A DNA stretch of 64,000 nucleotides, taken from NCBI RefSeq assembly GCF_023973145.1, contig NZ_CP099546.1, forward strand, positions 1,674,001 to 1,738,000. Direction: 5' to 3'. Origin of the DNA: Natronosalvus vescus. GTDB taxonomy: Archaea; Halobacteriota; Halobacteria; Halobacteriales; Natrialbaceae. Made by a program: the position numbers and the translations under genes. The notes below the pieces were generated by a model. It was given only the letters and a program-made list of their open reading frames with translations, ran no database searches and was not told the origin of the DNA. This document shows, in pieces, positions 1 to 64,000 of the stretch (position 1 is the first letter of the stretch; every line of letters starts with the position of its first letter).

Positions 1-1
1 G

Positions 2-376
2 CGTGGCAACTGGCGACTGCTCGCTCGAGTCCTCTCACAACTCGCCCGGTTTCTGACGGGGGTCGAAATCCATCCCGCCGCACGGATCGGCCGGCGGGTA
101 ACGATCGACCACGGCATGGGCGTCGTTATCGGCGAAACGGCGATCGTCGGCGAGGACGTCCACCTGTATCACGGCGTCACTCTCGGTGGGGCGACGAACG
201 AACCGGTGAAGCGGCATCCGACGCTCGAGGACGGGGTACTCGTCGGGGCCAATGCGACACTGCTCGGCGACATCACCATCGGCGATGAGGCGACCGTGGG
301 CGCCGGTTCTGTCGTCACGGACTCCGTCGAGCCAGGTGCGACCGTTGCCGGCGTACCGGCCCGGAGAGTGGACTGA
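2..376 (+). CDS. cysE: Serine O-acetyltransferase, C-terminal part (5' cut by window edge)
   Basis: The frame is open from the window edge to a TGA at 374-376, so only the last ~124 residues are present. The residues show left-handed beta-helix hexapeptide repeats: [10 protein letters not shown], then [14 protein letters not shown] containing the catalytic His-Asp region, then GVTLGG and GANATLLG. The protein ends with VAGVPARRV, which is typical of CysE. The family transfers acetyl from acetyl-CoA to L-serine, the first step of cysteine synthesis in the cytosol. The upstream alpha-helical half and the start codon lie outside the window. Another hexapeptide acetyltransferase is possible, but the [13 protein letters not shown] stretch is strongly CysE-like. 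Confidence 0.9.
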
Positions 377-562
377 TCGGCTCTGGCGGAACTGTTTTCG
401 GGAATCGTTTCATGACCACCGACGAGAGCCTCGAGTGAACGACCTCGATCCCGGAGCGGAGCGACACCGATTCCGGAGCAGGACGACATCGATCACGGAT
501 CCGACTGACGATCGTCCTGTACCGCTAAGGGGTTCGAGCCCCGAGACACACTCGAGACGTAC

Positions 563-1465
563 ATGTCGCCCTCGCACGACCGAACGAATCCACCCGACTC
601 GTCGCGAACGCCGGCAGCTAACGCCGAACTGGCGCTGTTACTCGAGGTTGCAGGGACGCCGAAACCCGGAAACGTCGACCGACGCCGCGATTTTCCCGAC
701 CTGCGATTCGAACACTTTCTGGCCGGTGCGGTCGGCGCTCGGCCAGGTCTCGAGCGCGCGGAACGCGGCGAGGCGATCGGGGCGACGTTCGAACGAGCCG
801 TCGAGGGGATGGCAGCACAGCGGGGTGGAAACACCCAGTTTGGTAGTCTCCTGTTGCTCGTCCCCCTCGTCGCCGCGACTCGAGCGGAACGCGAACTGGA
901 TCACCAGACCGCCAGATCGACCGTCGAGGCGACCACGGTCGAGGACAGCGTCGGGTTCTATCGCGCGTTCGATCACGTCGACGTCTTCGTCGACGACCCG
1001 CCGGCTGACCTCGAGCCACTCGACGCTCGTCGGGGCAAGGATGCGATCCCGGCGCTCGAGGAACGGGGCATAACGCTGTACGACGTGATGGACGCGAGCG
1101 TCCCCGGCGACGACGTCGCCCGGGAGTGGGTCACCGGGTTCGAACGGTCGTTCGAGACCGCCGATCGACTGGCAGCGCTCGATCCGGCCCGTTCGGCGAC
1201 CGACCGCGTCGCCTCGGTGTTCCTCTCCTTGCTCGCGGAGCGGCCGGACACGCTCATCGAGAAGCGTCACGGCGAGACGGTCGCCGCTGACGTCACTGAC
1301 CACGCCACCGACCTTCTCGAGTCGGGTGGCCTCGAGACCGTCCCTGACCGGGTCGACGCCTTCGCGGCCGATCTCGTCGACCGCGGCGTCAATCCGGGAA
1401 CGACGGCCGACATTACCGCTGCGGGGCTGTTCATCGCCCTCGATCGGGGAGGGTTCGACCTGTGA
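563..1465 (+). CDS. Triphosphoribosyl-dephospho-CoA synthase (CitG/MdcB-like) family protein
   Basis: A 300-residue cytosolic protein. The N-terminal LLEVAGTPKPGNVDRRRDF stretch, the downstream HFLAG segment and the GGNTQFGSLLLLVPL motif are hallmarks of the CitG fold. In bacteria the family makes the 2'-(5''-triphosphoribosyl)-3'-dephospho-CoA prosthetic-group precursor for citrate or malonate lyase. No lyase subunits are visible here, so the archaeal substrate is probably different. The stop codon overlaps the start of the DUF447 gene (GTGA at 1462-1465), which indicates translational coupling and a shared pathway. I recall, unverified, that CitG-like and DUF447 genes also co-occur in C1-carrier (methanopterin) clusters. 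The family is clear; the reaction is not. Confidence 0.8.
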   Translation: MSPSHDRTNPPDSSRTPAANAELALLLEVAGTPKPGNVDRRRDFPDLRFEHFLAGAVGARPGLERAERGEAIGATFERAVEGMAAQRGGNTQFGSLLLLVPLVAATRAERELDHQTARSTVEATTVEDSVGFYRAFDHVDVFVDDPPADLEPLDARRGKDAIPALEERGITLYDVMDASVPGDDVAREWVTGFERSFETADRLAALDPARSATDRVASVFLSLLAERPDTLIEKRHGETVAADVTDHATDLLESGGLETVPDRVDAFAADLVDRGVNPGTTADITAAGLFIALDRGGFDL

Positions 1466-2109
1466 GCGATCCCGAGGCCGACGGCGGAGCGGAACACGAT
1501 GGAGAATCGATTGGCTGGCCGATCGACCTGGACGGCGTCGCCGAAACCGTCGTCACGACGCTCGGCCCCAACGGGCTGTGGAACGTCGCAGCCCTCGGCG
1601 TGTTCGCCGGCGACCCCGCTCGAGCCCGCACCTGGGGGAACACCCGGACGCGCCGAAACTTCCACCGGCAGGGCGAGGGCTACGTTCAGTTCGTCCACGA
1701 CCCCGTCGACTTCGTCGACGCCGCCTTGACGATCACCGAACGGGACGACCCCGTCCTCGACTCGGCCGACGCCTGGGTGCGGGTAGCAGTCGAGTCGGTC
1801 GATTCGGGGACGATCGACGGCACCGACTGGGAGGAGTGGACGCTCGAGCCACTCGAGTCGGTAATCGAACACGAGACGGTGACGCCGATCAACCGCGGGT
1901 TCGGTGCTGTCATCGAGGCGACGGTCGCCGCTTCGCGACTGGAAGTCGACGGCTACGATCGGACTGATCTGGAGAGCCGCCTCGATCACGCACTCGACGT
2001 CGTCGATCGAGCAGGCGGGACGCGTGAGCGCCAGGCCTTCTCGAGGCTCGTCGCCGTCAGCGAGTGGACGCCCTCGCGCGATCGTCGTGCGGTGATCGAG
2101 TGGCTGTAG
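1462..2109 (+). CDS. DUF447 family protein (flavin-reductase-like split barrel)
   Basis: A 215-residue acidic protein starting at a GTG that overlaps the stop of the CitG-like gene. The N-terminus (TVVTTLGPNGLWNVAALGVF), followed by a TWGNTRTRRNF segment and a YVQFVHDPVDFVDAAL segment, is characteristic of the archaeal DUF447 family. The fold is expected to be an FMN-binding split barrel followed by a small helical C-terminal domain. The biochemical role is unknown. The four-base overlap implies production together with the CitG-like protein. A flavoprotein or cofactor-synthesis role is an inference from fold and neighbour only. Confidence 0.8.
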   Translation: MSDPEADGGAEHDGESIGWPIDLDGVAETVVTTLGPNGLWNVAALGVFAGDPARARTWGNTRTRRNFHRQGEGYVQFVHDPVDFVDAALTITERDDPVLDSADAWVRVAVESVDSGTIDGTDWEEWTLEPLESVIEHETVTPINRGFGAVIEATVAASRLEVDGYDRTDLESRLDHALDVVDRAGGTRERQAFSRLVAVSEWTPSRDRRAVIEWL

Positions 2110-2185
2110 CTGGAGTTGCCACGCGTCGAGCGGGCGGCGAACGGGTACTGTGACCGAACCGTCACCTGCCGTCGCAAAATGGTGC

Positions 2186-2193
2186 GATATAAG
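2186..2193 (+). promoter_or_regulatory. TATA box of rps17e
   Basis: GATATAAG lies about 27 bp upstream of the ATG at 2217. This is the spacing expected for a leaderless haloarchaeal transcript. Confidence 0.6.
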
Positions 2194-2216
2194 AGTCTCT
2201 AGACGGAAGCCCACGT

Positions 2217-2408
2217 ATGGCCATCAAACCGGCATACATCAAGAAGACCGGGAACGTCCTCCTCGAGAAGTACCCGGAGGCGTTCACCACCGACTTCGAA
2301 CAGAACAAAGACAGCGTCACGGAGCTGACGAACATCGAATCGAAAGGCGTTCGAAACCGAATCGCCGGCTACGTCACACGGAAGAAGGGCGCAGCCATTT
2401 CGGCCTGA
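2217..2408 (+). CDS. rps17e: 30S ribosomal protein S17e
   Basis: A 63-residue protein beginning MAIKPAYIKKTGNVLLEKYP and ending RIAGYVTRKKG. The sequence is almost diagnostic of archaeal/eukaryotic S17e, and the length fits the short archaeal form. It is a component of the small ribosomal subunit in the cytosol. It has its own TATA box and stands alone: the DUF447 gene ends about 107 bp upstream and the next gene is convergent. Compared with the surrounding proteins it is rich in lysine, as expected for an RNA-binding protein. Confidence 0.96.
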   Translation: MAIKPAYIKKTGNVLLEKYPEAFTTDFEQNKDSVTELTNIESKGVRNRIAGYVTRKKGAAISA

Positions 2409-2495
2409 ACTGACTGTTTCACTCACTCGAGAACGGACGTTCCGAGCGACGGCACTCGTCCGTGCAACGTCCTCGTCTTTCAGGTCGTTTCGACC

Positions 2496-3323
2496 TCATC
2501 CACGATCGGGTCTGAGTTCGTCGATCACCCGACAGGCGTTTTTCGAGAACGCCCGACGGAGTTTGTCCGCGGACACGTCGAGTGTGAGGATCTCCATGAT
2601 CGCCACGTTCGGATGCGATGCCGGCGCGCCGCTGCCGAAAAACACACGATCGGGATGCTCGAGTAATGCCCGCTCGAGAACGTCCCGGTAGCGGACGACG
2701 CTCGTGTCGAGATAGCAGTCGTCGATGAATTCGAGGCGATCGATCAGCTCGTGCATGAGCGATCGGTTCAACGGATGACCGCCGAAGTGTGAGACGATGA
2801 CCGGAAAGCCGCGCCCGAGTAGGGTCTCGGCGAGGGTAGCGGGGGGTGCGCCCTCGCCACCGGCGACGATCACCGGGAGGCCGACGGTTTCCAGTTGCTC
2901 AAGGACGGCGTCGTCCGGCACGCCGTCGACGGTCGGGTCGAGGACGAAGCCGTGGAAGCGGTCGTCGTAGGCGTACTGCTCGACGTCCTCTGGGGTGGTG
3001 TGGTACGGCTGTCGTCGACGAAGGGCGTTTCGCAGCCGACCGGTCTGATCGGTGTCCGGTGCTTCCGCGCCGTTGATTCGGGCAAACGCGACGAAGGGGC
3101 GTTCGACGCTGAGTCGGGCAACGCCGTTGTTCGGGGCGACGTACGATTCCCCGGGTGTCACGCCCGGGAAGACGACCGATCTGACGATGCCGGCCTGATG
3201 CATCTCGCGCTCGAGTCGGTCTGGAGAGGCGGGCGTCGGCCCACCCCGCGGTCTGGTGGTCGCGTCGGGCGTCAACTGGGCGTGGACGTCGACGACGCGG
3301 AACTCGTGTTCCAGCTCGAGCAT
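2496..3323 (-). CDS. Amidohydrolase (amidohydrolase_2, TIM-barrel metal-dependent hydrolase)
   Basis: A 275-residue protein. The N-terminal FRVVDVHAQLTPDA resembles the DxHxH metal site of the amidohydrolase_2 family but has HAQ in place of the usual HxH. The middle contains VSHFGGHPL. Near the C-terminus, DRVFFGSGAPASHP is the usual position of the catalytic aspartate region (here GSGAP where relatives often have GSDxP). The family hydrolyses or decarboxylates small cyclic or aromatic substrates. The altered metal ligands make activity uncertain and the substrate cannot be guessed. The gene is divergent from the thermosome gene. Confidence 0.7.
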   Translation of the reverse strand: MLELEHEFRVVDVHAQLTPDATTRPRGGPTPASPDRLEREMHQAGIVRSVVFPGVTPGESYVAPNNGVARLSVERPFVAFARINGAEAPDTDQTGRLRNALRRRQPYHTTPEDVEQYAYDDRFHGFVLDPTVDGVPDDAVLEQLETVGLPVIVAGGEGAPPATLAETLLGRGFPVIVSHFGGHPLNRSLMHELIDRLEFIDDCYLDTSVVRYRDVLERALLEHPDRVFFGSGAPASHPNVAIMEILTLDVSADKLRRAFSKNACRVIDELRPDRG

Positions 3324-3429
3324 TCGTCCGGGTGTTGTAGCCCATCCCTCAAGGTGCTACCGGCTGCGTCCGTCTCACGACCGTGTGTCGACCTGTCGCA
3401 CACAATCGCCAGAGGGGAGCGAGTTGGCA

Positions 3430-3444
3430 CCGAAACAGTTTTAT
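3430..3444 (+). promoter_or_regulatory. BRE/TATA promoter of the thermosome gene
   Basis: CGAAACAG followed by TTTATA is a textbook haloarchaeal BRE/TATA pair. It is placed about 37 bp before the ATG at 3479 and predicts a short or absent leader. Confidence 0.7.
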
Positions 3445-3478
3445 AGAAGTGCTGACGATACATCTACTGAGGTTCAAC

Positions 3479-5056
3479 ATGGCACAACAGCAACGCATGG
3501 GCGGACAGCCCCTGTTCATCCTGAGCGAGGACAGCAAGCGAACGCAGGGTCGGGACGCACAGTCGTCGAACATCATGGCCGGCAAGGCCGTCGCAGAGGC
3601 CGTACGGACGACGCTCGGGCCCCGCGGCATGGACAAGATGCTCGTCGACGGGAGCGGCAACGTCGTCATTACGAACGATGGGGCGACCATCCTGAACGAG
3701 ATGGACATCGAGCACCCTGCCGCACAGATGATCGTCGAAGTGGCCGAAACCCAGGAGGACGAGATCGGCGACGGCACGACGACCGCCGCCGTTCTCGCCG
3801 GGAACCTCCTGGCCGAGGCGGAGGATCTCATCGAGCAGGACGTCCACGCGACGACGATCGTCGAGGGCTACCACGAAGCCGCTCGCATCGCGCTCGAGGC
3901 CATCGAAAACCAGGTACTCGACGCCGATGTCGACGACGATCTGCTCCGTCAGGTCGCCGAATCGAGCATGACCGGCAAAGGAACCGGTGGGCTGACGACC
4001 GAAGCCCTCAGCGAGACGGTCGTCGAAACCGTTCGGCACGTCGACACCGACGACGGCGTTCAGCGTGACAACATCGACATCCACACGCAGGTCGGCGCGT
4101 CCTCGAGTGCGACCGAACTGATTCCGGGTATCGTTCTCGACGAGGAACCCGCCCACGACGACATGCCTTCGACCGTCGAAGACGCCTCCGTGGCGATCCT
4201 CGACGTCGAACTGGGCGTTCGAACGGGTGAGATCGACGCCGAGTACTCGATCGACTCGATCGACCAGCTTAGTGCCGCGATCGACGCCGAAGAGGCCGAA
4301 CTCCGCCAGTACGCCCAGGATGTCATCGACAGCGGCGTCGACGTGCTCTTTACGACTGATGACGTCGACGACCGTGTCGCCTCGCTGCTCGCTACCGAAG
4401 GCATCCTGACGTTCGACGACATCAGCAACAAGAAGGCCCGGAAGGTCGCCAACGCGACGGGTGCCCGCCGCATCGGCGCGCTCGAAGACCTCACCGAGGA
4501 CGCCTTCGGTCAGGCCGACCGCATCCGCACGGAAACCTACGGCGACGACGACCTCGCGTTCGTCGAGGGTGGTGCGGCCGCCGAAGCCGTCACCGTCTTC
4601 GTCCGTGGCGGCACCGACCACGTCGTCGACGAACTCGAGCGAGCTATCAAAGATGCCCTCGACGTCGTCACCGCAGCCCTCGATTCGGGCGAGGTCGTTC
4701 CCGGTGCTGGCGCTACCGAAATCGCCATCGCCGACCACGTCCGCTCGGCTGCCGCCGGCATCGAAGGCCGCAAACAGCTCGCCGTCACGGCGTTCGCTGA
4801 CGCCCTCGATATCGTCCCACGGACGCTCGCCGGTAACAGCGGCCAGGATCCGATCGACTCGCTGGTCGACCTCCGTGCGGCCCACGAAGCCGAGGGACGC
4901 GCTGGGTTGATCACCAACGGCGAAACCGTCACCATCGACGACCCCGTCGAGTACGGCGTCGTCGACCCTGCCGACGTCAAGCGTGAAGCTGTCGAAAGTG
5001 CCACCGAAGCCGCAACGATGATCGTTCGTATCGACGACGTCATCGCCGCCGAGTAA
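3479..5056 (+). CDS. Thermosome subunit (group II chaperonin) lacking a GGM tail
   Basis: A 525-residue chaperonin subunit. The start at 3479 ([15 protein letters not shown]) was chosen over an upstream in-frame ATG because it is family-typical and follows a promoter at about 37 bp. The nucleotide-binding motifs are [18 protein letters not shown] and, around residue 97, GDGTT with the catalytic aspartate. The equatorial domain returns near the C-terminus with VVPGAGATE. Thermosomes form double-ring complexes that fold proteins with ATP in the cytosol. The chain ends at RIDDVIAAE without the glycine/methionine repeat tail of many haloarchaeal subunits, so it resembles the shorter paralogue type (Cct3-like). 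Numbering is left open because the paralogues are not in the window. Confidence 0.93.
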
Positions 5057-5141
5057 GGCGATCTTCCGTTTCTATTTCGTATCATCTTCAATGTAATTAG
5101 CCGACACTGTTAAGTGTTAACATGTGATATCTACAATCGTA

Positions 5142-5501
5142 ATGTCCCACAGCCCACCGACTGATCGACTGACCCGTTTTGGGGGGCCAGCGAACCGGCC
5201 GGTCTACTACGACGACCGACGGGGGACGTACCACACGTGGTACGATCGTGGGGAGTACGAACCGGTGAGTACCGCTATCTTGATGGCCGTTTCATCGATT
5301 CGCGGTATCGACCCGGAGTATCTCGAGCCGCTTCGGGATGCGATCGATCCGGATGCGTTAAACGAGTTATTCAACGACTGGGACGGTCAAAAAAGGGGGC
5401 TCGAGTCCGTCGCCGTTTCGTTTATCTACGGACAGTGTACGGTCACGGTTCACGGCGATGGCGAGATCGTCATCGAACCGATGGCGTTACCAGTAACCTG
5501 A
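5142..5501 (+). CDS. HalOD1 output-domain protein
   Basis: A 119-residue protein. ATG 5142 (MSHSPPTDRL) is preferred over an in-frame GTG six codons upstream. The core, STAILMAVSSIRGIDPEYLEPLRDAIDPDALNELF, and the closing strands (VSFIYGQCTVTVHGDGEIVIEP) match the small halobacterial output domain HalOD1. That domain is found alone or behind response-regulator and PAS modules. A stand-alone HalOD1 protein is presumed to be a signalling or regulatory partner. Its ligand is unknown. Confidence 0.75.
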   Translation: MSHSPPTDRLTRFGGPANRPVYYDDRRGTYHTWYDRGEYEPVSTAILMAVSSIRGIDPEYLEPLRDAIDPDALNELFNDWDGQKRGLESVAVSFIYGQCTVTVHGDGEIVIEPMALPVT

Positions 5502-5516
5502 TACTCGCCGAACCGG

Positions 5517-6473
5517 TTATCGCTCCATTCGAGCTACCCAGTGGCGTGGCGCATCGAGTTCGCTGTCGGATGGGAGGTTGTCGGGATGGTTCCAGACCTG
5601 GCTGGCGAACGTGAGGTCTCTGGCATCCGTGACGGCTTCGAAGAAGGCTTTTCCGCGTTCGTACTGGCGCTGTTTTAACCCCAGTCCGAGCAGTCGCCTG
5701 AACAGTTGCTGGAGTGGGCCACGACCCTGTCTCCGGGCGTCGAGTTTTCGACGGAGATCCTCGTACTCGTCGTCGAACGCGTGATCCATCAGGAGTTCGG
5801 CGTACCCCTCGACGACGGTCATCGTCGTATCGAGTTCACGAAACACGCTCCGGTCGAACGACCCCTCGGCGAGTGCGTCGATGCCGTCTTGCATCCGCGA
5901 CTCGAGATGGGTCGACAGCCAGGGGGCAGCGCCGAACTCCGCGGCGTGGGTCACCTCGTGGAAGGCGATCCAGCGGCGGAACCGATCGGGATCGACCTCG
6001 AGAACCTCGGCCGCCTTCAGGATGTTCGGTCGGACGAAATATAGCGCGTGGTCGTCCTCTGGCGTCTCCGCGAGCAGGAGTGGGTCGTACTGGCCGAGCA
6101 CGTTTCGGCCGAGAAACGCCAACAGGACGGTCATCGTCCCGGTATTGATCGTTCGCGCAGCACCCGGGAACGCGCCAAGCTGGGATTCCATCGGGGCCAT
6201 CACGCGTTCGAACGTCTCGATGTTGGCGTCGATCCAGTGATGTCGGTTCTGAATTTCGACCACCTCGGGAACGTCGAACTCGAGTCCGGCGGCGGCCCGG
6301 ACGCCCGCTCGCGCATCGCGGACGTCTCGAGCGTAAGCGGCCTGTTCGTCGGATTCGAGAGAGATCGATCCAGGCTCCGTGGCGGCCTTCGCGGCCTCAG
6401 AAGCGGCGTGCCAGTCCACGGCGGCGTCGCCGGAGGCGCCGGCAACGGCACGAACGCTATGAAAGAGATTCAC
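5517..6473 (-). CDS. Zinc-dependent metalloprotease, DUF2342/zincin_2 family
   Basis: A 318-residue protein with a GTG start. The zinc motif HEVTHAAEF (HExxH plus a downstream glutamate) lies mid-chain after the RWIAF segment. The family segments GQYDPLLL and YFVRPNI occur before it, and VVEGYAELLMDHAF after it. This is the family often labelled 'coenzyme F420 biosynthesis-associated', although no F420 gene is visible here. The enzyme is expected to be cytosolic, since no signal peptide is seen, and the substrate is unknown. The gene is convergent with the HalOD1 gene. Confidence 0.8.
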   Translation of the reverse strand: MNLFHSVRAVAGASGDAAVDWHAASEAAKAATEPGSISLESDEQAAYARDVRDARAGVRAAAGLEFDVPEVVEIQNRHHWIDANIETFERVMAPMESQLGAFPGAARTINTGTMTVLLAFLGRNVLGQYDPLLLAETPEDDHALYFVRPNILKAAEVLEVDPDRFRRWIAFHEVTHAAEFGAAPWLSTHLESRMQDGIDALAEGSFDRSVFRELDTTMTVVEGYAELLMDHAFDDEYEDLRRKLDARRQGRGPLQQLFRRLLGLGLKQRQYERGKAFFEAVTDARDLTFASQVWNHPDNLPSDSELDAPRHWVARMER

Positions 6474-6741
6474 ACGACGAGATACGGGAACGGGGACAAA
6501 AAGGGTTCTGACGAAACAAACGAGAACGTACGGATCTGGATGTCAGTTTCAGACGTTCGTTGAGCGTGTCAGTTTTGGATGCGCCTCGAACGATCGAGCG
6601 AGACTCGAGTGATGATCGCTGGGCATGGGACGTCGCAGGTGGTCGGATCACTGGCCGACGGCGTCTCAAATACGGGTTCGAATACGACGGCATCTGTCAG
6701 AAAGTGTTGAGGTAGCGCAGGTTCGGCCGTTTCGGGGCGAT

Positions 6742-7041
6742 TCAAGAGACGATGATGTCCGGTTCGTCCTGTTCCTCGAGTTCGGATTCGTCGTCGCCGC
6801 CGCGGAGTTTCTTCACGCCGATTGCGATGGCGACGAGCGCGATCAGGGCCAGCACGACGCCAACGGCAGCGCCTTTTCCTCCTTCCTCGTCGGCGGCCGC
6901 GGCGTCCTCGTCGTCGGTCGCTACGGCTTCGTCGGTGTCACTGGTGGTGCCGAACGGTGCCGCCTCACCGATTTCTTTGGGACCGAACTGGGTGTCACCG
7001 TCCAGATGCAACTCGATAAACGTGAACTTTTTTTCGCCCAT
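6742..7041 (-). CDS. Small membrane-anchored acidic protein, unrecognised family
   Basis: A 99-residue protein. The start at 7041 (MGEKKFTFIELHLDG) was chosen because the 24 upstream codons have no family-like content and a plausible TATA lies just upstream on this strand. The chain has an N-terminal beta-rich segment (about 1-30), an acidic linker (about 40-60), one clear membrane helix (AAVGVVLALIALVAIAIGV) and a charged C-terminal tail rich in D/E. I do not recognise the function. It is divergent from the M42 peptidase gene, with only 147 bp between the two start codons, so the promoters may be shared. Confidence 0.65.
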   Translation of the reverse strand: MGEKKFTFIELHLDGDTQFGPKEIGEAAPFGTTSDTDEAVATDDEDAAAADEEGGKGAAVGVVLALIALVAIAIGVKKLRGGDDESELEEQDEPDIIVS

Positions 7042-7188
7042 AACACACAGTACGACGACTCGACATTTATCCTTTGTGCTGTGATGAGACAGGCCATAGC
7101 ATTGCCACAGCACTCACCTCTCGAGGTCGGATCATGCCTCGAGACCGGGTTCCAACAGGTTCAAACCCCGACCGTTCGATTTCCGAGT

Positions 7189-8250
7189 ATGGATACATCG
7201 GCTCGCGAGTTCCTCGTCGAGTTGCTCGAGACGCCATCGCCCTCTGGCTACGAAACCCGCGGGCAGCGCGTCTGGCTCGAGTACGTCGAACAGTTCGCGG
7301 ACGACGTTCGTACCGACGCCTACGGAAACGCTATCGCCGTCCACGAGGGCGATCCCGACGCGCCGGAAATCGTCCTGACTGGTCACGCCGACGAGATCGG
7401 ATTTCTCGTCAAATCGATCGACGACGACGGGTTCGTCCGCCCCGGGCGTATCGGCGGGAGCGACCCCTCCGTCTCCCGTGGGCAACACGTCACGATCCAC
7501 ACCGACGACGGCCCCGTGGATGGCGTCATCGGCCAGACGGCGATCCACCTCCGGGAAGACGACGGCGACGACCCCGAAATCACCGATCTCTGGATCGACA
7601 TCGGTGCCGACAGCGAGGACGAGGCGGCCGAGCGCGTTCGGATCGGCGACCCGATCACGTTCTCCTCGACTGTGTCCTGGCTCTCCGAAACCCGCCTCGC
7701 TGCGAGAGGGGTCGACAACCGCGTCGGCACCTGGGCGGCCGCTGAGGGATTTCGCCAGGCTGTCGAGAACGGTACCGAGGCGACCGTATACGCCGTTTCG
7801 ACCGTCCAGGAGGAACTCGGCATCAAGGGCGCGAAGATGGTCGGATTCGACCTTGAGCCCGACGCCGTCGTCGTCGTGGACGTCGGTCACGCGGTCGATT
7901 ACCCCTCCGCGCCGAGCGAGAAGACGAGCCAGATGGAACTCGGCGGGGGGCCGGCGCTCGGCCGCGGTAGCACCAACCACCCGGTGCTCTTCGACGCCTT
8001 GCGATCGATCGCTGAGGACGTCGAGATCGACGTCCAGATCGAAGCCCTCGGTGGCGGCACCGGCACGGACGCGGACGGCTTCTTCACCGCCGCTGGCGGC
8101 ATCCCCTCCCAGGTCGTCAGCGTCCCCAACCGCTACATGCACACCCCGGTGGAAGTGATCGAGACGGACGACCTCGAGGAGATTGCGACGCTTCTTGGCG
8201 CGTTCGCGAGCGAGGCCCACACGTTCACTCCGTTCACTGTGGACGTCTGA
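7189..8250 (+). CDS. M42 family metallopeptidase (tetrahedral-aminopeptidase type)
   Basis: A 353-residue protein. ATG 7189 (MDTSAREFLVELLETPSPSGYE) is the family-typical start; the long upstream open frame is ignored. The metal ligands are visible in order: GHADEIGFL, then GVDNRVG with the bridging aspartate, STVQEELG with the Glu-Glu catalytic pair, and VVDVGHAVDYPS. The C-terminus carries GGGTGTDADGF. M42 enzymes are dinuclear Zn/Co aminopeptidases that assemble into dodecameric tetrahedra and clear short peptides in the cytosol. A second M42 gene lies about 4 kb downstream on the other strand. Confidence 0.92.
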   Translation: MDTSAREFLVELLETPSPSGYETRGQRVWLEYVEQFADDVRTDAYGNAIAVHEGDPDAPEIVLTGHADEIGFLVKSIDDDGFVRPGRIGGSDPSVSRGQHVTIHTDDGPVDGVIGQTAIHLREDDGDDPEITDLWIDIGADSEDEAAERVRIGDPITFSSTVSWLSETRLAARGVDNRVGTWAAAEGFRQAVENGTEATVYAVSTVQEELGIKGAKMVGFDLEPDAVVVVDVGHAVDYPSAPSEKTSQMELGGGPALGRGSTNHPVLFDALRSIAEDVEIDVQIEALGGGTGTDADGFFTAAGGIPSQVVSVPNRYMHTPVEVIETDDLEEIATLLGAFASEAHTFTPFTVDV

Positions 8251-8902
8251 ACGGGGTCGGACACTGACCTCGAGCGAGTCGATTCCTGTTTTGCGTTTCG
8301 GGCAATCGATTCGAGGTTCGAGTCGAACCGGCGCACGTGAAGCACCACCCAGGTTCCGCAGTACATAAACGCGATCAGACCCTACTGGGACTGCGTACCT
8401 TTAGTCCCCGGCCGAGTACACCCACTTTGGGTGCGATGACAGACCGGCGAACCCGGGTACGCGACACCGATAGCGACACCGTGTGGCGGTTCACACCGGC
8501 ACACCAGTTGGTGGTTCCTGTGGAACCGCTCGCCCGGCACGAGGGTTAGCCAGCAGACGCGGCATGCCGCCTCGGGATGATGCTGGACGTTAGTGTTCCG
8601 GGTGATATTTTGCGTACACTAAAGGCATTTAACGGATAGGTGCGATGGAACGCGATGTCCCTCGAGAGAGGAGTCGACGACCCCACTCGTTTCTAACGGG
8701 GAGTGTAATGATGACCGCCCTGATGGTGCCCTCTCCTCACGGCATCGGATCGTCTCCTTGAGGCTCCCTTCATTGTTGCGTCGTCCGGGTCTCCCGGACG
8801 AGTTTGCCGCTCGATGCGGCGTTACGCTACGCCGACATCGCTCAGTCTGTACGCCAACGACGCTCCGTTATCCTTTAGCGCCCGCAGGTCAAATCGCTTC
8901 CA
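8251..8902. other. 652-bp intergenic region with two doubtful mini-ORFs
   Basis: This is the region between the M42 peptidase gene and gatB. A 37-codon frame (8436-8549) lies downstream of an AT-rich TACATAAA at about 8362. A 38-codon frame (8645-8761) opens 12 bp after ATTTAAC. Neither has a recognisable product. The last 40 bp carry the probable gatB promoter (TCCTTTAG at 8871-8878, about 28 bp before the ATG). I see no tRNA, transposase or strong terminator. Confidence 0.5.
8436..8549 (+). CDS. Possible 37-residue peptide, unknown
   Basis: The open frame starts MTDRRTRVRDTDSDTVWRF and ends VEPLARHEG. Third codon positions are mostly G/C, as in real genes of this window, and an AT-rich TACATAAA lies about 70 bp upstream. 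No family is recognised. It could equally be a chance frame in GC-rich DNA. Confidence 0.25.
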   Translation: MTDRRTRVRDTDSDTVWRFTPAHQLVVPVEPLARHEG

Positions 8903-10387
8903 ATGACCGCACAAACCGTCCAGCAGGGAGACCTCGTCACCGTCATCGGACTCGAGGTGCACGTCCAGCTGGAGACGAACACCAAGATCTTCTGTGGCTG
9001 TTCCACCGAACCCGCCGACGGGCCGAACCGGAACGTCTGTCCCGTCTGTCTCGGTCTACCGGGGTCGCTGCCCGTCCTCAACGAGGCCGCCGTCGAGTCG
9101 GCCGTCAAGATCGGAAAGGCGATCGACGCCGACATTCCCGAGGAAACCCGTTTCCACCGGAAGAACTACTACTACCCCGACCTCCCCAAGAACTTCCAGA
9201 TCACGCAGTACGACGAGCCGATCTGCCAGGACGGCGACCTCGAGATCTCGGTCGAAGGCGAGCGCCGCACGGTCACCATTGAGCGCGCTCATCTCGAGGA
9301 GGATCCGGGCAGCCTCCAGCACGTCGGCGGAAACATCGACACCGCCGAGTACACCCGGGTGGATTACAATCGGGCTGGGACGCCCCTGATGGAGATCGTC
9401 ACCGCCCCCGATTTCCGCAGCCCACAGGAGGTGCGGGCCTTCCTCGCCGAACTCGAGGAGGTGCTCGAGTACCTGGGCGTCTTCGACGCCGGTCGCGACG
9501 GCAGTCTCCGCGTCGACGCCAACCTCTCGATCGTCGACGGCGAGTTCGTCGAGGACGACGGCTCGATCGGTCTCCAGGCGCTCGAGGCGGCGAATCGTAC
9601 CGAGGTGAAGAACATCTCGAGTCACAAGGGTGCCGAGAAGGCACTGGCCTACGAGGAGACGCGCCAGAAAAACGCCGTCCGCCGAGGCCGCGAGGTCGAA
9701 CAGGAGACCCGCCACTGGGACGAGAGCCGCGGGATCACCGTCTCGATGCGCTCGAAGGAGGCCGAGAAGGACTACCGGTACTTCCGGGAAGCTGACCTGC
9801 CGCCCCTGCGCGTCTCTCACTGGAAGGACGAGATCCCGATTCCGGAACTTCCCAAGGCCCGCCGGAGGCGCTTCAGCGAGGAGTACGGCCTGAGCGAGGA
9901 AGCCGCCTCGAAGCTCACCTCCACGAAGCAGGTGGCGGACTTCTACGAGGACGTCGCCAGCGCGTTCGATCCCGACCTCGCGGCGACCTGGGTGGCCGAC
10001 GAACTGCTCGGCGAACTCAACTACCGCGACATGGACGTCACCGACGTTGAGGGCCGCCTCGAGGAGGTTGCCCGCCTGGTCGAACTCGTCGCGACCGACG
10101 AGATCACGGCGAAGAACGCCAAAGAGGTCGTCCTGCGCGAGATGCTCGACGACGGCGACGATCCGGATACGATCGTCGAGCGCGAGGGTCTCGGCAAGAC
10201 CGGCGAAGACGAGGTACAGCAGGCGGTCGTCGAAGCGATCGAAGAGAACCCCGCCGCCGTCGCCGACTACGAAGCGGGCGAAGGCGGGGCGATCAACTTT
10301 CTCGTCGGCCAGGTCATGCAAAAGACCGGCGGAAGCGCGGATCCGGGTGACGTCAACGGGATGCTCAGGGCCGAACTCGAGCGCTGA
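8903..10387 (+). CDS. gatB: Aspartyl/glutamyl-tRNA(Asn/Gln) amidotransferase subunit B
   Basis: A 494-residue protein with the GatB signature IGLEVHVQLETNTKIFCGCS, then CPVCLGLPGSLPVLNE, HRKNYYYPDLPKNFQITQYD and DYNRAGTPLMEIVT. The C-terminal YqeY-like helical tail ends INFLVGQVMQKTGG. GatB binds the misacylated tRNA and passes it to GatA's ammonia in the GatCAB complex, producing Gln-tRNA(Gln) or Asn-tRNA(Asn). Its partners gatC and gatA lie about 18 kb away at 28.8-30.4 kb rather than in an operon with it. A TATA-like TCCTTTAG sits about 28 bp before the ATG, consistent with a leaderless transcript. Confidence 0.96.
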   Translation: MTAQTVQQGDLVTVIGLEVHVQLETNTKIFCGCSTEPADGPNRNVCPVCLGLPGSLPVLNEAAVESAVKIGKAIDADIPEETRFHRKNYYYPDLPKNFQITQYDEPICQDGDLEISVEGERRTVTIERAHLEEDPGSLQHVGGNIDTAEYTRVDYNRAGTPLMEIVTAPDFRSPQEVRAFLAELEEVLEYLGVFDAGRDGSLRVDANLSIVDGEFVEDDGSIGLQALEAANRTEVKNISSHKGAEKALAYEETRQKNAVRRGREVEQETRHWDESRGITVSMRSKEAEKDYRYFREADLPPLRVSHWKDEIPIPELPKARRRRFSEEYGLSEEAASKLTSTKQVADFYEDVASAFDPDLAATWVADELLGELNYRDMDVTDVEGRLEEVARLVELVATDEITAKNAKEVVLREMLDDGDDPDTIVEREGLGKTGEDEVQQAVVEAIEENPAAVADYEAGEGGAINFLVGQVMQKTGGSADPGDVNGMLRAELER

Positions 10388-10562
10388 CTCGAGTGTGGAG
10401 CGTACTGACTTCCGTTGGCGGTGCCCTGCTCGAGTCGACGTGGTTCGATTCTGACGCGGGGGCGTGTCGTGACCAGCGTGCCAACCGACTACTGGATCCG
10501 TCGTGGTGTTTCGGATCGCAATACTTGTGACGGATCGAAACGTACACGATCATCTATACATA

Positions 10563-10679
10563 ATGGCCGGTATGGCCTGCTCAGATTCCCCTGTCCTCTA
10601 TCGGTGTACACACTGTGAGTACGTCCACCGAACCGTCCTGAAACCGGATTCCTGTGCTATCTGCGGTGCGGAATTGTAG
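10563..10679 (+). CDS. 38-residue zinc-ribbon micro-protein
   Basis: A short open frame from ATG 10563 to TAG 10677. The peptide carries two knuckles, CTHC and CAIC, followed by GAEL, so four cysteines could bind one zinc ion. Between them is YVHRTVLKPDS. Such rubredoxin-like double-CxxC micro-proteins are abundant in haloarchaea and mostly lack an assigned function. An in-frame ATG three codons in (10572) is an alternative start. AT-rich DNA (TCTATACATAATGG) abuts the start, so the promoter position is unclear. The gene is below usual gene-calling size but the cysteine pattern supports it. Confidence 0.65.
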   Translation: MAGMACSDSPVLYRCTHCEYVHRTVLKPDSCAICGAEL

Positions 10680-10813
10680 CAGTCATCCATCGTCTCGGTG
10701 GTGGGTAACTTGCGAACGGATCGGTCGAGTGCCCGCTGTCGCTCGAGCGTCCGGTGTACGAGAAGCGAAATGCCGTCCGTCAGCCTTACGTCACCCTTGT
10801 GCGTACCCGGGGT

Positions 10814-11335
10814 GTGGATCGAATCCTCGTGAGCACGGTCGTCTATCGGTCGCCCGAGACCATCTTTCCGTACCTGCAGGATTTCTCGCGGTACCCACGG
10901 TACGCCGACCACCTCGAGTCCGTTCGGGTCGACGGTGACGGTGACGTCGGCACCCGGTACGATCTTCGACTGGCGTGGTGGAAACTCAGTTACACGGCTC
11001 GGTCGGAAGTCACGGGTGTGTCTGCACCGACCTCGCTCGAGTGGCGGCTGATCAAAGATATCGACGCCGTAGGGGAGTGGCGAATCGAGTCGGTTCCCGA
11101 CGAGGCTCCAGAGACCGTCGATACGGCGAGTCGAATCTACTTCGAAGCCGTCTACGACCCTCATTCGGCGGACGAGGATGTCGTCTCGTTACCGCGGTTC
11201 GTCTCGATGGGGTGGGTGATCGACAGATTGCAGCCCAGACTCATGGACGAGGCTCGACGGGTGCTCGAGCGGCTCGTCGCCGACATCGAGGGCACGCGAC
11301 GATCCGTGGAGTTGACCGTGCACGAGACGCCGTGA
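10814..11335 (+). CDS. SRPBCC/START-like (COQ10-type polyketide-cyclase) protein
   Basis: About 173 residues from GTG 10814. A frame 20 codons longer exists, and a GTG at 10829 is also possible. The fold signature is STVVYRSPETIFPYLQDFSRYPRYADHL, then GTRYDLRLAWWKLSYTARSEVT, and a C-terminal helix with RRVLERLVADIEG. SRPBCC domains bind hydrophobic ligands; COQ10-type members handle quinones or lipids. No catalytic assignment is possible. A pair of alternative hairpins begins at its stop codon. Confidence 0.8.
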   Translation: MDRILVSTVVYRSPETIFPYLQDFSRYPRYADHLESVRVDGDGDVGTRYDLRLAWWKLSYTARSEVTGVSAPTSLEWRLIKDIDAVGEWRIESVPDEAPETVDTASRIYFEAVYDPHSADEDVVSLPRFVSMGWVIDRLQPRLMDEARRVLERLVADIEGTRRSVELTVHETP

Positions 11336-11378
11336 CTGGCTCGAGTGTCGGTGACTGGCTCATGCTCGAGCCAGTCAC
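11332..11378. terminator. Competing inverted repeats at the 3' end of the SRPBCC gene
   Basis: GTGACTGGCTCGAG (11332-11345) is perfectly complementary to CTCGAGCCAGTCAC (11365-11378). A second left arm, GTGACTGGCT (11351-11360), pairs with the same right arm. Only one hairpin can form at a time. The left arm overlaps the TGA stop at 11333-11335. The structure is a plausible terminator or mRNA-stability element; no strong T-run follows. Confidence 0.5.
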
Positions 11379-11437
11379 CCGTCACCCAGTTGGATTCGTT
11401 CGCCTCGAGTGAAAAACCCTCGAGTATCGAGTAGCGC

Positions 11438-12025
11438 TTACTCGGCGGGTTCGCCGCCGTAGCGCATGAAGAAGTAGACGAGCGAGAGCGTCGAGACCAT
11501 GCCAGCGACGGTGGCGATCAGCAGCGTCCATGCGGCGTCGGGGACGAGGTCGGCCGGCCCATCCGCGACGGCACCGGCGTCTTCGGTGACCTCGATGGAG
11601 GCGACCATACCGACGCCGACGTGGGGGGTACAGACGTAGTCGTAGGATCCCTCGACGTCGAACGTGTGTTCGTAGTCGCCGTCGGCTTTCAGATCCGTGT
11701 GTCCCTCCCAGTCGGCATCGTCCGGCTGCTCGGTCGGTTCGACGTTGTGGTCAGCTTCGCCGACCCACTCCCAGACGACGGTGGTTCCGGGTTCGATCGT
11801 CAGACTGTCGGGATCGTAGTAGTTGTCACCGACTTCGACGAATTCGGTGCCGCCACCGCCGCCGTTGCCGTTCTCATCGCCATTTTCGTCGTCCTCATCC
11901 CCTTCGTCCCCTTCGTCTTCCTGTGCGAGGCCGCTCGCGCTCGCGCCCGCCGCTACTGCCGTTCCCGCCGCACCGGCGAGAAAGAGCCGCCGTGAGAGGT
12001 GTTCGTCCTCCTCGAGTGGATTCAT
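11438..12025 (-). CDS. Halocyanin-type blue copper protein with C-terminal membrane anchor
   Basis: A 195-residue exported protein. The N-terminus has a twin-arginine motif (SRRLFLAGAAGTAVAAG) and thus probable Tat export. A D/E/G/N-rich linker follows (about 36-60), then a cupredoxin domain. The type 1 copper ligands are visible as ADHNVEP (first His) and YVCTPHVGVGM (Cys, second His, Met). A C-terminal helix (WTLLIATVAGMVSTLSLVYFF) anchors it to the membrane. Halocyanins are peripheral electron carriers delivering electrons to terminal oxidases. No oxidase gene is adjacent. Confidence 0.9.
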   Translation of the reverse strand: MNPLEEDEHLSRRLFLAGAAGTAVAAGASASGLAQEDEGDEGDEDDENGDENGNGGGGGTEFVEVGDNYYDPDSLTIEPGTTVVWEWVGEADHNVEPTEQPDDADWEGHTDLKADGDYEHTFDVEGSYDYVCTPHVGVGMVASIEVTEDAGAVADGPADLVPDAAWTLLIATVAGMVSTLSLVYFFMRYGGEPAE

Positions 12026-12152
12026 GCCCGAAGGTTAGCAACGGTCGATACTGAAATCTTCGGTTCTGTCGTTCCATCGGTCGGTTCCGTGATGAGTTTC
12101 GATTGCGACCGAGGGGAAGGGGTAGAATTTGGACTATGGTTTTTGAAGTTGT

Positions 12153-12173
12153 AAACTACATATGGTGTAGTTT
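12153..12173. promoter_or_regulatory. Palindrome upstream of the halocyanin gene
   Basis: AAACTACA-TATGG-TGTAGTTT is a perfect 8-bp inverted repeat with a 5-bp spacer. It lies in the 211-bp gap about 128 bp upstream of the halocyanin start. The symmetry and AT content are unlike the surrounding DNA and suggest a dimeric regulator site or a remote promoter. Confidence 0.45.
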
Positions 12174-12236
12174 TAGGTCGGCTGAAAGTTCGGTGCAACA
12201 ACCGTCGGCGCTCGAGCCTCGATCACCGAACGGCGC

Positions 12237-13304
12237 TCAGTACGTATAGTCGTGGTCGCCGGTTTCGGACTCGAGGAACGCCGTGAGCAGGTCGATCGTC
12301 GCCGAGACGTCGTCGACGTGGGCGGTTTCCGTGACCGTGTGGAGGTACCGGGTCGGGATAGAAATTGCACCCACCGGCTTCGCGCCGCTGGTGTTCTGGA
12401 AGCCGGCCGTGTCTGTACCGCCAGCGGGCAACACCTCGAGCTGGTAGTCGATCTCCTCGTCCTCGGCGAGGGCCCTCAGTCGGCGGTGTACCTTCGGGCT
12501 GGTGATGACGCTCGAGTCCTTGAGCTTGATCGCCGTACCTTCGCCGAGACGAGTCACGTGATCTGCGGCCTCGAAGCCAGGGACGTCGTTGGCGACGGTC
12601 ACGTCCAGTGCGATAGCGAGGTCGGGATCGACGTCGACGCCGAGCGCTTTCGCCCCGCGGAGACCGACTTCCTCCTGGACGGTCGCACAGAAGTGGATCG
12701 TCACCGCCGGGTTCTCGATCCGGCGTGCGGCCTCGAGCATGGCGAACACGCAGATTCGATCGTCGAGTGCCTTCCCGGTGACGGTCTCGCCGACGAGTTC
12801 GGTGTCCTGATCCATCGTGACGAGGTCGCCAATGGCAACCTGTTCTTCGAGTTCGTCTTTCGGGAGGCCGGTGTCGATGTAGACGTCGTCGACCTCGGGC
12901 GTCTTCGATCGCTCCTCTTCACTAAGTGTGTGTGGTGGCGGCGAACCAATGAGGCCAGGGATGTCACCGTCTTCGGTGTGGATCGTGACTCGCTGGGCTT
13001 TGAGGACGCGGGCGTCCCACCCGCCGAGCGCGTCGACCTGGAGGAAGCCAAAGCCGTCGTCGTCGCCGGCGACGTGTTTGACCATGAAACCGATCTCGTC
13101 CATATGGGCCGCAACCGCGACGGAGTAGTCCGAGTTACCCTCGATCGTCCCGACGACGTTTCCCATCGCGTCGGTTCTTACGCGGTCGACGCTCTCCTCG
13201 AACTCGGTCTCGACGAGTTTGCGGATTCGATCCTCGTACCCCGGCACCCCACTCGTTTCGGTCAGTTCAGTTAGCAACTCGAGATCGAACGCAACCTCTG
13301 TCAT
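12237..13304 (-). CDS. M42 family metallopeptidase (second copy)
   Basis: A 355-residue protein. The start at 13304 (MTEVAFDLELLTELTETSGVPG) fits the family better than a 33-codon-longer frame. The dinuclear metal site is visible: AAHMDEIGFMV, KALDDRICVF with the bridging Asp, ATVQEEVGLRG with Glu-Glu, and IALDVTVANDVPG. The C-terminal GGTDTAGFQ completes the site. Its overall plan matches the peptidase at 7.2-8.3 kb but the two diverge clearly, so this is not a recent duplication. It is probably a cytosolic aminopeptidase acting on short peptides. Confidence 0.92.
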   Translation of the reverse strand: MTEVAFDLELLTELTETSGVPGYEDRIRKLVETEFEESVDRVRTDAMGNVVGTIEGNSDYSVAVAAHMDEIGFMVKHVAGDDDGFGFLQVDALGGWDARVLKAQRVTIHTEDGDIPGLIGSPPPHTLSEEERSKTPEVDDVYIDTGLPKDELEEQVAIGDLVTMDQDTELVGETVTGKALDDRICVFAMLEAARRIENPAVTIHFCATVQEEVGLRGAKALGVDVDPDLAIALDVTVANDVPGFEAADHVTRLGEGTAIKLKDSSVITSPKVHRRLRALAEDEEIDYQLEVLPAGGTDTAGFQNTSGAKPVGAISIPTRYLHTVTETAHVDDVSATIDLLTAFLESETGDHDYTY

Positions 13305-13433
13305 GTGGGTGGGTCTGGACCGAACCGGTATAAGAGCGCGGATTCCAGTGGCGTGTGCCGGTACTTCAGGTGGTGTACGGTGGCCTACGGGTGATCGATG
13401 CACTCAGGAGCCTCGAGGACGGACGTTGTCCCG

Positions 13434-13595
13434 ATGGAAGAACGCCACCAGGTCGCCGCACTCGTCGTGTTGTTCGTAGTGACGCTATGGCTGGTGTACA
13501 CCCTCGGGAACGCCGTTCTCTGGTTAGTGTGGGGGATCGCGATGGTGGGCCTCTCGGGGGGTGCCCTCGTACGGATGAATCGATCCGCGGGCTGA
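13434..13595 (+). CDS. Small two-helix membrane protein, unrecognised
   Basis: A 53-residue protein from ATG 13434 (MEERHQVAALVVLFVVTLWLV). Two adjacent hydrophobic segments (about residues 6-24 and 27-46) predict a helical hairpin in the membrane, with a short RMNRSAG tail. It is divergent from the M42 peptidase gene. The function is unknown. The codon pattern resembles real genes, but the size makes this moderate confidence. Confidence 0.5.
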   Translation: MEERHQVAALVVLFVVTLWLVYTLGNAVLWLVWGIAMVGLSGGALVRMNRSAG

Positions 13596-13662
13596 GGAGT
13601 GGTTGTGATCGAGACGTTCTTCCGGTAGCGGAGCGTGATCGTACTCCACTGCCGTCCATATT

Positions 13663-13719
13663 CGTCGAACACAGCTCCCTCCGTCGAACACAGCTCCCTC
13701 CGTCGAACACAGCTTCCGA
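13663..13719. repeat. Three tandem 19-bp repeats
   Basis: CGTCGAACACAGCTCCCTC begins at 13663 and 13682, with a third, slightly degenerate copy at 13701 (CGTCGAACACAGCTTCCGA). The period is exactly 19 bp. The array ends 15 bp before the ATTATA box (13734-13739) of the next gene, so it could bind a regulator, or it may simply be replication slippage. Confidence 0.8.
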
Positions 13720-13764
13720 CCGCGTTCGCCGGGATTATACTTCCTGGGTACCGAATGGGTACCA

Positions 13765-14319
13765 ATGACGCCGACCACCGAGGGCACCTTTCGCGTCTTC
13801 CCCGGGCGCACCGACGACGAGTGGCTCCTCCTCGAGGTCGACACCGGCGACCCGACCTACGTGCCAGCGATCGACGCCGAACTCGCGGTCGGCAACCGGA
13901 TCGACGCCAAAATCGAGTGGGAGGACGAGCAGCCGAGACTCGGCGAATGGGACGTCGTCGATCGAACGCGCTTTCACTTCCGTCGCACTGATGCCCCCGT
14001 CTTCCAGGCTGCCCAGGGCTGTTTCGAGGCGGCACACCGGGCCGGTGAGGCGATGAACGCGCGGGTGACTCGCGACACCGACGGGCGACCGAACGGCGTC
14101 GTCTACACCTTCGCGGATCAACCCGGTCAGCGTGACCTATTCGGCGAATTTCGTGATGGAGAGAAACCGCTCGAGCCGCTGATCGAACGCGCAGCCGAGT
14201 CGGAGGATCCCCCATTTTCGGTCTGGGTGCTCGACCTCTCCGAGCCGTTCGTCCTCGTCACGATCGTTCTCGATCCCGACGGACTGTTTGCGGAGACGAT
14301 GGCGGAGACCTACGAATAG
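13765..14319 (+). CDS. Haloarchaeal DUF6663-like protein
   Basis: A 184-residue acidic protein beginning MTPTTEGTFRVFPGRTDDEWLLLEV. A TATA-like ATTATA at 13734-13739 is about 28 bp upstream. The first ~70 residues look like an OB/beta domain (TYVPAIDAEL, GNRIDAKIEW). The rest is helical (QAAQGCFEAAHRAGEAMNARV) with a final strand pair near FVLVTIVLD. I believe this matches a conserved halobacterial family with no assigned function (DUF6663, from memory). No catalytic motif is visible. Confidence 0.65.
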   Translation: MTPTTEGTFRVFPGRTDDEWLLLEVDTGDPTYVPAIDAELAVGNRIDAKIEWEDEQPRLGEWDVVDRTRFHFRRTDAPVFQAAQGCFEAAHRAGEAMNARVTRDTDGRPNGVVYTFADQPGQRDLFGEFRDGEKPLEPLIERAAESEDPPFSVWVLDLSEPFVLVTIVLDPDGLFAETMAETYE

Positions 14320-14341
14320 GACACCGCTCGCGTGCCGGACG

Positions 14342-14875
14342 CTACTCCTCGTAGGTGAAAAACCGGACGTCACAGGCGGGACAGACGAGTTTTTCCGATG
14401 GCGTCTGGCCAATCGGAGTCGTCTCCCCACAGCAACTCGAGCGGGTGATCGTCACCTCGCCGCCACAGCGCGGACACTCCTCGAGCAGCGAGCGAAGCGG
14501 TCGGCCGGCGGCCCGTCTGATCGCCTCGTCGTCGACCATCGGCTCGAGCGTTCGGGCGGCGGCGAGTTCCGCACTCGCAACGCCGCGTCGAAGTGTTACT
14601 GGCGTGCCGGATTCGGGCCCGAGAACGATGACTGGTCGCCCCCAGCTACGTCGGGCGCGGGCGTCCACCGACGGATGTGACTGTTCGTCCGCGATGGCCG
14701 CGAGTTCCTCGAGATCCTGGTTCCGGAGCGTCTCCATCTCGCGGCTCCAGGCAGACTCGACGTCGGGATCGAGCTGGATCTCCTCGCCCTCGGGAATGAC
14801 GACGCCGGCCTCGAAGAGGGCGGCGAGTATCGCTTCCCCGTCTGGGGGCGTCGATTCGCTGTCACCGGCATCGGG
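14342..14875 (-). pseudogene. Zinc-ribbon protein gene with lost start (5' truncated at rearrangement)
   Basis: The C-terminal ~175 residues are well formed: [13 protein letters not shown], then ESAWSREMETLRNQDLEELAA, RPVIVLGPESGTPVTLRR and RPLRSLLEECPRCGGEV. A last part contains SSCCGE and LVCPACDVRFF, two CxxC knuckles with an extra Cys pair. The coding look stops at about 14875, where the first family-like residues ([14 protein letters not shown]) are preceded by GTT rather than a start codon. The frame then runs on into DNA antisense to an ABC ATPase gene, up to an ATG at 15004. The native start appears to have been lost in the event that also decapitated the ABC gene. Translation from ATG 15004 as a chimeric protein is possible. 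Confidence 0.55.
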
Positions 14876-15762
14876 AACACACAGACGAGATCGACCGCCG
14901 GGTCGACCAGGCCGCAAAAATCGTCCAGCTCGAGGGGATGCTCGATCGCGAACCGAACGAACTCTCCGGCGGGCAACAACAGCGTGTGGCCATCGCTCGA
15001 GCAATTGTTCGCGAACCGGATGTTTTCCTGATGGACGAGCCGGTGGCGAACCTGGACGCGAAGCTCCGGGTACACATGCGGACGGAGCTCCAGCGACTCC
15101 ACAAACAGCTGGATACGACGATCATCTACGTCACCCACGACCAGGCCGAGGCGATGACGATGTCCGACCGAATCGCGGTCATCAACGGCGGTCAGCTCCA
15201 GCAGATCGATCCGCCGCTGGTCTGTTACAACGAGCCTGCGAACCTGTTCGTCGCGGGCTTCATCGGCTCGCCGTCGATGAACTTCGTCGAGGGCGAACTC
15301 ACGAGCGGCGGACTGCAGACCGAGCACTTCGACCTCGAGTTCGATTCCCTCGCTATCGATCCGGTGGTCGGTGATCGAGTGACGATGGGGATCCGCCCCG
15401 AGGACATCCATCTCGCTGACAACGCGGCTTCGGCAGCGAACCCTTCGGCGGTCATCGAGGCGCGAACGGACGTCCTCGAGCCGATGGGGAACGAGATTTT
15501 CGTCTACCTGTCGCTGGACGGGGGCAGCACGGAGATGATGACGAGCGACGAGGCCTCCTCCGCGTCGAATCAGTTGCTGATGAGCGTCGATCCCGACGCC
15601 GATATCGACGAGGACGAGGCGGTGTCGGTCGTCCTCGACCGCTCGAAGATCCATCTGTTCGACAACGCGAGCGGCGAAGCGATCGCCCATGGAATCGAAT
15701 CGTTGTCGGCGGCAACCGACGCAGCAGGGACGGAAACCGAGGCGAGCAGCCAGCATGACTGA
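14876..15762 (+). pseudogene. Truncated sugar ABC transporter ATP-binding protein (UgpC/MalK type)
   Basis: The frame enters at about 14876 (reading [20 protein letters not shown]) with no start codon; the first ATG is 14938. Present are the signature [14 protein letters not shown], Walker B VFLMDEP, D-loop NLDAKL, H-loop YVTHDQ, and the C-terminal TOBE-like regulatory domain ([22 protein letters not shown]). Missing are about 110 N-terminal residues, including the Walker A P-loop, so the product cannot be a functional ATPase. The genes for permeases and substrate-binding protein, expected upstream, are absent. It overlaps the small membrane-protein gene at 15755. Confidence 0.8.
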
Positions 15763-15958
15763 GCTCATCCCCATCGTCTACTACGGCGGACTGACGATCC
15801 TGTTTTTCTTCCGGATCTACGGGATCGTCTCGTTCGCTCTGGACGTCAAGAACCGGATCATCCCGGGTATCAGGCAGTACCGACGCGGCCGAGCGCGGTC
15901 GAAACAACGACATCAAACCGAGCAAGAACGACGAGAGAATGAGGAACAACTGTGCTGA
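15755..15958 (+). CDS. Small single-helix membrane protein of the sugar-transport locus
   Basis: A 67-residue protein from ATG 15755, overlapping the end of the ABC ATPase frame by 8 bp. One membrane helix ([23 protein letters not shown]) is followed by a basic, then acidic, cytoplasmic tail ([20 protein letters not shown]). The overlap suggests it was translated together with the ATPase; an accessory role in the former sugar transporter is an inference. The gene itself appears intact although its upstream partner is truncated. Confidence 0.65.
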
Positions 15959-16066
15959 CCGGATGCGGACGACCGTCGAGCGGTGGCCGCCGACGCGGGC
16001 GAGTCGTCCACTGACCCAGGGGCTACGACCACACCACTCGAGGTTCGACGTCGCGGTGAACGCGTC

Positions 16067-17185
16067 ATGACGGCCGATCGATCGACCGTCAAAACCGGCA
16101 TCGTCGGCTGTGGGAACATCGGCCAGCATCACGCCGAACGTCTGTCACAGCTCGGCGTCCCCATCGTCGGCGGGATGGACGTCTCTGAAGCCGCTCGGAG
16201 ACGGTTCGCCGAGCGCTACGACGCGGAGAGCTACGCCGACCACCACGAGCTGTACGACGCCGTGGACGCGGTCGTCATCACGACGCCGAACGCGTTCCAC
16301 GAAGAGTACGCCGTCGATGCGTTCGAGCGCAACCGCCACGTCCTGCTCGAGAAAACGCTGGCACACACCCTCGAGAGCGCCGAGCGGATCGCGGCCGCCG
16401 CGGCGAAGAGTCATGGTGTATCGATGGTCGGGTTCAACAACCGGTTTCGAAACGGGGTTCGATTGATCGCCGACCGAATCGCCCGGGGAGAGCTGGGAGA
16501 GGTGATGCACGTAGAGGCCAACTACGTCCGCCGGCGCGGCGTCCCTGGTCGTGGCTCGTGGTTTACCAGCAAGAACGTCGCTGGCGGTGGGTCGCTCATC
16601 GACATCGGCGTGCACGTGATCGACCTGTCGATGTACCTGCTCGAGTATCCCACGGTCGAGACCGTCTCCGGCGTCACTCGAAGCGAGTTCGGGGGCCGCG
16701 AGGAGTACGCCTACCTCGAGATGTGGGGCGAGGATGCCGGCCCGGATGGGTTCGACGTCGACGATTCCGCGAGTGCATTTATTCGCTGTGACGGCAACAG
16801 AACGATCTCCCTGGAGGTCGCGTGGGCGACGAACCGCCCGCCGACGTACGAAATCGTCGTCCGGGGCACGGAGGCCGCCGCCGTCTTCGACCTGCACGAC
16901 CACGAGGTCACGATCCACTCCGCGAGGTCGACGGGTACCGACCACTTCGTGGATACGACGCTTTCGCCGGGGGAGAACGACGGCCACGTCGACGAGCAAC
17001 GGGCGTTTTTCGACGCCATCGAGTCCGGAAACGAGATCGACGTCGGTGCGAGCGTCGAGGACGCACTGACCGTCCAGCGTATCGTCGACGGAATCTACCG
17101 CTCGAGCGAGCGCGGGGAGGCAGTCGAATTGCGGTCCAGCGGACGCGCGGAACCGGTTGGTCTGGATTCGGGCGAACGTGGATAA
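16067..17185 (+). CDS. Gfo/Idh/MocA family oxidoreductase
   Basis: A 372-residue protein. The start at 16067 (MTADRSTVKTGIVGCGNIGQHH) was chosen because the Rossmann motif GIVGCGNIGQ follows directly; an open frame 28 codons longer lacks homology. The active-site lysine stretch HVLLEKTLAHTLE (the family EKP-type motif, here EKT) follows the Rossmann domain. The C-terminal beta-sheet domain begins GELGEVMHVEANYVRR and contains GGGSLIDIGVHVIDL. These NAD(P)-dependent enzymes oxidise sugars or inositols. Its position behind a broken sugar-ABC gene suggests sugar catabolism. The gene seems intact. Confidence 0.88.
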   Translation: MTADRSTVKTGIVGCGNIGQHHAERLSQLGVPIVGGMDVSEAARRRFAERYDAESYADHHELYDAVDAVVITTPNAFHEEYAVDAFERNRHVLLEKTLAHTLESAERIAAAAAKSHGVSMVGFNNRFRNGVRLIADRIARGELGEVMHVEANYVRRRGVPGRGSWFTSKNVAGGGSLIDIGVHVIDLSMYLLEYPTVETVSGVTRSEFGGREEYAYLEMWGEDAGPDGFDVDDSASAFIRCDGNRTISLEVAWATNRPPTYEIVVRGTEAAAVFDLHDHEVTIHSARSTGTDHFVDTTLSPGENDGHVDEQRAFFDAIESGNEIDVGASVEDALTVQRIVDGIYRSSERGEAVELRSSGRAEPVGLDSGERG

Positions 17186-17295
17186 CCGTTTGATCTGGAC
17201 TCCGGCGAGCACCGAGCGACGACTCGAGTACCACCTATCGACGACTTGCTTCGGTAATCAGCCTCGTTAAGTGGTTCGCCCGCACTGCCTCGTGT

Positions 17296-18246
17296 ATGAA
17301 CGAGACCCGACGGGCGGTTCTCGAGCAACTGGCGGCCGGCCCCGTCTCCGGCCCGGCGCTGGCGGACGACCTCGAGATTTCCCGTGCGGCCGTCTGGAAA
17401 CACGTCGAAGCGCTACGCGACGCCGGCTTCGAGATCGAAAGCACCGGTTCCGGATACCGCCTCGATGCCGACGCGGACACGATCGACGCCTACTCCGGGC
17501 CGGCGATCGAGTACGGGCTCGAGGCCCCCTTTTCGGTCGAGTTCCACGAGACGATCGGGAGCACGAACGATCGAGCGCGCGAACTGGCCGCCGCCGGGGA
17601 ATCGGACGTAGTCGTCGTCGCAGACGAACAGACCGGCGCACGGGGTCGCCTCGAGCGTGCCTGGGATTCGCCCTCGGGCGGCGTCTGGATGAGCGTCGTC
17701 TGTCGCCCCTCGATACCGCCGGCTCGAGCCCCACTGTACACGCTGGCCGGAGCCGTCGCGGTGACGCAGACGGCCCGGGAGGCGGGCGTCGACGCGGCGA
17801 TCAAGTGGCCGAATGACGTGATCGTTCCCGTCGGCGACGACGGCGCGTACCACAAACTCGCTGGAATTTTGACGGAGATGGAAGGTGAAACCGACCGAAT
17901 CGAGTGGCTCGTCATGGGAATCGGCCTCAATGCGAACCTCTCGAGGGAATCGCTGCCCGAAGGGGCGACCAGCGTTCGGGCGGAAGTTGGCGACGTCGAC
18001 CGTCGGATCTTCGTACAGCGAGTGCTCGAGGCGTTCGACGAGTATCGATCCGACCTCGAGGCGGTCGTTCCGGCCTGGCGTGACCTGGCGGCGACACCAG
18101 GCCAGCGCGTCCGGGTTGAAGTCGCGGACACGACGATCGTCGGTCGGGCTATCGACGTCACCGATCGGGGTGCCCTCCGCGTGGAAACTGACGACGGTGA
18201 GCGTACCGTGACGGCTGGCGACTGTGAGCACTTGCGGCCGGCGTGA
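17296..18246 (+). CDS. birA: Biotin--[acetyl-CoA-carboxylase] ligase with N-terminal HTH
   Basis: A 316-residue bifunctional BirA-like protein. Residues 1-60 form a winged helix (RAVLEQLAAGPVSGPALADDL, ISRAAVWKHVEALRDAGFEI). The catalytic domain starts near residue 75 with FHETIGSTNDRARELA, followed by the biotinyl-AMP loop TGARGRLERAWDSPSGG and the KWPNDV motif. The C-terminal SH3-like domain contains GQRVRVEV. It activates biotin with ATP and attaches it to carboxylase biotin carriers. The HTH may repress biotin genes, but none are adjacent. A TATA-like CGTTAAG lies about 28 bp before the ATG. Confidence 0.93.
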   Translation: MNETRRAVLEQLAAGPVSGPALADDLEISRAAVWKHVEALRDAGFEIESTGSGYRLDADADTIDAYSGPAIEYGLEAPFSVEFHETIGSTNDRARELAAAGESDVVVVADEQTGARGRLERAWDSPSGGVWMSVVCRPSIPPARAPLYTLAGAVAVTQTAREAGVDAAIKWPNDVIVPVGDDGAYHKLAGILTEMEGETDRIEWLVMGIGLNANLSRESLPEGATSVRAEVGDVDRRIFVQRVLEAFDEYRSDLEAVVPAWRDLAATPGQRVRVEVADTTIVGRAIDVTDRGALRVETDDGERTVTAGDCEHLRPA

Positions 18247-18388
18247 CCGCGCTCCTTTTTTATCGGTGAAACTGGCGGCTGACGGTTGACAATTGCTCCT
18301 CGAGCGTCTCGCAATTTCAATGGTATCTCGAGTTACCGTGCCCAAGTGCGTGGCCACTCCTCGAGCCGACCCTGGCCTCCTTCACCAC

Positions 18389-18871
18389 TTACTCGACGGT
18401 CGCCTGTGCGTTCTGGACGGAATCGGCGTCGTCATCGAGCGATTCGTCGACGCGGACGGTCAACACCGGGACGCCGGCTCGCCTGACGACCCGTTCGGTG
18501 ACGCTTCCGAGGAGGAGTCGGTCGATGCCCCCGCGTCCATGCGTGCCCATGACCACGAGATCGCAGTTGCCCGGTTGGGCCTGCGAGACGATCACTCGGC
18601 TCGGTGATCCTTCGAGCACCTGCGTTTCGACGGTGATGTCGTCTGGTGCGAGTTCGACCACCCGGTCGACCGCTGCCTGCCCTTCCTCACGCAGCGCATC
18701 GCTGATCCCGTCCCAGGCCGTTTCCATCGGCAACCCACCATAGTTTGCCGCGTTGACGACGTAGATCGCCCGGATCGTAGCGCCGTGTAGCTCTGCGAGG
18801 TCGATTGCGTACTCGACCGCGCGCTCGCCCTCCACCGAGCCGTCGGTGGGAACGAGGATACAGTCGTACAT
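18389..18871 (-). CDS. Universal stress protein, UspA family
   Basis: A 160-residue protein with MYDCILVPTDGSVEGERAVEYA at the N-terminus and the ATP-binding loop GTHGRGGIDRLLLGSVTERV (G-x2-G-x9-G-S) near residue 110. Such proteins form ATP-binding dimers that modulate stress survival. A TATA-like GTTATTATC on this strand (about 18902-18910) sits 30-40 bp upstream of the start. The gene is convergent with birA. The last ~20 residues are acidic and probably disordered. Confidence 0.92.
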   Translation of the reverse strand: MYDCILVPTDGSVEGERAVEYAIDLAELHGATIRAIYVVNAANYGGLPMETAWDGISDALREEGQAAVDRVVELAPDDITVETQVLEGSPSRVIVSQAQPGNCDLVVMGTHGRGGIDRLLLGSVTERVVRRAGVPVLTVRVDESLDDDADSVQNAQATVE

Positions 18872-18998
18872 GCGTTATCATTGTGCATACTCCCCCCAGG
18901 GATAATAACGTTGTCGTGAAACCGACGAAACCCGTCGTCAAACCCAGTCGAACCGCAACTGTCGGTGGATTGATTTACCGCCCGACCCTCGCGCCGGT

Positions 18999-19907
18999 AT
19001 GGAGACGAGACGGGTACTGCAGGTCGACGCGTTCACCGACGAGCCACTGACCGGCAACGCCGCCGGCGTCGTTCCCGACGGGGCGGGACTGTCAGCAGAG
19101 CAGATGCAAGCAATCGCACGCGAGGTCGCCGTCAGCGAAACCGCGTTTCTCAGCCCCAGTGGGTCCGACGAAGCCGACCGACGGATTCGCTACTTCACGC
19201 CGACCCAGGAGGTCGACCTCTGTGGGCACGCGACGATCGCCTCCTTCGGGCACCTTCACGAGGAAGGCATCGTCGAGACCGGCACCTCACGGCTCGAGAC
19301 GAACGTCGGCGTCCTCGAGATCGAGGTCGAATCCGACGGCACCGTCTGGATGACCCAGGACGTACCGACGATTCGGGAAGTCGACCTGGGTTACGGCGAG
19401 GTCGCGGACGCGCTTGGGGTCGATCGGGCCGCACTCGAGGGGGCATCAGCTGACCTTCCGCTGGCGGTATCCTCGACTGGTCTCCCCTTCCTCGTCGTCC
19501 CAATTACCTACCTCTCGGACGTCGGCTCCGCGGAACCGAACATGACGGCAATCGAGTCGCTGACCGACGGGATCGACGCCACCGGCATCTATCTGTTTAC
19601 GTTCGACGCCCTCGAGGCCGACTCGACGCTACACGGCCGGATGTTCGCCCCCGGCGCTGGGGTACCCGAAGATCCAGTCACCGGGACGGCGAGCGGGGCA
19701 GTCGGTGCCTACCTCGACCGATTCGACGCGTTCGATCCGCTCCCGGAGGAACTCGGACTCGAGCAAGGGCACTACGTCGACCGGCCGGGATCCGTTCGTG
19801 TTCGTGTTCGTGACTCGGTGGTGCAGGTCGGCGGTCGTGCAGTGACGGCACTCGACGGATCGATCGTCGTCCCAGACGCTGCGGACGACGACATTCTCGA
19901 GGCGTAA
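18999..19907 (+). CDS. PhzF family isomerase/epimerase
   Basis: A 302-residue protein. The N-terminus, RRVLQVDAFTDEPLTGNAAGVV, carries the PhzF pattern, with a catalytic glutamate in EVAVSETAFL. The second half repeats the fold with GRMFAPGAGVPEDPVTGTASGAVGAYL, the typical DPVTGSA-like motif. PhzF relatives are diaminopimelate-epimerase-fold isomerases; only a few make phenazines. There are no phenazine genes here, so the substrate is unknown. It is transcribed alone, divergent from the usp gene. Confidence 0.88.
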   Translation: METRRVLQVDAFTDEPLTGNAAGVVPDGAGLSAEQMQAIAREVAVSETAFLSPSGSDEADRRIRYFTPTQEVDLCGHATIASFGHLHEEGIVETGTSRLETNVGVLEIEVESDGTVWMTQDVPTIREVDLGYGEVADALGVDRAALEGASADLPLAVSSTGLPFLVVPITYLSDVGSAEPNMTAIESLTDGIDATGIYLFTFDALEADSTLHGRMFAPGAGVPEDPVTGTASGAVGAYLDRFDAFDPLPEELGLEQGHYVDRPGSVRVRVRDSVVQVGGRAVTALDGSIVVPDAADDDILEA

Positions 19908-19953
19908 AACGTCCTCCGGGTGTCGACTATTCGTTTCGCATATTTGGTATCGA

Positions 19954-20589
19954 TTACTCGTCTAGCGGATCGGATCGGTCGTCGTCCGATGGTGCGGAGG
20001 GTTGCGATTGTGTGGACGATTGCGATTGTGATGAGCGCCCACTCGTCGTCTCGCGGCTCCCACTCGATGTCTGGCTGTCCGTCCCCGATGGACCGCGCCG
20101 ATTGGACGCTGTCGAGGATCCCTCGAGCGCGGGCGTCTCCGAACTGTCTTCGAGCACCGATTGTTCGTCGAAGGCGGCGGCGTGTTCGGCGCGTTTGAGT
20201 TCCTGAACGCTCCGGCGTGTTTCGGCGATGTCCTCTTCCATGTCGGTGAGACGGCCATCGAGTGCTTGCAACACGTCGCTCTTGAGCGTCTGATGATCGA
20301 ACTGGCGAGCCGCCTCTCGCCCGGCCGCTCGAGGCAGCGTGTGAAACAGCGCGATCGACTTACCGAACTGCCAGACGGCGATACCGAGAAGCGCGAATGC
20401 GACCGTCACCATCGGCCGTGACGCGTCGATCGCGGGCCGCGGATCGAGTGGATCCGAGACGAGCACGCCGATAGATCCCCAGAATCCGGCGAGAAAACCG
20501 ATGACGACGAGCAATCCCCCCAGGAGAAACGAACCGATAGCCACGGTGCGATGCACGAGCCCCCACTTTACGGTGTGTGGTACGTCCAT
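19954..20589 (-). CDS. Membrane protein with coiled coil and Ser/Gln-rich tail
   Basis: A 211-residue protein. The start at 20589 (MDVPHTVKWGLVHRTVAIGSF) was preferred over an upstream in-frame ATG. There are two membrane segments (about 11-36 and 59-77). A cytosolic helix likely to form a coiled coil contains LDGRLTDMEEDIAETRRSVQEL. The low-complexity C-terminus is rich in S, T and Q and ends DDDRSDPLDE. I do not recognise a family. The architecture resembles a membrane-anchored scaffold. The next gene in the same orientation is also a small membrane protein, 81 bp upstream. Confidence 0.65.
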   Translation of the reverse strand: MDVPHTVKWGLVHRTVAIGSFLLGGLLVVIGFLAGFWGSIGVLVSDPLDPRPAIDASRPMVTVAFALLGIAVWQFGKSIALFHTLPRAAGREAARQFDHQTLKSDVLQALDGRLTDMEEDIAETRRSVQELKRAEHAAAFDEQSVLEDSSETPALEGSSTASNRRGPSGTDSQTSSGSRETTSGRSSQSQSSTQSQPSAPSDDDRSDPLDE

Positions 20590-20670
20590 GGCGGGTGCCA
20601 CACTCTCGAGAGGTATAATCACTGCGACGAACCTGTCAGTATCGGCACCCGTCCAGTCGTCACCGACCCC

Positions 20671-21003
20671 TCAGGAGTGATCGCTCGACGCCGGGTCGGT
20701 ACGCCAGATGTCGGGCAACAGGTCGAATCGACTCCCGAAGAGGAGCGCGACGCCCACCACCAGCGAGCCGAAAAAGAGGACGAAAAACGTCGACCCACCG
20801 GGGGCGAGTACGAGTGCGACCGCGGCTCCGACCCACGCCAGCCAGGCGATGGCCTCCCAGGGGTAACCGTCGTAGAGACGCCAGACGGAAAGCGAGAGTA
20901 GAAACCCGCCAAACGCGGCACCGAGAAGCGGCGTCTCGATCACGTACGAGAGCGCCACGAGCGCGACGAACCCGATGAAGGCGGTGTAGTCGAAACGGTT
21001 CAT
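20671..21003 (-). CDS. Small polytopic membrane protein, unrecognised
   Basis: A 110-residue protein with four hydrophobic segments (about 7-22, 27-42, 50-68 and 72-90). The loops between them are short, and the hydrophilic C-terminus ends IWRTDPASSDHS. It contains no signature I can place. It lies in the same orientation as, and just upstream of, the coiled-coil membrane protein gene, so the two may be co-transcribed. Confidence 0.65.
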   Translation of the reverse strand: MNRFDYTAFIGFVALVALSYVIETPLLGAAFGGFLLSLSVWRLYDGYPWEAIAWLAWVGAAVALVLAPGGSTFFVLFFGSLVVGVALLFGSRFDLLPDIWRTDPASSDHS

Positions 21004-21071
21004 CTCGTTCGGTACTGTGGACGGTGAGGAAAAACGTGTATCGGTATCGATTCGACGGCGGTTGGGCTGTA

Positions 21072-21125
21072 TTACCAGTGCCCCTCTCTCGGTTATCCGT
21101 TACCAGTGCCCCTCTCTCAGTTATC
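21072..21125. repeat. Two 26-bp direct repeats (period 28)
   Basis: TTACCAGTGCCCCTCTCTC followed by GGTTATC (21072-21097) recurs as the same sequence with AGTTATC (21100-21125), one mismatch. The pair sits between the 3' end of the decarboxylase gene and the start of the membrane-protein gene. It may be a recent slippage duplication or tandem operator sites. Confidence 0.75.
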
Positions 21126-21127
21126 AG

Positions 21128-22252
21128 CTACAACGGCGCGGAGGAGCGCTCGCGCACGGTGGGCGCCGCCAGGTCGTCGACGAACGACTCGAGCATCGAT
21201 CGGGTGACGTGGGGCATACAGACCACTCGAAGTTCACCGTTACCCGTCCGTGAGATGCGCCACCCTTTCGACCGGAGTGCGTCGAACGTCCCGGTCGGCA
21301 CGGCGGCGGCCACGAGTGGGAGCGTCGGTTCGACGACGTCGTAGCCCAGGCCCTCGAGTGTGGCCGCGAGCCAGTCGGCGTTCGCCTGTGATCGCTCGTA
21401 CTGGGCCGCGTAGCCGTCCGGCCACAGCGCCTCGAACGCGGCGACGGTACTCGCGACCCCTGCGCCGGATCGGGTTCCGGTGAGCGTGGCCTGGGCGGTC
21501 GTCTCGAGATAGGGGGTGTCGACTGCGAGCTCGTCGAGCAGCGCCGCCTCGCGGACGAGCAACCCGCCGGCGGGGACGGCCGCCTGTCCCATCTTGTGTG
21601 GGTCGATGGTCATCGTGTCGATCCGAGCGTGTGAGAAGTTCCACTGATAGTCCGTAAACGGGAGCACGAAGCCACCCCAGGCGGCGTCGACGTGACACAG
21701 CGCACCAGCGTCGTGAGCGATCCTCGCCAGTTCGGGAATCGGATCGACCCGCCCGTACTCCGTCGTCCCTGCCACGCCGACGACCAGTGCCGTGTCCTCG
21801 TCGATGCTCTCGGAGACAGCATCGATGTCGACGCGATGATTCTCGTCGGTCGGCACGATTCGGAGCTCGATCCCGAGCAGGTCTGCGGCCTTTCGAAAGC
21901 TGAAGTGACCCGATTCAGGCAGAACGACGTTCGGGGTGGGGGTGTTCACGCGTTCGCGGGCGATACGAACGGCCTGGATGTTCGCTTCGGTACCGCCGCT
22001 CGCGATGTAGCCGGCAGGTTCCTCGAGGCCGGTAATCTCGCCGAGGGCCGTAATGGCATCGTCCTCGAGGGCCGCCACCGTCGGATACGTCCCTGGGTCG
22101 CCCGGGTTCGTCGCGAGAAACTGGAGGGCTGCCTCGCGGGCGTCCGGATGGGGCTCCGTACACATCGACGAGAGCACCCGATCGAACGACTGGGGCTTCG
22201 CTCGCATATCTCCGGAGAGCGGGGGCACAGGTTTATTCGTTGTGCTATCCAT
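21128..22252 (-). CDS. mfnA: PLP-dependent aspartate/tyrosine decarboxylase (MfnA family)
   Basis: A 374-residue group II decarboxylase. Visible are [14 protein letters not shown] (PLP phosphate loop), HVDAAWGGF (ring-stacking Asp/Ala region) and TIDPHKMGQ with the Schiff-base lysine, about K220. In methanogens MfnA makes tyramine for methanofuran. Haloarchaea do not make methanofuran, and archaeal homologues are known to decarboxylate L-aspartate to beta-alanine for CoA synthesis. That is therefore the more probable role here (an inference). The gene is divergent from thiE with only 75 bp between the starts. Confidence 0.88.
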
Positions 22253-22327
22253 GCGGAAAGATGAGTGTTACCCGTTCGCACATGTCGTTTCGAAGCTGCT
22301 TACTTTCCCCTCTACCACAGTCCCTGT

Positions 22328-22966
22328 ATGGCTGTCGATCCATCCGAATGGCGAACCTACCTCGTCACCCAGGAGTCGATCTCCACCGGTCGGTCGACCC
22401 TCGAGATCGTCGAAGCAGCGCTTGAGGGCGGTATCGACGTGGTACAGCTTCGAGAAAAGGAGATGTCGGCACACGATCGGTACGAACTCGGGCGGACGCT
22501 TCGAGACCGGACGAGAGCGGCCGGGGTGCCGCTGATCGTCAACGACCGGGTTGACCTGGCACTGGCGATCGACGCCGACGGCGTCCACGTCGGGCAGTCG
22601 GATCTCCCGGTACCCGTTGCCCGTGAGCTTCTGGGATCCGATCGGATCGTGGGCTGCTCGGCGTCGACGGTGGCGGAAGCGAGACGGACCGAAGCCGACG
22701 GCGCGGATTACCTGGGTGTCGGCGCAGTGTACGGCACGTCGTCGAAGGACGTCGACCCCGACGAGGACGGGATCGGGCCCCAGCGAATCGCGACGATCAC
22801 CGACGCCGTCTCGATTCCCGTCGTCGGAATCGGCGGCATCACCGCCGAAAACGCTCGAGCCGTGCGCGAAGCCGGGGCGGCTGGTGTCGCAGTGATCAGT
22901 GAGATTACGACGGCGGACGATCCGAAAACGGCGACCGAACGGTTGAGGAGGGCCTGCCAACTATAA
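22328..22966 (+). CDS. thiE: Thiamine-phosphate synthase
   Basis: A 212-residue TIM-barrel protein. ATG 22328 (MAVDPSEWRTYLVTQ) was chosen over a frame 21 codons longer. The signature motifs are DVVQLREKEMS, IVNDRVDLALAIDADGVHVGQSD, ADYLGVGAVYGTSSKD and VVGIGGITAENA. ThiE joins hydroxymethylpyrimidine-PP and thiazole-P to form thiamine phosphate. In some archaea the synthase is the unrelated ThiN; here a classical ThiE is present. The gene precedes menA by 64 bp but appears functionally unrelated to it. Confidence 0.95.
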   Translation: MAVDPSEWRTYLVTQESISTGRSTLEIVEAALEGGIDVVQLREKEMSAHDRYELGRTLRDRTRAAGVPLIVNDRVDLALAIDADGVHVGQSDLPVPVARELLGSDRIVGCSASTVAEARRTEADGADYLGVGAVYGTSSKDVDPDEDGIGPQRIATITDAVSIPVVGIGGITAENARAVREAGAAGVAVISEITTADDPKTATERLRRACQL

Positions 22967-23030
22967 AAATGCCGGCATCGATGGACGGCAATGCCAACGT
23001 TAACACTTCCTCGAGTGACACACTGTGGTA

Positions 23031-23963
23031 ATGAGTACGGCTGAGGTCTCACGAACGAAAGCCTGGGTGATGGCCGCTCGGCCCCAGACGCTGCCTGCAG
23101 CCGCCGCTCCGATTCTCGTCGGGACGGGGCTGGCGGTTCACGAAGGGGTGTTCGCCCCGCTCCCCGCGCTCATGGCGTTTATCGGTGCAGCACTGATCCA
23201 GATCGGAACCAACTTCGCCAACGATTACTACGACGCGAAAAAGGGTGCCGATACGGACGACCGGGACGGATTTACCCGGGTTACCCAGTCGGGCCTCATC
23301 GATGCCTCGCAGGTCAAACTGGCAACTATCGTCACCTTCGCCCTGGCCATCCTGTCGGGAACGTACCTCGTGTACATCGGCGGGCTTCCGATCCTCGTCA
23401 TCGGTCTCGTGAGCGTGGCGTGTGGCTGGGCGTACACCGGCGGACCCTACCCACTCGGCTACCACGGCCTCGGCGACCTGTTCGTGTTCGTCTTCTTCGG
23501 GGTCGTCGCCGTCGTCGGCACGTTCTACGTGCAAGCTGTCGCCCACCTCGAGCCACTGACGCTGACCATCCCTGCCGGAACGCTCCCCCGTGAGGCGTTC
23601 ATCGCCAGCCTCCCCGTTTCCGGCCTCTCGACGGCGATTCTCGTCGTCAACAACATTCGTGACCGGGAAACCGACGCGGCAACGGGGAAACGGACGCTCG
23701 CCGTCAGACTCGGCTATCGCTGGAGCCGTCTCGAGTACGTCGCCCTGCTCGCCCTCGCGTACCTCACCCCACTGTGGTTCTGGCTGGGAGAAGGGTTCAA
23801 CCCGACGGTGCTGTTGCCGCTGGTGACGCTCCCGTACGCCGCGCTGGTGGCACGGACGGTCTGTACCAGAACCGACGGAGCGGCGTTGAACCCCGCCCTC
23901 GAGCAGACCGGGAAGCTGTTAGCCGGCTACTCGCTCCTGTTCGCCATCGGCGTGGTGATCTAA
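23031..23963 (+). CDS. menA: 1,4-dihydroxy-2-naphthoate polyprenyltransferase
   Basis: A 310-residue integral membrane protein with about eight or nine helices. ATG 23031 ([21 protein letters not shown]) is preferred over a GTG two codons earlier. The UbiA-type aspartate-rich motif is [14 protein letters not shown], and the second is [22 protein letters not shown]. It prenylates dihydroxynaphthoate to demethylmenaquinone in the membrane. The next gene starts at 23965, two bases after its stop, and a 4-bp overlap then joins menC to menE, so menA-menC-menE form one operon for the respiratory quinone. Confidence 0.94.
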
Positions 23964-23964
23964 C

Positions 23965-25011
23965 GTGGCGTTCGACATGGATTTTCGCCCCTTCGAACTC
24001 GACCTCGAGGAGCCGTTCACGACGGCACAGGGGACGATCACCAGCCGCGACGGGTTCCTGATCCGCGTCGAACACGAAGGCGTGATCGGCGTCGGGGAGG
24101 CGACGCCGCTTCCCGGCTGGACGGAATCGTACGAGGATTGTCGGGAAGCGCTCGAGGCGGCCGAATCGGCTGCCTCGGAGGGATCCGGCGCGGCACTCGA
24201 GGCGGTGGAGGAGACCGCGGCGGCGAGACACGGCGTCTCCCTCGCCATCGCCGATCTGTACGCGACGCGGGCCGCTCGGCCGCTGTATCAGTACCTCGGC
24301 GACGCCAGCCGAGTCGCCAGAGTACCGGTGAACGCGACGGTCGGCGACGCCGATCCCGACTCGACGGCCCAGGCGGTTCGACGGGCCGTCGATCGCGGGT
24401 TTCGAAGCTGCAAACTCAAAGTCGGCAGCCGCTCTTTCGACGACGATCTCGAGCGCGTTCAGCGGGCTCGATCGGCGGCTGGTGAGGAGGTCGAACTCCG
24501 CGTCGACGCCAACGGCGCCTGGACGTTCGACGAGGCAGTTCGGGCTATCGACGAACTCGCCGAACACGACGTGTCGATCGTCGAGCAACCGTTGCCCGGT
24601 GGAGCGCTCGAGGGACACGCCGAACTTCGCGGGCGGGGCGTCCGAATTGCACTCGACGAGGGAATACTCGAGCACGGCGTCGACGCGATCTGTAGCGCCG
24701 AGGCAGCCGACGTACTCGTGTTGAAGCCGATGGCGCTGGGCGGACTCGACGTCGCCCGCGAGATCGTCGCCTGGATCAGCGAACTCGGGATCGAACCGCT
24801 GGTGACGACGACGATCGATGGCGTGGTGGCCCGGACGGCCGCCGTCCACCTGGCTGCGGCGATTCCAGACGTGCGTCCCTGCGGCCTCGCGACGGGTGAC
24901 CTTCTCGCGGACGACCTCGGCCGTGACCCCGTCTTCATCGAGAAGGGGGCCGCCGTCGTTCCGCAGGCGAAGGGGCTGGGTATCGACGACATCTGGGGGG
25001 CGACCGAATGA
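23965..25011 (+). CDS. menC: o-Succinylbenzoate synthase (enolase superfamily)
   Basis: A 348-residue protein with a GTG start immediately after menA. Enolase-superfamily features include GEATPLPGWTES in the capping domain and CKLKVGSRSFDDDLERV with the KxK catalytic lysine. The metal ligands follow in ELRVDANGAW, IVEQPLP and IALDEGI. The second catalytic lysine is in VLVLKPMALGG. It dehydrates SHCHC to o-succinylbenzoate. Related muconate-lactonizing or N-acylamino-acid racemase activity is possible for such sequences, but the position between menA and menE settles the main role. Confidence 0.92.
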   Translation: MAFDMDFRPFELDLEEPFTTAQGTITSRDGFLIRVEHEGVIGVGEATPLPGWTESYEDCREALEAAESAASEGSGAALEAVEETAAARHGVSLAIADLYATRAARPLYQYLGDASRVARVPVNATVGDADPDSTAQAVRRAVDRGFRSCKLKVGSRSFDDDLERVQRARSAAGEEVELRVDANGAWTFDEAVRAIDELAEHDVSIVEQPLPGGALEGHAELRGRGVRIALDEGILEHGVDAICSAEAADVLVLKPMALGGLDVAREIVAWISELGIEPLVTTTIDGVVARTAAVHLAAAIPDVRPCGLATGDLLADDLGRDPVFIEKGAAVVPQAKGLGIDDIWGATE

Positions 25012-26570
25012 CCGGGCTCGAGTGGGCGACCGACGACTTGCTCGCTCGCCGGACGGCGGCCACGCCGGAGCGGTTGGCGCTCACCGACGTCGACACGGAT
25101 CGCCGATGGACGTACCGGGAGCTTGACGCGGCAGTCGAGGCCCTCACAACACGGCTCCCTGGAAGGCCCGGTGACCGAATTGGTGTCCTGCTCTCGACAC
25201 GCCCCGCGTTCGTCCACCTGCTGTTCGCGGCGATGCGGGCCGACCGGACGCTGGTGCTGTTGAACGTCGAGGAGACGGGGAGCGAGTTGGCGTCGAAAGC
25301 CGCTCGATCGGACGTCACAGCCCTGATCTGCGAAGAACGGACGGAGGAACTGGCTCGAGAGAGTGCCGGCGACCATCCTGTGTACGTTCTCGAGGAAGTG
25401 AATCGGGATGCAGGGTCGGCGTCGTCACTGACGCAACTCGAGGGAGGTGGGAACGACACTCACGTGCTCGATCACGATCCTATCGACCTCGCCGCCGACG
25501 AATCCGACCTGTTGATCGCGTTCACCTCCGGCACGTCGGGGGAGCCAAAAGCGGTACGACTCACGCCGACGAACCTCGTCTCGAGCGCGACCGCTTCGGC
25601 GTTCCGGCTCGGCGTCTCCCCCGACGACCGGTGGCTCTGTTGCCTGCCGATGTATCACATGGGTGGGCTCGCGCCGGTCTTCCGGTCGGCGCTGTACGGA
25701 ACGACGGTCGTCCTCCAGCGGTCGTTCGATCCCAAACGCACCGGCAAACTCCTCGAGACCGCTGGCGTAACCGGTGTCTCGCTCGTCCCGACGATGCTGA
25801 CCCGACTGCTCGAGGCGGGCTGGACGCCGGGGGAGCACCTGCGATTCGTCCTGCTGGGTGGCGCGCCGGCCGGCGAGGAACTGCTCGAGCGCTGTCGCCG
25901 CCAGGGGGTGCCAGTGTACCCGACGTACGGGATGACCGAGACGGCTTCCCAGATCGCGACGACGACGCCGGAAGCGGCGTTTTCACACCCGGGAACGGTC
26001 GGGCAGCCGCTCGTCTATACCGACGTCTCGATCATCGGCGACGACGGTACTCCAGTTGGTGCAGGCGAAACCGGCGAAATCGTCGTCTCGGGCCCGACGG
26101 TAACGCCCGGCTATCTCGAGCCAGAGCGAACGGATGCGGCGTTCGGCGAGCACGGCCTCCACACCGGCGACATCGGCCGACGCGACGACGATGGCCGGCT
26201 GTGGGTGCTGGATCGAAAATCGGATCGGATCGTCACCGGCGGGGAGAACGTCGATCCGGGCGAGGTGCAGGCCGTGCTCGAGGAACATCCAGCGGTCACG
26301 GACGCCACAGTCGTCGGCCTGCCCGACCCTGAGTGGGGCGAACGAGTTGGCGCGCTCGTCGTCGACGAAACCGGAGCGGCCGCGGACGACTCGAGCCTCG
26401 AGCCACACACGCTCCGTTCGTTCTGTCGAAAACGATTGGCTGGCTTCAAATGTCCAAAAACCATCGCTCTGGCGGCGTCGCTTCCACGAACCCACTCGGG
26501 AACCGTCGATCGGGAGGCCGTCGAACAGCGGCTTTTGAACGAGGGCGTCGACGTCTCGAGCGAACTCTGA
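25008..26570 (+). CDS. menE: o-Succinylbenzoate--CoA ligase
   Basis: A 520-residue adenylate-forming enzyme overlapping menC by four bases (ATGA). The P-loop-like motif is LIAFTSGTSGEPKAVRLT (about residue 168). Others are YPTYGMTETASQI, the hinge HTGDIGRRDDDGRLWVLDRKSDRIVTGGENV, and a C-terminal catalytic lysine region ending RTHSGTVDREAV. It activates o-succinylbenzoate with ATP and CoA. The rest of the pathway (menF, menD, menB) is not in the window. Confidence 0.94.
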   Translation: MTGLEWATDDLLARRTAATPERLALTDVDTDRRWTYRELDAAVEALTTRLPGRPGDRIGVLLSTRPAFVHLLFAAMRADRTLVLLNVEETGSELASKAARSDVTALICEERTEELARESAGDHPVYVLEEVNRDAGSASSLTQLEGGGNDTHVLDHDPIDLAADESDLLIAFTSGTSGEPKAVRLTPTNLVSSATASAFRLGVSPDDRWLCCLPMYHMGGLAPVFRSALYGTTVVLQRSFDPKRTGKLLETAGVTGVSLVPTMLTRLLEAGWTPGEHLRFVLLGGAPAGEELLERCRRQGVPVYPTYGMTETASQIATTTPEAAFSHPGTVGQPLVYTDVSIIGDDGTPVGAGETGEIVVSGPTVTPGYLEPERTDAAFGEHGLHTGDIGRRDDDGRLWVLDRKSDRIVTGGENVDPGEVQAVLEEHPAVTDATVVGLPDPEWGERVGALVVDETGAAADDSSLEPHTLRSFCRKRLAGFKCPKTIALAASLPRTHSGTVDREAVEQRLLNEGVDVSSEL

Positions 26571-26732
26571 ACTGCTGAAGCGGTCATCGATCGAGCCTGA
26601 AAGCCAGAATCGCCCGTTTTCGCCGGTTTTGCATCTTCATCCGTTTTATTCTTTCTGGACAGGAGTTGGCGACTCACCGACCGATGTCTGACACAGAGTT
26701 ATGGTGCTGTAGTGGTGATCGAAGACGCACCC

Positions 26733-26891
26733 ATGACCTCGATAGTCCCCCATCAGGAGCAACTTACCGTCGTCGCCGCGCTGGCGTTTGTCTGTAGCGT
26801 CGGCGTGGGGTGGACGTTTCCGTCGCTCGAGTCGAACGCGTTTCTCGTGGTGAGCGGGATCTCGTTCGTCTCGTTGTACGCGAACGCCTGA
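26733..26891 (+). CDS. 52-residue two-helix membrane protein, unrecognised
   Basis: A short open frame from ATG 26733 to TGA 26889. After a polar N-terminus (MTSIVPHQEQ) come two hydrophobic helices (TVVAALAFVCSVGVGWTF, then AFLVVSGISFVSLYANA) separated by PSLESN. Third positions are G/C-rich, as in neighbouring genes. There is no family assignment. It lies between menE and the NRDE gene in the same orientation. Confidence 0.5.
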   Translation: MTSIVPHQEQLTVVAALAFVCSVGVGWTFPSLESNAFLVVSGISFVSLYANA

Positions 26892-26942
26892 TCGGAACGT
26901 CGCTGAAACAGTTCTAAACCCCTCGAGCGCCTCTCTTCTCCT

Positions 26943-27740
26943 ATGTGTACGCTGATACTCGCCTGGCAGGTCTTCGAGAGTCATCCGGTGACGGTTGCAG
27001 CCAATCGGGACGAGCGACTCGACCGAGCGAGCGAGCCACCAGGGGTGTACGCGACTGACCCAGAGGTGATCGCCCCTCGAGACACCAGCGCGGGCGGTAC
27101 CTGGATCGGGATCAATGCCGCCGGCCTCTTCGCGGGAATCACGAATCGCTGGACGGACGTCGACCTCGCCGGTGAGCGGTCGCGCGGTCACCTCGTCGCT
27201 GACGCACTGGCCCGTGAGTCGGCCACCGCGGCTCGCGACGTGATCGTGGACGCCGTCGAGAGAACGGAGTACGACGGGTTTACGCTCGTCGTCGCGGATG
27301 CCGATAGCGCGTTGGCTCTCGAGTGGGACGGCTCGCTTCGGATCACCGCCTTCGAACCCGGTGTACACGTCGTCGCCAACACTGGAATCGACGATCGCTT
27401 CGACATCCCGGATCACCGTTCCGAGGTCGCTCGGCGGCAGGCGGAGAACGCCAGAGCCGTTCGACGGACGCTTTCAGCCGCCGTTTCGGAGGCAGACAGT
27501 TCCAGTGCGTGGCTCGAGCGTGCGGCAGCCGTGCTGGCGGATCACGAGTACGGGGTCTGTGTGCACGGTAACGGCTACGGGACGCGGTCGTCATCGTTGA
27601 TCGCACTTGGCGTTCCCTCACACTACCTGTTTGCCGATGGCCCACCCTGCCAGACGGCGTTTCGATCGGTCGGTGGTGCCGAGTCGCAGTCGCGGACGAT
27701 GACACTCGAGAACCTGACCGACCTCGAAGGGCACATTTAA
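26943..27740 (+). CDS. NRDE/TANGO2 family protein
   Basis: A 265-residue protein starting MCTLILAWQVFESHPVTVAANRDE; Cys2 and the NRDE motif define the family. GGTWIGINAAGLFAGITNRW follows and is equally typical. The Ntn-hydrolase-like fold implies that Cys2 could become an N-terminal nucleophile. Family members are linked to heme or lipid homeostasis in eukaryotes, but the archaeal role is not established. It is located upstream of a small HTH regulator gene. Confidence 0.9.
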   Translation: MCTLILAWQVFESHPVTVAANRDERLDRASEPPGVYATDPEVIAPRDTSAGGTWIGINAAGLFAGITNRWTDVDLAGERSRGHLVADALARESATAARDVIVDAVERTEYDGFTLVVADADSALALEWDGSLRITAFEPGVHVVANTGIDDRFDIPDHRSEVARRQAENARAVRRTLSAAVSEADSSSAWLERAAAVLADHEYGVCVHGNGYGTRSSSLIALGVPSHYLFADGPPCQTAFRSVGGAESQSRTMTLENLTDLEGHI

Positions 27741-27815
27741 GCGGCTTGCGACCGGTGGATGTGATATGCACGCACCGGAGCCAGGAGCGGTCAGTACGAC
27801 CGGAGGTGGGTCGCG

Positions 27816-28166
27816 ATGAGCGTCTCCGCGACCGAAGCAGCGCTGTCGGAGGACGAACGGGCTGGCCTCGCACTCGTTCGCGAAACAGGTGGCATCCACC
27901 AGAGCGATTTCTGGAAGGAACTCGACGTATCTTCCCGAAAGGGGAGTCGTATCGTCGAGTCGCTCGTCGACAAAGAACTGGTCGACCGCGAGGAGACCGT
28001 CTACGCCGGACACAACACCTATTACATCACGCCGACGGCACGTGACCTCGATTTCACGCTGCTCATGGCCGGCGACATGCTCTCGCCGTTCATCGGCGAG
28101 GAGGAAGTCGACCCCAACAGCGACGCGTTCTCTCAGTGGATCATGAACCTGGCCTACCAGGAGTAA
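27816..28166 (+). CDS. Small winged-helix transcriptional regulator
   Basis: A 116-residue protein. A winged helix spans about residues 13-75: DERAGLALVRETGGIHQSDFWKELDVSSRKGSRIVESLVDKELVDRE, followed by the wing TVYAGHNTYYITPTARDL. The C-terminal region (LMAGDMLSPFIGEEEVDPNSDAF) may contact a partner or ligand. It is similar in plan to MarR/Lrp-type haloarchaeal regulators that work as dimers. Its targets are unknown. No overlap with neighbouring genes suggests independent expression. Confidence 0.75.
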   Translation: MSVSATEAALSEDERAGLALVRETGGIHQSDFWKELDVSSRKGSRIVESLVDKELVDREETVYAGHNTYYITPTARDLDFTLLMAGDMLSPFIGEEEVDPNSDAFSQWIMNLAYQE

Positions 28167-28249
28167 CGCTGCAAAGAGGTATTTTCGGCGATTCTCGAGT
28201 GGTCTCGGCGACTACATCTCAGACGGACGTTGCGTACTCGAGGGAGCCG

Positions 28250-28669
28250 TCAGTGCTGTCTCTGGCCGTGGCGTCGCTCGATGAGGACGAACGGGTCGCG
28301 TTCGCGGTTGTAGTAGGAGACGTCGCCGTCGATCGCCTCGATCAGGCGTCGGTGCACCTCACGGGCGGCCCGCCCTTCGTCGGGCGAGAGGTGGTGGAGG
28401 CCGCGCATGTCGATCCAGAAGTTGCCGTCCAGCCAGAGCAACGTCTCGTCGTTCGACTGGTAGACGACCTCTCCCTTCTCGGTGAGGCCATCGATCGCAA
28501 GCTGCCGACCGGACAGTTGGGCGCGAGCCAGCACGGCAACCAACTGTCGCCGCGAGACGGGGGCGTGGAGGGCGACGTCGTCGATCGACTCGCCGAAGTA
28601 CTCCTCGACGAGGTCGCAGGCTCGAGAGAATTCATCAAACTCGACTTCCTGGTGATCGGTGATTTTCAT
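28250..28669 (-). CDS. Conserved-looking acidic protein, unrecognised
   Basis: A 139-residue protein. The start at 28669 (MKITDHQEVEFDEFSRACDLVEEYF) is set by the TATA box TTTATATA on this strand (28716-28723), which is about 50 bp from it but only ~17 bp from the longer frame's ATG at 28702. The first 65 residues are helical. The rest looks like a mixed domain with VYQSNDETLLWLDGNFWIDMRGLHHLS. I recognise no family or active site. The C-terminus ends ERRHGQRQH. Confidence 0.6.
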   Translation of the reverse strand: MKITDHQEVEFDEFSRACDLVEEYFGESIDDVALHAPVSRRQLVAVLARAQLSGRQLAIDGLTEKGEVVYQSNDETLLWLDGNFWIDMRGLHHLSPDEGRAAREVHRRLIEAIDGDVSYYNRERDPFVLIERRHGQRQH

Positions 28670-28715
28670 AGACGCCTCGAAGATTCGGTTCTCGACCCAC
28701 AATTTGTGAAGCGGA

Positions 28716-28723
28716 TATATAAA
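28716..28723 (-). promoter_or_regulatory. TATA box for the gene starting at 28669
   Basis: ATATAAAT on the plus strand gives ATTTATAT on the minus strand. It lies about 50 bp before the chosen start codon and indicates a leader of roughly 20 nt. Confidence 0.55.
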
Positions 28724-28791
28724 TCTAGGTTAAGGTCACGGCCAGTGATGGGTTCCCGTTTGTTGGTTCCATTACCAACACCGCATCGAAG

Positions 28792-30081
28792 CTATTCGAG
28801 GGCGCTCGCTGCTCGGACGATCCGCCGTTCGCCGAAGGCCGGCCCGACGAACTGGATGCCAACGGGGAGACCGTCACTCTTGCCCGCCGGAACCGAAATC
28901 GCCGGCAGGTCGGCGAGGTTGACCGGCGTGGTGTTCGCGTCGGCGAGGTACATCTGCAGTGGATCGTCGAGGCTTTCGCCGAGTTCGAACGGTGTCACTG
29001 GCATCGTTGGCGACGCGAGGACGTCGGCGTCCTCGAGCGCCGCGTCGAAGTCCTGTTTGACCCACGCTCTGGCGTCCTGGGCCTTTTTGTAGTACTTGTC
29101 GTGGTAGCCCGCAGAGAGCGCGTAGGTGCCGAGCAGGATGCGGCGTTTGACCTCGTCGCCGAAGCCCTCCGCGCGGGTCTTCGAGAACGCGTCGTTCCAG
29201 TTGCCGTCGGCATCGCTCGAGTGGCCGTAGCGGACGCCGTCGAATCGGGCGAGGTTCGAGGAGGCCTCGGACATCGCGATTACGTAGTAGGCCTCGACGG
29301 CGTGCTCGACGGACGGGAGGCTCACCTCCTGATAGGTGGCACCCTGTTCCTCGAGCGTCGCCATTGCTTCCCAGAACGCGTCGACGACGCCCTCTTCGGC
29401 ACCCTCGAGCAGTTCCGTTGGGACGCCGATGGTGAGGCCGTCGACGTTACCGTCGGCGGCGTCTGCGTAGGAACCGCGGTCTTCGTTCTCGGTTCCGGGT
29501 TCCGAACGAGTCGTCCCGTCTCGCTCGTCTGGCCCGGCGATGACGTCGAGCAGGGCGGCGGCGTCCTCGACGGTCGAGGCGAGCGGGCCGATCTGCTCGA
29601 GGCTGTTCGCGTAGGCGACCAGTCCGTAGCGGGAGACCAGGCCGTAGGTGGGTTTGATGCCGACGACGCCACAGAACGCGGCCGGACACCGGATCGAGCC
29701 GCCGGTGTCGGAGCCGAGCGCGAGGTCGGCCTCCCCGGCCGCGACCGCTGCGGCGGAGCCACCCGAGGAGCCGCCGGGGACGTGACCCGGTGCGGCCGGA
29801 TTGTCGGTGTGGCCGAAGTACGAGGTTTCGGTGGTCGTCCCCATGCCGAACTCGTCCATGTTCGCCTTGCCGACGATGGTGCTGCCCGCTTCTTTGAGTC
29901 GGGTAACGACGGTCGCGTCGTACGGCGGCACGTAGTCGGCGAGCATCTTCGAGCCACAGGTCGTGCGGACGCCCGCCGTCGAGATGTTGTCCTTGACAGC
30001 GATCGTTTGCCCGGACAATGGGCCGTCGGCGTCGGGATCGGGTTCGATCGTCTCGTCGGTGATGAAGATAGTGTCGCTCAT
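28792..30081 (-). CDS. gatA: Aspartyl/glutamyl-tRNA(Asn/Gln) amidotransferase subunit A
   Basis: A 429-residue amidase-signature enzyme. The start at 30081 (MSDTIFITDETIEPD) follows the gatC stop by five bases; a much longer open frame upstream is antisense to nothing conserved and is ignored. Catalytic features are AVKDNISTAG with the catalytic Lys, GTTTETS, PGGSSGGSAAAVA with the Ser cis-Ser pair, and GSDTGGSIRCPAAFCGVVGIKP with the nucleophile serine. GatA liberates ammonia from glutamine for the amidotransferase. It is shorter at the N-terminus than bacterial GatA, as is usual in haloarchaea. Confidence 0.95.
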   Translation of the reverse strand: MSDTIFITDETIEPDPDADGPLSGQTIAVKDNISTAGVRTTCGSKMLADYVPPYDATVVTRLKEAGSTIVGKANMDEFGMGTTTETSYFGHTDNPAAPGHVPGGSSGGSAAAVAAGEADLALGSDTGGSIRCPAAFCGVVGIKPTYGLVSRYGLVAYANSLEQIGPLASTVEDAAALLDVIAGPDERDGTTRSEPGTENEDRGSYADAADGNVDGLTIGVPTELLEGAEEGVVDAFWEAMATLEEQGATYQEVSLPSVEHAVEAYYVIAMSEASSNLARFDGVRYGHSSDADGNWNDAFSKTRAEGFGDEVKRRILLGTYALSAGYHDKYYKKAQDARAWVKQDFDAALEDADVLASPTMPVTPFELGESLDDPLQMYLADANTTPVNLADLPAISVPAGKSDGLPVGIQFVGPAFGERRIVRAASALE

Positions 30082-30086
30082 GATGC

Positions 30087-30365
30087 TCAGGAGACGTTCG
30101 GTCCGGTGAAGTAGTCGTCCTCGTGGCCGGGGGCGTTCTGCAGCGCCTCGTCGGTCTCGAGCCCCGATCGAACCTCGTCGGGTCGCATGACGTTCGTCAG
30201 TTCGGCCTCGGTATCGACGTCCGGTACATCGTCGAGCGTTTCGAAGTACGCGAGAATGTCCGCGAACTGCTCGGTGAACCGGTCGACTTCCTCGTCGGTG
30301 AGATCCACTCTGGCCAGCGCCCCGACGTGACGGACAGCCTCGGGCGTGACGGCGTCGTCGCTCAT
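30087..30365 (-). CDS. gatC: Aspartyl/glutamyl-tRNA(Asn/Gln) amidotransferase subunit C
   Basis: A 92-residue protein. The start at 30365 (MSDDAVTPEAVRHVGALARVDLTDEE) was preferred over a frame four codons longer. The GatC pattern is a two-helix N-terminus (FTEQFADILAYFETLDDVP) followed by a wrapped tail (RPDEVRSGLETDEALQNAPGHEDDYF). It stabilises the GatA-GatB interface. It is the first gene of a gatC-gatA operon; gatB is encoded separately at 8.9-10.4 kb. Confidence 0.94.
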   Translation of the reverse strand: MSDDAVTPEAVRHVGALARVDLTDEEVDRFTEQFADILAYFETLDDVPDVDTEAELTNVMRPDEVRSGLETDEALQNAPGHEDDYFTGPNVS

Positions 30366-30822
30366 ATTCGTTCTCACCGGCCACCGGGGAGTAAGGGTTT
30401 CGATACGGCCGCCGAGTAGTGTTCAGAGTACCCGCTGACTGGCCAGCACCCGATTCGAACACCCCGAAAGCCCCTGCCACGCTCGACTCAGGGGCTCCAT
30501 GCGCGCGCTCGCTCCGCTCGCGTGCTTTCGTCGCCCGGGAGGGGCCGACCGTGCCAGCCCCTTTCATTCCCACCCACTGTGGCTACTCGGCCAGCCGACA
30601 CGGGTGGGAAGGAAGGGTGCTTTCGTGGTGGCTGCACCGCGTTCCGATTACTCGTGGTGGTATCTGAACACGGCCCGACTGCCGAAACGGGTGAATGGAT
30701 ACCCACCTTCTGATCGGTGATCACGATTCGAGCGACGGAACACGGCAGGAATTGCCACGACCGGGTGATGATGGAAAACCGAAACCGGCGGGTTTTACGC
30801 CTGGCGTCGAGTTACCACGAGT
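30366..30822. other. 457-bp divergent intergenic region between gatC and metG
   Basis: This region contains no convincing gene. Its central part (30469-30610) is GC-rich and carries three inverted repeats (see separate entry). The last 30 bp contain the probable metG promoter GTTTTACG (about 30793-30800), some 27 bp before the ATG. The minus-strand promoter for gatC should lie just upstream of 30365 but has no obvious TATA. No tRNA clover-leaf can be completed, although 30451-30460 resembles an isolated T-loop (CGATTCGAAC). Confidence 0.6.
30469..30610. repeat. Three consecutive hairpin-forming inverted repeats
   Basis: AGCCCCTG (30469-30476) pairs with CAGGGGCT (30489-30496). AGGGGC (30540-30545) pairs with GCCCCT (30557-30562). 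TTCCCACCC (30567-30575) pairs with GGGTGGGAA (30602-30610), enclosing a second GGCT/AGCC stem. The shared AGCCCCT/AGGGGCT words allow alternative pairings between the first two hairpins. The array lies between divergent genes and could encode a structured RNA or be a degenerate mobile repeat. Confidence 0.55.
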
Positions 30823-32925
30823 ATGAGCCACGACGACTTTCCGACGGATCGCCCGGCGGTGGTCACGTGTGGGTTGCCCTACGCCAACGGTGACTTACAC
30901 ATCGGCCACCTCCGCGGGTACATCGGCGCTGATGCGTTCACTCGCGCGCTCGAGACGCTCGGCCAGCAGGCCGCCTACGTTTCCGGATCGGATATGCACG
31001 GGACACCGGTCGCTGTCAACGCCGAGGAAGAGGGCGTCGACCCCGAATCGTTCGCCCTGCGCTGGCACGAGCAGTACGAAGAGACGTTTCCGAAGTTCAA
31101 CGTCGAGTTCGACAACTACGGCCACACCCACGACGAGACGAACACCGAACTCACCCAGGAAATCGTCAGGACGCTGGACGAGGAGGGGTACGTCTACGAG
31201 GACGAGGTGCTGGTCGCCTACGATCCCAAAGCGGACGATCACCTTCCCGATCGGTACGTCGTCGGCACCTGTCCGTACTGCGGCGAGAAGGCACGCGGCG
31301 ACGAGTGTGACGAGGGCTGTCAGCGCCACCTCGAGCCGGGCGAGATCGAAAACCCCACCAGCGTTCGGACGGGGAACCCGGCAGAATATCGCGAGCGGAC
31401 GCACAAGTTCTTCCGCGTCTCGGAGTTTGCCGACTATCTGACCGAGTTCCTCGACGACCTCGAGGGCACCTCCAATGCCCGCAACCAGCCTCGGCAGTGG
31501 ATCGAGGAGGGTCTACAGGACTGGTGTCTCACCCGCGACATGGAGTGGGGGATCGACTACCCGGGTGCTGAGGAGGAAGACATCGTCCTCTACGTCTGGG
31601 TCGACGCCCCGATCGAGTACATTTCGAGTACGAAACAGTACTCCGATCGCGTCGGCAGCGACGAGTACGACTGGGAGGAGGTCTGGAAGAATGATGGTGA
31701 GATCATCCACGTCATCGGTCGGGACATCATCCAGCACCACACCATCTTCTGGCCAGCGATGCTCGAGGCCGCGAACTACAACGCGCCACGGGCGGTCGCC
31801 GCGACCGGCTTCATCACCATCGACGGGAAGGGACTCTCGACCAGCCGCAACCGGGCGATCTGGGCGAAGGAGTACCTCGAGGAGGGCTTCCATCCCGACC
31901 TCCTTCGGTACTACCTGACGACGACGGGCGGTCTCCAGCAGGACGTCGACTTCACCTGGACGGCGTTCCAGGAGAAGGTCAACGGCGAACTCGTGGGGAC
32001 GATCGGCAACTTCTGGTACCGGTCGCTACTGTTTGCCTACCGGAACTACGAGGGACGGCCCGACGTCGAGGTCACCTCGGAGGTCGAAGAGCGCATCGAG
32101 GGCGCAATCGGCGAGTTCCGCGAGGCCGTCAACGACTACTCCCTGCGCGAGTGCGGCCTCGCTGCGACCCGCCTCGCCCAGTTCGGCAACGAGTACATCC
32201 AGCGCAACGAGCCCTGGAAGCTGACCGACGACGACCCCGAACGGGCCGCACAGGTCATCCGCGACTGCGTCCAGATCGCCAAAGCCGTCGGGGTTCTCCT
32301 CGAGCCGGTCGCGCCCGGCAAGGCCCAGGCGCTGTGGGAACAACTCGGCGAGGACGGTTCGGTCGCGGACGCCCACCTCGAGGACGCCCTCGAGGCCCCA
32401 CCCCGCCGCTTCGAGCAACCGGGCGAACTGTTCGAGAAGATCGAGGACGACCGCGTCGACGAACTCGAGACGAAACTCGACGAGAAGATCACCGCCGCGG
32501 CCGAACAGGAAACCGAAAGTGACGAGGGAGACGAGGCTGAGGAGACGGATATGGCAGACGAGACCGAGACAGCAGCCGACACGAGCGACCTCGAGCCCCT
32601 GCTCGAAGATCGAATCAGCTTCGAGGACTTCCAGAATCTCGACATCCGCGTCGGGCGGGTCGAGGTCGCCGAAGGGATCGACGGTGCCGACGATCTGGCC
32701 CGCCTCGAGGTCGACATCGGCTTCGAGACCCGCCAGGTCGTCGCCGGCATCAAACAACTCCACGATCTCGAGTCGCTGTCGGGGACGAAGTGTATCCTAC
32801 TGGCGAACATGGCACCGGCCGAACTGTTCGGGGTCGAATCCAACGGCATGATCCTCGCCGCGGGCGAGGAGGCGGATCTGCTGACGACCCACGGTGACGC
32901 CGACATCGGCGAGAAGGTTCGCTGA
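30823..32925 (+). CDS. metG: Methionine--tRNA ligase with C-terminal tRNA-binding domain
   Basis: A 700-residue class I synthetase. The HIGH motif is HIGHLRGYIGAD. A zinc-binding insertion has CPYCGEKARGDECDEGC. LYVWVDAPIEYISSTKQY is typical, and the KMSKS position reads KGLSTSRNRAIW. An anticodon-binding helical domain (WKLTDDDPERAAQVIRDC) leads into an acidic linker (about residues 565-590). The EMAP/Trbp111-type OB domain follows (DIRVGRVEVAEG to SNGMILAAGE). It charges tRNA-Met in the cytosol. The promoter (about 30793-30800) predicts a leaderless transcript. Confidence 0.96.
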   Translation: MSHDDFPTDRPAVVTCGLPYANGDLHIGHLRGYIGADAFTRALETLGQQAAYVSGSDMHGTPVAVNAEEEGVDPESFALRWHEQYEETFPKFNVEFDNYGHTHDETNTELTQEIVRTLDEEGYVYEDEVLVAYDPKADDHLPDRYVVGTCPYCGEKARGDECDEGCQRHLEPGEIENPTSVRTGNPAEYRERTHKFFRVSEFADYLTEFLDDLEGTSNARNQPRQWIEEGLQDWCLTRDMEWGIDYPGAEEEDIVLYVWVDAPIEYISSTKQYSDRVGSDEYDWEEVWKNDGEIIHVIGRDIIQHHTIFWPAMLEAANYNAPRAVAATGFITIDGKGLSTSRNRAIWAKEYLEEGFHPDLLRYYLTTTGGLQQDVDFTWTAFQEKVNGELVGTIGNFWYRSLLFAYRNYEGRPDVEVTSEVEERIEGAIGEFREAVNDYSLRECGLAATRLAQFGNEYIQRNEPWKLTDDDPERAAQVIRDCVQIAKAVGVLLEPVAPGKAQALWEQLGEDGSVADAHLEDALEAPPRRFEQPGELFEKIEDDRVDELETKLDEKITAAAEQETESDEGDEAEETDMADETETAADTSDLEPLLEDRISFEDFQNLDIRVGRVEVAEGIDGADDLARLEVDIGFETRQVVAGIKQLHDLESLSGTKCILLANMAPAELFGVESNGMILAAGEEADLLTTHGDADIGEKVR

Positions 32926-33038
32926 CGTCGCCTTTTTTTCGACTGCATCTGCACGCACGACCTCGAACGATCGATTTTGGGTGAGCCTTCCCATTACCAG
33001 AGGTACGTTGATTTAGAGTGCGACGGGATCACGTCGTA

Positions 33039-33575
33039 TCAGGGTATAGTGGCCGTGAATTCCTCGAGGTTTCCAGATTCGATCGCCTCGACGCTGGCTG
33101 GAACGCCCTCGTCGAACTCGAGTCGGACGCGGTACGGCTGGGAGACCACGTCGTCCGTACACTCCTGACCGGCCTCCCTATCGGTTCGACCAATGATGCG
33201 CACGGACGCCGATTCGTCCTCGCTATCGTAGCGAGCCCAGTTGAGGACGACCTCGCCGCAGGAACTCGAGGAGTAGCTGATCGTTCCCTCGATCGTGACC
33301 GGCGATGTCGATTCCTCGAGTGTGATCGTCGGCGATTCATCCACCGAGGGGACGTCAGAGAGATCGCCGACCGTTGTGAGTTCCGAACGCTGGAGTTCGG
33401 TCGGTCGAGCGGGATCAGTGTCGTCGGTGTCGGTTCCGTTTCCGTTTGCACCGGTTCCATCTCCGTTCGTGCCGGTTCCGTCCCCGTTCGCACCCTCCGT
33501 TGGCCTCTCGAGACAGCCGACGAGCGGCGTTGTGAGCACGATCACGACTCCGCTGAGAATCGATCGGCGATCCAT
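33039..33575 (-). CDS. Predicted lipoprotein with Gly/Asn/Thr-rich linker
   Basis: A 178-residue exported protein. The signal peptide is MDRRSILSGVVIVLTTPLVGC, with an RR pair and a lipobox (VGC), so Tat export and lipid anchoring at Cys21 are likely. A repetitive linker follows (GDGTGTNGDGTGANGNGTDTDD), then a ~115-residue beta-rich domain (VTIEGTISYSSSSCGEVVLNWARYD, ASVRIIGR). The two cysteines in SSSSCGE and GQECTDD may form a disulphide. The family is not recognised. It is encoded divergently from the acidic-protein cluster that follows. Confidence 0.75.
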   Translation of the reverse strand: MDRRSILSGVVIVLTTPLVGCLERPTEGANGDGTGTNGDGTGANGNGTDTDDTDPARPTELQRSELTTVGDLSDVPSVDESPTITLEESTSPVTIEGTISYSSSSCGEVVLNWARYDSEDESASVRIIGRTDREAGQECTDDVVSQPYRVRLEFDEGVPASVEAIESGNLEEFTATIP

Positions 33576-33740
33576 AGTGAAAGCAAACTGTCACCTCGGG
33601 ATAAGTTTTCTGCACCCTGAAATGGCTCTTTACCTATCGCGTTCTCTGGCATGTGCAGTTATTGGCGACTGTTGAGCAACCCTTATCGAGGTAATTTACG
33701 CTTGAAACGGCCGTGGATGCACACGCAAGGCCAACTCACA

Positions 33741-33770
33741 GGGATGTGACGGATGTGAATCGGTGTGAAC
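33741..33770 (+). repeat. Three short direct repeats before the acidic-protein operon
   Basis: GGATGTGAC, GGATGTGAAT and CGGTGTGAAC follow one another directly at 33742-33770, ending five bases before the ATG at 33776. They may be a regulator or ribosome-proximal element. An AT-rich stretch (GTAATTTACG, 33691-33700) farther upstream could be the TATA box. Confidence 0.4.
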
Positions 33771-33775
33771 CCAGT

Positions 33776-34954
33776 ATGGCCGAAAACGAGAACGTACGAG
33801 ACGACAGGTCGGCAGCGTCGACGTCACGCTCGAGGAGGGAGTGCGTCCCCGTTCGCTCGTCGAAACCGGACAGATCCGGATCGCGTCCGCTTTTACCCGA
33901 TGGAGGGGTTGCCGAATCGTCGGTGGAGGAATCCGATTCCGACGACGCCTCCGACGAAGATGAATCGGAAGGTGATGACGATGATGTCGAGACTGAGGCC
34001 GAAGAGGAATCCGAATCCGAGTCCGAAGACGAGGAGGACTCCGAAAGCGAGGATGGCGAGGATTCAGACGAGGACGAATCGGCGGCAGAGGAAGAGACGG
34101 AGGAACCCGATTCGACAGACGATGAAGCGACAGATCAGGAAGAAGACGCGGAGGAAGAAGACGCGGAAGACGACGAAACCGAGGATAGTGACGAGACGGA
34201 GGAGGCCGACGAACCCGGTGAGCAGCACGGCATCGACGCCGAAGAAGTCTACGAGAGCGAGGACACGTCCGGCGTCGCCCACCTCGATCTCGACGGCCTC
34301 TTTCTCGACGTGCTGGGCCTCGAGGTCAACCTGAACGAGGTAACCCTCGACGTGTCGGCGCGACCAGGCGAGAACAACCTCCTGGGCAACCTCCTCTCCT
34401 CGGTCACCGGGTTGCTCGATGGGCTTGGATCGCCGCTCGAGTCGATTACGAACGCCCTCGGGAAGATCCCAGGCGGGCTCAAGAGCGCCGCCACCGGTTT
34501 GCTCGGGGGGTTGAAAGACCGACTCTCGGGGCTCATTCCTGGACTCGGCGGCGGTGACGAGGATGCAGACGAGGAAGAAGCCGACGCCGAATCGGACGAG
34601 GAAGACGAAGGTGGTGTTCTCTCGACGATCAGCGGGTGGTTCCGATCACTCGGCTCGAAGATTGCCGACTCGGTGCGCGGATTGATCAAGCGCGCGGTCT
34701 CGTCGCTCCCGCTCGAGCAGGTGCTCGCGAGCATCCTCAGGACGACGCTCAAGGCTGTCGTCGACCGGATGGAATCGGGTTCGGACGATGAAGACGGTGG
34801 GGCTGACGAGGGTGACACCGAGGAAACCGAGGAAGAGAGTGCCGAGGACGAAAGCGAAAGCGACGCCGACGGAGACGGAAATGGAGACGAGGAATCGCAG
34901 GGGGACGAACCGGACGACGAGGAGCAATCCGAGGAAGCGGAGGTAAAAGCATGA
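33776..34954 (+). CDS. Highly acidic protein with a hydrophobic repeat-like core (gene 1 of acidic cluster)
   Basis: A 392-residue protein. ATG 33776 (MAENENVRDDRSAAST) was chosen over an in-frame start 21 codons upstream because the intervening DNA is repeat-like. Residues ~50-165 are almost pure D/E/S. A core at about 168-262 contains HLDLDGLFLDVLGLEVNLNE, then LDVSARPGENNLLGNLLSSV, then amphipathic repeats (ALGKIPGGLKSAATGLLGGL). A second amphipathic helix region at about 282-338 (ISGWFRSLGSKIADSVRGLI) precedes another acidic tail. There is no signal peptide. The core resembles, from memory, a domain of uncharacterised secreted bacterial proteins. The function is unknown. It overlaps the next gene by four bases. 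Confidence 0.8.
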   Translation: MAENENVRDDRSAASTSRSRRECVPVRSSKPDRSGSRPLLPDGGVAESSVEESDSDDASDEDESEGDDDDVETEAEEESESESEDEEDSESEDGEDSDEDESAAEEETEEPDSTDDEATDQEEDAEEEDAEDDETEDSDETEEADEPGEQHGIDAEEVYESEDTSGVAHLDLDGLFLDVLGLEVNLNEVTLDVSARPGENNLLGNLLSSVTGLLDGLGSPLESITNALGKIPGGLKSAATGLLGGLKDRLSGLIPGLGGGDEDADEEEADAESDEEDEGGVLSTISGWFRSLGSKIADSVRGLIKRAVSSLPLEQVLASILRTTLKAVVDRMESGSDDEDGGADEGDTEETEEESAEDESESDADGDGNGDEESQGDEPDDEEQSEEAEVKA

Positions 34955-35340
34955 CCGACGACTCACTCACACAGCGACTCGACTACGAAGAGATCATCGA
35001 GGGAATTGACTTCGAGTCAATCTTCGAGGGGACGCCGCTCGAAGGCGAGTTCCACGGCGACGAACCGATCGGAAAGGCCCTTGGCGGAATGATCGGGGCC
35101 CAAATCGGGCGAAAGCTCGGCGAACAAATCGGTGCTTCAGTCGGCGAAATCCTCGTCGAGGAGTTCCTCAAGGAGGACGAGGAAGACGAGGACGAAGAAG
35201 AGGAAGACGAGGAAGAAGAGGCTGCGGAAGACGAAGCGGAAGACGAGGACGAAGCGGAAGACGAGGACGAAGCGGAAGACGAGGACGAAGCGGAAGACGA
35301 GGACGAAGCGGAAGACGAGGACGACGCCGACGAGGAATGA
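34951..35340 (+). CDS. Glycine-zipper protein with poly-acidic repeat tail (gene 2 of acidic cluster)
   Basis: A 129-residue protein whose ATG overlaps the previous stop (ATGA), indicating translational coupling. Residues ~10-45 read DYEEIIEGIDFESIFEGTPL then GEFHGDEPIGKALGG. Next comes a glycine-zipper helix (MIGAQIGRKLGEQIGASVGE) with G every four residues, which could pack in a membrane or in a helical bundle. The last ~55 residues are only D, E and A, including five perfect EAEDED repeats. The N-terminal ~60 residues are clearly related to those of the following gene. No family is recognised. Confidence 0.8.
   Translation: MTDDSLTQRLDYEEIIEGIDFESIFEGTPLEGEFHGDEPIGKALGGMIGAQIGRKLGEQIGASVGEILVEEFLKEDEEDEDEEEEDEEEEAAEDEAEDEDEAEDEDEAEDEDEAEDEDEAEDEDDADEE
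35233..35322 (+). repeat. Five perfect 18-bp tandem repeats inside the acidic gene
   Basis: GAAGCGGAAGACGAGGAC is repeated five times without mismatch at 35233, 35251, 35269, 35287 and 35305, encoding EAEDED each time. Perfect DNA identity over 90 bp in a coding region points to recent expansion, and copy number may vary among strains. Confidence 0.95.
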
Positions 35341-35475
35341 CCGCTACAATTCCACTCCCTCGAGGACGGGTCACCCGAGCACCACGCCCAGCCGAAATCG
35401 AGCGTACACCCCTGGGCGTGTTCCACACGGGAGGCTCCCCTCATCGTGACCCCTTACACAGCGGAGGCGATCGAC

Positions 35476-36204
35476 ATGAGTGATCGACCGTCCGTGAAAG
35501 AACTCGTCGTCGACGAAGCACTCGAGCAGGTTGACCTCGAGTCGGCACTCAACGGCGGCCCGCTACGGGATGAGATCGATGCCACCGAGATCGGCTCTGC
35601 GGTCGGTCGACAGGTCGGTGAACAACTCGGACGGTCGATGGGGGAGGAGCTGGGTGCCTCGATCCAGGAGACGGCATCGACCAGCCTCGAGGAAGGTCGA
35701 TCGTTTCGGGCGTTCATCGGCGACCTGGTACGCGCGATTCGCGAGGCGCTCGTCGTGTGGCTCGAGGATCTCGGACTCGATGGGATCGCCTCAGGAGTGG
35801 CACCGACAGTCGAGGAGACTGCCGATGACGGAGAGACGGACGCCGACGAAGCCGATGCGGACGAGACGACGGAAGAAACGGGTGACGAGACGGAAGAGGC
35901 TGATGAGGACGGAGACGAGGAGACGGAAGAGGCTGATGACGAGGCGGCAGAAGACGAGAACGAAGCCGTCGAAGAGGACGAAAGCGAACCCAACGTCGAT
36001 GACAATGGTGTCCCGGACATCGACGACCTGGAGGATCTCCGCCGTGACGCACTCGAGGACGTCCTCGAGATGGTCTCGTACCGCGATCTGCAGTCGATCG
36101 CGAAGGAAGTCGGCGTGAAGGCGAATCTCGAGGGGTCGGAGATGCGGGATCGAATCGTCGACGCCGTCACGGACGAATCGGAGACGAGCGAAGAAGCGGC
36201 CTGA
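35476..36204 (+). CDS. Glycine-zipper acidic protein with SAP/Rho-N-like C-terminus (gene 3 of acidic cluster)
   Basis: A 242-residue protein. ATG 35476 is preceded by a Shine-Dalgarno GGAGG (35463-35467). Residues ~9-70 (EALEQVDLESALNGGPLRDE, then VGRQVGEQLGRSMGEELGAS) align with the previous gene's N-terminus, so the two are paralogues. A hydrophobic helix follows (FIGDLVRAIREALVVWLEDLG). An acidic D/E/A/T stretch (about 115-180) comes next. The final ~55 residues (DLEDLRRDALEDVLEMVSY, then DLQSIAKEVGVKANLEGSEM) look like a SAP or Rho-N helix-extended-helix module, usually nucleic-acid binding. There is no signal peptide. The function is unknown. Confidence 0.8.
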   Translation: MSDRPSVKELVVDEALEQVDLESALNGGPLRDEIDATEIGSAVGRQVGEQLGRSMGEELGASIQETASTSLEEGRSFRAFIGDLVRAIREALVVWLEDLGLDGIASGVAPTVEETADDGETDADEADADETTEETGDETEEADEDGDEETEEADDEAAEDENEAVEEDESEPNVDDNGVPDIDDLEDLRRDALEDVLEMVSYRDLQSIAKEVGVKANLEGSEMRDRIVDAVTDESETSEEAA

Positions 36205-36250
36205 TCGACTCGAACGAACACTCGTCGGCTATCACTGATATCGACTACAA

Positions 36251-37306
36251 ATGACCGACTTCAACTCCAACTCCAACTCCAACGACAAATCAGTTCACTC
36301 GCTGCTCGATGACGCGACGGAGGTACTCGAAAATATCGGCATCGAACTCGAGGACGCTGAGGAGGCTGACGAGGCGGGAATCGATCTCGAGACCGACTTC
36401 GAGTCCGACGCCGACTCGGAGGAAGTTCTACCGGAACCGCTTGCCTCGTCCGACCTGCCGGCGCTCGCCCAGTCGGCTCACGACCTTCTCGAGGAACGCG
36501 ACGTCGATCGGCTCCTCGAGGAGATCGGTTTCGACGACGTCGATGAAGATGCTCCTGAATCGATCCCGGCGGCGATTCTCGCGGGCGACCCGGGTGACGT
36601 CTCGACCCTCCGTGGAGTGCAGCGACTCGCGAGGCTCGCGGAGATCCAGGACGAAGACGGCGCGGCTGAATCCGTCGAAGAGACGATCGCGGAACTCCGA
36701 ACGATTCTGGCACGGCGACGAGACGAAGACGGTGGCGATGCATCGGAGGCAAGCCAGAACGAACCTGTGGACGAGGCCGAGGATCAAGCCGAAGCTGAGG
36801 ATGAATCCGAGGACGAATCAGACACGGATGCAGACGCCGACAAGAGTGACGAGGCAGCCGATGAGAGTGACGGGACGGACGACGGCACAGCGGCTGACGA
36901 CGAGAGCGAGGGAACAGACGACGAACCCAGCGATAGCGAAGACGGCGGCATCGGATCGTCGATCACGGATACGCTCGGAGAGAGCGTGAGCGGGTTCAGA
37001 GACGAAATCGAGGCCGTTCAGAACGGACTCGAGGCGATCGGTGCTGACGATGATTCCGGGAAGGCGGACGATGATGGCTCGAGTGATGACGGTGTCGAGG
37101 GCGATACCGGGGATGGGGAAGGTGTTGAGGGCGATACAGAAGATGAGGCGGAAGAATCGGACAGCGACGAAGACGACGGTCTCCTCAGTGGTTCGGGTGA
37201 CTCGCGGCGACGCGGGACGATGTACTCCACCGTCGCCCTCTCTCCGTCGAAGCGAACGGACATGAAGGCCGTCAAACGGCACTCGACGGTTCCGGATCGA
37301 CGGTGA
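36251..37306 (+). CDS. Acidic coiled-coil-like protein (gene 4 of acidic cluster)
   Basis: A 351-residue protein starting MTDFNSNSNSNDKSVHSLLDD; the SN repeats come from a 6-bp DNA repeat. An N-terminal helical part (residues ~13-150: SLLDDATEVLENIGIELED, LAQSAHDLLEERDVDRLLEEIGFDD, VQRLARLAEIQDEDG) is followed by long D/E/S/T-rich stretches. A predicted helix (SITDTLGESVSGFRDEIEAV, ~residues 237-256) interrupts these. The C-terminal ~30 residues are unexpectedly basic (RRRGTMYSTVALSPSKR), which could bind the acidic partners. It lies 46 bp after gene 3 and ends 7 bp before a convergent gene. No family is recognised. Confidence 0.75.
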   Translation: MTDFNSNSNSNDKSVHSLLDDATEVLENIGIELEDAEEADEAGIDLETDFESDADSEEVLPEPLASSDLPALAQSAHDLLEERDVDRLLEEIGFDDVDEDAPESIPAAILAGDPGDVSTLRGVQRLARLAEIQDEDGAAESVEETIAELRTILARRRDEDGGDASEASQNEPVDEAEDQAEAEDESEDESDTDADADKSDEAADESDGTDDGTAADDESEGTDDEPSDSEDGGIGSSITDTLGESVSGFRDEIEAVQNGLEAIGADDDSGKADDDGSSDDGVEGDTGDGEGVEGDTEDEAEESDSDEDDGLLSGSGDSRRRGTMYSTVALSPSKRTDMKAVKRHSTVPDRR

Positions 37307-37313
37307 GGTGAGT

Positions 37314-38342
37314 CTATAACTCGAGAAACGCGTCGTCGCCGTGGTCGTCGGCCCAGGCGAACGCGAACAGCCGTTTCACCGGGAGTGCCTCGAGGTGACG
37401 TCCGTCCGCACCTCGTCCGGTAACGAGGTCCCAGGTCGTGCCATCACCGATCAGTACCGGGTCGTTCTCGGAATCGTCGCTTGTGCCGGTGTCGGTAGCT
37501 GTCTCGAGTGACCACTCGAGATCCGCATCGACAGTGGAATCGGAACCAGGATTCGGATGGGGAAGCTCGAATGCGTGGAGGCCGAGGTCACTCGCGACGA
37601 CGAGAACGGGCGTTTCTCCGACCGTCGTCGTGACGGTGCCGCCGTGGTCGCGTACCCACGGGCGGGGCACGCCACACGCTTCGCCCTCGCGTTCGATCCC
37701 GAGGACGATCGCCTTTGGATCGAGGTCGTCGCGTTCCCACGTCCGATCGTTCTCGCCACCGCGGTGGCCAGCGAGCCCCACGGCGTCGCTCGAGAAGTAG
37801 CCCGCGTACGGCCGTTCGCTGTAGTCGACCGGCGCAGGGTCGTCGTCGTCGCTCGCGGCTTCGCTCTCGGCATCGGGTACCGGCTGGAGTATTCGCCCGT
37901 CCGGGTAGCGATCGGTGAACGTGGCGACGGTCGTCATGGTCGCCGTACGCGGGCGTAACCGGCTACCTTCGAGCGGGCCATCGATACAGTGTCCGGACGA
38001 TTGTTTCCACTCGGAGTCCGTCTGTCGATCGTACACCACGAGGTCGTCGTCGGCGAGTTTGCCGCTGACGCCAAACGTCAACGGGGTACCGTCGACGACC
38101 GCATCGTACACGACGGCACTGGCACAGAGTGGACACCAGGTGACGGCGACTGGCCCGTCCTCGTACTCGTCGTTGACGACTTCATGGTAGTCGAGAATCC
38201 GCACTGGGTAGGCTCGAGCCGGCGCGTCCGCTGGATCGACGACGATCACTTCGTCGGTCGGTTCGCCCGCGTGGGTGCGACCGAACACTGGGTCGTCGAT
38301 AGCGGGAATCGCATCGCGGGGGATGACCTGTCTGACGTTCAT
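37314..38342 (-). CDS. DUF3179 domain-containing protein
   Basis: A 342-residue protein. The start at 38342 (MNVRQVIPRDAIPAIDDPVF) fits the family; a frame 17 codons longer is discounted. DUF3179 landmarks are PVRILDYHEVVNDEY, VTWCPLCASAVVYD with its CxxC pair, FGVSGKLADDDLVVYDRQTDS and WKQSSGHCIDGPLEGSRL. No signal sequence is seen. The two-cysteine motif suggests a redox or metal site, but the family has no established function. An Asp-rich insertion occurs around residues 185-195. Confidence 0.88.
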   Translation of the reverse strand: MNVRQVIPRDAIPAIDDPVFGRTHAGEPTDEVIVVDPADAPARAYPVRILDYHEVVNDEYEDGPVAVTWCPLCASAVVYDAVVDGTPLTFGVSGKLADDDLVVYDRQTDSEWKQSSGHCIDGPLEGSRLRPRTATMTTVATFTDRYPDGRILQPVPDAESEAASDDDDPAPVDYSERPYAGYFSSDAVGLAGHRGGENDRTWERDDLDPKAIVLGIEREGEACGVPRPWVRDHGGTVTTTVGETPVLVVASDLGLHAFELPHPNPGSDSTVDADLEWSLETATDTGTSDDSENDPVLIGDGTTWDLVTGRGADGRHLEALPVKRLFAFAWADDHGDDAFLEL

Positions 38343-38456
38343 ATTCGCTCGGAGACGGCCGCGTACTGTAAATCGACGGGATCGACGGCACATCGTCCCC
38401 GCTGACCCCGTATCGCTATAGTGACCGATGGCTTACGAAGCGGTAGACCAACCCCG

Positions 38457-38888
38457 ATGTACGTGTACGATTCACTGCTCGTCGCGACGGACGGCAGCGA
38501 GGACGCAGCAACCGCGATCGCTCACGCCGTCGAACTCGCCCGCCGACTCGAGATTCCGCTGTACGGGATCGCGGTTCTCGATTCGCGAACGGCCTACGAT
38601 TCGGGGATCGTGGATCCGGAAACCATCCGAGAACGCCAGACCGAGCAGGCCGAGGAGGCACTGGCCGCGCTCGAGGAACGAGCGACTGACGACGGCGTCT
38701 CCGTCACGACGACGATCAGATCCGGTACGCCGCACGAGGAGATCCTGGCTGAGGCCGAGGAACGGGGCTGTTCGGCGATCGTGGTGGGCTCTCGAGGACG
38801 TTCGGCGTTTCGGGAGGCGCTGCTCGGGAGTACGGTGGATGCGCTGGTTCGGCTGTCGTCGCTGCCAGTACTGGTGGTCGACGGCTGA
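38457..38888 (+). CDS. Universal stress protein, UspA family (second copy)
   Basis: A 143-residue protein. ATG 38457 (MYVYDSLLVATDGSEDAATAI) was chosen over a frame 12 codons longer. The ATP-binding loop is GSRGRSAFREALLGSTVDAL (G-x2-G-x9-G-S/T). It has the same family fold as the usp gene at 18.4 kb but is clearly diverged from it. TATCGCTATAG at 38411-38421 may be the promoter, about 40 bp upstream. Confidence 0.9.
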   Translation: MYVYDSLLVATDGSEDAATAIAHAVELARRLEIPLYGIAVLDSRTAYDSGIVDPETIRERQTEQAEEALAALEERATDDGVSVTTTIRSGTPHEEILAEAEERGCSAIVVGSRGRSAFREALLGSTVDALVRLSSLPVLVVDG

Positions 38889-38925
38889 ACTGGAGCGGTT
38901 CAAACGATTTCTCTCGAGTGGAGGC

Positions 38926-39507
38926 TCACACTACCGACTCGAGTATGGCGAACCCAGTCACTGCGCCGACCGTGATGAGTACCGTCCAGAGGGCGATGCT
39001 GGCAGTCATCCAGACGAGCGTGGCCCGGCGCCGCGCTCCGAGGCTGAGCGCGAGTACCGTCGCGAGGTGGACGCCAGTCACGATCGGCGACAGCAGTGCC
39101 AGACCCGGCAGGCCGTAATCGTTCCAGATGCGTGTCGCTCGTTTTCGACGTGCCGATGGCTCGTTCGATCGCCGGCGCTCGAGCCAGGCCGAGACCCGTT
39201 CGGACAGGGCGACGATCCCGTATATCGGAATCAGGTTTCCGGCGAAGGCAACGATGGCGACGAGCACGGGATCGAGTCCCAGGGCGATTCCGATCGGAAT
39301 CACGACGAGGATCTCGAGCAGCGGCGTCGCCGCGAGCAGAAAGACGAGGACGTACTGCCAGGGGCCGCTCGCGGCGTCGATCCACTCGCGCGTCCACGTC
39401 TCGAGGCCGGAGAGAGACAGAACGCTCACCTCGAGGTCAGTGGCGCCAGCCGTTTGGACGACGGAAATGCCCGAGGAAGCGAATTCGAGAAGGAGCGTCG
39501 ATAACAT
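38926..39507 (-). CDS. Small multi-drug export family membrane protein
   Basis: A 193-residue protein with about four or five helices. The family pattern is YVLVFLLAATPLLEILVVIP, then IGIALGLDPVLVAIVAFAGN and LIPIYGIVALSERV, followed by a basic cytoplasmic loop (ERRRSNEPSARRKRATRIW). A second half follows (GLALLSPIVTGVHLATVLAL). This matches the Sm_multidrug_ex family, whose name overstates what is known; transport substrates are unproven. The gene lies back to back with the NDH-2 gene in the same orientation. Confidence 0.8.
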   Translation of the reverse strand: MLSTLLLEFASSGISVVQTAGATDLEVSVLSLSGLETWTREWIDAASGPWQYVLVFLLAATPLLEILVVIPIGIALGLDPVLVAIVAFAGNLIPIYGIVALSERVSAWLERRRSNEPSARRKRATRIWNDYGLPGLALLSPIVTGVHLATVLALSLGARRRATLVWMTASIALWTVLITVGAVTGFAILESVV

Positions 39508-39552
39508 TGGTACGATAGTCGGTTCAACTGCTCGGTCAGTGTCGGTATCCGA

Positions 39553-40707
39553 TTACAGCACCGACCAGGCTTTCCGCGCTCGATTCCACGAGGTCAGGTC
39601 GGCGATCCAGCGCGCCGCGATGAGTTTCTTCAGGTTCTTTGCCGGGAAGCCGCCGAAGGTGTCGACTGGAAGCAGTTTGACGCCGTGGGCGACCGCTTTG
39701 TCACCGACGGAGACGACGGTTCCTTTGTCGTCGTACTCCCACGTCTTGAGCGGTCGGTTGTCGATAGCGCGGGCGATGTTCTCGCCGACGACTTCCGCCG
39801 CCTGCCAGGCAGCCTGCGCGGTCGGTGGTGCGGGCTGATCGCCCTGGTCGATGATCGCAGAGTCGCCAATCGCAAACACGCGTTCGTCGGACGTCTGGAA
39901 GTTCGCCTCGGTCGTGACTCGGTTGTGCTGGTTGTCGAGTTCGGTACCGTCGAGGGCTTCCCGACCGGTGATGCCGCCGGTCCAGACGAATACGTCGTAC
40001 TCCAGTGGGTCGCCTTCGTCGAAGTGGATGACGCCGTCTTCGGCCTCGGTGATTGGGTCGTCCGTGTGGATACGAACGCCGGCTTCCTCGAGCAGGTTGC
40101 GGAGGGCCTGCTGGATCTCGGGGTCGTTACCCGGGAAGATCTCGTCGAGGGCTTCGACCAGGTGGATCTCGAGGGGAGCCCGGTTGGCGTCGCGGAACTC
40201 GGCGATTTCGCCGGCCGTCTGGATGCCGGAGAGCCCGGCCCCACCGATGACGATCTGAGCGGGTTCGCCGCGGGTCGCTTCCCGACTGGCAGTTTTGATC
40301 TGCTCGTGGATCTCGAGGGCGTCCTCGAGGCACTTGAGTGTCAGGGAGTTTTCTTTCAGGCCGGGGATGCCGTAGTACGCCGTCTGGCTGCCGAGGGCGA
40401 CGAGAACGTAGTCGTACTCGACGTCGTCACCGTCCTCGAGTTCGACGACTTGCGCTTCGGTGTCGAGGTTGGTGACGCTGTCGTTGATGTACCGGGTCGT
40501 CGGTTCGGCGATATCGGCGACGGGAATCGTGATGTCAGCACGAACGGATGGGTCGCGGATGACGCGGTGGGATTCGTGCAAGACGAGGTGGTAGTCGGTG
40601 TCCGATATCCACGTCAGACGCGTACTGCCATCGAGCTCCGATTGGAGCGATTTGATCGCACCAGCACCGGCATATCCCGAGCCGAGTACGACGACGTTCT
40701 CAGTCAT
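39553..40707 (-). CDS. ndh: Type II NADH dehydrogenase-like FAD oxidoreductase
   Basis: A 384-residue two-dinucleotide-binding-domain flavoprotein. The FAD motif is NVVVLGSGYAGAGAIKSLQS at the N-terminus. The NADH motif is IVIGGAGLSGIQTAGEIAEF near residue 155, and the second FAD motif is ERVFAIGDSAIIDQGDQPAPP. NDH-2 enzymes oxidise NADH and reduce quinone at the inner membrane face without pumping protons, consistent with an organism that has a menaquinone pathway in this window. A sulfide:quinone reductase is a less likely alternative, as no conserved redox cysteine pair is visible. Confidence 0.87.
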   Translation of the reverse strand: MTENVVVLGSGYAGAGAIKSLQSELDGSTRLTWISDTDYHLVLHESHRVIRDPSVRADITIPVADIAEPTTRYINDSVTNLDTEAQVVELEDGDDVEYDYVLVALGSQTAYYGIPGLKENSLTLKCLEDALEIHEQIKTASREATRGEPAQIVIGGAGLSGIQTAGEIAEFRDANRAPLEIHLVEALDEIFPGNDPEIQQALRNLLEEAGVRIHTDDPITEAEDGVIHFDEGDPLEYDVFVWTGGITGREALDGTELDNQHNRVTTEANFQTSDERVFAIGDSAIIDQGDQPAPPTAQAAWQAAEVVGENIARAIDNRPLKTWEYDDKGTVVSVGDKAVAHGVKLLPVDTFGGFPAKNLKKLIAARWIADLTSWNRARKAWSVL

Positions 40708-40836
40708 ATGTGTCTCTCAGGAATACTCCGATACAAAGGTGTTGAAACCCGTATGGCCGTGTGTAGGGTTCCCATATGGCAGATTCCGCCACAAAATGTA
40801 AGAAGCCTGTCTGTGGTTTCGAGACTGATTGTGCCT

Positions 40837-41757
40837 CTAGAGAATGCGCTTGCCAAATGCACTCGAGGCGAGTTCGACGGCGAGGTTCGCGGTCTCGTTC
40901 TGTTCGTCGAGGATGGGATTCACTTCGACGAGATCCATCGAGCGGAGGATCCCGTCGTCGGTGTCTCGATTCGAGACGGTCTCGAGGGCCGAATGGGCTT
41001 CGCGATAGGTAACGCCACCGCGAACCGGTGTGCCGACACCGGGGGCCTCTTTGGGGTCGAGCCAGTCCAGATCGAGGCTGACGTGAACGCCGTCGGTGCC
41101 AGTCGTGGCGATGTCGAGTGCGTCCTCGACGACAGCCGTGATCCCCCGTTCGTCGATGTCCGACATCGTGAAGGCCGTCATTTCGCTCTTACGGACGAGT
41201 TCGCGCTCGTGCTCGTCAATGCTGCGCAGACCGACGTAGGCGATCGATTCTTCTCGCACCCGCGGCGCGTGGGCCCACTCGAGATCCTCGAACATCCCGC
41301 GACCGAGAACGGCCGCCAGTGGCATACCGTGGACGTTTCCACTCGGCGAGGTATCCGGTATGTTGAGATCCGCGTGGGCGTCGAACCAGATGACCCCGAG
41401 GTCGGCGTCTCGAGCGGCACCGTTCATCGACCCGATCGCTATCGAGTGATCCCCGCCGAGCAGGAGCGGGAACGCCCCGTCATCGAGGGTCTCGGCGACT
41501 GTCTCGGCGACGCGGCTGTTGACGTTTTCGACCTCGCGGAGGAACTTCGCGTTGCCTTCTGTCGGTTGGTTCGCGTCGGGATCGCGTTCTTCTGCACGAG
41601 GGATGAGGAGATCTCCCTGATCGAAACACTCGACGCCCGCCTTCTCGAGTTCGTCGGCAAGTCCGGCGTATCGGATCGCTGAAGTACCCATGTCGACGCC
41701 GCGTCTGTCGGCCCCGTAGTCCATCGGTGCACCAATGACGTGGATCGTTCGTCCCAT
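40837..41757 (-). CDS. rocF: Arginase family ureohydrolase
   Basis: A 306-residue protein. The Mn-site motifs are LLLGGDHSIAIGS, WFDAHADLNIP, and SLDLDWLDPKEAPGVGTP, where relatives usually read S-F/L-D-x-D. HGMPLAAVLG is arginase-like and favours arginase over agmatinase. The enzyme hydrolyses L-arginine to ornithine and urea in the cytosol. It is monocistronic and divergent from the metal-dependent regulator gene, which is notable because the enzyme itself needs manganese. Confidence 0.9.
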   Translation of the reverse strand: MGRTIHVIGAPMDYGADRRGVDMGTSAIRYAGLADELEKAGVECFDQGDLLIPRAEERDPDANQPTEGNAKFLREVENVNSRVAETVAETLDDGAFPLLLGGDHSIAIGSMNGAARDADLGVIWFDAHADLNIPDTSPSGNVHGMPLAAVLGRGMFEDLEWAHAPRVREESIAYVGLRSIDEHERELVRKSEMTAFTMSDIDERGITAVVEDALDIATTGTDGVHVSLDLDWLDPKEAPGVGTPVRGGVTYREAHSALETVSNRDTDDGILRSMDLVEVNPILDEQNETANLAVELASSAFGKRIL

Positions 41758-41840
41758 ACGCCTCGTTCACCCAGCCATCGTTTATGTTAACCGGATTTCG
41801 GATTCGGCTCCACAGCGGTTCACGATCACGGGGCGGAAGA

Positions 41841-41862
41841 TTTAGGTTTAGACGGGGCTAAA
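41841..41862 (+). promoter_or_regulatory. Promoter with overlapping operator of the DtxR/MntR gene
   Basis: The TATA-like TTTAGGTTTA (41841-41850) lies about 27 bp before the ATG at 41871. Overlapping it, TTTAGACGGGGCTAAA (41847-41862) is an imperfect palindrome with arms TTTAG/CTAAA. Its left half TTAGAC matches the perfect palindrome in front of the ZIP gene at 42672-42687. Confidence 0.65.
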
Positions 41863-41870
41863 TTCCCGTA

Positions 41871-42551
41871 ATGATGCTGAGTGACGTCATGGAGGACTAT
41901 CTCAAGGCGATCTATCAGCTCCAGCGCGATACCGACGAGCGCATCAAGACCTCGGCGATCGCCGACGAACTCGACGTGACGTCTCCGACGGTCACCAGCA
42001 TGCTCGAGAAACTCGAGGATCGTGGCCTGGTCGACCGCGAAAAGTACCGCGGGGTGACGCTCACGGACGAGGGGGTGACTGTCGCCCTCGAGGTCATCCG
42101 ACACCATCGGTTGCTCGAGGCGTACCTGACCGAACACCTCGATTACGACTGGTCGGAAGTTCACGAGGAAGCCGACCGCCTCGAACATCACATTAGCGAG
42201 GACTTCGAAGCTCGCGTGGCGGCCGCCCTCGGCGAACCCGACGTCGACCCACACGGCTCGCCGATTCCGAGCGCCGACCTCGAGCCACCACAGACCCCGA
42301 CGGGGAAAGCCCTCTCGGAGTTCGAGGAGGGCGACACTGTCATCGTCAGAGAGGTTGCCGACCACGACGCCGAAATACTCTCGTATCTCGCCGACAACGG
42401 CGTCGAACCTGGTGTGACACTCGAGATCCTCGAAATAGCCCCGTTCGGCATGGTGACGGCTCGTCCCCTCGAGCGAGACGAGCCGGTATCGCTGCCACAG
42501 GAGGTCGCCCACCACGTTCGAGTAGGCGCGCCCGCGGAAACGACCCCGTAA
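41871..42551 (+). CDS. Metal-dependent transcriptional regulator, DtxR/MntR family with SH3-like domain
   Basis: A 226-residue protein. A winged helix at about residues 1-65 has MEDYLKAIYQLQRDTDERIK, then SAIADELDVTSPTVTSMLEKLEDRGLV. The dimerisation/metal domain has HHRLLEAYLTEHLDYDW and the metal-ligand region EEADRLEHHISEDFEARV. The C-terminal FeoA/SH3 domain covers about residues 145-220 (FEEGDTVIVREVADHDAEIL). It represses metal-uptake genes when bound to Fe or Mn. Palindromes in its own promoter and that of the adjacent ZIP transporter gene suggest direct control of both. Confidence 0.92.
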   Translation: MMLSDVMEDYLKAIYQLQRDTDERIKTSAIADELDVTSPTVTSMLEKLEDRGLVDREKYRGVTLTDEGVTVALEVIRHHRLLEAYLTEHLDYDWSEVHEEADRLEHHISEDFEARVAAALGEPDVDPHGSPIPSADLEPPQTPTGKALSEFEEGDTVIVREVADHDAEILSYLADNGVEPGVTLEILEIAPFGMVTARPLERDEPVSLPQEVAHHVRVGAPAETTP

Positions 42552-42671
42552 ACGGGTTTTTAAGAAGGGAGCTGTCCAGACTGAAATCCGCTCGAGCGAC
42601 CGCACCAGCACATCAACGGATCGCCGACATTTGATTCGACTCATTCTAAACCTTGATGGGAAAAGCATATT

Positions 42672-42687
42672 ATTAGACGCGTCTAAT
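42672..42687. promoter_or_regulatory. Perfect 16-bp operator palindrome before the ZIP transporter gene
   Basis: ATTAGACGCGTCTAAT is a perfect palindrome directly downstream of the AT-rich CATATTAT (42666-42673) that probably serves as TATA box. A dimeric repressor here would block the pre-initiation complex. The half site recurs in the promoter of the DtxR/MntR gene. Confidence 0.7.
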
Positions 42688-42733
42688 CACGACGTAGTGA
42701 TGGAACTTCGATGTATTGAGAGGTGCTCGGAAG

Positions 42734-43663
42734 ATGAGTGACGACAATCTGTACGGGCTGCCGCAGTGGGTTCTCGCAATCGGGCCAGTCGTTATACTCG
42801 CGGCCGTTTTCTCGGTGCTTTATCTGACGTCTCCCTTTGGAAACATCGACCAGATGGCGGACGCTGGAACGGCCGAGATTCTCTGGATGCTGCTGATTAT
42901 CGGCCTGATCGCCGGCATCGTTCCCGTCGCGATCGGAATGCTCTGGTTTCCCTTCATCAAGGGGCTCGATCCTCGCTACCTGCACGGTTTTCTAGCGCTT
43001 GCAGCAGGTGTGCTGGCGTTCATCGCCCTCGAGATGACCGAAGAGATCGTCGACCATGCCGGAGCCGTCGAAAACGGGTCACTGGCGATCGGTGCCGCGT
43101 TCGTTGGCGTCGTGGGCACGTTCGTGGTGATGTACCTCGCGAGCCAGTGGCGTCAGCGGACGGCGATCGACGGTGAAAAGAGTGGCCTCCACATCGCGTA
43201 TCTCGTTGCCCTCGCCCTCGGTCTCCACAGCATCGGCGAAGGGCTGGGGATCGGCGTCGCGTTCGTCAATGGCGACGCCGGGCTCGTGACGCTGTTCGTT
43301 CTGGCGTTCATCATGCACAACGTGATGGAAGGGCCGACAGTCGTCGCCGCGGTCGCGAAAGATCGTGCGACGCCACCGCTGTATCACTTCGCCGCGATGG
43401 GCGTCATCGCCGGCGGGCCGGTCGTTCTCGGTGGATGGATCGGCAGCCTCGCCAACTCCGACCTCCTCGCCGTATTGTTCTACGCCATCGCCGTCGGTGC
43501 CATTATACAGGTGCTCATCGAAGTCGCCGAACTGATCCGGTTCGACGCAACGGTGCTGACCCGCCTCAACGTATCGACGTTCGTCGGCGGCTTCATCATC
43601 ATGTTCGTATTGGAGGACGTCCTCACCGAGGTGTTGCTCGAGGGCGTCCTCCTCGGCCCCTGA
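42734..43663 (+). CDS. ZIP family metal transporter
   Basis: A 309-residue membrane protein with about eight helices. ATG 42734 (MSDDNLYGLPQWVLAIGPVV) was preferred over a TTG six codons upstream. The two ZIP metal-site helices are visible: HSIGEGLGIGVAF (HxxGEG) and FIMHNVMEGPTVVAAV (HNxxEGP). An additional EMTEEIVDHAG sequence lies in a loop. It imports divalent metal such as Zn, Fe or Mn into the cytosol. The palindromic operator and the neighbouring metal regulator indicate metal-repressed expression. Confidence 0.9.
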   Translation: MSDDNLYGLPQWVLAIGPVVILAAVFSVLYLTSPFGNIDQMADAGTAEILWMLLIIGLIAGIVPVAIGMLWFPFIKGLDPRYLHGFLALAAGVLAFIALEMTEEIVDHAGAVENGSLAIGAAFVGVVGTFVVMYLASQWRQRTAIDGEKSGLHIAYLVALALGLHSIGEGLGIGVAFVNGDAGLVTLFVLAFIMHNVMEGPTVVAAVAKDRATPPLYHFAAMGVIAGGPVVLGGWIGSLANSDLLAVLFYAIAVGAIIQVLIEVAELIRFDATVLTRLNVSTFVGGFIIMFVLEDVLTEVLLEGVLLGP

Positions 43664-43782
43664 CGTCGGTTGCTCGAGTACATATCGGAACGACTTACTA
43701 CACCAGTCAATAATATTTTGAGACGGACGATCACAGCGGCGTGACCATCGGATTTAAGCAAATCAATTACGAAGGATTCACC

Positions 43783-44316
43783 ATGTCATCAATCGAGCTC
43801 ACCCCGAGTCAAAAGAAGATTTTGCGTGCGTTAACGAATCTTCACTCCGAGGACGAAGACGCGATCAAAGGCGAAGAGATCGCTGAACAGGTCGATCGGA
43901 ACCCCGGCACGATCCGCAACCAGATGCAGAGCCTCAAAGCTTTACAATTGGTCGAGGGGGTTCCCGGCCCGAAAGGCGGATACAAACCGACCGCAGCAGC
44001 GTTCGAGGCCCTCGAGATCCAGCAGATGGACGAGCCGGCTGCCGTCCCGCTCACCCACGAGGGCGAGGAAGTTGAGGGTGCCCTCGTCGAGGAAATCGAC
44101 CTCTCGAGCGTCCACCACCCCGAACTCTGTCGAGCCGAAATTCACATCCAGGGGTCGATGAGCGACATCCACGAGGGTGATACGGTCATCGTCGGCCCGA
44201 CGCCACTTTCGAAGCTCGTCATCGAGGGTGAACTCGACGGGAAAGACGACACGAACAACATCCTCATTCTCCGGATCAACGAGATGGTTGCACCGGCCGA
44301 AGAGCCCGCCCACTGA
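43783..44316 (+). CDS. HTH transcriptional regulator (haloarchaeal Rrf2/TrmB-like type)
   Basis: A 177-residue protein. ATG 43783 (MSSIELTPSQKKILRALTNL) was chosen over a frame 14 codons longer. The winged helix is AIKGEEIAEQVDRNPGTIRNQMQSLKALQLVEGVPGPKGGYKPT (about 24-67). A C-terminal beta-rich domain follows, with IDLSSVHHPELCRAEIHIQG and EGDTVIVGPTPLSKLVIEGEL. It may be a ligand-binding or dimerisation module; the HHPELCRAEIH stretch could bind metal or an FeS cluster. Its targets are unknown. Confidence 0.8.
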   Translation: MSSIELTPSQKKILRALTNLHSEDEDAIKGEEIAEQVDRNPGTIRNQMQSLKALQLVEGVPGPKGGYKPTAAAFEALEIQQMDEPAAVPLTHEGEEVEGALVEEIDLSSVHHPELCRAEIHIQGSMSDIHEGDTVIVGPTPLSKLVIEGELDGKDDTNNILILRINEMVAPAEEPAH

Positions 44317-44364
44317 GGCCGAGCCGTCTCGACGGCAACCATTTTTTCTCTCCTCACCACGCTC

Positions 44365-44459
44365 TATAGTAGCCACTGCACGTCGATGCACACCCGATCA
44401 CGGACTCATAGTGCGATCGGGTGTGTCCAGGGTGTGTGCATCGTTTCAGTTGTACTATA
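44365..44459. terminator. Nested inverted repeats between convergent genes
   Basis: There are three concentric perfect arms. TATAGTA (44365-44371) pairs with TACTATA (44453-44459). CGATGCACAC (44384-44393) pairs with GTGTGCATCG (44434-44443). ACACCCGATC (44390-44399) pairs with GATCGGGTGT (44415-44424). The second and third pairs overlap and so compete. The structure lies in the 219-bp gap between the HTH regulator and the end of gyrA, where a bidirectional terminator is expected. Confidence 0.6.
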
Positions 44460-44535
44460 CCGGTCGGAACCGCCGGTATCACTGCCGATTCGTCTCGAAA
44501 AATACAACGTCGTGAAACCGAGCCCTCGGAGTGGG

Positions 44536-47112
44536 TCAGTTGTCGTCGTCCGCGTCCGCGTCCACGTCCGCATCCACATCTACGCCTGCGTCCACGTCCG
44601 CGCCCCCCTCCAATTCGTCAGTCTCGTCTTCGTCGTCGATAACCGCAGCGGCATCATCCTCGAGCGCGGCGGGAATCACGTCGACGCTCGCGACGGCGTC
44701 GTCTTCGACGACGTCCATCAGGGTCACACCCATCGTGTTCCGGCCGACCGTCGAGATGTCGCTCGCTCGGGTACGCATGATCTGCCCGCGCTCGCTCATC
44801 AACACGAGTTCGTCGTCGTCGGTGACGGCTTTGACGGCCGTCACCGGGCCGTTTCGCTCGTTCGTCTTGATGTCGATCAATCCCTTACCGTATCGCGACT
44901 GGGTACGATAGGCCGAGAGCAACGTTCGTTTGCCGTAGCCGTTTCGGGTCACCGTCAACAGCGCGCGGCCGTCGTCCTCGTCCGTCGAGGCGAGCCCTGC
45001 GACGGCGTCTCCGTCCTCGAGTTTGATGCCGTTGACGCCGCGTGCGTTTCGTCCCATCGCGCGCACTTCGTCCTCGTCGAATCGGATCGTCATCCCCTGT
45101 TCGGTGGCGATGACGAGATCCTTCGAGCCGTCGGTGACATCGACGTCGACGAGTTCGTCGCCCTCCTCGAGGCTCGCGGCGATGATGCCGGTCGAGAGGA
45201 TGTTCTCGAAGTGATCGCCCGTCGTCCGCTTGACGTAGCCGTTCCGGGTGACCATCGTCACGTACTCGTCTTCGCCGAAGGCGTCGGTGTCGACGATGGC
45301 GGTGATGTTCTCGCCGGGGTCGAGGTCGAGAATGTTGACCGCGGATTTCCCGCGCGCCGTTCGCCCCATCTCCGGGATTTCGTATGTCTTGAGCTGGTAG
45401 ACCTGGCCGTGGTTGGTGAAACACAGCAGGTAGTCGTGGGTGTTCGCCCGGAACACCGTCGTGACGCGGTCGTCTTCTTTGACGTCCGCACCGATGATCC
45501 CTTTTCCGCCGCGACCCTGTGCGTCGAAGGACGCGGTCGGCATCCGTTTGACGTAGTCGTCCTCGGTCATGACGACGAACACGTCTTCCTGGGGGATCAG
45601 ATCCTCGTGGGTGACCGTCCCCATGTCTTCGATGATCGAGGTTCGTCGATCGTCGGCGTACTCGTCTTTGATCTCCAGCAGTTCGCGCTTGATGACCTCG
45701 AACAGCGCCGACTCGCTCCCGAGAATGTCCTCGAGGCGCTCGATTTCCGCCATGACCTCCTCGTATTCTTCCTCGATTTCGACGGACTCCATCGAGGTGA
45801 GGCTCCCGAGTTGCATCCGGACGATGTGTGCGGCTTGCTCCTCCGAGAAGTCGAACGTCTCCTCGAGGCTAGCCCGGGCCTCGTCCCGATCGTCGGAGTT
45901 TCGGATCAGGTCGACGACCTCGTCGATGTTGTCCAGCGCTTTCAGGCGCCCTTCGAGGATGTGGGCACGATCCTCGGCTTCGGCGAGGTCGTACTCGCTG
46001 CGACGACGCACGACTTCCTTTCGGTGGTCGATGTACTCCGCGAGGGTCTCTTTGAGGGTGAGAACCTTCGGCTGGCCATCGACAAGCGCGAGGTTGATGA
46101 CGCCGAACGTGCGCTCGAGGTGGTTCTCGAGCAGCCGGTTCTTGACGACGTCCGTGTTCGCCCCGCGTTTGAGTTCGATGACGATACGGACACCGTTCCG
46201 ATCGGATTCGTCGCGCAGATCCGAAATTCCCTCGAGAATCCCTTCGTGCACGTCGTCGGCGATCCGTTCGACGAGGCGTGCCTTGTTCGCCTGGTAGGGG
46301 ACTTCGGTGACGACGATGCGCTCGCGGCCGTTCTTCCACTCCTCGACCTCGAACTCCGCGCGAACGCGGATGCGCCCGCGCCCCGTCTTGTACGCCGAGT
46401 AGATGGCGTCCCGACCGACGATGTTGGCACCGGTGGGGAAATCAGGGCCTTTGACGTGCTCCATCAGCTCCTCGACGGTCGCGTCGGGATTGTCGATGAG
46501 TTCGACCGCCGCGTCGATGACTTCACCGAGGTTGTGTGGCGGGATGTTCGTCGACATCCCGACGGCAATGCCCGAAGAGCCGTTGACCAGTAGGTTCGGG
46601 AACGCTGCCGGCAAGACGTTGGGCTCCTGCAGGCGGTCGTCGTAGTTCGAGGAGAAGTCGACCGTGTCTTTCTCGATGTCCTCGAGCAGTTCCTCGGCGA
46701 TGGCGTCCATCCGGGCCTCCGTGTATCGCTGGGCGGCCGGCGGATCGCCGTCCATCGAACCGAAGTTCCCCTGACCGTCGACGAGGGGATAGCGCATCGA
46801 AAAGTCCTGAGCCATCCGCACCAGAGTGTCGTAGATTGCCTGGTCGCCGTGGGGGTGGTAATCACCCATCGTCTCCCCGACGATCGAGGACGACTTCCGG
46901 TGACTCGAGTGACTGGTGACGCCCATCTCGTGCATCGCGTAGAGAATGCGTCGGTGGACGGGCTTGAGGCCGTCCTCGACGCGCGGAAGGGCACGCCCCG
47001 CGATGACGCTCATCGCGTAGTCGATGTAACTTTGCTCCATCTCGTCCTCGATGCGGACGGGTTCGACCGAGGCCGCATCGATGTCCGTTGGGTCGGGTAC
47101 CTCTGAGCTCAT
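44536..47112 (-). CDS. gyrA: DNA gyrase subunit A
   Basis: An 858-residue type IIA topoisomerase subunit. The N-terminal breakage domain has [32 protein letters not shown], the quinolone-region [36 protein letters not shown], and the active-site tyrosine in [10 protein letters not shown]. The C-terminal beta-pinwheel includes a GyrA-box-like motif ([11 protein letters not shown], about residue 523). The last ~20 residues are D-V-D-A repeats, a haloarchaeal acidic tail. It forms A2B2 gyrase, which introduces negative supercoils. It is in an operon with gyrB, 76 bp upstream. Confidence 0.97.
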
Positions 47113-47188
47113 ACGAGAGTCACCTCACGTCGTCGGTGCGTCGTCATCGTCGATTGCTGTGTCACTGTGTACATAATCGTTCTCGAGA

Positions 47189-49117
47189 TCAAATGTCGAT
47201 CCACTCGGCTTCGGGAGCGTGATCTTTGATGAATTGCTTTCGCGGTTCGACTGCGTCGCCCATGAGCACCGAGAACATCCGGTCGGCCGCTGCGGCGTCC
47301 TCGACCGTGATTTGCTTGAGAATGCGGTTCTCGGGGTTCATGGTCGTACTCCAGAGCTGTTTCGGGTTCATCTCGCCGAGCCCCTTGAATCGCTGTACCT
47401 GGGTCGGGTTACCGTCGCATTTTTCGGCGACGATCTCGTCTCGCTCGGCGTCGGTCATCGCGTCGTAGGTTTCCCCGCGGTACCGAATCCGGTACAACGG
47501 CGGTTGTGTGGCGTAGACGTAGCCGCCTTCGAGCAGCGGGCGCATGTGCCGGTAGAAGAACGTCAGCATGAGGGTGCGGATGTGGGCACCGTCGACGTCG
47601 GCGTCAGTCGCCATGATTATCTTCTTGTAGCGGACGTCGTCGATGTCGAACTCGTCGCCGATCCCCGCACCGATGGCGGTGATCATGTTCCGGATCTCCT
47701 CGTTCTCGAGGATTCGATCGAGCCGGTGTTTCTCGACGTTCAGGATCTTCCCCTTGATGGGGAGGACGGCCTGGAACTCGGGGTTTCGGGCCTGTTTCGC
47801 GCTGCCGCCTGCGGAGTCACCCTCCGCGATGAACAGTTCGGCCTCCTCGGGATCGCGCGTCTGACAGTCCGCGAGTTTCCCCGGTAGCGAGGTGGACTCG
47901 AGGGCGGACTTCCGGCGGGTCAGTTCTTCGGCCTTCTTCGCCGCCTTGCGAGCTTTCGCCGCCTCGACGGCTTTCATGATGATGGCCTGTGCCGAGTCCG
48001 GGTGTTCCTCGAAGTAGGTGCTCAGGCCCTCGTGCATCGCGCTCTCGACGATGCCGCGAACTTCGCTGTTGCCGAGTTTCGTCTTCGTCTGCCCCTCGAA
48101 CTGCGGGTCAGGGTGTTTGATCGAGATGACCGCGGTCAGCCCCTCCCGAATGTCGTCTCCGCGAAGGTTCTCCTCGAGATCCGAGAGCAGACCGTTCTCG
48201 CTACCGTAGTCGTTGACGACGCGGGTCAGGGCGGTCTTGAACCCGGTCAGGTGAGTTCCCCCCTCACGCGTGTTGATGTTGTTCGCGAAGGCGTGGATCG
48301 ATCCCTGGAGCTCTTCGGTCGCCTGCATGGCGACTTCGACCTGGATGTTCTGGTCGTCGTCTTCGAAGTAGATCACGTCGTCGTGCAGCGCCGAGCGCGT
48401 CTCGTTGATGTACTCGACGAACTCGCGAATGCCACCCTCGTAGACGTAGGTGTCTTCGACTGGCTGCCCCTCGTCGTCCGTTTCGCGCTCGTCACGGAGC
48501 GTAATTCGAACGCCGGAGTTGAGGAACGCGAGTTCGCGCAGGCGATTCGAGAGCGTCGAGAAGGAGAACTCGGTCGTCTCGAAGATTTCGGTATCCGGCC
48601 AGAAGGTGATCTGGGTACCCGTCTCCTCGTCCGCGAGGTCGCGAACCCGTTCCATGTCGCCCTGGGGTTCGCCGTTCTCGAAGGCGTGTTCGAAGACGCC
48701 GCCGTCACGTTTGACCGTAACCTCGAAGCGAGAGGAGAGGGCGTTGACGACCGAGACGCCCACACCGTGAAGGCCACCTGAGACCTGGTACGACTTGTTG
48801 TCGAACTTCCCGCCGGCGTGGAGGACGGTCAGAATGACCTCGAGAGCGGGTCGATCGTACTCTTCGTGGGTGTCGACGGGGATGCCGCGCCCGTCGTCTG
48901 CGACGGACACCGCCCCATCTTCGTGGATGGTGACGGTGATATCGTCACAGTGGCCAGCCAACGCTTCGTCGATGGAGTTGTCCACGACCTCGTAGACGAG
49001 ATGGTGGAGCCCTCGCGTATCCGTCGAACCGATGTACATTGCCGGCCGCTTTTGTACCGCTTCCAGCCCTTCTAAGACCTGGATTTGTCCGGCACCGTAC
49101 TCGCTATCCTGGGACAT
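47189..49117 (-). CDS. gyrB: DNA gyrase subunit B
   Basis: A 642-residue protein. The start at 49117 (MSQDSEYGAGQIQVLEGLEAVQKRP) was chosen over an ORF 15 codons longer. The GHKL ATPase has EVVDNSIDEALAGHCDDI, VADDGRGIPVD and GGLHGVGVSVVNALS. The Toprim region has LFIAEGDSAGGSAKQARNPE, IKGKILNVEKHR and ATDADVDGAHIRTLMLTFFYR. The C-terminal QRFKGLGEMNPKQLW completes it. It supplies ATP hydrolysis and part of the cleavage site of gyrase. Its promoter region carries an unusual alternating purine-pyrimidine tract. Confidence 0.97.
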   Translation of the reverse strand: MSQDSEYGAGQIQVLEGLEAVQKRPAMYIGSTDTRGLHHLVYEVVDNSIDEALAGHCDDITVTIHEDGAVSVADDGRGIPVDTHEEYDRPALEVILTVLHAGGKFDNKSYQVSGGLHGVGVSVVNALSSRFEVTVKRDGGVFEHAFENGEPQGDMERVRDLADEETGTQITFWPDTEIFETTEFSFSTLSNRLRELAFLNSGVRITLRDERETDDEGQPVEDTYVYEGGIREFVEYINETRSALHDDVIYFEDDDQNIQVEVAMQATEELQGSIHAFANNINTREGGTHLTGFKTALTRVVNDYGSENGLLSDLEENLRGDDIREGLTAVISIKHPDPQFEGQTKTKLGNSEVRGIVESAMHEGLSTYFEEHPDSAQAIIMKAVEAAKARKAAKKAEELTRRKSALESTSLPGKLADCQTRDPEEAELFIAEGDSAGGSAKQARNPEFQAVLPIKGKILNVEKHRLDRILENEEIRNMITAIGAGIGDEFDIDDVRYKKIIMATDADVDGAHIRTLMLTFFYRHMRPLLEGGYVYATQPPLYRIRYRGETYDAMTDAERDEIVAEKCDGNPTQVQRFKGLGEMNPKQLWSTTMNPENRILKQITVEDAAAADRMFSVLMGDAVEPRKQFIKDHAPEAEWIDI

Positions 49118-49150
49118 ACAAAACCTGATTGCGGGTAGTGTACGGGGGGT

Positions 49151-49181
49151 AATAAAAGTCACGTACGCGCGCGAGCGCGCG
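49151..49181 (-). promoter_or_regulatory. gyrBA promoter with alternating purine-pyrimidine tract
   Basis: On the minus strand CTTTTATT (complement of 49151-49158) is a probable TATA box about 35 bp before the gyrB start. Immediately upstream of it, 49161-49173 (ACGTACGCGCGCG) and 49175-49181 (GCGCGCG) are alternating purine-pyrimidine runs, interrupted by one A. Such tracts favour Z-DNA and are supercoiling-sensitive. Confidence 0.6.
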
Positions 49182-49412
49182 ATTCTCGGATTTGTGACAA
49201 CCCAGAAACGTGAAACGAGATCAATGCAGAAACGTGACAGGATCTAACGGCACCTGACGGGCATGGCTGTGCCTCGAGAGCGTTGCTGTTGCCCGAATCT
49301 GGGTGCCTCACTACCAACTATAGTGGTTAGCGATATCACGCCACACGATGCGTCCACTACTTTCACTTCGGTAGCACACACCTTTTACCCTCCCCGGAAC
49401 AATGAGACGACG

Positions 49413-51896
49413 ATGACGTCGCTACAGTCGACACTCGGCGAGGAGGGGATCGCCGAAGAACTCGCTGATAATCAGCGAGCGATCTCCATTGCCGAGTTCT
49501 TCGAGAAGAACAAGCACATGCTGGGCTTCGACAGCGGTGCTCGCGGGCTCGTCACGGCCGTCAAAGAGGCCGTCGACAACGCCCTCGACGCCGCTGAAGA
49601 GGCCGGTATTCTGCCCGATATATACGTCGAAATTCAGGAAGCCGACGACTACTATCGTCTGATCGTCGAGGACAACGGGCCGGGGATCACGAAGGAATCG
49701 CTGCCGAAAGTATTCGGAAAACTGCTGTACGGGTCTCGATTCCACGCGCGCGAACAGGCTCGCGGCCAGCAGGGAATCGGGATCTCCGCGGCGGTCCTGT
49801 ACTCCCAGTTGACCAGCGGGAAACCCGCCAAGATTACCAGCCGAACCCAGGGGTCTGCGGACGCGCAATACTTCGAACTCATCGTCGACACCGACGAGAA
49901 CGAACCCGAGATCAGTGTCGCGGAGACGACGACCTGGGATCGCCCCCACGGTACCCGGATCGAACTCGAGATGGAGGCGAACATGCGCGCCCGCGGGCAG
50001 CTTCACGACTACATCAAACACACCGCAGTCGTGAACCCCCACGCCCGCCTCGAGCTGCGCGAACCGAACGCCCACTTCAAGTTCGAGCGGGCGACCGACC
50101 AGCTTCCCGAGGAGACCGAAGAGATCCGCCCACACCCCCACGGGGTCGAACTGGGGACGGTGATCAAGATGCTCGCGGCGACGGATTCGCACTCCGTCTC
50201 CGGATTCCTCCAGGAGGAGTTCACGCGCGTCGGAAAGAAAACCGCCAACACGATCATCGACGAGTTCCGCGACCGTCACTACGGCCGCGAGATGGCCTGG
50301 ACGCCGCCGGAGTCCCACGAGGCAGCAGACGTTGCGACTGCCGTCGAGAACTCCACCGCGAACAAGGGAGCGAAGGCGACGACAGACTTCGCCGAGGGAA
50401 TCGCTGACACCGTCTCGAACCGGAACCGCATCGCCCACCACCAGCTGTCCACGATCGTCGAGAACGTGGCCGACAACGTCGGTGATGAGTACGGTACCAC
50501 GTTCGGATCGACGGTTCGGGAGAAGGCCCTCGAGGCCGCCTGGCAGTCGATCATCGGTCATCAGGAGGCTGCCGACGTCCCCGATAGCGAACAGGCCGTT
50601 CTGGCAGACGAGAACGACGTAGCAGTTCAGGAGAACGTCTCCCGAATCGTCGCCGATCTCTACGCGCTGTGCGACGACGCGACGAGTACCCGGAAGGACG
50701 ACGAGGTCGTCCATGCGTTCGCCGTTCGACTGGCCGGGACGTTCGAAGATCACGAGGATCAGCGCCACCGGCTCACCCTCAACGACCTCCGGTCGTACGT
50801 CGACCGAGCCGCGGATCTGACCGAAGAGTACGACGAGGTGGTCTTCGGTGACACCGCCCGCGAAAACGTCACGGATGCGATCTGGAACGTCATGGTGACG
50901 GTTCCGGACGATCCGCCGCTCGTGCGCGAACTCGCTGGTTCTCGCGACGCGACGAGCGACCTCGTCGAGGGGATGCGCGCGACGAACATTATGGCGCCCC
51001 CGACGCGGTGTCTCTCGCCGATTACGTCCGACCTGGTCGAAGCGGGTCTGAAAAAAGAGTTCGATGCAGACTTCTACGCAGCTGCAACCCGCGATGCGGG
51101 GGTCTCCGGTGGGGATCCGTTCATCGTCGAGGCCGGTATCGCCTACGGCGGCGACCTCCAGGCCGAGGGGACGATCGACGTCCTCCGGTTCGCAAACCGG
51201 GTCCCGCTCGTCTACCAGCGCGGTGCCTGTGCGACGACCGACGTCGTCAAGAGCATCGGCTGGCGAAACTACGGCCTGGAGCAACCCGGTGGCTCCGGCC
51301 TCCCGAACGGCCCCGCCGTCCTCATGATCCACGTCGCTTCGACCAACGTTCCCTTCACGAGCGAGTCGAAGGACGCCGTCGCGAACGTTCCCGAGATCGA
51401 AGACGAGATCGAACTCGCTATCCGTGAAGCCGCCCGCGAACTCAAACGCTATCTCAACAAGCGCCGCTCGATGCAAAAGCGCCGCAAGAAACAGAACGTC
51501 CTCGGGAAGATTCTCCCCGAGATGGCCGAGAAAGTCGCAGAGGTAACCGGTCGGAACCAACCGGACATCGACGATGCGATCGCCCGGATCATGAACAACG
51601 TCCTCGTCGAGCGCCGGGTCGAGGAGAACGGCGATCAGACAACTGTGACGCTCGCCGTGGAAAACCACTCGAGCACCGGCGAGACACTGGAGGTGACGGA
51701 CATCGTCACGGACGAACCGACGGGGCTCTCCGACGGTGCCTCGGTGGTCGAGATGGACGGCGAGTGGTTCATCTCCTGGGAGGCCGACGTGGCCGGTGGC
51801 GACGAGGCCACCCTCGAGTACACGGTGTCGACCGACGCGACGTTCGACGTCGACGTGAACGGTGTGGACGACGAGAAATTGACGGTGGTCTCATGA
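49413..51896 (+). CDS. top6B: DNA topoisomerase VI subunit B
   Basis: An 827-residue GHKL ATPase subunit. ATG 49413 ([21 protein letters not shown]) is family-typical and about 28 bp after CCTTTTA (49382-49388); an ORF 50 codons longer is not credible. The ATP site has [24 protein letters not shown] and [15 protein letters not shown]. An H2TH-like region and transducer follow, then [15 protein letters not shown]. The C-terminal ~90 residues form an Ig-like domain ([19 protein letters not shown]). Compared with methanogen or Sulfolobus subunits there is a large insertion around residues 300-520. With Top6A it relaxes and decatenates DNA. Confidence 0.96.
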
Positions 51897-52039
51897 GCAC
51901 ACGAGTGGTCAACGAGTGTGCGAGTGAGATCTCGAAACGTCGGGTTCGACGTTTCGGTGGTTGTATGAGTCCACGACCGACTAGGAGTGGACGAGTGCAG
52001 GCTCGGAATGAACGCAATGAAATGACGGTGGTTGTATGA
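51893..52039 (+). CDS. 48-residue mini-ORF between top6B and top6A
   Basis: Its ATG overlaps the top6B stop (ATGA, 51893-51896) and its own TGA overlaps the next mini-ORF start (ATGA, 52036-52039). The peptide begins [17 protein letters not shown], contains an internal [16 protein letters not shown] corresponding to the second repeat unit, and ends MTVVV, echoing the Top6B C-terminus LTVVS. It is arginine-rich and unlike the acidic proteins around it. It may serve mainly as a translational relay rather than a functional protein. Confidence 0.45.
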
Positions 52040-52110
52040 GTCCACGAGCGATTGGGAGTGGACGAGTGCAACCTCGGAATGAACGCAGCGAAATGACGGT
52101 GGTTGCATGA
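52036..52110 (+). CDS. 24-residue mini-ORF coupled to top6A
   Basis: The ATG at 52036 overlaps the previous mini-ORF stop, and the TGA at 52108-52110 overlaps the top6A ATG. The peptide [24 protein letters not shown] is one repeat unit long and close to the second half of the preceding mini-ORF. It keeps the ribosome path from top6B to top6A continuous. Independent function is doubtful. Confidence 0.4.
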
Positions 52111-53198
52111 GTACAGATACGAATTCACAGGCCAGAGAACAGCTCATCGAGCTCGCCGCGCAGTTTTACGACCAGTTCGAACTGGGAGAGATCCCCCACA
52201 TGGAGCTGCCGACGCGGACGAAGAGCAACATCGAACTCGACGAGGAAGCGAACGTCTGGGTGTACGGCGATCGAACCACCAGCCGAACCGCCAACTCGGT
52301 TCGCGGCGCCCGGAAACTACTGAAAGCCGTCTACACGATCGAGTTCCTCGCACAACAGCTCGAGCAGGATCGGTCGTCGACCCTGCGTGAGTTGTACTAC
52401 CTCTCCGAAAGCTGGGACAACAAAGAGGCTCACTTCAACGACCAGGACGAGTCCAATCAGCTCATCGAGGATCTCGAAATCGTGAGCGAGGTCACCCGCG
52501 AGGATTTCCACATGCGCCCCGAAGAATCGGGCGCGACGATAATGGGGCCGCTTCACCTGCGCGAGCAGACGCGTCGAGGCGACCGCGAGATCCACTGTCA
52601 GGAGGACGTCGGTGAGGGCGGTTACCAGATTCCGAACAATCCGGACACGATCGAGTTTCTGGACTCCGATGCGGAGTTCATCCTCTGCGTGGAGACCGGT
52701 GGGATGCGCGACCGGTTGGTCGAAAACGGCTTCGACGAGGAGTACGGTGCCCTCGTCGTCCACCTCAAGGGGCAGCCCGCTCGAGCGACCCGGCGAATCA
52801 CCAAACGCCTCCACGACGAACTCGAGTTACCGGTGACGGTCTTTACTGACGCTGACCCGTGGTCGTACCGCATCTTCGGCTCGGTCGCCTACGGGTCGAT
52901 CAAGTCCGCTCACCTCTCGGAGTACCTCGCGACCCCGGCCGCGCAGTTCATCGGGATCCAGCCGGCGGACATCGTCGAGTACGATCTACCGACCGATCCG
53001 CTCACCGACTCGGACATCAACGCCCTGGAGAACGAACTCACCGACCCACGATTCCAGACGGACTACTGGGAAGAACAGATCGAACTCCAGCTCGAGATCG
53101 AAAAGAAGGCGGAGCAGCAGGCACTCGCCGCCCGCGGCCTCGACTTCGTGACCGACACCTACCTCCCCGAGCGACTCGAGGATATGGGCGTCTTCTGA
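52107..53198 (+). CDS. top6A: DNA topoisomerase VI subunit A
   Basis: A 363-residue Spo11-like subunit. The winged-helix (CAP) domain carries the tyrosine pair in [13 protein letters not shown] (Y97/Y98, the second probably catalytic). The Toprim domain has [14 protein letters not shown] with the metal-binding Glu, and FTDADPWSY with the DxD pair. LYYLSES and [14 protein letters not shown] are family-typical. It makes the double-strand break through which another duplex passes. The start overlaps a mini-ORF stop, so translation is likely coupled to top6B through two small frames. Confidence 0.96.
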
Positions 53199-53253
53199 CG
53201 CTGGAATCGATCACGAGAACCCGTTTCGATCCTCTCCGTACTCGAGTCCTGAG

Positions 53254-53961
53254 CTACTGCGACGGCGTCTCGAGGGCCACCGGCACCCCGCGTTTGGCGA
53301 CGTCGAGAACGAACGCGTCTTCGTCGGTCTCGAGGGCATCGAACGTGTTGTAGTGGATGGGCACCACCGCGTCCGGACGCATCGTTTCCGCGAGGGTGGC
53401 GACGTCGTGGCGATCCATGGTGAAACTGCCGCCAATCGGGGGCAGTAACACGTCGATATCGAGTTGCCCGTGGATCGGGAGCACGTCGCTGTCGCCCGGC
53501 CAGAACGCACAGACGCCGTCGATGGTGACGCCGAAGCCACACCCCTCGCCCTCGGGGTGGTACGGTGTGCCGTCGTCGCGGGTGTACGGTCCACCGGGTT
53601 CGTTGTACGCCGGCGTCGTAAAGAGATCGAGCGGGCCGAGGACGAACGACTCGTCGGCGCGGACGCGTTCGACCTCGTAGGGGAGGGCTTCGGGCTGTTC
53701 GTCGACCCGGTCGATAGCGTCGGCGTCGACGGCCTCGTGGACGACCACGATCGCATCCTCGTGAGCCACCCGTCGGATCCCCTGGGGGTCGTAGTGGTCG
53801 CCGTGGGTCACGAGCACCAGGTCGCTGTCCTGTGCCTCGTAGTCGTCGAGCACGCCGTAGCGACCGGGATCCATGTAGACGACGGCCCCGGTTTCGCCCT
53901 CGAGGCGGACGGTCGCGTAGCCGAGCCAGTCGATTCGAACGGCGTCGAACGTAACGGTCAT
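53254..53961 (-). CDS. MBL-fold metallohydrolase (UlaG-like)
   Basis: A 235-residue protein. The metallo-beta-lactamase motif is LVLVTHGDHYDPQGIRRV (HxDHxD, here HGDHYD), with AFWPGDSDVLPIHGQL (metal-bridging Asp) and VVPIHYNTFD (last His). The N-terminus, DWLGYATVRLEGETGAVVYMDP, is typical of UlaG/DUF-type hydrolases. Substrates range from lactone phosphates to unknown. It is cytosolic and convergent with top6A. Confidence 0.88.
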   Translation of the reverse strand: MTVTFDAVRIDWLGYATVRLEGETGAVVYMDPGRYGVLDDYEAQDSDLVLVTHGDHYDPQGIRRVAHEDAIVVVHEAVDADAIDRVDEQPEALPYEVERVRADESFVLGPLDLFTTPAYNEPGGPYTRDDGTPYHPEGEGCGFGVTIDGVCAFWPGDSDVLPIHGQLDIDVLLPPIGGSFTMDRHDVATLAETMRPDAVVPIHYNTFDALETDEDAFVLDVAKRGVPVALETPSQ

Positions 53962-54040
53962 GTTCGTCCGTTCGGCCAGCGGGTCGAAAAGGGTTGGGCT
54001 GTCGGCACGCCTGACTTATTGAGCCGTGGACGCACAGCCG

Positions 54041-55009
54041 TCAGGGGAGCACCTGATTCTCGAGGTCGTCGTACCTGTCGGTCTCGAGAACCCGCTCGAC
54101 GTTCCCGGCCACGATATCGGCCAGTCGCTCGTAGTACTTCGGCGTGTGCCCCGAGTTGTGCGGGGTGATCTGGACGTTCTCGAACGTCCACAGCGGGTGA
54201 TCCTCGGGGAGCGGTTCCGGGTCGGTGACGTCGAGGGAGGCACCCCGGATCCCGTTCCGGCGTAGCGCGCCGACGAGGGCGTCGGTGTCGACGACCGGAC
54301 CCCGAGCGACGTTGATCAGTACCGTCTGGGGCGCCAGCGTGTTGAACGCGGCTTCGTCGATGAGGCCTCGAGTTTCCTCGGTGAGCGGACAGGCAAGGAC
54401 GAGGTAGTCGGTTCGGGAGAGCGCCTCGTGGAGGCTGTCCGCATCGAAGCCGAACACCTCGTCGACAGGGCCGTCCTTTTCGGGAGAGTATCGAACGCCC
54501 AGCGTCTCGACGCCGAAGGGCTCGAGTCGCTCACACACAGCCTGCCCGATGGCGCCAAGCCCGACGACCGTAACCGTCGAGCCCTGTAATTCGTGCGCCT
54601 GGTAGTGACGCCACTCGCGGCGGCGCTGCCGTCGCGCACCGACGTGGAATCGCCGCGTGAACGAGAGGATCGCCCCCAGGACGTGTTCGCTGATGTTCGG
54701 ACCGTGGACGCCCGAGGCGTTGGTCACCGACACGTTGCGCTCGGCCAGCGCCTCGAGCGGGAGGTGGCCGGTTCCGGCGTACGCGCAGGCGAACCATCGG
54801 AGGTCGTCGGCGTGCTCGAGGAGCGATTCGTCGATCGACATCCCGGTGACGATGGGTGCCTTCTGGATCAATTCGCGTTCGTCGGCTGGCGTCTCAGCGA
54901 CGTGGACGTCCACCGACGGCAATCGGGAGCGAAGCGCCTGTGCGTACTGTTCGATCGGTGTTCCGTGGGTTCCGCGCCGAAGCACGAGGATCGACGGATC
55001 CGGAGTCAT
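54041..55009 (-). CDS. D-2-hydroxyacid dehydrogenase
   Basis: A 322-residue NAD(P)-dependent dehydrogenase. The dinucleotide motif is VTVVGLGAIGQAVCERL (about residue 145). Catalytic Arg is in LINVARGPVVD, Glu in DVTDPEPLPEDHPLW, and His in ITPHNSGHTPKYYE. Haloarchaeal DdhA-like enzymes reduce 2-ketocarboxylic acids; the physiological substrate here is not known. It is monocistronic, in the same orientation as the enoyl-CoA hydratase gene located 85 bp upstream. Confidence 0.9.
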   Translation of the reverse strand: MTPDPSILVLRRGTHGTPIEQYAQALRSRLPSVDVHVAETPADERELIQKAPIVTGMSIDESLLEHADDLRWFACAYAGTGHLPLEALAERNVSVTNASGVHGPNISEHVLGAILSFTRRFHVGARRQRRREWRHYQAHELQGSTVTVVGLGAIGQAVCERLEPFGVETLGVRYSPEKDGPVDEVFGFDADSLHEALSRTDYLVLACPLTEETRGLIDEAAFNTLAPQTVLINVARGPVVDTDALVGALRRNGIRGASLDVTDPEPLPEDHPLWTFENVQITPHNSGHTPKYYERLADIVAGNVERVLETDRYDDLENQVLP

Positions 55010-55093
55010 ATCGTCTATCTCGGAGGGATTCCCCTTGAACGTGTGGCATCCGGTAGTCGCGTTTCCAGGTGGTAACGAGTGAGCCCAAATCGG

Positions 55094-55885
55094 TCACTCG
55101 CCGTGGAACGTCGGCGGCTCCTTCTCGAGGAATCCGCGCAAGCCGGCGGCGTAGTCGTCGGTGTCCGCCAACGAGACGATTCGCGACTGTTCCTCCTCGA
55201 GGTGTTCGTCCAATCTTCTCGTCGAGGACGTGGCGAACAGTTCCTTGATCTCGGCATACGCCTTCGTCGGCCCGCTGGCTAAGTCGGCCGCGAGGCGCTC
55301 GAGGCGCTCGTCGAACGAGTCGGCCGACACGGATTCGGTAGCGAGTCCCATTTCGACGGCTGCCTCGGCGTCGATCGGCTCGTCGAGAAACGCGATTCGT
55401 TGGGCCGTTCGACGCCCGACGAGGCGTGGGAGCAGCCACGTCGCGCCACCGTCGCCGGAGAGACCGATCTTCGGATAGGCGTACTCGAACCGGGCGTCTT
55501 CGGCGGCCAGGACGACGTCACCGGCGAGCGACAGTCCTAGTCCGCCGCCGGCAACGACGCCGTTGATGCCCGTAATAACCGGTTTCGGTGCGGACACGAG
55601 CGTCGAGACGGCGTCGTGAAGCGGGGTTGCGATGCCCTCGAGCCGTTCGCTATCGCTCGGGTCACCCTCGAACGTCGAGAGGTCGGCGCCAGTGTTGAAC
55701 ACGGCACCAGTGCCCGTCAGGACGATACAGCGAACGTCGTCGTCGGCCGCTTCCGCCTCGAGCGTTTCGGCGAGGGTGGTCGCCATCGTTTCGTCCATAG
55801 CGTTGTGTCGTTCGGCTCGATCCATGACGACTCGTGCGATGGCGTCGTCCCGTTCGACCCGGATCGTCTCCTCCGTACCAGACAT
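55094..55885 (-). CDS. Enoyl-CoA hydratase/isomerase family protein
   Basis: A 263-residue crotonase. The start at 55885 (MSGTEETIRVERDDAIARVVMDR) was chosen over an ORF 28 codons longer. It shows AERHNAMDE, the oxyanion-hole segment VFNTGADLSTFEG (the usual AFCAGADL position), and GINGVVAGGGLGLSLAGDVVLA. The downstream helix contains PKIGLSGDGGATWLLPRLVG. The canonical first catalytic Glu of true hydratases may be absent from GLSGDGGATW, so isomerase or another crotonase activity is possible. It acts on acyl-CoA thioesters. Confidence 0.88.
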   Translation of the reverse strand: MSGTEETIRVERDDAIARVVMDRAERHNAMDETMATTLAETLEAEAADDDVRCIVLTGTGAVFNTGADLSTFEGDPSDSERLEGIATPLHDAVSTLVSAPKPVITGINGVVAGGGLGLSLAGDVVLAAEDARFEYAYPKIGLSGDGGATWLLPRLVGRRTAQRIAFLDEPIDAEAAVEMGLATESVSADSFDERLERLAADLASGPTKAYAEIKELFATSSTRRLDEHLEEEQSRIVSLADTDDYAAGLRGFLEKEPPTFHGE

Positions 55886-55970
55886 ACGTGACTCGAGGCT
55901 CGTAGGTGAGAAAAAACCGATCGATTCGGTTCGACAGAGGCGGTGAGAATCGTTTGGAGCCGCCTCCAAA

Positions 55971-57485
55971 TTAGTCGGCGGCGACCGTCTCGGGCCGGTA
56001 CGCCCGACTGACGACCTTCCACCGCCCAGTAGAGAATCGATAGCAGGTGACCGCGGCAGGGACGAGCGTTTCGACCACTAACGCCGCATAGAGGGCTGCG
56101 ATCCCGAGTGCCGGAATCGTGACGAGACCGGGGATCTCGAGGGCCGTCGTCCCGAGGTAAGCGATCGGGAGCGTGAATCCGTAGAGTCCGAGTACCCGTC
56201 CGTAGAACGGCCATCGCGTATCGCCGCTGGCGGTCAGCGGCCCGGAGGCAGCGCCGTTGAGACCGTTGAAGATCACGCTCGCCGCCGCAACCTGGATCAT
56301 CACGGTGGTCAGCGAGAGCGAGTCGCCCGGTTCGACGAACACCGCTGCGATCGGTTCCGCGAAGATGCCGACCACGACGGCGATCACGAGGTAGATCGCG
56401 ATCGTGGTTCGGAGAATGTCCCGTCCGTAGGCGTTCGCCTCGAACTCGTCGCCCTTTCCGAGTTCTTGGCCGACGAGGCTCGAGGAAGCCAGACTGAGAC
56501 CCCAGCTCGGTGTGTCCATCAGGCCACGAACCCGCTGAGCGATGATGTACGCGGCGACGACTTCGGGGCCGAAGACGGTGATGATGGCGAGGATTGGGAA
56601 CTGTGCCGTCGACCAGGTCAGGTTGGTCAACACGATCGGCGTCGAAATGTGGACGAGATCCTCGATTAGTCCCCGATCGACGTACGGCCCGTTGAGGGAC
56701 ACAGTGACCGGGAACCGGCCGACGAAGGGGACGACACCGCCCAGGAAGCCGTAGACGAACAGGCCGGTGACGAAGACGTTCGCCAGCACCGAGCCGAGCG
56801 CCGCACCGGTGACGCCAAGGCCGAGGCCAAAGATGAAGATCGCATTCAGCACGATGTTCGCAATCGCACCGCTTCCGCGGACGACCATCGCCGCGTAGGC
56901 GTCGTCGGCCCCGACGAGCGTTCTGCTGCCGATGAGATTTATCCCGATGAAGATCGTCCCGACGCTCATCACCTGCAGGTAGGTCGTGGCGTGGCCGGCC
57001 ATCGCCGCATTGTTGGTGACCAACCCGATGAGTTCCGCCGGGTACAGGAAGAAGACGATCGTCAGCGGGAGCGTTACCGCGACCGTCACCCAGACGCTCT
57101 GTTTGACGACGAGATCCAGTTCGTCGTAGCGCTCGGCACCGAAGCGCTGGGAGACCAGTGCGATCGTTCCACCTGCGATACCGCCACCGAGGGTACCCGC
57201 GAGGAACGCGAACGGCGTCGCCAGCCCGATCCCGGCGACGGCGCTCGATCCAAGGACGGCGCCGACCATCGCCAGGTCGGCCACAGATTTCGACATTCGG
57301 GCGATGCCGGTGACGATTCGTGGCCAGGCGAGATCCGTCGTCCGATCGACCCGGTGGCGGTCGACGTAGCCGGCCCTCGCGAGGGCCATGCCGACGTACC
57401 AGAGGGCTGCACGGACGGGGTTCCGGAGAATCGTAAGGCTGTGGCGACGGAGGGCGAATAACAGGGTAAAGAGGGCGTGACGCAT
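55971..57485 (-). CDS. MATE family efflux transporter
   Basis: A 504-residue protein with about twelve membrane helices in two halves. The first half contains AVLGSSAVAGIGLATPFAFLAGTLGGGIAGGTIALVSQRFGA, and the second repeats with FGPEVVAAYIIAQRVRGLMDTPSWGLSLASSSLVGQELGKGDE. These are typical MATE segments. It exports organic cations using Na+ or H+ gradients. The first ~50 residues include a basic stretch before the first helix. The gene is isolated. Confidence 0.9.
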   Translation of the reverse strand: MRHALFTLLFALRRHSLTILRNPVRAALWYVGMALARAGYVDRHRVDRTTDLAWPRIVTGIARMSKSVADLAMVGAVLGSSAVAGIGLATPFAFLAGTLGGGIAGGTIALVSQRFGAERYDELDLVVKQSVWVTVAVTLPLTIVFFLYPAELIGLVTNNAAMAGHATTYLQVMSVGTIFIGINLIGSRTLVGADDAYAAMVVRGSGAIANIVLNAIFIFGLGLGVTGAALGSVLANVFVTGLFVYGFLGGVVPFVGRFPVTVSLNGPYVDRGLIEDLVHISTPIVLTNLTWSTAQFPILAIITVFGPEVVAAYIIAQRVRGLMDTPSWGLSLASSSLVGQELGKGDEFEANAYGRDILRTTIAIYLVIAVVVGIFAEPIAAVFVEPGDSLSLTTVMIQVAAASVIFNGLNGAASGPLTASGDTRWPFYGRVLGLYGFTLPIAYLGTTALEIPGLVTIPALGIAALYAALVVETLVPAAVTCYRFSTGRWKVVSRAYRPETVAAD

Positions 57486-57812
57486 GCGGGGCTCGATTGT
57501 TTCGTTTCGTAATGGATGTCGAGCCCACGGATAGCCATTTCGATTCGAAACACCATCGCGGTGCGGTAGCTGGTTCCATGCTCACTGTCCACGCATTTCT
57601 CCACGCAATTGCTCGTCGGAAATGCGGTGCGGATGGCAGTGCCGTTCCTCGCGAGATTGTTCGCGTTGCTCGTCGTCTATTTCGTGAGAAAACGGTGGAT
57701 GGGATTTGAACCACGGTCGGACGTGCTCGCTCGCTTCGCTCGCTATGCGCGACCTCCCTGATTCAAATCCCACGAACCTCGCTATCGCTCACGGGATTGT
57801 TCGCGACAATAA
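57486..57812. other. 327-bp intergenic region with T-arm-like repeats
   Basis: This is the region between the start of the MATE gene and the 3' end of tRNA-Ser. It contains no gene. At 57697-57712 a copy of the tRNA-Ser T-arm sequence (GGATGGGATTTGAACC) occurs, and an inverted partner TTCAAATCCCA lies at 57762-57772. A small hairpin (ATTGT-TCGCG-ACAAT, 57796-57810) sits immediately past the tRNA 3' end. Confidence 0.6.
57700..57772. repeat. Inverted repeat of tRNA T-arm sequence
   Basis: TGGGATTTGAA (57700-57710) and TTCAAATCCCA (57762-57772) are a perfect 11-bp inverted pair around a 51-bp GC-rich spacer. The left copy extends to a 16-bp match with the T-arm of the adjacent tRNA-Ser gene (GGATGGGATTTGAACC). 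This could be a remnant of a tRNA-targeted integration or of a decayed tRNA gene. Confidence 0.65.
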
Positions 57813-57894
57813 CGGTGAGGATGGGATTTGAACCCATGAGGCTTGCGCCACCTGCTTTCAAGGCAGGCGCGTTAGGCCGCTCTGCCACCTCACC
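57813..57894 (-). tRNA. tRNA-Ser (anticodon UGA)
   Basis: The minus strand folds into a class II tRNA of 82 nt. The 7-bp acceptor is GGTGAGG/CCTCACC with discriminator G. The D-arm is GCAGAGCGGCCTAACGC and the anticodon stem CCTGC/GCAGG surrounds loop CTTGAAA (anticodon TGA, reads UCA). A long variable arm follows (TGGCGCAAGCCTCA), and the T-arm is GGGTTCAAATCCC. CCA is not encoded. The long variable arm and discriminator G both fit serine. Confidence 0.93.
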
Positions 57895-57971
57895 TCGAGT
57901 CACCCTTTTCGACGGACTCAAAAAGCGTTGTCGGTCTCGAGCAGTCACTGAGTGAAGTGAGTCGACCGATC

Positions 57972-58685
57972 TCAAAGCCCGCGATCTTCGATCACGGACG
58001 CCGTCGCCACCGGAATTGCTCGTCCAGCGATCCGTCGCGCTTCGATCTCCGCGCAGGTTCCAGCCAGCCCTTGTTCCTCCGCTACCGTCGGCACTCGAGG
58101 CGCGAACCCGATTCCCAGATCGGCTTCGTCCGCCCTCATCGCCAGTGTCGACACTGCTGGCTCGGCGAACGCGTCAGTGAAATCGATCGGTTCGGAAAAC
58201 GCCGCCAGGTAGATCCCACCACCATGAGAGGGGCCGAGGACGACCTCGTTCCGCCGAAGTGCCATTGCCACTCCATCGATTTGCGTCCGTCCAACGAGCG
58301 CTGCCGTTGGCTCGAGAATCCCGACACTCTGGGCGTCCTCGCGTTCGAGCAGGTGGGTCACGGTGTTGCCCATCCGAGCGGTGTAACTCGAGCCGACCTG
58401 GCGTTCGAACCGCACCTCGTCCGTTCCCTCGAGAGCGTCGGCGACGATCCCGCGAACGGTCGCCTCGGGGTCGTCGATGGCACCTGCGACGTCGTCGGAA
58501 AGCGACTCCTCGTCTCGATAGTTGATCAGGAGGTCGCCGCCGCTCGAGTCGACGGCCCTCGCGACGTCAGCGACCATCGCACGGTACAGCGCCGTGGCGT
58601 CGGCAGCCGACACCGAGGGGTGCTCGAGGAGGTCGGCCGGAACCAGTGCTTCGTGTGGCGGGTCGACGGGCACGACGACGATCAT
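57972..58685 (-). CDS. Nucleotidyltransferase-like (DUF2064-type) protein
   Basis: A 237-residue protein. The start at 58685 (MIVVVPVDPPHEALVPADLLE) was preferred over an ORF 11 codons longer. An N-terminal Rossmann-like strand leads into ALYRAMVADVARAVDSSGGDLLINYRDE. A later GPSHGGGIYLAAF has the look of the glycosyltransferase/nucleotidyltransferase fold of CofC or DUF2064 proteins, where a ...GGxYLIG... segment is common. A role in cofactor or glycan nucleotide transfer is inference. The final part (IEARRIAGRAIPVATASVIED) is helical. Confidence 0.6.
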   Translation of the reverse strand: MIVVVPVDPPHEALVPADLLEHPSVSAADATALYRAMVADVARAVDSSGGDLLINYRDEESLSDDVAGAIDDPEATVRGIVADALEGTDEVRFERQVGSSYTARMGNTVTHLLEREDAQSVGILEPTAALVGRTQIDGVAMALRRNEVVLGPSHGGGIYLAAFSEPIDFTDAFAEPAVSTLAMRADEADLGIGFAPRVPTVAEEQGLAGTCAEIEARRIAGRAIPVATASVIEDRGL

Positions 58686-58810
58686 GTCGCTCGAAGCTCC
58701 GTCCGGACGGGACTTCAACGCGTCGAACGTCGAACCGGTTAGCGCTCACAGCACTCTGCAACGGCTTCGAGACACGTACAATTATACCTCGAGCGGCCGT
58801 CCTGTCGGGT

Positions 58811-59026
58811 ATGAATCGGTTTGTATCCGGTCTGGGAACGGTCGTCGTGGTCGCCGCGCTCGTCGTTGCGGGCCTGTGGGGGGTGATCGACACCTACATC
58901 GTCGAGTCGACGACGACGTACATGCTCCCGACGCTCGGAACGCTCGCCGTGGCGTTCGGGTTCGTCTTCGTCCTGTTCGTTCTCGGTGCAAAATCCGATC
59001 GGTGGATTCGAAGCCCGTACTGGTAA
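58811..59026 (+). CDS. Small two-helix membrane protein, unrecognised
   Basis: A 71-residue protein from ATG 58811 (MNRFVSGLGTVVVVAALVVAG). Two hydrophobic helices (about 7-27 and 39-60) are joined by a short polar loop (TYIVESTTTYM). It ends with a conserved-looking basic/aromatic tail (KSDRWIRSPYW). An AATTATACC stretch about 30-40 bp upstream may be the promoter. The function is unknown. It is divergent from the nucleotidyltransferase-like gene. Confidence 0.6.
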   Translation: MNRFVSGLGTVVVVAALVVAGLWGVIDTYIVESTTTYMLPTLGTLAVAFGFVFVLFVLGAKSDRWIRSPYW

Positions 59027-59113
59027 CCGAGGGAAAAACGGCGGTCAACGTTACCGAGGGTGAAACAGCGGTCAACGTTACCGAAAGAAAAACGTCGATC
59101 GGCGTTACCGACC
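59023..59113. repeat. 27-bp tandem repeats, about 3.3 copies
   Basis: Units start at 59023, 59050, 59077 and 59104 with the frame GTTACCGA-n-GAAA-ACGGCGGTCAAC. Units 1 and 2 are nearly identical and unit 3 is degenerate. The period of exactly nine codons and the location between the small membrane protein gene and the 3' end of the UDG gene suggest slippage. The fourth, partial unit reaches into the UDG stop region. Confidence 0.85.
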
Positions 59114-59737
59114 CTGTCGTCCTTTCGTCTGGCGATAATCGGACGCCATCAGATCGACGAAGTGTTCGAGCCACGCCTGCGTCTGTTCGTCGGTTTGCTC
59201 CTCTGGCTCGAGCATCGGGACGAGTTCGAAGCCACGGCCGCGAATGGTCGTCGCGTGGGCGGCCTCTATTTCGAAGTCGGACGCTGGCCGGGTCGTGTAC
59301 TCGGTCGCGATCGCCTCGAGTGCACGCTCGCCGACGGGGATGAGAATCTCGGGGTTGACCATCCGAATCTCTGCGTTGAGGTAGGGTTCGCAGGTATCGA
59401 TCTCCTCGTCCGTTGGCGGTCGTTCGGGATCGCGACAGCGGGTGAGGGTCGTCAGATAGACGTTGACGACCTCGGGTGACGCGGGGTCACTGTCAGTTTT
59501 CGATAGGCCTAGACGCTCGAGCATCCGGTACAGTCCGTCTCGCCCATCCTCGGTGGCGAACGGGATACCCATCTCGTCCGCCTCGGCCGAAGGACGCTCA
59601 CCGACGAACAGGAAATCGGCGGCGACGTCGCCGTAGCCGTGAACGACCTGCGTCCGGGGTTCACAGAGTTCCGGACAGTTCGTACACGCTTCGTCCATGC
59701 CGAACGGGTTCGCCCTCGAGCGTTGATTCGCGTCCAC
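59105..59737 (-). CDS. Uracil-DNA glycosylase (family 4/5-like, Fe-S type)
   Basis: A 210-residue protein. Iron-sulphur ligands begin with CTNCPELC near residue 18, with more cysteines in TRCRDPERPP and IDTCEPYL. The glycosylase motif is FLFVGERPSAEADEMGIPF, where standard UDG-4 has GEAPG. The C-terminus is short, without a clear HPS motif. The enzyme would remove uracil from DNA. The altered first motif (ERPSA) is typical of a haloarchaeal subgroup, so catalysis should be tested. A tandem-repeat array abuts its stop codon. Confidence 0.85.
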   Translation of the reverse strand: MDANQRSRANPFGMDEACTNCPELCEPRTQVVHGYGDVAADFLFVGERPSAEADEMGIPFATEDGRDGLYRMLERLGLSKTDSDPASPEVVNVYLTTLTRCRDPERPPTDEEIDTCEPYLNAEIRMVNPEILIPVGERALEAIATEYTTRPASDFEIEAAHATTIRGRGFELVPMLEPEEQTDEQTQAWLEHFVDLMASDYRQTKGRQGR

Positions 59738-59857
59738 ACGCCCACGTGGGTCGGCGAGTACAAAAACGACGCGCCTCGAGTCGTTCGGGACGGCCGTCTC
59801 GCGGTATCGACCTGCCGAATGCTACCATCTAAATCCACTGCAACCGCAATTGGGACG

Positions 59858-60073
59858 CTACCGCCCCAACCCGCCGCGTTCGGTGACCTCGAGGATGAAC
59901 TTGACGTTTCGAACGATCTCCTCGGGGGAGGTGTCCTCGGCCTCGTCGTAGAGGTCGCTCGTCCGGTAGAGGATGTTCGAAAGTTGTTTGCTCTCGCTCG
60001 AGTCGCCGCGAACGTCGTCAGCGACCTCGCGAAGGAAGGCGACCCGTTCGGGGTCAGGATCGAACTCGCTCAT
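59858..60073 (-). CDS. 71-residue helical protein co-encoded with Mrp
   Basis: The protein starts MSEFDPDPERVAFLREVADDV and continues with helices RGDSSESKQLSNILYRTSDLYDEA and EEIVRNVKFILEVTERGG. It begins four bases after the stop of the Mrp ATPase gene on the same strand, so the two are surely co-transcribed. I do not recognise a named family, but such small all-helical proteins are often conserved next to Mrp in haloarchaea (recollection, unverified). A role related to Fe-S delivery is inference. Confidence 0.7.
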   Translation of the reverse strand: MSEFDPDPERVAFLREVADDVRGDSSESKQLSNILYRTSDLYDEAEDTSPEEIVRNVKFILEVTERGGLGR

Positions 60074-60076
60074 GGA

Positions 60077-61171
60077 TCAGTGGGCACTCGAGTCGGACGG
60101 TGGCGTTCGATCCTGCACCGATTCGGAGACCGCTCGACGGTGGACGATGCCGGTGTTGTTCGCGACGGCCGCGGTCAGCTCGCGGAACGCCTCGCCGGTC
60201 TCGTTCTCGTCGTCGAGCACCGTCGGTCGCCCCTCGTCGCCGCCTTCTCTCACTCGCGGATCGAGTGGAATCGACCCCAGGAACGGCAGGTCGTGGGAGT
60301 CCGCAAACGCAGATCCACCGCCGGCCCCGAAGATGTCGTGTTCGCCACCACAGTCCGGACAGACGAACGTGGCCATGTTCTCGGCGATACCCAGGACGAC
60401 GGTGTCGTGGCGGGCGAACATCTGGAGCCCCTTCCGCGCGTCGTCGAGCGCGACGTCCTGTGGGGTCGTGACGATGACCGACCCCGTCACTGGCATGGTC
60501 TGGAGCATGGTCAACTGGGTGTCGCCGGTTCCCGGCGGGAGGTCGACCACGAGGTAATCCAGGTGCCCCCACTCGACGTCCTCGGTCAGTTGGGTGATCA
60601 CCTTGTGAACCATCGGGCCGCGCCAGATCACCGGGTCGTCCTCCCCGAGGAGGAACGCCATGCTCATGAGCTTCACGCCGTACTTCTCCGGCGGAATCAA
60701 CGTCTCGTCTTCGGTCGCCATCGGTGGTTCGTCGGCGTCGACCATCCGGGGGACGTTCGGGCCGTAGATGTCGGCGTCGAACAGTCCGACGCGTGCGCCA
60801 CGCTGAGAGAGCCCCGCGGCGAGGTTGACCGCGACGGTCGACTTCCCGACGCCGCCCTTCCCGGAGGCGACGGCGATGACGTTCTTGACGTTCGGGAGCA
60901 CTGCGTCCTCGCTCGAGTCGTCCCGACCGGGAATGCTCGCCGAGAGGTCGGGGTCGATCCCATCTTCGGCGAAGGCATCCCGTACGGCTCCGGCAATCCC
61001 CGTCTCGGTCGGCGAGTACGGCGCCCCGAGCGCGAGATCGATGGCGACGTCCCCATCGGCGTCGATCGTGATCTCGTTCACGAGCCCGAGCGAGACGATG
61101 TCTTCCCCCAGTTCCGGATCCTCGACGGTTCGCAGGCGGTCGCGAACGGCGGCTTCGTCCATGTCTCCCAC
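60077..61171 (-). CDS. apbC: Mrp/NBP35 (ApbC) iron-sulphur carrier ATPase
   Basis: A 364-residue protein. An N-terminal DUF59/MIP18-like domain (RLRTVEDPELGEDIVSLGLVNEI, about 8-80) precedes the P-loop ATPase. The deviant Walker A is ASGKGGVGKSTVAVNLA, then LFDADIYGPNVPRM. The cluster-binding CxxC lies in FVCPDCGGEHDIF. Such proteins hold and transfer [4Fe-4S] clusters to apo-enzymes. No signal or membrane segment is present. The small gene downstream is four bases away. Confidence 0.94.
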   Translation of the reverse strand: MGDMDEAAVRDRLRTVEDPELGEDIVSLGLVNEITIDADGDVAIDLALGAPYSPTETGIAGAVRDAFAEDGIDPDLSASIPGRDDSSEDAVLPNVKNVIAVASGKGGVGKSTVAVNLAAGLSQRGARVGLFDADIYGPNVPRMVDADEPPMATEDETLIPPEKYGVKLMSMAFLLGEDDPVIWRGPMVHKVITQLTEDVEWGHLDYLVVDLPPGTGDTQLTMLQTMPVTGSVIVTTPQDVALDDARKGLQMFARHDTVVLGIAENMATFVCPDCGGEHDIFGAGGGSAFADSHDLPFLGSIPLDPRVREGGDEGRPTVLDDENETGEAFRELTAAVANNTGIVHRRAVSESVQDRTPPSDSSAH

Positions 61172-61265
61172 TGGATTCCCGCGGTCGAAAAGCGTTGTGT
61201 TCGGGTATCACGGGAGTCGTCGCTGGCTTGGCTGACCGAGACGCGTCCGGATCACTCGAGCCGAC

Positions 61266-61595
61266 TCAGGATCGAAAATCGAATCGCGGGCCACCGTATG
61301 TTGGCGGATCGGGCTCGAGTTCGACACCGCGCTCGAAGCGAACGAAATTGAGGTAAAACGGACGGCCACAGCCGTCGGTCGGGTTCCCGTCGCGGTCGGT
61401 CACTGAGACGTTCTCCCCGCAGACGAACGCGATACCGTCGGCCGCTTCTCGCTCCGCGAAGGGGGCGTCCTGCCTCGCGTACTTCCACCCCGCCTGACGC
61501 GTCATCGTCACCGACCGGTCGGCGAGATCCGGCGGACGCTCGAGACTCACGACGGCGTCGCAGTGGGGGCAGGTGTATCGAACGGTGATGGTCAT
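61266..61595 (-). CDS. Small zinc-ribbon protein
   Basis: A 109-residue protein. The start at 61595 (MTITVRYTCPHCDAVVSLERP) was chosen because the longer frame upstream is antisense to the eIF2B-like gene. An N-terminal CPHC knuckle is followed by two later cysteines (FVCGE and DGCGRPFYL), which could complete a zinc site. The middle is DRSVTMTRQAGWKYA. It is divergent from the eIF2B-like gene with 129 bp between the starts. The family has no known function. Confidence 0.7.
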   Translation of the reverse strand: MTITVRYTCPHCDAVVSLERPPDLADRSVTMTRQAGWKYARQDAPFAEREAADGIAFVCGENVSVTDRDGNPTDGCGRPFYLNFVRFERGVELEPDPPTYGGPRFDFRS

Positions 61596-61724
61596 AACCG
61601 TTTTAGAGCCGAGACGGGCAAAACGTGTGTGGTTCCGGACGGATGGAACGCAGAAGTAACGCGTACTCGAGTACGGAACCGCCCACCCGGAACACCTTTT
61701 GCACTGACGGGAGTCCGTTCGAGT

Positions 61725-62576
61725 ATGATTGACGAGACGGCCGAGGAGATCAAGGAGATGCAGACACACAGTTCCTCTGTCGTGGCTATCAAGGCGACAC
61801 GGGCACTCTCCGACCTGCTCGAGCGGGAGTTCGCGACTGCCGAGGAATACGTCCGTGCGCTCGACCGGAACGCGACGGTACTCAGACGGGCCAACCCCTC
61901 TCACGCCTCGCTCCAGAACGCCGTCCGGGAGGTCGTCCACCAGGTCGAAGACGCCGACCCGGCGAGCGTCGATGAAGCGAAAACGCTCACGGAGACGGCG
62001 ATCGAGGACGTCGTCGCCCGGGTCGAATCAGGTAAACAGCGAGCGGCCGAGAACGCCGTGGAGTACCTCTCCGACGGGGAGACGATTCTGACACACGACT
62101 ACTCCTCGACCGTCATCGAGTCACTCGAACTCGCGAGCGAACGGGGAATGCACTTCGACGTGTACGTCACGGAGGCCCGGCCGCGATACATCGGCCGAAA
62201 GACGGCCCGTCGGCTCGCCCCGCTCGAGGGAATCGACGTGACGTTGATCACCGACAGTGCTCACGGTCACTACCTTCGGGACTGTACACGGGTGCTCCTC
62301 GGCATGGACTGCATCGTCGACGACCAGTTGTACAACCGCGTCGGAACGTTCCCCATCGCGTCGACGGCGTCACGGCTCGAGGTGCCCGTTACCGTCCTCG
62401 GCTCCGCGGCAAAGATCGTGACCGAAGGGTTCGTTTTCGAAAACGAGTACCGGTCGTCCGCTGAAGTCATGGCCGAACCCGCGGACGGCTTCGCGATCGA
62501 GAACCCCGCTTACGACGCGACACCGGTCGAGTTGCTCGAGAGCGTGATCACGGACGAAGGCCGAACGACGTTCTGA
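61725..62576 (+). CDS. eIF2B alpha/beta/delta-like family protein (ribose-1,5-bisphosphate isomerase type)
   Basis: A 283-residue protein. ATG 61725 ([21 protein letters not shown]) is the family start. The N-terminal helical domain ([18 protein letters not shown]) leads to a Rossmann-like half. That half has [36 protein letters not shown], and [23 protein letters not shown]. Archaeal members are either regulators or isomerases of ribose-1,5-bisphosphate in nucleoside degradation; the sequence alone does not decide. It is not adjacent to AMP phosphorylase or RuBisCO genes in this window. Confidence 0.85.
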
Positions 62577-62716
62577 GCGGCTGCGACACGTTTTCTCCAA
62601 TCTCCCGAGCGGACTGTTCGATCCTCGAGTTAGTTTGCGCGTCGATTCAGGGAACGGCGGCAAGCGCCAGAATGGAGAGATTCAAGGGGCCGGCGCGTGC
62701 CATCACGAACGGAGAG

Positions 62717-63634
62717 ATGCGCCACGATCACCTCATCACGAGCAAACACCTCACGCGAGCGGACATCGAGGCCGTTCTCGACCGGGCCGCCGAAATCGAC
62801 GCCGACCCGGACGCCGTCGCGGAGAAGTACGCCGGAAGCCTTCTCGGACTCCTCTTTTTCGAACCGAGCACACGGACGAAGATGAGTTTCGAGACGGCGA
62901 TGAAACGCCTCGGCGGCGATATCGTCGACATGGGTTCGGTCGAATCCTCGAGCGTCAAAAAGGGGGAGACGCTCGCCGACACGGTTCGCGTCATCGCGGG
63001 CTATGCCGACGCCCTCGTCGTCCGACATCCGAGACAGGGAGCGGCGACGATGGCCAGCGAGTTCGTCGACGTGCCGCTGATCAACGCCGGGGACGGCGCC
63101 GGTCACCACCCCTCTCAGACGCTGCTGGATCTGTACACAATCCGGGAAAACGCCGGCCTCGACGACCTCTCGGTCGGCATCATGGGCGACCTGAAGTACG
63201 GCCGAACGGTACACTCGCTCGCTTACGCGCTGGCGAAGTTCGACGTCCATCAGCACTTCATTAGCCCCGAGAGCCTGCAACTGCCCCGGGAGGTCGTCTA
63301 CGACCTCCACCAGGAGGGTGCCTCCGTTCGCGAACACGACGCGCTCGAGGACGTCCTCGCCTCGCTGGACGTGCTGTACGTCACACGGATTCAGCGCGAA
63401 CGGTTCCCCGACGAAAACGAGTACCAGAAAATTGCGGGCGAGTACCAGATCGATCTCGAGACGCTCGAGGGAGCCCAGGACGACCTCACGGTGATGCACC
63501 CGTTGCCACGCGTCGACGAGATCGATCCGGCGATCGACGACACCGATCACGCGGCCTACTTCGAACAGGCGCACAACGGCGTTCCGGTTCGCATGGCACT
63601 GCTCGATATGTTTCTTGGAGGTGAGCGTCAATGA
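62717..63634 (+). CDS. pyrB: Aspartate carbamoyltransferase catalytic subunit
   Basis: A 305-residue protein. ATG 62717 ([21 protein letters not shown]), preceded by GGAGAG, was chosen over an in-frame ATG 15 codons earlier. The carbamoyl-phosphate site is [24 protein letters not shown] and [13 protein letters not shown] follow, with the aspartate-binding 80s/240s loops later ([11 protein letters not shown]). It condenses carbamoyl phosphate and aspartate in pyrimidine synthesis. Its stop overlaps the pyrI start by four bases, so the catalytic and regulatory subunits are coupled. Confidence 0.96.
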
Positions 63635-64000
63635 GCGGCGACGACCACGAACTACGGGTGAGCAAGATCAGAGACGGCACCGTCATCGATCACGTTCGCG
63701 GCGGACAGGCACTGAACGTGCTGGCAATCCTCGGCATCGACGGCAGCGAGGACGAGGAGGTTTCCGTCGGCATGAACGTTCCCTCCGATCGCCTGGCCCG
63801 GAAGGACATCGTGAAAGTCAGCGGCCGCGAACTCAGCCAGGAGGAAGTCGACGTCCTCTCGCTGATCGCGCCGGATGCGACGATCAACATCGTCCGGGAC
63901 TACGAGGTGGCGAGCAAACACCGCGTCGAGCGACCGGCCGAGGTTGAAGGCGTCCTGACGTGTCCGAACGCGACCTGCATCACGACCGGGGACGAACCCG
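63631..64000 (+). CDS. pyrI: Aspartate carbamoyltransferase regulatory subunit (3' cut by window edge)
   Basis: The first 123 residues are visible. An N-terminal allosteric domain has [21 protein letters not shown], then [19 protein letters not shown] and [19 protein letters not shown]. The start of the zinc domain follows with [12 protein letters not shown] (first CxxxxC knuckle). The chain runs past 64000, where only about 30 residues, including the second CxxC, should remain. It binds nucleotide effectors and assembles with PyrB. Its ATG overlaps the pyrB stop (ATGA). Confidence 0.95.

Follow-up and report, generated by a model that had tools for sequence, protein, structure and literature searches.

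Four hyperacidic proteins as a probable gas-vesicle accessory module of haloarchaea without gvpC in their gvp clusters

The four-gene cassette found in the 64,000-nucleotide stretch of Natronosalvus vescus DNA analysed here (the window) is best read as a gas-vesicle accessory module not described before, which belongs to haloarchaea with gvp clusters devoid of gvpC. Gas vesicles are gas-filled flotation bodies, and in Halobacterium the outer protein GvpC reinforces and shapes their shell. We consider it very probable that the cassette has its place in gas-vesicle biology, as the support from its linkage to gvp genes, from its co-occurrence with gvpA and from the homology of gene 4 to GvpI is strong. 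As to its role, we favour, with a probability of roughly 0.4, a second and GvpC-independent way of clothing and reinforcing gas vesicles, in which the products of genes 1–3 form a coat and are joined by an acidic paralogue of GvpI, the product of gene 4. Our literature searches found no published description of the cassette; what comes nearest is a remark on Natrialba magadii, where GvpI is long and an additional gene is present (PMC3403918).

All four open reading frames of the initial annotation, which had described them as consecutive and co-directional, were found on the forward strand and are coding-like: gene 1 (33776–34954, 392 amino acids, with an in-frame GTG at 33713 as alternative start), gene 2 (34951–35340, 129 amino acids), gene 3 (35476–36204, 242 amino acids) and gene 4 (36251–37306, 351 amino acids), the last being the acidic GvpI-type paralogue. 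The ATGA overlap of genes 1 and 2 and the gaps of 135 bp before gene 3 and 46 bp before gene 4 had been given exactly; the 4-nt overlap is kept in 17 of 23 cassettes, and a Shine-Dalgarno sequence GGAGG lies upstream of gene 3 (35463–35467, forward strand). The proteins are indeed hyperacidic, with 33–50% D/E as compared to roughly 5–27% in the other genes of the window, and carry net charges of −115, −59, −65 and −94 for genes 1 to 4, respectively. In agreement with the annotation inspection by eye reveals no signal peptide, no enzyme is encoded, and none of the four proteins has a segment of transmembrane strength (maximal Kyte-Doolittle mean over 19 residues 1.28).

Pfam and NCBIfam scans with the whole proteins and their cores yielded nothing above cut-off. 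In the Pfam scan neither the GvpA/J/M shell family (PF00741) nor the GvpC repeats (PF05465) were matched by any of the four proteins, and sequence searches of the PDB returned low-complexity noise only. A reading as phasins or PHA granule proteins is not supported, as no phasin family was matched in the Pfam or NCBIfam scans, and a weak gvpK match inside the window turned out to be GatC noise (15.7 bits). The claim that no known families are present is nevertheless not supported, as gene 4 is of the GvpI type and the cassette is tied to the gvp genes by neighbourhood and strict co-occurrence. A match to gas-vesicle proteins, which the annotation had held to speak against a new system, was thus obtained for gene 4 only, whereas genes 1–3 match no curated family, the gas-vesicle families included.

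On sequence comparison gene 4 encodes an acidic paralogue of GvpI. The protein aligns colinearly with the GvpI family along its length (hhalign 99.1%, E 8.7e-19), and the controls scored 7.7% for the reversed sequence and 1% or less for genes 1 and 3. Most informative is the basic C-terminus, which had been noticed before and is the equivalent of the GvpI tail: the conserved stretch GTMYSTVALSPSKRTDMKAVKRHSTVPDR (37214–37300, forward strand) carries the ST(M/V)P repeats YSTMAPPPSxRADMxxxxRHSTMPxR, to be compared with AHSTMPP...SHSTVPK in GvpI. Relative to GvpI (pNRC100 WP_010890525.1; Nmag_0338-type long form), gene 4 aligns to the long family and has the same duplicated ST-M/V-P tail, but it is a second copy and part of an operon of its own with genes 1–3. 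It stands at the end of the cassette and not between gvpH and gvpJ, where gvpI is found and where the genome of the window has its own normal gvpI (L230). Canonical GvpI is basic with a pI of 10.8 (PMC9501494), whereas the gene 4 protein is strongly acidic; given its net charge, it should be regarded as a GvpI-type paralogue rather than as GvpI itself. GvpI has been reported to interact with GvpC, GvpH and GvpL, and deletion of gvpI to lead to overlong vesicles (PMC9501494, PMC4390858).

Gene 2 codes for a glycine-zipper helix followed by a D/E-rich tail; the zipper segment IGKALGGMIGAQIGRKLGEQIGASVGEI (35068–35151, forward strand) has weak similarity to the Pfam Gly-zipper in a homologue. Gene 3 comprises a glycine-zipper domain homologous to gene 2, with the helix predicted by AlphaFold2 at amino acids 36–73 (35581–35694, forward strand), an acidic linker and a SAP-like three-helix domain at amino acids 182–241 (36019–36198, forward strand) which is suggested by the AlphaFold2 model and a structure match. 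The homology between both genes, already proposed, is borne out by the comparison of the N-terminal domains (hhalign 97.9%, E 6e-13) and by a whole-genome search (E 6e-10), so that they are, judged from their sequences, paralogous glycine-zipper proteins. As to the SAP/Rho-N-like tail of gene 3, the three-helix fold is modelled confidently (pLDDT mostly above 90), and SAP domains come first among its PDB matches of high probability. The predicted fold resembles the SAP domains of DEK, PIAS1 and 3'hExo; for DEK the probability is 0.98 with 0.9 Å over 42 columns, but the whole-query E value is above 1. The tail has no Pfam SAP match above cut-off, SAP_new25 reaching only E 0.13.

The gene 1 protein is built from an acidic N-terminal arm, the hydrophobic core HLDLDGLFLDVLGLEV...GNLLGNLLSSVTGLLD, amphipathic helices and an acidic C-tail. 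Its conserved core of 52 amino acids, delimited by alignment (34274–34429, forward strand), was modelled by AlphaFold2 with a pLDDT of about 50 or less, which is too weak for a fold search, and a tblastn search of plasmids with the core found nothing, possibly owing to the low-complexity filter. The core is shared with exported-looking GNLLGNLLCAVAGLLD proteins of haloarchaea and with relatives in Salipaludibacillus. These proteins stand alone, whereas the gene 1 protein is cytosolic-looking and has extra helices and acidic arms.

The order of the four genes is kept in 62 of 80 named relatives despite differing flanking genes, which answers the synteny check that had been proposed. As the gene 1 core is present in 108 of 125 genomes of the family and the order is kept across many genera, conservation is far beyond chance, and the view of the cassette as a conserved system of soluble-looking, acidic, zipper-bearing proteins is upheld. 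Examined as a member of the gvp gene set, the cassette occurs in gvpA-bearing genomes only and shows linkage to gvp clusters at many loci. Within the genus Natronosalvus (L037/L166) as well as in other families of haloarchaea it adjoins gvp clusters or sits within them. In the Natronosalvus locus L037 gvpF/A/O are followed by genes 1–4, as verified with Pfam; complete gvp clusters adjoin the cassette in L038, L158, L208 and L209, and genes of the gene 1 or gene 2/3 type occur beside or inside gvp clusters at nine loci (L084, L087, L088, L092, L095, L096, L100, L197, L205).

Co-occurrence was determined for 391 Halobacteriales genomes, 168 with and 223 without gvpA. Each of the 139 genomes with gene 1 also has gvpA (139/139), and gene 1 is found in none of the 223 Halobacteriales genomes devoid of gvpA. 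Gene 1 and gvpA are jointly missing from 13 genomes of the family belonging to six genera, and since the cassette is usually not linked to gvpA there, this argues for functional dependence. Among the gvpA-bearing genomes 29 of 168 do not have gene 1, and 18 of these 29 also have no recognised PF05465 gvpC; neither of the two can thus be a strict requirement. Genuine gvpC is present in 11 of the 391 genomes, all without gene 1. No PF05465 gvpC was found in the genome of the window, and Natrialbaceae gvp regions have been reported to be without gvpC (PMC4390858, PMC3403918). The gvpC-bearing clusters form a single clade in the GvpF/L/K tree (support 0.99), so that the mutual exclusion counts as one evolutionary contrast; a repeated replacement of gvpC by the cassette, which had been considered, was therefore dropped.

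For the coat that we favour, the exclusion of gvpC, the plan of gene 3 and the tail of a divergent GvpC (L117), whose terminal segment is weakly similar to the SAP tail of gene 3, provide moderate support. We tentatively suggest a full mechanism in which genes 1–3 cover the GvpA shell with gene 4 as GvpI-type partner. The glycine-zipper helices of genes 2 and 3 and the hydrophobic core and helices of gene 1 would associate with each other and with the shell on its outer side, and the D/E tails would yield a soluble and salt-tolerant outer coat. Gene 4 might connect the GvpH/GvpL assembly platform with this coat and limit vesicle length, and the cassette as a whole would reinforce and shape the shell in the role that GvpC has in Halobacterium. 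GvpC (PF05465) has broadly the layout of gene 3, that is helices, an acidic stretch and a small C-terminal domain, and was never found together with the cassette in the sampled genomes; however, the PF05465 repeats are absent from the cassette, and gene position and number differ. Genes 2 and 3 are not degenerate GvpC, since their helices have no homology to the GvpC repeats (hhalign below 1%). The earlier guess of a cytosolic assembly comes close in so far as a coat of such an assembly is meant, whereas nothing positive speaks for a nucleoid-associated complex.

Nearly as likely as the coat is that the cassette acts in assembly or nucleation, its products being soluble acidic chaperones or adaptors that, in the manner of GvpF–M and of GvpH with GvpI, keep the hydrophobic GvpA/J/M soluble, set the number or length of vesicles and leave the mature shell. 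GvpI, of which gene 4 is a paralogue, and GvpH are accessory proteins (PMC9501494). Genes 1 and 3 or their counterparts are located between gvpH and gvpI in an accessory operon (L084, L092, L096, L125, L171), and this position away from gvpA in L092, L096 and L084 suits an assembly role; in L102 gene 1 is fused to a gene 3-type tail, as if both were parts of one complex. On the other hand, most cassette genomes retain a complete gvpF–M set with a GvpI of their own, to which the cassette comes as an addition, and in L037, L088, L100 and L205 it follows gvpA–gvpO, the site of gvpC/N/O in Halobacterium. Assembly would also leave the absence of the cassette from gvpC genomes unexplained.

It is rather improbable that the cassette serves positioning or inheritance, with the SAP-like tail of gene 3 binding DNA and tethering vesicles to the nucleoid. 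The confident part of the gene 3 model is what matches the SAP domains, and canonical GvpC likewise has a terminal domain, a Ros/MucR-type Zn-finger (PF05443), at its end; but the long polyacidic linker and the net charge of gene 3 are unfavourable for DNA binding, and in L092, L096 and L125 the counterpart has a short STEELQSLANQL helix instead of a full SAP domain. Least probable is a cytosolic scaffold which has nothing to do with gas vesicles and only hitch-hikes with gvp genes. The cassette is physically unlinked from these genes in most Natrialbaceae, the gvp genes of the window's genome being at two other places about 0.47 and 0.66 Mb away, and exported-looking relatives of the gene 1 core occur without nearby gvp genes (L094, L101, L103, L206, L207). 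Precisely because the loci are unlinked, however, linkage cannot account for the invariable presence of gvpA or for the joint absences in six genera, and the GvpI-type gene 4 also argues against this view.

Most work on gas vesicles has been done with a few gvpC-bearing model strains, and the vesicles are being engineered via GvpC as acoustic reporters and display particles. The genomes of Natrialbaceae and relatives, described as being without gvpC, carry up to four unannotated proteins whose occurrence follows that of gvpA. If the coat reading is true, this coat would be the commoner type, present in 139 of the 168 gvpA-bearing genomes sampled, and would offer a new handle on shell mechanics. 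If the proteins instead form an assembly complex, the published haloarchaeal gvp gene lists would be incomplete for most gvp-bearing haloarchaea. Several cassette-bearing genera have been reported as not making vesicles (PMC4390858), which counts against the coat mechanism; should the proteins form an assembly complex, this reported absence might have to be tested again with the cassette taken into account.

The cassette consists of four open reading frames on the forward strand, namely g1 (33776–34954), g2 (34951–35340, overlapping g1 by ATGA), g3 (35476–36204, with GGAGG upstream at 35463–35467) and g4 (36251–37306), with gaps of 135 bp between g2 and g3 and 46 bp between g3 and g4. This layout agrees exactly with the initial annotation, and all four frames were called by a codon-usage gene finder. 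The proteins contain 33–50% D/E and have net charges of −115, −59, −65 and −94, respectively. The reported lack of export signals holds: no signal peptide was apparent by eye in the four proteins, and none of their segments reached transmembrane-level values in the computed hydropathy. On the opposite strand beside the cassette a putative lipoprotein (MDRRSILSGVVIVLTTPLVGC) is encoded at 33039–33575.

The cassette is conserved. The g1 core is found in 108 of 125 Natrialbaceae genomes, nearly always as a single copy. A first pass found the genes in the order g1-g2-g3-g4, all on the same strand and between differing flanking genes, in 18 of 20 sampled genomes; profile searches raised one more locus (L038) to the full set, and in the GTDB collection the synteny is kept at 62 of 80 named loci. 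The 4-nt overlap of g1 and g2 is retained in 17 of 23 cassettes. In the alignments the g1 core (HLDLDGLFLDLLGLEV-N-L-V-LDVSARPG-NNLLGNLLSAV-GLLDG) hardly varies; g2 and g3 have glycine-zipper helices, g3 ends in a SAP-like tail (DLQSVAKDVGVKANLSREEM) and g4 in the tail YSTMAPPPSxRADMxxxxRHSTMPxR. The segment said to be shared by g2 and g3 reflects homology of g2 to the N-terminal half of g3 (hhalign 97.9%). A motif LL(P/T)DGG occurs near the g1 N-terminus in most species (33890–33907 in the window) and also near the GvpO N-terminus in Halohasta (gvpO, L208:10266–10835). Haloarchaea and the bacterium Salipaludibacillus also encode stand-alone g1-core proteins ('GNLLGNLLCAVAGLLD' or similar; L094:6691–7362, L101:6655–7080, L103:6648–7226, L206:7644–8231, L207:7572–8162), several with apparent export signals and none with gvp genes nearby.

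In the family sample, gvpA and g1 occur together in 108 genomes, gvpA only in 4, g1 only in none and neither in 13 (Fisher p = 1.6e-14, a descriptive value that ignores phylogeny). The 13 double-negative genomes come from six genera, among them the window's own with one species (G111). As both genes are jointly absent in six genera although their loci are usually unlinked, these data point to a functional dependence of the cassette on gvpA. Among 391 Halobacteriales genomes, gvpA was found in 168 and g1 in 139, all 139 being gvpA-positive. We consider it highly probable (about 0.93) that the cassette is part of gas-vesicle biology. In the window's genome this tie is invisible from the window alone because gvpA-N-O (near 1.24 Mb), gvpF-G-H-I-J-K-L-M (near 1.04–1.05 Mb) and the cassette (near 1.71 Mb) lie in three unlinked places; gvpDE left aside, the gvp set is complete except for gvpC, which was not detected in this genome.

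In several other lineages the cassette genes are linked to gvp genes. In the divergent congener Natronosalvus hydrolyticus (G114; L037/L166) the cassette comes immediately after gvpA and gvpO and next to the gvpF-M operon, with GvpF, GvpA and GvpO confirmed by Pfam, and L038 has the same arrangement. At L158 the cassette follows gvpF-M, in Halohasta (L208, L209) and at L204 it adjoins gvpO-gvpA, and at L087, L088, L095, L100 and L205 gvpA-gvpO is followed by g1 and g2/g3-type genes. Halocatena-type clusters (L092, L096, L125, L175, L176) carry a g1-type gene, and mostly a g3-type gene too, between gvpH and the gene in the gvpI position; the NCBI annotation there reads only 'hypothetical protein'. 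Even gvp clusters that lack a g1 match encode an acidic glycine-zipper protein with a terminal LSxExLxxLAxxLxxEL (L212:6756–7436, L213:7063–7779, L214:6132–6542, L215:9034–9672); g2/g3-type genes may be tied to gas vesicles more widely than g1. In several clusters a small conserved, unannotated protein with two CxxC pairs (CPSCGS...CLDCR; L087:7339–7692, L095:7694–8029) lies between gvpO and g1, and at L037:9317–9814 an N-terminal DUF5763 module (CKALTxxGxRCSR...GFCxQH) is fused to the GvpO domain.

Pfam and NCBIfam scans of the four whole proteins and their cores gave nothing above cut-off, in line with the earlier statement that no known family is present; for g4, however, this statement fails. 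A profile of 20 g4 proteins matched 15 proteins from the GvpI position with 99.1% probability (E 8.7e-19), as compared to 7.7% for the reversed control and at most 1% for g1 or g3 against GvpI. A match to gas-vesicle proteins, which the initial annotation had regarded as speaking against an undescribed system, is thus found, for g4 only. The canonical GvpI motif of pNRC100 is AHSTMPP...SHSTVPK, and the long GvpI encoded between gvpH and gvpJ in cassette-type clusters, noted previously in Natrialba magadii (PMC3403918), has NPTAASTMP...YSTVPQ...STAPSRxRIYGRRF. The g4 protein is a GvpI-type paralogue and not GvpI itself, since it is strongly acidic and the genome has a normal gvpI besides. The window's genome contains one more GvpI-like gene, which stands alone (L231:6075–6872, about 2.253 Mb; 265 aa, scoring 119 bits against the gvpI profile); its product has the tail RNPTAVS...RYSSVPP...RVYGRRW, and the gene lies just downstream of apparent A-type ATP synthase genes.

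Of the 391 genomes, 11 have genuine gvpC, defined by at least three PF05465 repeats; each of these is gvpA-positive and none has g1 (Fisher p = 6e-10, likewise descriptive with phylogeny ignored), and two genera contain both states. The GvpF/L/K tree speaks against repeated exchange of gvpC and cassette: all sampled gvpC clusters, the divergent L117 among them, group in one clade (support 0.99), and cassette-type and 'neither' clusters fall outside. The exclusion thus amounts to a single contrast of two types of cluster. The vac regions of Natrialba, Natrinema, Natronobacterium, Halopiger and Haladaptatus have been described as devoid of gvpC and gvpDE, and no vesicles were seen in the species concerned (PMC4390858).

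The AlphaFold2 model of g3 comprises a glycine-zipper helix (aa 36–73), a second helix (77–98), a disordered acidic stretch (about 112–167) and a three-helix C-terminal domain (182–241, pLDDT >90 in most of it). SAP domains are its best high-probability PDB matches, although E is >1 for the whole query; this is in keeping with the SAP-like tail proposed earlier. The g1 model is weak in the core and helical after it. A single protein at L102:6173–7495 fuses the g1 core to a g3-type C-terminal helix, which suggests that g1 and g3 act in one complex. GvpC and g3 have a common layout of helices, acidic stretch and small C-terminal domain. The GvpC C-terminus matches a Ros/MucR Zn-finger, and the g3 tail shows weak similarity to the C-terminus of the divergent L117 GvpC (29.7%; control 0.3%). 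These resemblances are no more than a hint.

Given the established conservation of the cassette, its gas-vesicle dependence and the homology of g4 to GvpI, we suggest that g1–g3 would assemble on the GvpA shell or close to it via glycine zippers and hydrophobic helices, their acidic tails facing the salty cytoplasm, and that g4 would cooperate with them as a GvpI-type partner. Tentatively, the proteins could form a lasting coat like GvpC; that they act during assembly only is a nearly as probable reading of the same sequences. No description of the cassette was found in the open-licence papers searched, and its homologues are hypothetical in public annotation. Known haloarchaeal gvp genes have been described mainly from gvpC-type clusters, and the cassette represents accessory components that had not been listed for the gas vesicle, a known organelle.
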